The position numbers and the translations under genes were made by a program. Positions 1 to 21,839 of a stretch of DNA of 21,839 bases are shown here, one piece after another. Origin of the DNA: a virus; the IMG/VR virus record IMGVR_UViG_3300010354_019053, positions 1-21,839 of that record. One strand, 5' to 3'. Each line of letters starts with the position of its first letter. Position 1 is the stretch's first letter. Below the pieces are notes generated by a model that was not told the DNA's origin, did not search any database, and saw only the letters and a program-made list of their open reading frames with translations.

Positions 1-1
1 A

Positions 2-874
2 AACCTGTTGCGTCAAACAGCATTGGACAGTTTGCAAGGTCGCGGACCCAGTCAAATCTTTACTCCTGTGGTAAGTTTGCCAGAACTAGAAAGTCTAGTT
101 TACAACTGGACATTCTTTGAAACCAATATCCACAGTCGCAGTTACAGTCACATCATTCGCAACATCTACAATGTACCCAAGGAAGTGTTCAACACTATCC
201 ACGACACTGAAGAAATTGTGAACATGGCATCAAGTGTTGGCAAGTACTATGACCAACTACACCAATTGAATTGTATTAAAGAAATCGACGGCGACCCAAA
301 CAACTGCCCGGAAGAGAGCCACATCAAAGCAATCTATCTAGCACTGCACGCCAGTTATGCCCTAGAAGCATTCCGTTTTATGGTATCATTTGCTACAAGT
401 CTGGCAATGGTAGAGAACAAGATCTTCATTGGCAACGGCAACATTATTTCGTTAATTTTGCAAGATGAAATCCTGCACCGAGACTGGACTGCCTGGATGA
501 TCAATCAAGTGGTCAAGGAAGATCCTCGTTTTGCTCGAGCCAAACAAGAATGCGAAGCCGAAGTGTATCAAATATACATGGACGTTATCAGAGAGGAAAA
601 AGAGTGGGCAAATTACCTGTTCAAACACGGTCCGGTGATTGGATTAAATGCCGCCATCCTGCGAGACTTTGTAGACTATACTGCGGCCGCCGCACTCAAG
701 GAGATTGGTATCAAGTACACAGAGCCTGCTCCACGAAGCACACCTATTCCTTGGTTCAACAAACACGTGGATACACATAAGAAGCAGACAGCACTGCAAG
801 AAAATGAGTCAACCAATTATGTGATTGGTGTAATGTCAGATTCTGTGGACTACGACGAGTTGCCTAACATATGA
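2..874 (+). CDS. nrdB: Ribonucleotide reductase class Ia small subunit NrdB (5' end outside window)
   Basis: This is the radical-generating beta subunit of aerobic ribonucleotide reductase, which with NrdA makes dNTPs for phage replication. The reading frame is open to the left edge and its first visible residues already match the middle of NrdB, so the true start lies upstream; the TTG at 8 is not a credible start. Visible metal-site elements are the Asp of LDSLQGR (equivalent to E. coli D84), a Glu and His before the radical tyrosine in IHSRSY, the Glu of ALEAFRF and the ExxH of DEILH. The C-terminal tail ending DELPNI resembles the NrdA-binding tail. One oddity is FETNIH, where the Glu is four residues before the His instead of the usual three. 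The stop overlaps the next start as ATGA. The neighbouring glutaredoxin fits as a reductant. Confidence 0.95.
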   Translation, partial: NLLRQTALDSLQGRGPSQIFTPVVSLPELESLVYNWTFFETNIHSRSYSHIIRNIYNVPKEVFNTIHDTEEIVNMASSVGKYYDQLHQLNCIKEIDGDPNNCPEESHIKAIYLALHASYALEAFRFMVSFATSLAMVENKIFIGNGNIISLILQDEILHRDWTAWMINQVVKEDPRFARAKQECEAEVYQIYMDVIREEKEWANYLFKHGPVIGLNAAILRDFVDYTAAAALKEIGIKYTEPAPRSTPIPWFNKHVDTHKKQTALQENESTNYVIGVMSDSVDYDELPNI

Positions 875-1080
875 TAAATGAATGGCATTACAAGCGAGCT
901 GAATGGAAAGAAACATTCGCATTGATTCCCCGTCGTTGTGATCTCAGTAATAGATGGATATGGGGGCGACACATTTGTGGCACTGATTTTATTACAGGTC
1001 CCGGAGATCCGGTGATTATTAAAATTTGGAACCATCGTCACGAACACACAATTTATAGACTAAAAGGAGAACTAAAATGA
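871..1080 (+). CDS. Small phage protein of unknown function (69 aa)
   Basis: This is a short protein rich in Trp, His and Arg (residues such as EWHYKRAEW and the central FITGPGDPVII). I recognise no named domain, although the composition resembles small conserved proteins in other marine T4-like phages. It starts in an ATGA overlap with the nrdB stop and ends in an ATGA overlap with the glutaredoxin start, so the three genes are probably translationally coupled. Its place between nrdB and its likely reductant suggests the same expression programme, but no function can be read from the sequence. No signal peptide or membrane segment is seen. Confidence 0.8.
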   Translation: MINEWHYKRAEWKETFALIPRRCDLSNRWIWGRHICGTDFITGPGDPVIIKIWNHRHEHTIYRLKGELK

Positions 1081-1307
1081 AAGCAATTGTATGGAGTAAA
1101 AACCAGTGTCCTTATTGTGATCAGGCCAAGGCCCTGCTCAAGTTGAAAGGCATTGAATTTGAAGAACGCAATATCAACAATGGTTGGGATCGAGAAGATT
1201 TATTGTCTGCCGTGCCCACGGCACGTACAGTGCCACAAATATTCTTAGGCGAGGAATACGTAGGTGGATTCACTGAGCTCAAGAAAAAATTAACAGAAAG
1301 TGCATAA
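1077..1307 (+). CDS. Glutaredoxin
   Basis: This is a small dithiol oxidoreductase of 76 aa, typical for phage and bacterial glutaredoxins. The active-site CPYC is at residues 11-14 (NQCPYCDQAK), the conserved cis-proline motif is TVPQIF, and the GSH-binding end is YVGGFTEL. In T4-like phages such proteins reduce the phage-encoded ribonucleotide reductase, and nrdB lies just upstream. The start follows a good Shine-Dalgarno AAAAGGAG about 7 nt upstream and overlaps the previous stop (ATGA). The stop overlaps the next start as TAATG. Confidence 0.95.
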   Translation: MKAIVWSKNQCPYCDQAKALLKLKGIEFEERNINNGWDREDLLSAVPTARTVPQIFLGEEYVGGFTELKKKLTESA

Positions 1308-1609
1308 TGACATTAGAAGTAGGTAAAGTTTATACATTCAAACTTAACTCTGGAGAAGAGTTGATTGCCAAGTACAGTTGCGAAGTAGCAGGTAACTTCA
1401 TTGCAGTCACAGATCCTGTGAGTGTGGCTCCCGGACCCAAAGGCATGGGGCTTGTTCCCAGTTTGTTTACTGCAAACCCTGACCAAAGTGTCACTATAAA
1501 TACTAACAGCATTGCTATGTATGTAGAAACCGACGACAATGTTCGCGGCAAATACACTGAAGCAACCACTGGTATTCAAGTACCAGACAAGAAAATTATA
1601 ATGGGTTAA
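1307..1609 (+). CDS. Sm-like small beta-barrel phage protein
   Basis: The N-terminal half (VYTFKLNSGEELIAKY, then NFIAVTDPVSV) has the strand pattern of an Sm/LSm-like fold: a short strand, a glycine turn, 'GEELIAKY', then a strand with 'V.DP'. The last third is Thr/Asn-rich and probably flexible. T4-like marine phages carry similar Sm-like proteins close to the PAAR spike gene, and here the PAAR gene starts 1 nt after the stop. It could be a virion assembly factor rather than an RNA-binding protein; the sequence does not decide. The start overlaps the glutaredoxin stop by one base. Confidence 0.75.
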   Translation: MTLEVGKVYTFKLNSGEELIAKYSCEVAGNFIAVTDPVSVAPGPKGMGLVPSLFTANPDQSVTINTNSIAMYVETDDNVRGKYTEATTGIQVPDKKIIMG

Positions 1610-1610
1610 T

Positions 1611-1892
1611 ATGCCACCAGTACAACGACAGGGAGATCCAAATTCAGCAGGCGGTGCAGCCACAGGCGGGGTAGGATCAGTACGAGTAAACAATAAACCT
1701 GTTGTTGTCAACGGAACCAGTGTTTCTGCACACGCACCATGGGGCAAGCCGCATCCTCCACATGCCTCGCCTGTTACTACAGGTGGTGTGGGGTCAGTGC
1801 GTGCTGGTGGCATCCCTGTCAATGTAGATGGAAATCCCGACACTTGCGGTCATACTAGAACCAGCGGATCTGGTGATGTGAGGGCTGGATAA
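1611..1892 (+). CDS. PAAR-domain spike tip protein
   Basis: This small Gly/Val/Pro-rich protein of 93 aa has repeated TGGVGSVR and DVRAG strands and a His/Cys set (HAPWGKPHPPH and TCGH). These are characteristic of PAAR proteins, which form a sharp zinc-stabilised cone at the tip of the tail spike, as T4 gp5.4 does. The two copies of GGVGSVR (around residues 19 and 60) suggest an internal duplication of the beta-hairpin unit. The gene overlaps the following 662-aa gene by one base (TAATG), which supports a joint role in the baseplate or tail tip. Confidence 0.88.
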   Translation: MPPVQRQGDPNSAGGAATGGVGSVRVNNKPVVVNGTSVSAHAPWGKPHPPHASPVTTGGVGSVRAGGIPVNVDGNPDTCGHTRTSGSGDVRAG

Positions 1893-3880
1893 TGCCTGCA
1901 GGTTTGTTGACTCCGTTGCAATTAACTGCTGGAAGTTCTTTGCTGAACAATCAAGGAATTAAAACACTTCCTGCCGCGTTGACCTCGGCGATTTCTGCAT
2001 TTAATGGTACCAATGTCGTATCAGCTTTTCTAAATGCACTGTCATATTATCAGGCACAAAGTTGGGCAACACCGGCCACATTATTAAACTTACAAAGCAT
2101 TGGCAATTCAACCTGTCCTGCGCTGGGGGACAGTATTCCGTCTAGCATTACCAATTTGACTCCAGTTACAGATCCCGGCGGCTTTTCGGGCCTAGTCTCT
2201 CAAACAGGCAATGCATATCTTGGCAATGGTGATGTAGGAATATTTGCACAAGGATTCATGAGTGTGCAAGGATTCATCAAGTCTACCAATTTGTTTATCA
2301 ACAGTGCAGTAAATGCACAAACGTATCTGGGACCAACTTTTTCGGGAATGGATACATTGACAACCAACAATATCAGTGCAGTGAATTCTAATTTTTCTGG
2401 CTTTGGTACAGATTTGTTTAACCAGGGACAACTGTATGATTTGTCACAGATCGATTTGTATGGTACTCCTGCTGGATTGTTGGGGCAACTTTCCAAGGTT
2501 GCTGGAATACAAGGCGGAACTTTAAAAATTGTTGAAGAGCCATTGTTGACAGCTGGATTGACCACAACGGATATCAAGAACTTGGTATCAAGAAATCGAA
2601 ACTTATCCGAAATACAATTCAACCAACTGCAAAAATTAGCCTATACCGGCATGACTTACATAACAGGGGCAGACCTACAGCAGGTACTAGACATACTCAA
2701 TGTAACAACTCCCAATATTCAAAGCATGGCCGATTTGTTGGATCAGAAAAAAATATTCCCCAATAGTTACACCACATTGGCTACACCGACTCCAACCGGG
2801 CCGGAGTTAGTATATCAACCCGATGGCAGTGTCAGTATGAATCTGGCTGCAAATGTCAATAACTATTTGCCAACGCCAAGTGGTTGCGAAGAACTTGGAA
2901 AAATCATACCTCCGGATCAAGCTGTTGCAAACAAATCTGTTCAAGCTGCGCTGCAACAAATCACTGGAATTACTTCAACTACTTTGCCAGCACTGGCACA
3001 GGTTGTAAAAGGATCAACACCCACGATCTGGGACATCACCATTGACTATTTGGCCAATGATGTAGTTTCTTATGGATCGCCAATACCCAACGTCTATCGT
3101 GCTCAACAAAATGTACCTGCAGGCATTGACATCAACGACACTGACTATTGGCAATCAACTAGCCTAGGTGGCCTGAGCACCATGGCAGGACTGCCTGATA
3201 TTCAGTCCCAGACCGCAGTGTTGCCTGCATCTGTTGTAAATCAATACAACTCTATGGCAACAGGAACTGGCCCTAACGGAACAATTAATACCTGTGATGT
3301 AATAGGGCTGGCAATTGACTACAATAATTTTGCTGCCGAATTTGTTTCTGCAGCCAACGCTATTTCGGCCATGCCGTCATCGGCAGACTTGACTGCACTC
3401 ATTACAGCTTATCAGGACATGCTTGGCGCCAGCAACAACACTGAGATGCAAACATACATTGACGATGCCAATGCTGCAATCAGTGCCATTGCAAACTCTT
3501 CTACTCATCCAGAGTATGTTTCGTATGTTTCGTCGCTCAACTTATCGTTCAACAATATGGCCAGTATTTTGAGCAAGGAGAAACAGTATCAATCTCAGGC
3601 AGGCATTGATTATTTCAGTATTCAAAGCGGTGATAAATCTGTTGTCTATGCATTTGTTCAAGCACTACCCGGTTATGGACTAGAAGTTGGACCTTGTGGA
3701 CCTGCATACTTCTTGAATCAAGTGGCTGACATTTCTGTAATCGGGGGACAGGCAATTGTTGGAACCATGCGGGAAGCCACTAACAATCAACGCCTCAACG
3801 GAAGCCAACTTGGAGTAGATACTGCACCCTCATCTACTCTGGCCGTTACTCCTGTTCCTGCAATAACTCCTGTGTACTAA
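1892..3880 (+). CDS. Large putative virion structural protein (baseplate/tail), with CBM-like module
   Basis: This is a 662-aa protein with long Ser/Thr/Asn/Gly-rich stretches, few charged residues and no enzyme motif, typical of phage structural proteins. Its position directly behind the PAAR gene, with a TAATG overlap, points to the baseplate or tail tip. Residues about 378-421 (WDITIDYLANDVVSYG, then VYRAQQNVPAGI, then TDYWQ) match the pattern of the small carbohydrate-binding module 5/12 family that recurs in phage tail proteins. No signal peptide or membrane segment is clear. The stop codon lies in the loop of a short hairpin just before a promoter. The exact T4 counterpart is not identified. 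Confidence 0.75.
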   Translation: MPAGLLTPLQLTAGSSLLNNQGIKTLPAALTSAISAFNGTNVVSAFLNALSYYQAQSWATPATLLNLQSIGNSTCPALGDSIPSSITNLTPVTDPGGFSGLVSQTGNAYLGNGDVGIFAQGFMSVQGFIKSTNLFINSAVNAQTYLGPTFSGMDTLTTNNISAVNSNFSGFGTDLFNQGQLYDLSQIDLYGTPAGLLGQLSKVAGIQGGTLKIVEEPLLTAGLTTTDIKNLVSRNRNLSEIQFNQLQKLAYTGMTYITGADLQQVLDILNVTTPNIQSMADLLDQKKIFPNSYTTLATPTPTGPELVYQPDGSVSMNLAANVNNYLPTPSGCEELGKIIPPDQAVANKSVQAALQQITGITSTTLPALAQVVKGSTPTIWDITIDYLANDVVSYGSPIPNVYRAQQNVPAGIDINDTDYWQSTSLGGLSTMAGLPDIQSQTAVLPASVVNQYNSMATGTGPNGTINTCDVIGLAIDYNNFAAEFVSAANAISAMPSSADLTALITAYQDMLGASNNTEMQTYIDDANAAISAIANSSTHPEYVSYVSSLNLSFNNMASILSKEKQYQSQAGIDYFSIQSGDKSVVYAFVQALPGYGLEVGPCGPAYFLNQVADISVIGGQAIVGTMREATNNQRLNGSQLGVDTAPSSTLAVTPVPAITPVY

Positions 3881-3887
3881 AGTACAC
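3872..3887 (+). terminator. Hairpin around the stop codon, no U-tract
   Basis: GTGTAC (3872-3877) pairs with GTACAC (3882-3887) around the loop TAAA, which contains the stop of the 662-aa gene. No T-run follows, so it is not a canonical intrinsic terminator. It ends 2 nt before the -35 box of the next promoter and may act as a weak terminator or 3'-end stabiliser. Confidence 0.4.
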
Positions 3888-3889
3888 GA

Positions 3890-3918
3890 TTGACAAATAT
3901 ATCTCAATTTGCTATAAT
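3890..3918 (+). promoter_or_regulatory. Consensus sigma70-type promoter, leaderless
   Basis: This is a perfect TTGACA (3890-3895), a 17-nt spacer AATATATCTCAATTTGC and a perfect TATAAT (3913-3918). The predicted +1 falls on or beside the A of the ATG at 3925, so the transcript would be essentially leaderless. The spacer is strikingly like that of the promoter at 4745. Confidence 0.9.
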
Positions 3919-3924
3919 GCGAGT

Positions 3925-4335
3925 ATGCTTTACTTCGCCTATGGAATGAATACCAACTCGCAGGGCATGGCACACCGTTGCCCGGCCGCAGTGAGTTTTG
4001 GCCGTGCTACACTAGAAGGACACCGTTTCCGCTTTGCTGGCCCTGCTGATGTTCAACGCGATCGTCACAGTGATGTGGAAGGTGTGCTGTGGGATATAAC
4101 TGATCGGTGTTTGGCTGCACTCGATGTACTGGAAGGATATCCCTTTTATTACGATCGCAAGTGGGCCCGAGTATGGTTTCAAGGACAAGAATATCAAGCC
4201 TTGGTATACTTTATGCAACCGGGTAATCGAAATGCTCCGCCATCTGACGGATATTTTAACATGGTGCTGGAGGGCTACACAGAACACGGGGTTAACACTG
4301 AACAATTGATTGAGGCAACACAAGCAACTACTTAA
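3925..4335 (+). CDS. Gamma-glutamylcyclotransferase-like (AIG2/GGCT fold) protein
   Basis: This 136-aa protein has the N-terminal YFAYGMN motif (residues 3-9) of the GGCT fold and the acidic motif ALDVLEGYP, whose Glu70 is in the position of the catalytic general acid/base of gamma-glutamylcyclotransferases. The family cleaves gamma-glutamyl-amine or gamma-glutamyl-amino-acid bonds to release 5-oxoproline; the substrate here is unknown. The ATG at 3925 is required because the YFAYG strand follows it at once, yet it sits only 7 nt after the -10 box and has no Shine-Dalgarno. This suggests leaderless initiation. It could change glutathione or gamma-glutamyl compounds in the infected cell, but this is inference. 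Confidence 0.85.
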   Translation: MLYFAYGMNTNSQGMAHRCPAAVSFGRATLEGHRFRFAGPADVQRDRHSDVEGVLWDITDRCLAALDVLEGYPFYYDRKWARVWFQGQEYQALVYFMQPGNRNAPPSDGYFNMVLEGYTEHGVNTEQLIEATQATT

Positions 4336-4337
4336 AA

Positions 4338-4367
4338 TAAATACATAGCCCGGTAAAGGAATTACCG
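4338..4367 (+). promoter_or_regulatory. TAAATA late-type box and SD-sequestering hairpin
   Basis: TAAATA (4338-4343) resembles the T4-type late promoter core. Just downstream, CGGTAA (4351-4356) pairs with TTACCG (4362-4367), leaving the 5-nt loop AGGAA. That loop is the Shine-Dalgarno of the ATG at 4370. The predicted +1 (about 4349) would put the hairpin at the extreme 5' end of the mRNA. Confidence 0.5.
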
Positions 4368-4369
4368 TT

Positions 4370-4669
4370 ATGTATAATAACAATAAAAAAACAGCAGACA
4401 ACGACTGGTCAATGCTCAGCGTCGAAGGCAACAAACAAGTTAATCAAATCGTTAAGCGAGCAAAAAAAGAACATTTGACTTGGCCTCAAGTTTACAAAGA
4501 GCTTTGGATGTTGCATAACAAAACTGGCTTTTATGAAGCCATGGACTCAGAGGTTTGTAAAGAAGTTTATAAAAAACTAAACTTCAAAAGCCCCTATTAC
4601 TTTTATGGAATCACGGTAAATGGCAGGACGTTGTTTGATATGTTTCCGGAGCTCAACACTCCTGCTTGA
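4370..4669 (+). CDS. Small phage protein of unknown function (99 aa)
   Basis: This is a soluble, Lys- and Asn-rich protein of 99 aa with a probable helical core (VNQIVKRAKKEHLTWPQVY) and an aromatic C-terminal half (SPYYFYGITVNGRTLFDMF). I do not recognise a domain. Its Shine-Dalgarno lies in the loop of a 6-bp hairpin, so translation may be regulated. The gene is followed by a clear intrinsic terminator, making it a self-contained unit with the TAAATA box upstream. Confidence 0.75.
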   Translation: MYNNNKKTADNDWSMLSVEGNKQVNQIVKRAKKEHLTWPQVYKELWMLHNKTGFYEAMDSEVCKEVYKKLNFKSPYYFYGITVNGRTLFDMFPELNTPA

Positions 4670-4675
4670 AATTAT

Positions 4676-4698
4676 GTAGTACTTGAGTACTACTTTTT
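4676..4698 (+). terminator. Intrinsic terminator
   Basis: GTAGTAC (4676-4682) pairs perfectly with GTACTAC (4687-4693) over a TTGA loop, followed by TTTTT (4694-4698). It closes the 99-aa gene and insulates the promoter at 4745. Confidence 0.85.
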
Positions 4699-4744
4699 GG
4701 TTAGTGCTCATTAACCCTACTAAATTAGCGGGTCTTTGCCCCAC

Positions 4745-4773
4745 TTGACCAATATTTCCCATTTTGCTATAAT
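4745..4773 (+). promoter_or_regulatory. Sigma70-type promoter
   Basis: TTGACC (4745-4750), a 17-nt spacer AATATTTCCCATTTTGC and TATAAT (4768-4773) lie ahead of the 116-aa gene. Unlike the related promoters, this one leaves a leader of about 25 nt with a strong AAAGGAG Shine-Dalgarno before ATG 4805. Confidence 0.88.
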
Positions 4774-4804
4774 AATGGAATAGTAAGCAACAAAGGAGCC
4801 CCAA

Positions 4805-5155
4805 ATGGCATACATGAGTCAAGAGCACAAAGCAAAACTGGCACCCACCATCAAGGCAATTTGCAAAAAGTATGGTATCAAGGCCAATCTCAGCGTTCGC
4901 AATCACAGCTCGCTGGTGCTGACTGTAAAGCAAGGCAACATTGATTTTGGTGGCGATCATGTGCAAGTCAATCCCTACTGGTATCACGAGCACTTTGAGG
5001 GTCGTGCTAAAGATTTTCTTAGCGAAGTAATTCCTGCCATGTATGGCCCTGACTACTTTGATCATTCTGATGCTCAGACTGATTACTTCCACTGCTCGCA
5101 TTATATTGATGTCAACATTGGTCGTTGGAACCAGCCTTACGCCTTGGAAAAGTAA
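4805..5155 (+). CDS. Conserved phage protein, LPD29-like
   Basis: This is a 116-aa protein beginning MAYMSQEHKAKLAP, with KYGIKANLSVRNHSSLVLTV, VNPYWYHEHFEG, DAQTDYFHCSHYIDVNIG and a closing GRWNQPY. The pattern matches a protein common in phages that I associate with the 'large polyvalent protein-associated domain 29' family; this name is from memory and not checked. No enzymatic function is established. It has its own promoter (4745), a Shine-Dalgarno AAAGGAG and a terminator that overlaps its stop codon, so it is a complete one-gene cassette. The likely expression is early because the promoter is host-type. Confidence 0.82.
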   Translation: MAYMSQEHKAKLAPTIKAICKKYGIKANLSVRNHSSLVLTVKQGNIDFGGDHVQVNPYWYHEHFEGRAKDFLSEVIPAMYGPDYFDHSDAQTDYFHCSHYIDVNIGRWNQPYALEK

Positions 5156-5176
5156 TACTCAAGTATTACATTTTTT
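5152..5176 (+). terminator. Intrinsic terminator overlapping the stop codon
   Basis: GTAATACT (5152-5159) pairs with AGTATTAC (5162-5169), followed by ATTTTTT. The TAA stop of the LPD29-like gene (5153-5155) is inside the left arm, and the next -35 box begins 3 nt after the T-run. Confidence 0.85.
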
Positions 5177-5178
5177 GG

Positions 5179-5207
5179 TTGACCAATAATTACCGTTTTG
5201 TTATAAT
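5179..5207 (+). promoter_or_regulatory. Sigma70-type promoter
   Basis: TTGACC (5179-5184), a 17-nt spacer AATAATTACCGTTTTGT and TATAAT (5202-5207) are present. An ATG (5214) sits at the predicted +1, in frame with the Shine-Dalgarno-led ATG at 5238. Confidence 0.88.
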
Positions 5208-5237
5208 ATACGCATGTTCAGCAAAAAGGAGTCTGCA

Positions 5238-5516
5238 ATGTCAATGGCCACTATCCAGCAAGTTAACGAAGCAATCATGTTTGGTAACTTCACCAACGAA
5301 CAACTCAATTCTATTGTGTCTGCTCTTAAGTATGCACGAGCACAAATGACCAAACAAAAGGCCCGCAGTTTCATGGCCGGTGACTCTGTGCGATTCTCCA
5401 GCCGTGGCAACACCTTCTTTGGCACCATTGAGCGAGTCAAGCTCAAGAACGCCTTTGTTCGAGTTGGCAATGCCAGCCGTTACAATGTGCCGCTAAACAT
5501 GCTGGAGGCAGCATGA
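5238..5516 (+). CDS. Small conserved phage protein with KOW/SH3-like C-terminal half
   Basis: This 92-aa protein has a helical N-terminal half (NEQLNSIVSALKYARAQM) and a C-terminal barrel-like half (MAGDSVRFSSRGNTFFGTIE, then AFVRVGNASRYNVPLNML) reminiscent of a KOW or SH3-type fold. Similar proteins are frequent in T4-like and other phages, without assigned function. I choose ATG 5238 because AAGGAG lies 6 nt upstream. The in-frame ATG at 5214 lies at the predicted transcript 5' end and would add eight residues (MFSKKESA), so a second, leaderless start is possible. The stop overlaps the next ATG (ATGA). Confidence 0.82.
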   Translation: MSMATIQQVNEAIMFGNFTNEQLNSIVSALKYARAQMTKQKARSFMAGDSVRFSSRGNTFFGTIERVKLKNAFVRVGNASRYNVPLNMLEAA

Positions 5517-5674
5517 CCTTCCGGCAGTGGCTACAACAAATGTGGTACAACCATTGCCTTGAGATCGAGGAATGGACTGGTCGTGTACCAAACTATGATG
5601 TAAAAGAATACTTTGCCCGATACAAATTCTGGCTCAAGCGCGAATATCGTCATCAACAAAATGCAACTCGATAA
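5513..5674 (+). CDS. Small conserved phage protein (53 aa)
   Basis: This short ORF starts in an ATGA overlap with the preceding stop and encodes a Trp/Tyr/Arg-rich peptide beginning MTFRQWLQQMWYNHC, with EIEEWTG, then DVKEYFARYKFWLKREY near the end. The spacing of the aromatic residues and the WLKREY ending look like a small protein seen repeatedly in phages; this is recognition from memory. The tight coupling on the left and the 14-nt overlap with the next gene on the right support that it is real. Function unknown. Confidence 0.75.
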   Translation: MTFRQWLQQMWYNHCLEIEEWTGRVPNYDVKEYFARYKFWLKREYRHQQNATR

Positions 5675-6143
5675 AAGGGGGTACGTAAAATTGGGACTTG
5701 ATCAATACGCATACGTGGCCGCAAAGGCTGGACAACGTGAAGAATTTTACGAAACGTCAGAGTACAACGAAGAAACCAAAGAGTGGGTTAGCAAAATCTC
5801 CAAGCCCCGTGAGATTGCCTACTGGCGCAAGCATCCTAACCTCCAAGGCTGGATGGAGAAACTGTGGCTTCGCAAGCAAGACATTCCTGTCGCATCCCAA
5901 GATCAATTTGTTGAAAACAAGCGTCCACCCGGGGACTTCAACGGTGTTGAGCTTGAACTGACCTGGGAAGACCTCGACGATCTTGAACGTGCTGTGACAC
6001 ACAACCGACTGCCTGAGACTACAGGTTTCTTCTTTGGCAATCCCGCAGACGAGCACTATCGTGAACAGGATTTGCAATTTATTCGAGAAGCCCGTGCAGA
6101 ACTGTTCTTGGGTTTGAAAGTGTTCTATAATTCCAGCTGGTGA
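5661..6143 (+). CDS. Conserved phage protein of unknown function (160 aa)
   Basis: The protein begins MQLDKRGYVKLGLDQYAYV and contains PREIAYWRKHPNLQGWMEKL, FNGVELELTWEDLDDLE and TGFFFGNPADEHY, and ends LGLKVFYNSSW. This pattern recurs in conserved hypothetical proteins of marine T4-like phages, with no known activity. I place the start at ATG 5661, which gives the N-terminal LDKRGYVKLG. A TTG at 5691 preceded by AGGGGG is an alternative, and the upstream TTG at 5613 only adds residues lying inside the previous gene. The gene has no strong Shine-Dalgarno, so translation probably depends on coupling to the overlapping 53-aa gene. Confidence 0.82.
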   Translation: MQLDKRGYVKLGLDQYAYVAAKAGQREEFYETSEYNEETKEWVSKISKPREIAYWRKHPNLQGWMEKLWLRKQDIPVASQDQFVENKRPPGDFNGVELELTWEDLDDLERAVTHNRLPETTGFFFGNPADEHYREQDLQFIREARAELFLGLKVFYNSSW

Positions 6144-6155
6144 GGCAGTAAATAA

Positions 6156-7526
6156 ATGACAAACTACAACGAAGATCGGTTTATTGGAACAATGGCGGCT
6201 GGATGGATTCGCGATTTAGAAAGTAGCGACAGTCGCTTGCACAAAGAGGCAGTGATTGAAAAAGCTCTTATGGCCGCAAAACTAGGCAGTTCCGAAGCTC
6301 AGGCATTTTTGTTCAACTGCTATCAAGCCTACAATCCGTTCTATACATTCCATGTTCGCCAGGTGCCCGAAGTCTCTGGCCAAGACCACCGGCCCAATCC
6401 TTGGCCTCGATTCTGGGGTTTGCTAGAAAGCCTGCGCACTCGCAGTACTACAGGTAACTCTGCTCGCGAAGCCATTGAAGAAGTCAGTCGGGAGTTTGAT
6501 GACGACGAGTGGAACCTAGTTTGCCGGCGTGTGATTATTAAAGATCTGCGCTGTGGTATCTCTGAAAAGACCTTGAACAAAGTACTGAAAAACTCGGAGT
6601 GGGCTATTCCTATTTTTACTTGCCAGCTAGCACAAGATTCTACAGACCAGCCCAAGAAGCTCAGAGGCATCAAACGCCTTGAGCCCAAGTTGGACGGTGT
6701 ACGTGTGCTGGCTGTAGTACAAGGCATGAATGTAAGTCTCATGAGCCGCAACGGCAAAGAGTTTACAAATTTTCCGGCTATTGCCAAGGCTATTTTGTTG
6801 CACCGTGCCGCATTTCAGCGCGGACTGCATCAGCTGGGCGGTCGCTTTGTGCTAGACGGCGAAGTCACTGGCGAGAGTTTTCAGAAGCTCATGAAGCAGG
6901 CACATCGCAAGAGTGATGTAGAAACTGAAGGCATGGTCTACAATATTTTTGACATCATTCCACTGGATGATTTCCAACGTGGTTATTGGAATGCTCAACA
7001 ATACAAGCGTTTTGATATCCTTGAGCAGGCTCGTGGGGCCTTGCCCGATAATAGTTATTTGAAAATTGTGTCAGGACTTGAAGTGGACCTTGACACAGCC
7101 GAAGGGCATGATGTCATGCAACGATACGCCCAAGATTGTGTAGCCGAGGGTTTTGAAGGTATCATGATCAAAAGCATGGATGCTCCGTATGTGTGCAAAC
7201 GATCAGACTACTGGATGAAGTGGAAGCCCGTAATCAGTGTTGACCTCAATATTGTGGGCTTCGAAGAAGGCACAGGTCGCAATGCCGGTCGCCTGGGTGC
7301 TATAATTTGCGAAGGAGTTGACAATGAACGTAACATACGAGTTAATGTTGGCAGTGGCTTTAGTGATACTGATCGTGATGAGTATTGGACCGGACGGGAT
7401 GACCTGCTTGGGCACTTGGTTGAAGTCCAAGCTGACGCAGTTACGCAAAACCAAGACGGATCATATTCCTTGAGATTTCCTCGATTTTTGAGATTTCGTG
7501 ATTTTGAAACAGGAGAGAAGATATGA
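6156..7526 (+). CDS. ATP-dependent DNA ligase
   Basis: This enzyme seals nicks in phage DNA by adenylyl transfer. At 456 aa it has the nucleotidyltransferase motifs in order: motif I EPKLDGVR with the adenylated Lys178, motif III FVLDGEV (Asp234, Glu236), motif IV EGFEGIMIK (about 331-339) and motif V WMKWKP (Lys355, Lys357). These are followed by an OB-fold domain (LNIVGFEEGTGRNAGRLGAI). The N-terminal 170 residues form a helical domain like that of T4 gp30. The gene follows a TAAATA box that ends 1 nt before the ATG, and a weak Shine-Dalgarno. Its stop overlaps a tiny membrane-protein gene (ATGA). Confidence 0.95.
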   Translation: MTNYNEDRFIGTMAAGWIRDLESSDSRLHKEAVIEKALMAAKLGSSEAQAFLFNCYQAYNPFYTFHVRQVPEVSGQDHRPNPWPRFWGLLESLRTRSTTGNSAREAIEEVSREFDDDEWNLVCRRVIIKDLRCGISEKTLNKVLKNSEWAIPIFTCQLAQDSTDQPKKLRGIKRLEPKLDGVRVLAVVQGMNVSLMSRNGKEFTNFPAIAKAILLHRAAFQRGLHQLGGRFVLDGEVTGESFQKLMKQAHRKSDVETEGMVYNIFDIIPLDDFQRGYWNAQQYKRFDILEQARGALPDNSYLKIVSGLEVDLDTAEGHDVMQRYAQDCVAEGFEGIMIKSMDAPYVCKRSDYWMKWKPVISVDLNIVGFEEGTGRNAGRLGAIICEGVDNERNIRVNVGSGFSDTDRDEYWTGRDDLLGHLVEVQADAVTQNQDGSYSLRFPRFLRFRDFETGEKI

Positions 7527-7693
7527 CTACAGTTTTGGTTTGTTTTTTGCTTGGTGCAATATTGACATTTTGGGGCGGCTATGATTTTGCTCAGTACAAG
7601 CAGTCAATGACTCGAGGTCGGTTGATCAGTGCTGTGATTACCACAGTGATAGGTGTACTCAATTTGCTTACAGTATTCACTATGTTGCAATGA
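7523..7693 (+). CDS. Small membrane protein (56 aa)
   Basis: This ORF starts in an ATGA overlap with the ligase stop, behind the Shine-Dalgarno AGGAGAGA, and ends in an ATGA overlap with the next start. It encodes two hydrophobic stretches, TTVLVCFLLGAILTFWGG (about 2-19) and LISAVITTVIGVLNLLTVF (about 34-52), separated by a short polar loop with Tyr, Lys and Arg. It is probably an inner-membrane hairpin. No family is recognised. The two precise overlaps make a real gene likely despite the length. Confidence 0.75.
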   Translation: MTTVLVCFLLGAILTFWGGYDFAQYKQSMTRGRLISAVITTVIGVLNLLTVFTMLQ

Positions 7694-8154
7694 AAAAGAT
7701 CTATTATGAAAAAATTGGAAAGCGATACGTTCCAGTTTCTGAATACGATAGTGAATATTTGGATAGTTTCCCCAAAGGCAATCACCTTGTGATGTGCTAT
7801 CCAGGTGGTTCGAGTCGCAAGTTTCACATTGATCCCAATTACGCGGCCTTGATTGCCGCAGGACGAGTTGCTGAAGAGCACATGCGCGAGGCCATTTATC
7901 AAGCAGCCTCTATGCATCGTATGGAGCACGAAGGCACAATATTGACTCCTGAACAAGACAAAGCATGGCGAAAGTTTGAAAAGGTCATGGGGGAGCGTGG
8001 CAAGTATATCCAATTCAACAGCACACATGACATTGCCGAATCTGGGATCAGGGCACTAGAAAACGAAGCCGCAAAACTCATGGCGCATCCTGCTGTAAAA
8101 GATGCTTATGAACAGTTTTTGTTGGTGTGCAAAATGGTCGGCCAAAAGTCTTGA
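7690..8154 (+). CDS. Conserved phage protein of unknown function (154 aa)
   Basis: This 154-aa protein begins MKKIYYEKIGKRYVPVSEYD and contains HLVMCYPGGSSRKFHIDP, AGRVAEEHMREAI and a long helical C-terminal half ending AYEQFLLVCKMV. It matches a pattern I associate with a hypothetical protein widespread in phages of aquatic bacteria. There is no signal peptide, and a soluble helical protein is expected. The start overlaps the membrane-protein stop (ATGA). Its own stop codon lies inside the -35 box of the next promoter. Confidence 0.8.
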   Translation: MKKIYYEKIGKRYVPVSEYDSEYLDSFPKGNHLVMCYPGGSSRKFHIDPNYAALIAAGRVAEEHMREAIYQAASMHRMEHEGTILTPEQDKAWRKFEKVMGERGKYIQFNSTHDIAESGIRALENEAAKLMAHPAVKDAYEQFLLVCKMVGQKS

Positions 8155-8179
8155 CAAATCGACTTTCATCTCATACAAT
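8151..8179 (+). promoter_or_regulatory. Sigma70-type promoter for the structured leader and 105-aa gene
   Basis: TTGACA (8151-8156), a 17-nt spacer and TACAAT (8174-8179) are present. The -35 overlaps the previous stop codon (TGA 8152-8154). The predicted +1 is near 8186, giving a leader of about 185 nt before ATG 8372. Confidence 0.82.
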
Positions 8180-8185
8180 TACTAG

Positions 8186-8371
8186 GCATGTCCAAGGAGG
8201 TGTGTTTTTCGATGGGGTGTGTGGGGTGATCGATAACCTGGGCCTGCACAGTATCCGTGGCACAGCGAATGTAATTCACGTAGGTGAGACACTGTCTTGG
8301 AGAGATCCAAAACCTGGGCTGGTACCCCAGGGAGTATGCCTTAAAGGTCAAAACAGTGAAAGGAATGAAAC
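8186..8371 (+). ncRNA. Structured leader RNA, candidate cis-regulatory switch
   Basis: The leader carries several complementary segments. TCGAT (8209-8213) pairs with ATCGA (8229-8233). TCAC-GTAG-GTGA occupies 8276-8287. CACTGT (8290-8295) pairs with ACAGTG (8353-8358) and closes over two hairpins: TTGGA-GAGA-TCCAA (8297-8310, a GNRA tetraloop) and CCTGGG/CCCAGG (8313-8331). The closing stem ends directly at the Shine-Dalgarno AAAGGA (8359-8364). A 9-nt direct repeat AACCTGGGC (8235-8243 and 8311-8319) gives two mutually exclusive partners for CCCAGG. Near the 5' end is a strong AAGGAGG without a normal gene behind it. I match no known riboswitch class. No credible protein-coding gene is seen in 8155-8371. 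Confidence 0.5.
8188..8229 (+). other. Possible 13-codon leader ORF
   Basis: The ATG at 8188, at or within a few bases of the predicted +1, opens a 13-codon frame (MSKEVCFSMGCVG) that ends at TGA 8227-8229. The sequence AAGGAGG lies inside it and could also serve the in-frame ATG at 8212, about 11 nt on. It could be a regulatory leader peptide or chance. Confidence 0.25.
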
Positions 8372-8689
8372 ATGTCTGTTAATATTGCGGTTTCTGCGTT
8401 GAGTATGCCGCAGTCCCTTGACTCTCTTAAAATAGTAACGCCCTTGGACATGCACCGTATTACTTTTGAAATCTCTAATCTAGAGGTTTGGTATAAAATC
8501 ATGGCTGAGGCAAGATCGCAGTACGGCAAGAACTGGCGTGCTCAACCCAAAGTAAAACGCAAACTCAGTGGCTGGAGAGCTGCCGGTTCGCCTCCAATCA
8601 AGGTTTGGTTTGAAGTGCCAGATCCCACGTTTGCAACCTGGTGCGCCGTTAAATTGGGTGTTACAGTAGTAGGAGTACCCAATAAATAA
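8372..8689 (+). CDS. Small phage protein of unknown function (105 aa)
   Basis: This is a soluble basic protein whose middle (YGKNWRAQPKVKRKLSGWRA) is rich in Lys, Arg and Trp. It is followed by IKVWFEVPDPTFATWCAVKL, which looks like a small alpha/beta fold. I recognise no family. It is the first gene behind the promoter at 8151 and the structured leader, with Shine-Dalgarno AAAGGA 7 nt upstream of the ATG, so it is the direct target of any leader regulation. The stop overlaps a TAAATA box 5 nt before the next ATG. Confidence 0.78.
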   Translation: MSVNIAVSALSMPQSLDSLKIVTPLDMHRITFEISNLEVWYKIMAEARSQYGKNWRAQPKVKRKLSGWRAAGSPPIKVWFEVPDPTFATWCAVKLGVTVVGVPNK

Positions 8690-8693
8690 ATCT

Positions 8694-10133
8694 ATGTTTC
8701 TCTCATGGTTAATGTTAGGTGTGGCACTGAGTCTCAGTGTTATCGCCGCTTTCTATAGCATAGCAGGCCTGGCAGCTATCTTTGCCGCGGCTGTACTGCC
8801 CATTGTGATCATGGGCAGTATCCTTGAAATAGCCAAACTCACTGTAACAGTTTGGTTGCACGAATACTGGGACCGGTGCCGATTCTTAATGAAGTTATAT
8901 TTGGTACCTGCTGTGGCGCTGTTGGCGTTTATTACCAGCATGGGTATTTTTGGTTTCTTGTCAAAAGCACATTCGGACCAAGGCATGGTATCTGGTGACG
9001 TGCAGGCCAAGATTGCCATCTACGACGAAAAGATAAAGACAGAACGGGAGAACATAGATGCGAACCGCAAGGCGCTTAAACAACTTGACGAAGCAGTGGA
9101 TCAAGTTATGGCACGCTCAACAGATGAAAAAGGTGCCGACAAGGCCGTGGCGATTCGCCGAGGTCAACAGAAAGACCGTGCTCGTTTACTTGAAGAAATT
9201 GCAAAGAGTCAATCGCGGATTGCCGCACTTAACGAAGAGCGAGCTCCAATTGCGGCGGAAGTACGAAAAGTGGAGGCCGAGGTGGGCCCTATCAAATATA
9301 TCGCTGCCTTGGTTTATGGGGACAATCCGGACTCGAATATATTAGAACGTGCTGTGCGTTGGGTCATAATTATTCTAGTAGTCGTATTCGATCCACTAGC
9401 CATAATGATGTTACTTGCCGCAACTGAAAGTTTTAAATGGGAAAGACAACTGCGTAACAGCAGTGCCGAGCCCGAGTACGAGCCCGACGATGGTCCATTA
9501 ACTGATTCACAAATTGTACAGGTGCAACAGTCAGTAGAAAAACCAGAAGAAGATGACAATAGACCATGGTACGAAAAGTATCCTTATTTGATAAAACCTT
9601 TTGTTCATTTTACTGACATTGGACCAATGGTACACACACCTGCGCCTACTTTGGTTCCGGGTGCTGTCAATGATGATAAAGAACACGAGTTTGATGATCA
9701 CGATCAAGAAACAGCAGAAGAAAAAGAAGCCAAGCGCATTTGGAAGTCTCAACACCCCGATTCCACAGTAAAAGCACAGAGAGAAAAATTATCTCGTGGC
9801 GAAATCGATCGTTTGCCTTGGATTGGTTTACAAGCCGACAATGAGCTGCCAAGAGGTACTGCAACTGGATTTGGAATTTTCTTTCCAGAAAAACCAAACA
9901 AAGGAGATACGTTTGTTCGTGTAGACGTCATGCCCAACCGTGTGTACAAGTACAACGGAAATGATTGGATTGTTGTTGACAAAAACATCAACGATAATTA
10001 CACTTATGATACAGCCTATATTGATCACCTCATTGAAAAAATTGCTTCTGGTGAATATGATCCCGAACTACTGAGTGATCGTGAGCGCGATCAAGTAGCA
10101 GCCCGAGTTAATCAAAACAATCTAAACGCATGA
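8694..10133 (+). CDS. Large membrane protein with coiled coil, conserved in T4-like phages
   Basis: This 479-aa protein has three N-terminal hydrophobic segments (about 3-20, 21-47 and 68-90). A long charged coiled coil follows (about 100-195, with QAKIAIYDEKIKTERENID and RARLLEEIAKSQSRIAALN), then a further TM segment (about 222-243, WVIIILVVVFDPLAIMMLLA). The remainder is acidic and Pro/Asp/Glu-rich. The C-terminal part has VRVDVMPNRVYKYNGNDWIV and EKIASGEYDPELLSDRERDQ, a pattern I know from conserved proteins of marine T4-like phages. The TM-coil-TM layout resembles DUF4407-type proteins. The gene overlaps clpX by ATGA, so the two are probably co-translated. Function unknown. Confidence 0.82.
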   Translation: MFLSWLMLGVALSLSVIAAFYSIAGLAAIFAAAVLPIVIMGSILEIAKLTVTVWLHEYWDRCRFLMKLYLVPAVALLAFITSMGIFGFLSKAHSDQGMVSGDVQAKIAIYDEKIKTERENIDANRKALKQLDEAVDQVMARSTDEKGADKAVAIRRGQQKDRARLLEEIAKSQSRIAALNEERAPIAAEVRKVEAEVGPIKYIAALVYGDNPDSNILERAVRWVIIILVVVFDPLAIMMLLAATESFKWERQLRNSSAEPEYEPDDGPLTDSQIVQVQQSVEKPEEDDNRPWYEKYPYLIKPFVHFTDIGPMVHTPAPTLVPGAVNDDKEHEFDDHDQETAEEKEAKRIWKSQHPDSTVKAQREKLSRGEIDRLPWIGLQADNELPRGTATGFGIFFPEKPNKGDTFVRVDVMPNRVYKYNGNDWIVVDKNINDNYTYDTAYIDHLIEKIASGEYDPELLSDRERDQVAARVNQNNLNA

Positions 10134-11329
10134 AGAATCCCGAAAATCTAGATAACTGTAGCTTTTGCGGAAAGCACAAAGACAATGTGGCCAAACTCAT
10201 CGTCGGAGCAGATGTTGCCATCTGCAATGAATGTGTGGATCTATGTCAGTCGTTGTTGTCCGACGATCCAGTAACCAAGCCCAACAATGATGCTACGCTT
10301 GATCCAAGAGTAATTAAAACACATCTAGATGAATATGTCATTGGGCAAGACAAAGCCAAAATGGTGTTGAGCGTTGCTATTGTAAATCATTACAAACGCA
10401 TAAACAACAAAGATAAAAATACCGAAGTTGAAAAAGCCAACATTCTCATGCTTGGTCCCACTGGTTCGGGAAAGACTTTGTTGGCACGTACTGTTGCACG
10501 ATACCTAGACGTACCTTTTGTTATTGCAGACGCAACTAGTCTGACCGAAGCGGGTTATGTAGGCGACGATGTTGAAAGTGTGATCAGTCGTTTGTATGCC
10601 GCGTCGGGAGGTAGTGTTGAAAAAACACAACGAGGCATTGTGTTTCTTGATGAAATAGATAAAATCAGTAGAAAGTCCGAAAGCTCTAGTATTACCCGAG
10701 ATGTATCTGGCGAAGGTGTACAACAAGCCTTGCTCAAGTTAGTTGAGGGAACCAAGTGCCGCATTACTCCGCAGGGAGGCCGCAAACATCCTTCGGGCGA
10801 AACCATTGAAATTGATACCACTGATATTTTGTTTATTGGTGGAGGCGCCTTTGTAGGTCTTGATACCTTGGTTAAAAAGCGTATAAAAGGTACCAGCATT
10901 GGATTTCAAGCCGAAGTTAATCAAGACACCGAAGGGGCCATGGACTTAGTAACGCCAGACGATCTAGTAAAATTTGGATTGATCCCTGAATTTGTGGGAC
11001 GATTTCCTAGTTGGGTATCGTTGACTGAACTAACACTCAACGATTTGATTTCTATCCTTACACAAATCAAACATTGCTACATTGATCAGTACAAATGGTT
11101 GTTCAATCAAGATCAAGTGGATCTTGAATTCGACTCGGATGCATTGTCGTGCATTGCAGAGAACACCATAAAAAATAAAACTGGTGCCCGTGGACTACAC
11201 AGTGAGTTAGAAAGAATCTTATTGCCGCACATGTTCAATCTTCCCAAGTACAAGTCCAATGGCATCATACAAGTAAAAATCAATAAAGAGTTGGTAAATA
11301 ATCCTACAGAACTCAAGGTTACTGCATGA
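10130..11329 (+). CDS. clpX: ClpX-type AAA+ unfoldase
   Basis: This 399-aa protein is a full ClpX. It has the N-terminal zinc-binding domain (Cys10, Cys13, Cys32, Cys35), Walker A GPTGSGKT (109-116), pore-1 loop GYVG (142-145), Walker B IVFLDE (170-175) and the RKH loop (218-220). It also has IGF (257-259), the arginine finger in EFVGR (Arg291) and sensor-2 GAR (Arg354). ClpX hexamers unfold tagged proteins and pass them to ClpP; the IGF loop is the ClpP-docking element, and it is intact although no clpP lies in the window. It should therefore bind host ClpP or act alone as an unfoldase. It is slightly shorter than E. coli ClpX (424 aa). It overlaps the upstream membrane-protein gene and the downstream bS21 gene by ATGA. 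Confidence 0.96.
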   Translation: MKNPENLDNCSFCGKHKDNVAKLIVGADVAICNECVDLCQSLLSDDPVTKPNNDATLDPRVIKTHLDEYVIGQDKAKMVLSVAIVNHYKRINNKDKNTEVEKANILMLGPTGSGKTLLARTVARYLDVPFVIADATSLTEAGYVGDDVESVISRLYAASGGSVEKTQRGIVFLDEIDKISRKSESSSITRDVSGEGVQQALLKLVEGTKCRITPQGGRKHPSGETIEIDTTDILFIGGGAFVGLDTLVKKRIKGTSIGFQAEVNQDTEGAMDLVTPDDLVKFGLIPEFVGRFPSWVSLTELTLNDLISILTQIKHCYIDQYKWLFNQDQVDLEFDSDALSCIAENTIKNKTGARGLHSELERILLPHMFNLPKYKSNGIIQVKINKELVNNPTELKVTA

Positions 11330-11550
11330 ACAAACTTCGTGGAAGGTCTGTATTGGTCACAGACGGCAACGTAGAAAAAGCTTTGCGCAAATTCAAAAAG
11401 AAAATCCAAACATCTGGATTGCTTGATGATCTGCGCACCAAAGAATCTTACATCAAGCCTACCACGCAACGAAAACTAAAAAGAAGTGCAGCCAAAAGTC
11501 GTTGGCGTAAAAAACTGGCAGAACAAGCCCTTCCTAAAAATTTGTACTGA
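11326..11550 (+). CDS. rpsU: Ribosomal protein bS21
   Basis: This 74-aa basic protein matches bS21: SVLVTDGNVEKALRKFKKKI corresponds to the N-terminal helix, then SGLLDDLRTKESYIKPTTQR contains the family signature (xxLxxxRxxxxYxKPTxxR), and a Lys/Arg-rich tail ends in LPKNLY. bS21 sits near the anti-Shine-Dalgarno end of 16S rRNA on the small subunit and affects initiation. Phage copies are known from aquatic viruses and may replace the host protein on ribosomes. The gene overlaps the clpX stop (ATGA) and the next start (TGATG). Confidence 0.93.
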   Translation: MNKLRGRSVLVTDGNVEKALRKFKKKIQTSGLLDDLRTKESYIKPTTQRKLKRSAAKSRWRKKLAEQALPKNLY

Positions 11551-11810
11551 TGTACATTGAGTTCACACTGCCCAGTGGTGCAAGCGGCATGATACCTACT
11601 CATGCCCTGGCCGTCATTAGAGATCGACTCTACAACTGGGCGGCAAAATACGAAGTTGAATACCGAACCAAACTGTACAAATACACCTTGCGGGTAACAT
11701 TTGACACAGATGATGTTTATGCTCTGTTTGGATTGACTTGGGTACCTGATCCCAAATATCCCAGTTGGACAAGTTACCGCTTGATAGTTGACCTAAATAA
11801 TAAAATATAA
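11550..11810 (+). CDS. Small conserved phage protein of unknown function (86 aa)
   Basis: This is an 86-aa protein with MYIEFTLPSGASGMIPTHAL at the start, then IRDRLYNWAAKYEVEYRTKL and VTFDTDDVYALFGLTWVP. The aromatic, alternating pattern suggests a small alpha/beta domain, and no transmembrane helix is evident. I do not recognise a named family. It overlaps the bS21 stop by one base and so belongs to the membrane protein-clpX-rpsU-86 aa translation unit. The following dnaK has its own upstream box and hairpin. Confidence 0.78.
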   Translation: MYIEFTLPSGASGMIPTHALAVIRDRLYNWAAKYEVEYRTKLYKYTLRVTFDTDDVYALFGLTWVPDPKYPSWTSYRLIVDLNNKI

Positions 11811-11822
11811 TTCGGAATCGTG

Positions 11823-11857
11823 TATAATAAATAATATTGTAGCGCCTACGGGGCTAC
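11823..11857 (+). promoter_or_regulatory. Late-type promoter box and 5' hairpin ahead of dnaK
   Basis: TATAATAAATA (11823-11833) contains a TAAATA core. Six nucleotides further, GTAGCGCC (11839-11846) pairs, with one G-G mismatch, to GGGGCTAC (11850-11857) over the loop TAC. The hairpin would be the first element of the transcript. The Shine-Dalgarno AAGGAG (11881-11886) follows unpaired. Confidence 0.5.
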
Positions 11858-11893
11858 AAACAACAATCTTGCTTAAATTTAAGGAGAAACAAC

Positions 11894-13765
11894 ATGAGCA
11901 AAGTAATCGGTATCGATTTAGGTACCACCAATTCCTGCGTAGCCGTTATTGAAAACGGTATTCCCCGAGTAATCGAAAACAGTGAAGGCGCCCGCACTAC
12001 ACCAAGTATTGTGGCCTACACTAACGATGAGATCTTGGTTGGAGCCAGTGCCAAACGACAGGCAATCACTAACCCCAAAAACACAATTTATGCTGCCAAG
12101 CGGTTGATTGGTCGCAAGTTCAAAGAACAAGCTGTGCAAAAGGACATTAATCTAATGCCGTTCAGCATTGTTGAAAACGACAATGGCGACGCTTGGGTAC
12201 AAACCGGCGATAAAAAAATAGCACCTCCACAGATTTCAGCTGAAGTTCTTCGCAAGATGAAAAAGACAGCTGAAGACTATCTTGGTCACGAAGTCCAACA
12301 GGCAGTTATTACAGTACCTGCTTACTTCAACGACAGCCAGCGACAAGCTACCAAGGATGCTGGACGTATTGCTGGCCTAGAAGTATTGCGCATTATCAAC
12401 GAACCAACAGCCGCTGCTTTGGCCTATGGTGTTGACAAAGAATCCAAGTACGATCGCAAAGTTGCTGTATACGATCTAGGCGGTGGCACATTTGATATCA
12501 GCATCATTGAAATTGCCAACGTTGACGGAGACAAACAGATTGAGGTGTTGAGTACCAACGGTGACACCTTCCTGGGCGGCGAAGACTTTGACCAACGTAT
12601 CATGGATTTCTTGGTAGAAGAATTCAAGAAAGATCAAGGTATTGATCTAACCAAAGATGTGCTGGCTTTACAACGTCTAAAGGAAGCAGCCGAAAAGGCC
12701 AAGATTGAACTTTCCAGCTCGGCACAAACAGATGTTAACTTGCCTTATATCACTGCGGATGCATCTGGTCCCAAGCACATGAACGTTAAGATTACACGTA
12801 GCAAGCTAGAACAACTTGTCGACGAGTTGATTACACGTTCGATCCAACCTTGCCTTACAGCATTGAAAGATGCAGGTGTTAGTTCCAGTGACATTGACGA
12901 AGTTATTCTTGTCGGTGGCATGACGCGAATGCCCAAGGTACAAGAAACAGTCGAGAAGTTGTTTGGTAAAGCACCACGCAAGGATGTTAACCCAGACGAA
13001 GCCGTAGCTGCCGGTGCAGCAGTCCAAGGTTCGGTTCTTGCAGGAGATCGCAAGGATGTACTGCTGCTCGACGTTACTCCGCTGAGCTTGGGGATCGAAA
13101 CCATGGGCGGTGTGTTCACCAAAATTATCCAAAAAAACACTACCATTCCTACCAAAGGAACACAGGTGTTCTCCACTGCTGAAGACAATCAACCTGCAGT
13201 AACAATCAAAGTGGGACAAGGAGAACGCGAACTGTTTCAATACAACAAACATTTGGGCGAATTCAATCTAGAGGGTATTGCACCTGCACCGAGAGGAGTC
13301 CCGCAAATCGAAGTTATTTTTGATATCGATGCCAATGGTATTATGCACATCAGTGCTCGAGACAAAGGCACAGGCAAAGAAAACAAAATTACTATCAAGA
13401 GCGACAGCGGATTGACCGAATCTGAAATCCAAAAAATGGTACAGGAAGCAGAAGAAAACGCTGACGCAGATAAAAAAGCACGCGAGCTCATTGAAGCTCG
13501 AAACAGCGGTGAGTCGTTGATGCATTCAGTGAAAAATGATCTCAAAGAACACGGAGCAAAATTAACTGAATCAGAGCGCAGTACAATTGATTCCGCTGTG
13601 GCCAAATTGGAATCTGTCGTTGATGGCAATGACGCAGAGGCAATTCGTGAAGCACAAACAGCTATGCACGATGCAATGATGCCTTTGTTCAAAGCCAAAG
13701 CGGCGTCGGAGCAAACATCACAGGATGACACTGTGGTTGATGCAGAAGTTAGGCAGGCTGCCTAA
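11894..13765 (+). CDS. dnaK: Chaperone DnaK (Hsp70)
   Basis: This is a full-length Hsp70 of 623 aa. The ATPase domain shows [57 protein letters not shown] and [16 protein letters not shown]. The hydrophobic interdomain linker [10 protein letters not shown] is near residues 388-397. The substrate-binding domain and helical lid follow, ending [10 protein letters not shown]. DnaK binds exposed hydrophobic segments and cycles with DnaJ and GrpE; neither is encoded in the window, so host partners would be needed. Segments such as [14 protein letters not shown] and [14 protein letters not shown] resemble betaproteobacterial DnaK as I recall it, suggesting acquisition from such a host. The start follows AAGGAG by 7 nt. 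No frameshift or missing domain is seen. Confidence 0.97.
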
Positions 13766-13772
13766 CTTCACA

Positions 13773-13800
13773 GTTGGGTGCTGCACAGGGCAGGCCCAAC
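13773..13800 (+). terminator. Hairpin between dnaK and hsp20
   Basis: GTTGGG (13773-13778) pairs with CCCAAC (13795-13800), and the inner CTGC (13781-13784) pairs with GCAG (13790-13793). No T-run follows, so it may be a 3'-end or 5'-UTR stabiliser for hsp20 rather than a true terminator. Confidence 0.5.
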
Positions 13801-13834
13801 CTTGTCATAACTTGCTTATAAAAGGAGATATAAA

Positions 13835-14281
13835 ATGACAAAAACTTTAACACTTCGTAGTTTCGATATTCCACAAATTCACAAATTTGGAATTGGGTTT
13901 GATGAGTTGTTTGAAGACTTGATGCGAATCACACAGCATCAATCCGGCACCAACTACCCACCGCACAATGTTATCAAAACCGGCGACGACACAGTGACCA
14001 TAGAAGTTGCTGTGGCTGGCTTTGCTGAAGGAGAGATTGATGTTACAATCGAAAAAAGATTGTTGACCATCACTGGATCCAAGCAGCGCAACGATGACCA
14101 GGAGCACGAGTATTTGCATCGCGGCATCAGCAGTAGAGATTTCAAACAGGTGTTTCCTCTCAATGAACACGTAGAAGTCAAAAGTGCTGCAATCAAAGAC
14201 GGAATCTTGAGCGTTTATTTGGAACGTGAAGTGCCCGAGGCCTCCAAGCCGAAAAGCATTGCAATTACCTACAAATCGTAA
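13835..14281 (+). CDS. Small heat-shock protein Hsp20 (IbpA-like)
   Basis: This 148-aa protein has an N-terminal arm with GFDELFEDLMRI, an alpha-crystallin domain starting at NVIKTGDDTVTIEVAVAGF and including RLLTITGSKQ, EYLHRGISSRDFKQVFPL and the closing DGILSVYLERE, and the C-terminal IxI motif (IAI, about 142-144). Small heat-shock proteins hold unfolded clients for refolding by DnaK, which is encoded just upstream, and Hsp20 genes are known in T4-like cyanophages. The start has Shine-Dalgarno AAAGGAG 7 nt upstream. A hairpin separates the gene from dnaK. Confidence 0.95.
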   Translation: MTKTLTLRSFDIPQIHKFGIGFDELFEDLMRITQHQSGTNYPPHNVIKTGDDTVTIEVAVAGFAEGEIDVTIEKRLLTITGSKQRNDDQEHEYLHRGISSRDFKQVFPLNEHVEVKSAAIKDGILSVYLEREVPEASKPKSIAITYKS

Positions 14282-14319
14282 TATAATGTAAATACAGTGA
14301 GGGCGCAGTGCCCTCACTG
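14282..14319 (+). promoter_or_regulatory. TATAAT/TAAATA box with 10-bp hairpin before clpS
   Basis: TATAAT (14282-14287) and TAAATA (14289-14294) are followed by CAGTGAGGGC (14295-14304), which pairs perfectly with GCCCTCACTG (14310-14319) over the loop GCAGT. There is no T-run. It is either an unusual terminator for hsp20 or a 5' stabilising hairpin for clpS. Confidence 0.5.
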
Positions 14320-14340
14320 ATAACAAGGATAAAAAAAATC

Positions 14341-14655
14341 ATGGCACAGTCAGAGTCTCGTACACGTATCAAGCCGTCGGAAACTGTCAAAGAACCGCCG
14401 ATGTTCAAGGTGGTGTACCTAAATGATAATCAAACCAGCATGGAGTTTGTTGTTGGAAGTTTGGTAGAATTTTTTGACTATCTCCCTGATACAGCCGAGC
14501 AAATCACAATCGATATCCATGAAACTGGAAGCGCAGTGGTTGCAGTATTGCCCTATGAGTTGGCTGAACAAAAGGGCATGGAAGTCACAATGAGTGCCCG
14601 TGCTCAACAATATCCACTTCAGATTAAACTAGAGCCCGAAGGCGTTGGTCAGTAA
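14341..14655 (+). CDS. clpS: ClpS-type N-degron adaptor
   Basis: This 104-aa protein matches ClpS: MFKVVYLNDNQTSMEFVVGS corresponds to the N-end-rule pocket region, and IDIHETGSAVVAVLPYELAE carries the pocket histidine. N28, D29, T32, M34 and H60 occupy the positions of E. coli N34, D35, T38, M40 and H66; E. coli D36 is replaced by N30. ClpS delivers substrates with bulky N-terminal residues to ClpA, not to ClpX, and no clpA lies in the window, so the partner would be host ClpA. I place the start at ATG 14341 behind AAGGA; the upstream TTG at 14308 would overlap the hairpin. The stop overlaps the convergent phosphoesterase by 7 nt. Confidence 0.93.
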   Translation: MAQSESRTRIKPSETVKEPPMFKVVYLNDNQTSMEFVVGSLVEFFDYLPDTAEQITIDIHETGSAVVAVLPYELAEQKGMEVTMSARAQQYPLQIKLEPEGVGQ

Positions 14656-15443
14656 GTTACTGTTATTCTCTTTGGGTGATAGGCCCATTGAGAATATTTT
14701 GTGTCGCCGCGTCCGCGACAGTTGTTGACATATCTAACACCGTTTCTAGTCTGATCAATGTCACCATGATAGTGGCCAAAACACCATGTGTGTATTTTGT
14801 TTTCGGTGTCTTGAGACAATGTGTGTTGCATAAATCGATTGCCCATAGTATTGAATCTCATACTTCCGTCAAGCTCAATATCATGTTCTATTAGTTCGGC
14901 AGCTGGCACAGTATGTGTTACCATGATAATTTTTTTAACGTCTATGTGTGTTTGCAACCTTCTGACACTGGAGATCATGTAATTTGCATCGGTATTTGAC
15001 ATCTGTTTAATACTGCGTATAGCGTCTTGATTGAGGCCTTCTTTTTCTCGATACCACTCTGCACTTTGTTCAGGATCAATGGTTAAATCAAGATCAAAAC
15101 CCCACCAGCCATTGGTTCCTAAAATAGCAATACCGTCTATTACAACAACATTGTCTTGAAGATATACTACGTTGGGAATTGTATTGACTCGAAAAGCCAG
15201 GTCTTGGTAACTTTCTACCAGTCTATCTCTGTAGTCAGCATGCTCACTGTTACCGTCGATGTAAAACACCGCTTGATAGCATTGTCCCAGGTGAACTAGG
15301 CATTCAACTATCTTCGACCTATCTTGGGCAATGTCGCCAACCACTACACAATGGGGGCTGGTGGCCCGTCCAGTCCAATCAAAAGGCTCGGGCCACGTTT
15401 CAACGTGTAAATCAGAAATTAAATCAAAAGTAAATTGCATCAT
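14649..15443 (-). CDS. Calcineurin-like metallophosphoesterase
   Basis: This 264-aa protein shows the metal-binding motifs in order: SDLHVE (Asp11, His13), VVVGDIAQD (Asp37), YIDGNSEH (about 62-68), VTHTVP and CFGHYHGD. The pattern is that of the dinuclear-metal phosphoesterases of the calcineurin superfamily; the substrate (nucleotide, phosphodiester or phosphoprotein) cannot be read from the sequence. It begins MMQF; the second Met (15440) is a plausible start. No Shine-Dalgarno is visible on this strand, and a TAAATA box lies 3 nt before the first ATG. It is divergent from the 15465 gene across about 20 bp and convergent with clpS. Confidence 0.93.
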   Translation of the reverse strand: MMQFTFDLISDLHVETWPEPFDWTGRATSPHCVVVGDIAQDRSKIVECLVHLGQCYQAVFYIDGNSEHADYRDRLVESYQDLAFRVNTIPNVVYLQDNVVVIDGIAILGTNGWWGFDLDLTIDPEQSAEWYREKEGLNQDAIRSIKQMSNTDANYMISSVRRLQTHIDVKKIIMVTHTVPAAELIEHDIELDGSMRFNTMGNRFMQHTLSQDTENKIHTWCFGHYHGDIDQTRNGVRYVNNCRGRGDTKYSQWAYHPKRITVTY

Positions 15444-15446
15444 ACA

Positions 15447-15452
15447 TATTTA
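15447..15452 (-). promoter_or_regulatory. TAAATA box ahead of the phosphoesterase
   Basis: TAAATA on the minus strand (15452 down to 15447) lies 3 nt before the first ATG and 6 nt before the second, with no Shine-Dalgarno. If it acts like a T4-type late promoter, the transcript would start at or near the second ATG. Confidence 0.35.
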
Positions 15453-15464
15453 AAAGGATTTGAC

Positions 15465-15830
15465 ATGAATATAATTTTTGGAGACGCTGTTAATCAACTA
15501 CCCGATGAGTATATTGTCTTGGAGCTAGATACATTTCTCATCAAGCCAATTGATCAGCAAGTAACAACCTGGTGTGTGGTTGAATCTGCGCCCGTGCATG
15601 AGTTGATTCAACTGGACGAAAACAAAAAACTTCACAGCAGCTTAATGGTTAATTATAGGGCTCAGAATTGGGACCAGTGTTTAAAAACCATTGAATCGCT
15701 CACAGGGTTGTGGACAGGGGAACTTGACAGTTTCTATGAAGAATTGAAGAAAAGAATTATCAACTTCAAACAAAATCCGCCTGAGCCTGGTTGGAACGGG
15801 TTGCTAGTTAGAAACGCAGCAGTGTCTTAA
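15465..15830 (+). CDS. Conserved phage protein of unknown function (121 aa)
   Basis: The protein begins MNIIFGDAVNQLPDEYIVLE and contains TWCVVESAPVHELIQLDE, LHSSLMVNYRAQNWDQC and GELDSFYEELKKRI. It matches a pattern I recall from conserved hypothetical proteins of marine T4-like phages, with no established activity. It is probably a small alpha/beta protein without membrane segments. The start at 15465 follows AAAAGGA by about 6 nt; the upstream extension would run into the divergent gene. Confidence 0.82.
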   Translation: MNIIFGDAVNQLPDEYIVLELDTFLIKPIDQQVTTWCVVESAPVHELIQLDENKKLHSSLMVNYRAQNWDQCLKTIESLTGLWTGELDSFYEELKKRIINFKQNPPEPGWNGLLVRNAAVS

Positions 15831-15870
15831 TACTCTCAGTTTTCTTCTAGTAAAACAGCATAGATATGTA

Positions 15871-16578
15871 ATGTACGAAATAATAATAACTTTAATAATG
15901 ACGCACATTACTATTGTATGCGTCACTCTTTACCTGCACCGAAGTCAAGCACACCGAAGCGTAGAATTTCATCCAGCAATCGCACATTTCATGCGTTTTT
16001 GGCTTTGGTTAACAACAGGCATGGTTACCCGTCAGTGGGTAGCTATACATCGAAAACATCACAGATACAGTGATCGCCAGGGAGATCCGCACAGCCCGCA
16101 TGTGTACGGTATCTGGCATGTTTTATTCAAAGGGGCTGCATTATATCATGACGCGAGCAAAGATTCAAAGTTGGTTAATACATATGGTGCTGGTACTCCT
16201 GATGATTGGATGGAGCGCAACATATACAGTGCTCATTCCAGACTTGGCATTTGCATTCTCTTTTTGCTCAACCTAGTTGCATTTGGTTGGTGGGGGATTG
16301 TGATTTGGTTGGTTCAAATGGTGTGGATACCATTCTGGGCTGCCGGTGTGATCAACGGCCTAGGACATTGGTGGGGATATCAAAATGGAGAAACTAGAGA
16401 TCTTAGCAGGAATATTAGTCCCATTGGTATTATCATCGGTGGTGAATGTTTACATAACAATCATCATTTGGACCCTGCTAGTGCCAAATTGAGCCGACGT
16501 TGGTTTGAATTCGACATCGGCTGGATGTATATACAATTACTCAGATTCGCTGGCCTTGCCACTGTCAATAGAGTTTAA
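15871..16578 (+). CDS. Membrane fatty acid desaturase (delta-9 type)
   Basis: This 235-aa membrane protein has the three histidine boxes that bind the di-iron centre of acyl desaturases: HRSQAH (23-28), HRKHH (60-64) and HNNHH (195-199). Hydrophobic segments flank them (about 3-20, 35-52 and 120-165). The family inserts a double bond into fatty-acyl chains in the membrane. The protein is shorter than usual bacterial forms (often 280 aa or more) at both ends, yet all boxes are present. No Shine-Dalgarno precedes the ATG; ATG 15898 is an alternative start. Its 3' end overlaps the convergent minus gene by 42 nt. The likely role is to change host membrane fluidity during infection, which is inference. 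Confidence 0.92.
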   Translation: MYEIIITLIMTHITIVCVTLYLHRSQAHRSVEFHPAIAHFMRFWLWLTTGMVTRQWVAIHRKHHRYSDRQGDPHSPHVYGIWHVLFKGAALYHDASKDSKLVNTYGAGTPDDWMERNIYSAHSRLGICILFLLNLVAFGWWGIVIWLVQMVWIPFWAAGVINGLGHWWGYQNGETRDLSRNISPIGIIIGGECLHNNHHLDPASAKLSRRWFEFDIGWMYIQLLRFAGLATVNRV

Positions 16579-17205
16579 CTTTTTTTCTTTTGCAATTTTA
16601 GCCGCTGCTTCCAGCAATGGATTCTTGGGAATCAACTCAATTTGAAGCGGATCGTTGCTGGCTTCCAGCATGTAACTTTCTTTGGGTATCAATCCGGCCT
16701 CTTGCAATGCAGTCCACGTCATAGGGTTGCTCATTGCATTTCGAATCTTTGCCGGCGACGGTCTGCCAGTAGCAACAATTTCTGCGTAGATTTCTCGCCC
16801 AATCATTGCAGTAAATTCATTGGCAGCATTGACCTCAAACATTTGCTCATCAGTGTATCCGGGCAGTCTAGTAGGCTCTGCTATTGCATAATACTCGGCC
16901 AACAGCTTCTCAAGAATTTCAATTTCTTGCCTGTTAAGTTCAAACGCATAACTTGGGTCTCCAAAACTCTCAACTTCTTTTATTTCAGCAGTGAGTTCAA
17001 GGATCTCGTACTCGGGTGCACCTGTTTGCTTAAGATGCTCAAGCTTGGCTCGTTTGGCCTGTAACTTGATTGCACCAACTTCTTCGAGCGCAGCAGCTCT
17101 CCGACGACCTTCGAGAAATCCATGAAGTGTTTTTATCTTCTCCCAAACTGTTTCACCAATGACTTGGTAACGATAATTGAATTCGGTGTTTAATTTTACT
17201 GGCAT
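16537..17205 (-). CDS. Phage protein of unknown function with coiled-coil region (222 aa)
   Basis: This is a soluble, Glu/Ala/Lys-rich protein beginning MPVKLNTEFNYRYQVIGETV. A predicted helical/coiled-coil part covers about 35-95 (RRRAAALEEVGAIKLQAKRA and ILELTAEIKEVES), then YYAIAEPTRLPGYTDEQMFE, and a Lys/Glu-rich tail. I recognise the layout from conserved unknown proteins of T4-like phages, but no enzyme motif. The ATG lies 4 nt behind a minus-strand TAAATA box, with no Shine-Dalgarno. The C-terminal codons overlap the desaturase on the other strand by 42 nt. Confidence 0.8.
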   Translation of the reverse strand: MPVKLNTEFNYRYQVIGETVWEKIKTLHGFLEGRRRAAALEEVGAIKLQAKRAKLEHLKQTGAPEYEILELTAEIKEVESFGDPSYAFELNRQEIEILEKLLAEYYAIAEPTRLPGYTDEQMFEVNAANEFTAMIGREIYAEIVATGRPSPAKIRNAMSNPMTWTALQEAGLIPKESYMLEASNDPLQIELIPKNPLLEAAAKIAKEKKLNSIDSGKASESE

Positions 17206-17209
17206 GAAT

Positions 17210-17215
17210 TATTTA
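17210..17215 (-). promoter_or_regulatory. TAAATA box ahead of the 222-aa gene
   Basis: Minus-strand TAAATA (17215 down to 17210) stands 4 nt before the ATG, as for the other minus-strand gene. No ribosome-binding site is visible. Confidence 0.35.
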
Positions 17216-17253
17216 CTACCTTCGGTAAGTGAAGCAAAATTTTGTCGTAGTAC

Positions 17254-17282
17254 CAGACACAACATAAATTATTAGATATAAT
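17254..17282 (+). promoter_or_regulatory. Possible sigma70-type promoter
   Basis: CAGACA (17254-17259, 4 of 6 to consensus), a 17-nt spacer and a perfect TATAAT (17277-17282) lie upstream of ATG 17301, with an AAAGGA Shine-Dalgarno in between. Confidence 0.5.
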
Positions 17283-17300
17283 CTATCTAAAGGAATATTC

Positions 17301-18539
17301 ATGGAAAAAATTGGATTCATCGGTATTGGTAAACTAGGCTTAGACTGCGCCGAAGTAATGGCCGAAAAGCACGAAGTTCGTGGCTACGACATTTATCCAC
17401 GTACCAGTGACACAGTCAAGGTATGCGGCATTGAAGAATTAGTTGATCAAAGCGATTGGATCTTCATTGCTGTGCCAACACCGCATGCCGAAGGGTACGA
17501 TGGTTCGGTGCCTAGTTCGCACATGGAGCCTCGAGACTTTGGTCACGATGCTGTAATTGATGCTATCAACAATATCAATTGTTATGCCAAGACACAGAAA
17601 AAAGTTGTGTTAATTTCCACAGTGTTGCCCGGAACAACACGCCGTAAGTTTATTACACTGTTGGACAAACAACACTTGTTCTTGTACAATCCCTATCTCA
17701 TTGCCATGGGATCAGTTAAGTGGGATATGGCCAATCCTGAAATGGTTATCATTGGCACAGAAGATGGCAGTTTGACCGGTGTAGCCGGCGAGCTAATCAA
17801 CTTGTACAAAACCATTATGAACAACGATCCACGTTACGAGGTTGGGACTTGGGACGAATGCGAAGCTATTAAGATTTTCTACAACACATTTATCTCTGCC
17901 AAGGTAGGCTTGGTAAACATGATTCAAGACTTTGCACTGAAGATTGGCAATATCAATGTTGACGTTGTTACCAATGCCCTTGCTCGCAGTACCATGCGTA
18001 TCATGGGTCCCAAGTACATGACAGCCGGTATGGGTGATGCCGGAGCTTGCCATCCACGGGACAACATTGCTCTGCGTTGGTTGGCACAGGAATATGACAT
18101 CGGTTACGACTTGTTTGACACCGTGATGCATGCTAGAGAAATTCAAGCCAAGAACTTGGCAGGGTTTTTGGTAGAACAAGCCAAACAACGTGGTATGAGT
18201 GTTATCATTCATGGCAAAGCATACAAGCCTGATGTTGAGTACTGCATCGGTTCTTATTCCACTTTGGTTGGACATTATATCAAGCAAATGGGTTTTGGTG
18301 TAAGGTATCTTGATCCATTGGCCGACGATAAAAATGAAGTAATTTCCGAAGTTGCTGGGCCAGCTGTGTTTCTTTGGGCACACAACCGAAAAATCACATA
18401 TGAGTATACCGGTGACCAACAAGACACTCAACCATACTGCGAGATTCCTCCAGGATCTATCATTGTTGATCCGTGGCGTAAACTCAAATCGGGCAACGGA
18501 ATTGAAGTAATCCATTACGGCAACACACGACCACAGTAA
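17301..18539 (+). CDS. UDP-glucose/GDP-mannose dehydrogenase family protein
   Basis: This 412-aa protein has an N-terminal Rossmann fold (FIGIGKLGLDCAEVMA, GxGxxG at 8-13), then IFIAVPTPHAEGYDGS, STVLPGTTRR and ECEAIKIFYNTFISAKVGLV. The catalytic-cysteine motif GACHPRD (Cys250) corresponds to GSCFPKD of UDP-glucose 6-dehydrogenases, and the C-terminal domain has GKAYKPDVEYCIGSYS. Such enzymes oxidise nucleotide-hexose to the uronic acid by two NAD-dependent steps. The Phe-to-His change after the Cys and the divergent C-terminus make the exact sugar uncertain. The start follows AAAGGA. A strong terminator closes the gene, and an independent promoter overlaps that terminator. Confidence 0.9.
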   Translation: MEKIGFIGIGKLGLDCAEVMAEKHEVRGYDIYPRTSDTVKVCGIEELVDQSDWIFIAVPTPHAEGYDGSVPSSHMEPRDFGHDAVIDAINNINCYAKTQKKVVLISTVLPGTTRRKFITLLDKQHLFLYNPYLIAMGSVKWDMANPEMVIIGTEDGSLTGVAGELINLYKTIMNNDPRYEVGTWDECEAIKIFYNTFISAKVGLVNMIQDFALKIGNINVDVVTNALARSTMRIMGPKYMTAGMGDAGACHPRDNIALRWLAQEYDIGYDLFDTVMHAREIQAKNLAGFLVEQAKQRGMSVIIHGKAYKPDVEYCIGSYSTLVGHYIKQMGFGVRYLDPLADDKNEVISEVAGPAVFLWAHNRKITYEYTGDQQDTQPYCEIPPGSIIVDPWRKLKSGNGIEVIHYGNTRPQ

Positions 18540-18553
18540 ATCTGCGGTATCCC

Positions 18554-18593
18554 AAAGGTCAAGTTTGGTAGCATTACCACTTGACCTTTTTTT
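18554..18593 (+). terminator. Strong intrinsic terminator
   Basis: AAAGGTCAAGT (18554-18564) pairs over 11 bp with ACTTGACCTTT (18579-18589), with an inner GGTA-GCAT-TACC stem, and the T-run reaches 18593. The descending arm contains TTGACC, the -35 box of the next promoter. Confidence 0.92.
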
Positions 18594-18609
18594 AATTCTA
18601 TGTTACAAT
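18581..18609 (+). promoter_or_regulatory. Promoter embedded in the terminator, leaderless
   Basis: TTGACC (18581-18586) in the terminator's right arm, a 17-nt spacer and TACAAT (18604-18609) are present. The ATG of the next gene is at 18615, only 5 nt after the -10 box, so the transcript would be leaderless or nearly so. Confidence 0.78.
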
Positions 18610-18614
18610 ATTGT

Positions 18615-19088
18615 ATGAAGATTGGGTTTAATTGTAGCTCGTTTGATTTCTTGCACGCCGGGCATGTTACTATGCTCAAAATGGAGAAAAACCTGTGCGA
18701 CTATTTGATAGTCGCACTGCAAGTGGATCCAACTGTGGACAGGCCTGGTGTAAAGAACAAACCTGTTCAAAGCGTGTACGAAAGGTACGTTCAACTTCAG
18801 GCCTGTAAATATGTTGATGAAATTTTGGTTTACGAAACTGAGTTTGATCTTTTGCAATTGCTGATGACCCAGACCATCCACATCAGATTTTTAAGTGAAG
18901 AATACTTCAACAGAGATTTTACTGGAAAGCAATATTGTATTGACAACGGCATTGAATTGCATTATCATAAGAGACGGCACATTTATAGCTCCAGTGAGCT
19001 AAGAGAAAGAACTGTAACATTAGAAAGTCAAAAAACTATACCTGAATCATCTATTCCTCCTCACTCACCTGAACTTATTAAAAAATGA
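18615..19088 (+). CDS. Cytidylyltransferase-like nucleotidyltransferase
   Basis: This 157-aa protein begins MKIGFNCSSFDFLHAGHVTM and has the HxGH signature HAGH (14-17) of the nucleotidyltransferase superfamily, then KPVQSVYERYVQLQACKYVD and YSSSELRERT, which matches the family's S/T-S-x-L-R motif. Members transfer CMP or AMP to phosphate substrates, such as glycerol-3-phosphate cytidylyltransferase; the substrate here is unknown. The start at 18615 is chosen because MKIGF is the normal family beginning; the TTG/ATG at 18600 lies inside the promoter. There is no Shine-Dalgarno, consistent with leaderless initiation. The stop overlaps the uvsE start (ATGA). Confidence 0.88.
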   Translation: MKIGFNCSSFDFLHAGHVTMLKMEKNLCDYLIVALQVDPTVDRPGVKNKPVQSVYERYVQLQACKYVDEILVYETEFDLLQLLMTQTIHIRFLSEEYFNRDFTGKQYCIDNGIELHYHKRRHIYSSSELRERTVTLESQKTIPESSIPPHSPELIKK

Positions 19089-20113
19089 ATACAAGAATTG
19101 GTTTCTGTTGCAAATGGCTCGATGACCCCAGTGAAACTGCTGGTCGTAAACCTACATCTGAGAGCCGTGAACTAAACGGGCGTTCCACTACCATGCGTTG
19201 GCTGCGTGAGCACAAAGACGAAGCCGAACAGCGCCAGTGGGACATTATGAATCACAATGCTCGTGCTGCCTTGCTTATGGTCGAGCGTGTGGCTACATTA
19301 CCGCCCGAACGACGCATGGTGCGATTGGGTAGCGAGATGCTACAAGGTTATACTGAACCCTCATGGATAGATTGGTGGCAACGACGTGAAATACAAGATC
19401 ACTGCGAGAAAATTTTTAAACCGGTGGGCGATACTGCTCGGAGGCTTGGCGTTCGGTTATCCTTCCATCCGGGACAATTTTGTGTGCTGGCAAGTGAGGC
19501 TGATGAGATTGTGGAACGATCCATCCTCGAATTTGAATATCATGCTGACATGGCACGCTGGATGGGCTATGGCTCGAGCTGGCACGATCACGGATTCAAG
19601 ATTAACGTGCATCTTTCGGGCAAGGGCGGTCCTGAGAAGTTTCTACGCACACTCAAGCGATTGAGTCCCGAGGCTCGCAACCTCATAACTATCGAAAACG
19701 ACGAGATATCAAATGGTTTGGACATTTCTCTTTCTGTGGCTGATCATGTGGCTCTTGTGTTGGACATTCATCACCATTGGGTCAAGACCGGAGAATATAT
19801 CTCGCCACAAGATGATCGTGTTAAGCGTGTGGTTGAGTCTTGGCGTGGTACTCGCCCTGCTATGCATTACAGTGTTAGTCGCGAAGATATTCTTGTTGAT
19901 CATGATTCCCGAGTTCGCCCAGATCTTGCTGGACTTCTTGATCGAGGTCATAAAAAGCAACAACTCCGCGCACACAGTGACTTCTGTTGGAATTATGCTG
20001 TGAATGATTGGGCCTTGACCTTTGCTGATCAATTTGACATACAGGTCGAGGCCAAGGGCAAGAACCTAGCAAGTCAACAACTTTATGAACAATATATTAG
20101 TAGGAATCATTGA
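19085..20113 (+). CDS. uvsE: UV damage endonuclease (UvsE/UVDE family)
   Basis: This 342-aa protein begins MNTRIGFCCKWLDD and carries LSFHPGQFCVLAS, INVHLSGKGGPEKF, ITIENDEISNG, VALVLDIHHHWVK and MHYSVSRED. The acidic and histidine residues on a TIM-barrel pattern are those of the UvsE/UVDE endonucleases, which nick DNA 5' of UV photoproducts and so start an alternative excision repair route. It is slightly longer than common bacterial forms (about 300 aa). The start overlaps the preceding stop (ATGA), and the 3' end overlaps the next ORF by 29 nt. Protection of phage DNA in sunlit water is a plausible role. Confidence 0.92.
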   Translation: MNTRIGFCCKWLDDPSETAGRKPTSESRELNGRSTTMRWLREHKDEAEQRQWDIMNHNARAALLMVERVATLPPERRMVRLGSEMLQGYTEPSWIDWWQRREIQDHCEKIFKPVGDTARRLGVRLSFHPGQFCVLASEADEIVERSILEFEYHADMARWMGYGSSWHDHGFKINVHLSGKGGPEKFLRTLKRLSPEARNLITIENDEISNGLDISLSVADHVALVLDIHHHWVKTGEYISPQDDRVKRVVESWRGTRPAMHYSVSREDILVDHDSRVRPDLAGLLDRGHKKQQLRAHSDFCWNYAVNDWALTFADQFDIQVEAKGKNLASQQLYEQYISRNH

Positions 20114-20372
20114 TTGGATCCGTGATGATTGGCGCAGTAATCGCTTCCGCTTTGTTGTTGAGCTTACTGCTTGGGCTATTAGTATTGGGTGTAGCATTAC
20201 TATGGCAGCCACAGTCCCTAATCCCCCTTTACTTGCGCTGTACCCTGTTTGGATTTCTGGCTGCGCTATGTATGCTTGGGCTAGTTATACTAGGAAATCG
20301 TTTGGGATGTTGGCTAACTACATCTTGTTGACCACCATTGACTCAGTTGGATTGATTCGAATGCTAACCTAA
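20085..20372 (+). CDS. Small membrane protein of unknown function (95 aa)
   Basis: The protein has a short amphipathic N-terminal part (IIDWIRDDWRSNRFRF), followed by three hydrophobic segments: VVELTAWAISIGCSITMAAT, LLALYPVWISGCAMYAWAS and a C-terminal one around MLANYILLTTIDSVGLI. It looks like a three-helix inner-membrane protein. Similar small membrane proteins occur in other T4-like phages, as far as I recall; I know no function. ATG 20085 overlaps the end of uvsE, and no in-frame later start fits a Shine-Dalgarno. A terminator follows. Confidence 0.75.
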   Translation: MNNILVGIIDWIRDDWRSNRFRFVVELTAWAISIGCSITMAATVPNPPLLALYPVWISGCAMYAWASYTRKSFGMLANYILLTTIDSVGLIRMLT

Positions 20373-20389
20373 TACATTTCAATAGATAT

Positions 20390-20416
20390 ACAGGGCTTGA
20401 ACGGCCCTGTTTTTTT
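20390..20416 (+). terminator. Intrinsic terminator
   Basis: ACAGGGC (20390-20396) pairs with GCCCTGT (20404-20410) over a 7-nt loop, followed by TTTTTT. It ends the uvsE/membrane-protein unit. Confidence 0.88.
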
Positions 20417-20419
20417 GGG

Positions 20420-20425
20420 TAAATA
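20420..20425 (+). promoter_or_regulatory. TAAATA late-type box
   Basis: TAAATA stands 3 nt after the terminator T-run and 24 nt before ATG 20450, with the Shine-Dalgarno AAGGA in between. It could be a T4-type late promoter. Confidence 0.45.
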
Positions 20426-20449
20426 TTCTGTCAGGGAAGGATAACAACA

Positions 20450-21031
20450 ATGGACCCACTGACAGTAGGAGCCGCATTTGCTGTAGCGCAGGCCAGCGTA
20501 AAGACAGTCAAAGAAGCCATTAAACTTGGCAAAGATATCTACGAGGTCAGCGGCGATCTTTCAAAATTCTTTCATGCACAGCATCAAATCAAACAAGAAA
20601 GCCGGCAAGTAGAAGAGAAAAAAAGAAAATCCTTGAAGGAAAATCGTCAAGAGGATTATTATGAGCTTACTGCTCGAGCATTGGATGTTGCAATCAAAGA
20701 AAGAAAGATGATTCAAGACGAAGCAGAAATCAAAACTCTGCTGATATGGTCCGGCAACGGCGATGTTTACCATGCCATGGTCAAAGAACGCATGCGACTA
20801 GAAAAGGAACAGGCCTTGGCCGAAAGCCGAGAACTAATGGAAAAGCACCAGAAGGAAATACGAAAGCAGGAACTCAAAGAGTTACAAGGTGACATTGCAT
20901 TGGTAGCCGGTACTGTTTTGGTAATTGTTATAACTTTTACAATGATTGTGCAATGGGGTATAAGCAAGGGTCTGTGGGCCGGTAGCGCCAATGACCCGAG
21001 AATAGTTTATCAAACTCAACGTATAAGATAA
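20450..21031 (+). CDS. Phage protein with coiled coil and C-terminal membrane anchor (193 aa)
   Basis: The protein begins MDPLTVGAAFAVAQASVKTV, an apolar, helical N-terminus. It continues with a long charged helical region (about 40-148, with QVEEKKRKSLKENRQEDYY and RMRLEKEQALAESRELMEK), then one hydrophobic segment (about 152-172, VAGTVLVIVITFTMIVQWGI), and ends in a short polar tail. It resembles a conserved protein of marine phages that I have seen without a function. A tail-anchored coiled-coil protein at the inner membrane is the simplest reading. It is preceded by a TAAATA box and a Shine-Dalgarno. Confidence 0.82.
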   Translation: MDPLTVGAAFAVAQASVKTVKEAIKLGKDIYEVSGDLSKFFHAQHQIKQESRQVEEKKRKSLKENRQEDYYELTARALDVAIKERKMIQDEAEIKTLLIWSGNGDVYHAMVKERMRLEKEQALAESRELMEKHQKEIRKQELKELQGDIALVAGTVLVIVITFTMIVQWGISKGLWAGSANDPRIVYQTQRIR

Positions 21032-21071
21032 AGCCCAACAAAATTAAATTGCATATAGTAATAAGTATTAA

Positions 21072-21087
21072 GTGCCCGTAAGGGCAC
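21072..21087 (+). promoter_or_regulatory. GNRA-capped 5'-UTR hairpin
   Basis: GTGCCC (21072-21077) pairs with GGGCAC (21082-21087) over the GTAA tetraloop, just before the AGGTG Shine-Dalgarno and ATG 21108. No T-run follows, so a 5'-UTR stability element is likelier than a terminator. Confidence 0.5.
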
Positions 21088-21107
21088 CTACTCTGAGGTG
21101 AACAATA

Positions 21108-21839
21108 ATGAAAAGAACTATCACTGCGGGTATACTAGCCTTGTCAATGGCCGGAGCCTATTCGCAAAGCACTGACTATAGTGTATACGGTGCTACCAGT
21201 CTGGTGGACAGTAATTCTACAACCAACACTACTATAAACAACATTAACTCGGGCACAGTTACTAACGTTAACAACACGTCAGTTACTAGTACAAGTACCA
21301 ATGCTAACACCAACGTCAACACAAATACCAACGTTAACACAGGTGATGTAACTTATAGAAATATCAGCAGCGGCGATGTAACCAACCGTAACATCAACAC
21401 AACCACTAGCACAAACAACAACATCAACAGTGGTTCAATGAGTTATACCAATACCAACATCAACACTGGAACTGCTACCAACGTCAACAACAACATCAAC
21501 AGTGGTGACATGACCAATCGCAATATCAACGACTCTACCATGCGTGTTATTCAGCCACCGCCCACAGCAATTGCTCCTGCAATGATGTCAGGCGGCAATG
21601 CTGACCTGTGTTCAACAGGTACATCAGGCTCAGTTCAGACACAGATCTTTGGTGTATCAACAGGCGGCACAGTTCGTGACCTAAACTGCGAACGCTTGAA
21701 GTTGAGTAAGACACTGTACGACATGGGCATGAAAGTTGCGGCAGTGGCCACAATGTGCCAAGACAAGCGTGTGTTTGATGCCATGATGGCTGCCGGAACA
21801 CCTTGCCCTGCAGAAGGCAAAATTGGCGAAGCTGCTCGT
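21108..21839 (+). CDS. Secreted Asn/Thr-rich repeat protein (3' end outside window)
   Basis: The frame is open from ATG 21108 to the window end (244 codons, no stop). It starts with a signal peptide (MKRTITAGILALSMAGAYSQ, cleavage probably after AYS). From about residue 40 to 144 it has degenerate repeats of the type NINSGDVTNRNIN, almost only Asn, Thr, Ser, Gly and Val/Ile; this suggests a beta-solenoid or amyloid-like strand stack. After a Pro-rich linker (VIQPPPTAIAPAMM) comes a Cys-containing domain (ADLCSTGTSG, DLNCERLKLSKTLYDMG, VATMCQDKRVFDAMMAAGT, PCPAEGKIG). It has a Shine-Dalgarno AGGTG and a hairpin leader. Function unknown; virion decoration or export to the envelope are options. 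Confidence 0.85.
   Translation, partial: MKRTITAGILALSMAGAYSQSTDYSVYGATSLVDSNSTTNTTINNINSGTVTNVNNTSVTSTSTNANTNVNTNTNVNTGDVTYRNISSGDVTNRNINTTTSTNNNINSGSMSYTNTNINTGTATNVNNNINSGDMTNRNINDSTMRVIQPPPTAIAPAMMSGGNADLCSTGTSGSVQTQIFGVSTGGTVRDLNCERLKLSKTLYDMGMKVAAVATMCQDKRVFDAMMAAGTPCPAEGKIGEAAR

Follow-up and report, generated by a model that had tools for sequence, protein, structure and literature searches.

Translational (auto)repression by ribosome entrapment has been described for the uS4 operator (alpha operon of E. coli) and the uS15 operator (rpsO), in which the ribosome-binding site is included in a complex pseudoknotted fold of the mRNA (PMC10931766). The phage element reported here has a fold of this kind, but it shows no Rfam similarity, its 5' terminus pairs with codons 24-28 of the following gene, and it is a candidate operator only. 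In the leader of T4 gene 32, a phage mRNA pseudoknot likewise precedes the gene for a nucleic-acid-binding protein and serves autogenous repression; the gp32 pseudoknot is small, has two helices, and is located 67 nt 5' of the start codon (PMC3014915, PMC535899), whereas our element, with its 13 helices, extends over 28 codons, and its product is unrelated, with putative nucleic-acid binding. As for the cspA thermosensor, mRNA structure controls the translation of a small RNA-binding protein that acts on its own mRNA (PMC6386945, PMC9947658), and the phage element has no detectable similarity to it. GOLLD, ROOL, and OLE are structured RNAs with kissing loops, of which GOLLD and ROOL are phage-encoded, and covariation is seen in the palindromic loops of OLE and GOLLD; these RNAs were described as stand-alone and larger (GOLLD is often over 800 nt) (PMC12286853), whereas the phage element belongs to an mRNA, and none of their Rfam models matches it. 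The manA and wcaG riboswitch candidates of cyanophages are also phage-borne structured cis-RNAs with an unknown ligand, but they are found before several kinds of genes (PMC2864571), and no Rfam model matches the phage element.

The window analysed is the whole 21.8-kb stretch of DNA (21,839 nt) of the IMG/VR virus record IMGVR_UViG_3300010354_019053. Protein and pattern scans of viral contigs yielded 99 distinct leader-plus-gene sequences. A homologue of the same 105-aa gene was located directly 3' of every element found with two different DNA patterns, with the exception of contig-end and gene-start-only cases; a scan with a corrected pattern of the 3' core detected 65 stretches, and the gene was present in 46 of the 46 matches from newly added loci. 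In 16 phage contigs (77-364 kb), the covariance model of the leader gave one strong copy apiece. No relatives were found in 84,980 prokaryote genomes or in 50,697 isolate phage records. The element is carried by a family of uncultivated large phages that has no cultured member in the databases searched. The first-pass annotation had recognised no known riboswitch class in the leader, and the search against Rfam 15 agreed with this: there was no match at the gathering score anywhere in the window or in eight homologous loci, nothing at E<=1 for positions 8180-8480, and, for positions 8180-8380 at E<=1, one chance match (E=0.93) below the gathering score. The RNA class is apparently undescribed and probably not yet catalogued.

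The strong promoter ascribed to the leader was recovered by the promoter scan as a sigma-70 site, TTGACA-N17-TACAAT, at 8151-8179 on the + strand, with +1 at 8186. A TTGACN/TANNNT promoter with a spacer of 16-18 nt (17 nt in 77) was present in 92 of the 99 homologues (TTGACA in 88 and TATAAT in 85). Since the homologue promoters end 6-8 nt 5' of GCAUG/GCAUA, transcription is predicted to start with the base that opens the structure (8186). The scan detected no terminator-like site on the + strand of the element, which makes transcriptional control less likely. As for the boundaries, the leader that had been proposed at 8186-8371 is real, but its limits were not correct: the comparative fold starts at +1 (8186) and ends within the gene, at about 8453. 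The whole structured element (8186-8453, + strand, 268 nt) thus consists of the leader and the first 28 codons; these codons, a third of the element that the first-pass annotation missed, are both coding and structured. The leader itself is not a conserved coding interval. The open reading frame at 8127-8402 was rejected as an upstream coding sequence; leader lengths vary freely among the homologues, and most of the P2 arm is missing from L051.

The fold consists of 12 nested helices (P1, P2a-d, and P3-P8) and one pseudoknot, with 65 pairs in total (all on the + strand). In P1, the first 12 nt of the transcript (GCAUGUCCAAGG, 8186-8197) form 12 of 12 pairs with codons 24-28 (CCUUGGACAUGC, 8442-8453). 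P1 keeps 10-12 bp in every homologue, with both-side changes in 8 of the 12 pairs, and the mean number of P1 pairs per sequence was 11.66 of 12, versus a mean of 10.66 and a maximum of 10.91 with swapped partners. The P2 arm (8201-8280) comprises P2a (8201-8204/8277-8280), P2b (8207-8210/8267-8270), P2c (8212-8215/8255-8258), and P2d (8221-8224/8244-8247), and was assigned by the covariation test and pair counts; in the tree-aware test, the pairs 8203-8278 (E=0.001) and 8209-8268 (E=0.017) covaried, and both lie outside the model that guided the alignment. In L051, P2d is replaced by a UUCU loop on AUGGA/UCCGU. P5 (8290-8358) is composed of CACUGU/ACAGUG (8290-8295/8353-8358) and CUU/AAG (8296-8298/8344-8346) and encloses P3 and P4; its pair 8293-8355 is UA, AU, or GU and always paired (E=0.058), and the upper pairs change between CG and UA and among UA, AU, and CG. 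P3 is the hairpin GGA-GAGA-UCC (8299-8308; covariation E=0.002 to 0.005), of which the loop is UUCG or GNRA-like in the homologues, and P4 is the hairpin CCUGGG-CUGGUAC-CCCAGG (8313-8331; CG/AU and AU/UA/GC changes, 96.6% paired).

Three helices involve the ribosome-binding site or the coding sequence in addition to P1. In P6 (8359-8377), the GGA (8362-8364) of the Shine-Dalgarno sequence AAAGGA (8359-8364) is paired with codon 2 (UCU, 8375-8377), so that the start codon sits in the loop; 100% of the cells were paired, and A-U is changed to U-A (GGU with an ACU codon) in 11 sequences. In P7, GAGA (8286-8289; GCGA in the other subfamily) pairs with UCUC of codons 18-19 (8423-8426); 100% of the cells were again paired, the pair 8287-8425 covaried with E=0.01 in the unguided alignment, and AU is changed to CG in 28 sequences. 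P8 is a hairpin within the coding sequence (8388-8410), in which codons 6-7 pair with codons 12-13 (8388-8391/8407-8410); its pair 8390-8408 was GC in 37, AU in 36, and GU in 3 sequences, and both-side changes were found at all four P8 pairs. The pseudoknot is formed between GGCA (8259-8262) and UGCC (8337-8340) inside the conserved GUAUGC, with 99% of the cells paired, G-C changed to A-U in the L071 clade, and A-U changed to U-A in L189 and L190. The unpaired core (GCA, AAA, GUAUGC, and GU...C) is highly conserved. Two earlier assignments were replaced: GCAUG at the 5' end, which had been paired with UAUGC of the leader as the first closing helix, pairs with codons 27-28 once the coding region is included, and GGCA, which had been paired with UGNG, pairs with UGCC (8337-8340), while UGNGA pairs with codons 18-19. 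Note that the 5' terminal GCAUG has a second, nearly invariant complement in the leader, within the invariant GUAUGC (8334-8339). This pairing may form transiently before codons 27-28 are transcribed, which covariation cannot tell, and it may be a co-transcriptional switch distinct from the one proposed in the first-pass annotation.

The switch proposed there was based on the direct repeat AACCTGGGC, which is present exactly at 8235 and 8311 and was thought to give CCCAGG two alternative partners. The individual structures named with it are all present: the closing stem CACTGT (8290-8295)/ACAGTG (8353-8358), which ends directly before the Shine-Dalgarno sequence; the hairpin with the GAGA tetraloop; and the hairpin CCTGGG/CCCAGG (8313-8318/8326-8331). 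Covariation in 76-93 homologues places the closing stem and both hairpins far beyond chance. However, the alternative pairing did not hold up. The copy at 8235 could pair with the 3' strand of P4 (5 or more bp) in 41% of cases, versus 46% +- 5% with swapped partners; the two copies of AACCTGGGC thus show no co-evolution as a switch, and the copy at 8235 sits in the P2d loop.

The stems covary among the homologous leaders in a custom test, a home-made R-scape-like procedure in which the null redistributes the observed substitutions along a FastTree tree, and for which the E-values are approximate. The first signals were 8203-8278, a hairpin pair, and 8209-8268, two of which were absent from the alignment model; extension of the alignment into the gene gave new signals at 8287-8425 (E=0.03, then 0.01 in the unguided alignment), 8390-8408, and 8192-8447. 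In alignment A9 (unguided MAFFT, 76 distinct sequences, L189 and L190 left out), 93.5% of the cells were paired and both-side changes occurred in 43 of the 65 pairs. The number of cells changed on both sides was 641, versus 213.7 +- 19.5 in shuffles and <=117 in slid controls, and the covariation score was 0.365, versus 0.174 +- 0.004 when shuffled and <=0.102 when slid. Many of the sequences are closely related, so few single pairs pass 0.05. The alignment was in view when the helices were selected; the checks against circularity were the unguided alignment, the slid controls, and the held-out L189/L190. The evidence is comparative: the folding energy was not unusual (z = +0.31 for the leader and -1.42 for 8186-8460) and was rejected as evidence for structure, and the consensus fold differs from the computed minimum-energy fold, with a median of 18 kcal/mol above it (tertiary terms not included).

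The gene behind the leader (8372-8689, + strand) encodes a basic protein of 105 aa (pI 9.9). It had been described as an unknown basic protein, and it indeed has no Pfam, NCBIfam, or PDB sequence match. Nearly all of its homologues are basic (median pI 9.6), and they share an invariant basic segment, W..Q...KR.L, which together with the charge hints at nucleic-acid binding. PHROG 5720, to which no function is attached, showed weak similarity (11 of 29 homologues, best E 1e-4). AlphaFold2 with 29 homologues gave a pLDDT of 71, with residues 1-22 of low confidence or disordered and a predicted domain from about residue 27; the invariant Met27 falls where the folded domain is predicted to begin. 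Initiation at Met27 as a second start (8372-8449 region) was considered, but there is no evident Shine-Dalgarno sequence for it. RNA binding by the protein is a guess from its charge, because nothing beyond generic ferredoxin-like domains matched in the fold and solved-structure searches (Z up to 6.9). The next gene (8694-10133, + strand) encodes a membrane/coiled-coil protein with weak DUF4407 similarity (Pfam, below the cut-off); such a gene is close downstream of the 105-aa gene in nearly all loci tested, and the upstream genes vary. Two more sigma-70-like sites (10 of 12) at 9976-10061, inside the DUF4407-like gene, are possible internal promoters before clpX.

As for the other genes in the window, Pfam assigned ribonucleotide reductase small chain, PAAR, gamma-glutamyl cyclotransferase, ATP-dependent DNA ligase, ClpX, Hsp20, and ClpS in the regions 8-871 and 10130-14655, which also encode a 623-aa protein that is DnaK-like by sequence. 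ClpX, Hsp20, ClpS, and the DnaK-like protein, as predicted, make up a dense protein-quality-control cluster in this phage. The region 15871-20110 encodes a fatty acid desaturase, a UDP-glucose/GDP-mannose dehydrogenase, a cytidylyltransferase-like protein, and the UV endonuclease UvdE, which are likely auxiliary metabolic and repair genes.

The reading frame is intact across the structured codons. The distance from the start to Met27 was 72, 75, or 78 nt (multiples of 3) in 98 of the 99 homologues, and none of the 99 had a stop codon in the first 27 codons; the translation start at 8372 is therefore well supported. The codon-identity excess was 0.45 in codons 2-27 and 0.18 in the rest of the gene (Mann-Whitney p=1e-4), with frozen synonymous positions (TCT, GCG, TTG, CTT, ACG, and CAC). 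Overall, synonymous conservation is strong over codons 2-29, even though the N-terminus is predicted to be disordered. Pairing is kept where the amino acids are not. In L048, CAAGG/CCUUG of P1 is replaced by UGGGG/CCCCA, which changes Leu to Pro and turns Pro-Leu-Val into Pro-Pro-Gly; L051 has a different but paired P1 that reads Asn-Ser-Val, and the paired P1 of L183 reads PPV. In P7, A-U is changed to G-C together with Ser18 to Pro in L051, L183, L184, L194, and the held-out L189. The held-out L189/L190 have GCAUAGUGUCGG/CCGACGCUAUGC as P1 (12 of 12 pairs, including one G-U), which in L189 reads Thr-Asp-Ala in place of Pro-Leu-Val, and they form P7 as GUGG/CCGC (4 of 4) and the pseudoknot as GGCU/AGCC (4 of 4). 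The comparison indicates that the RNA shape dictates part of the protein sequence, in that the compensations swap amino acids and the pairs stay. The need to maintain the RNA pairs makes the first 28 residues of the protein largely a by-product of RNA structure.

We consider it reasonably probable that the element is a cis-acting translation-control RNA of the phage operon, and that it is regulated by its own basic product. As we propose, the 268-nt element would control translation from the 5' end of an operon of two or more genes. The comparison of the homologues shows that the first 12 bases of the transcript close a domain over codons 24-28; within this domain, the Shine-Dalgarno GGA is held by codon 2, and helices take up codons 6-7, 12-13, and 18-19. 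With the Shine-Dalgarno sequence and the early codons paired, a ribosome has to compete with the fold both to enter and to elongate through the first codons. The folded form would thereby repress or time translation of both the 105-aa protein and the next gene. Less certainly, the effector may be the 105-aa protein itself, which would bind the unpaired core and the pseudoknot; the accumulated protein would then stabilise the closed form, in the way that uS4 and uS15 act on the pseudoknots of their operators. Counting against this reading, the P6 helix on the Shine-Dalgarno sequence is only 3 bp, and a leading ribosome might prevent the fold, because the full set of helices needs codon 28 to be transcribed.

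Metabolite riboswitch classes usually recur before several genes. A new class of small-molecule riboswitch, in which the core of P2, P5, and the pseudoknot would be the aptamer, and P6, P7, and P1 the expression platform masking the ribosome-binding site, is unlikely here. The highly conserved unpaired core and pseudoknot, the covariation of the structured core, the peripheral hairpins capped by GNRA or UUCG loops, and the variable, dispensable P2d arm would suit an aptamer; however, the element is found before one gene family only, with one copy per genome and no Rfam match. The strict association with a single gene, whose product is basic, recalls autogenous operators such as those of uS4 (alpha operon), uS15 (rpsO), and T4 gene 32 (PMC10931766, PMC3014915), and speaks for an operator of this type rather than for a metabolite riboswitch.

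A similarly small probability is given to a dual-function RNA, of which the folded RNA itself would be a product, made in abundance and perhaps as a homodimer through the P2d loop, with the overlapping gene translated from the same transcript. The near-consensus promoter (TTGACA in 88 and TATAAT in 85 of 99) and the domain closed from +1 are consistent with it, as are the covarying palindromes of the P2d loop, a type of signal used for the kissing loops of OLE and GOLLD (PMC12286853). The P2d loop contains a palindromic hexamer (8237-8242, + strand; CCUGGG in the window), a candidate kissing-dimer site, which is Watson-Crick palindromic in 61 of 71 aligned homologues and in 81% of the sequences in the aligned window. 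Four palindromes occur there (CCCGGG, ACCGGU, CCUAGG, and UCCGGA), with 18 palindrome changes on the tree, and no other window of the element gives a stronger signal of this type; the covariation of the outer pair (E about 0.8) is not significant alone. In the L071 clade (L071:2818-3003), the P2d loop has a different, longer palindrome, AUCUCGAGAU. By cryo-EM of OLE, ROOL, and GOLLD, palindrome switching was argued to support intermolecular kissing loops (PMC12286853), and the P2d palindromes are only suggestive of RNA dimers. The strict linkage to one gene, of which the ribosome-binding site is embedded in the fold, argues against a dual-function RNA, as do the absence of a palindromic loop from L051 and the different register of the palindrome in the L071 clade. 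A further tentative and rather doubtful idea is a dimerising, RNA-first overlapping gene, in which the 3' third would be obligately coding, RNA structure rather than protein function would dictate the first 28 residues, and the molecule would be both a regulatory or scaffold RNA and an mRNA.

It is improbable that the element is an RNA thermometer or a chaperone-responsive element, which the neighbouring clpX, dnaK, hsp20, and clpS had brought into consideration: the ClpX, Hsp20, and ClpS genes are within about 6 kb downstream, and temperature sensing by an mRNA has a precedent in cspA (PMC6386945), but the 12-bp, GC-containing P1 and the strongly conserved unpaired bases are unlike a simple melting hairpin. 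That codons 2-28 are conserved at the protein level only, with the leader as a separate, smaller element, would agree with the near invariance of M27, H28, and S11 but is very improbable, given the frozen synonymous positions, the amino acids that co-change with leader bases (L048, L051, L183, and L189), and residues 1-20, which are modelled at a pLDDT of about 40.

The element is an unusually clear case of RNA pairing overriding protein sequence, and searches for cis-regulatory RNAs that halt at the start codon would miss one third of it, together with its closing helix. For a phage group without a cultured member in the searched databases, the element and the 105-aa protein are a directly testable candidate operator-protein pair.
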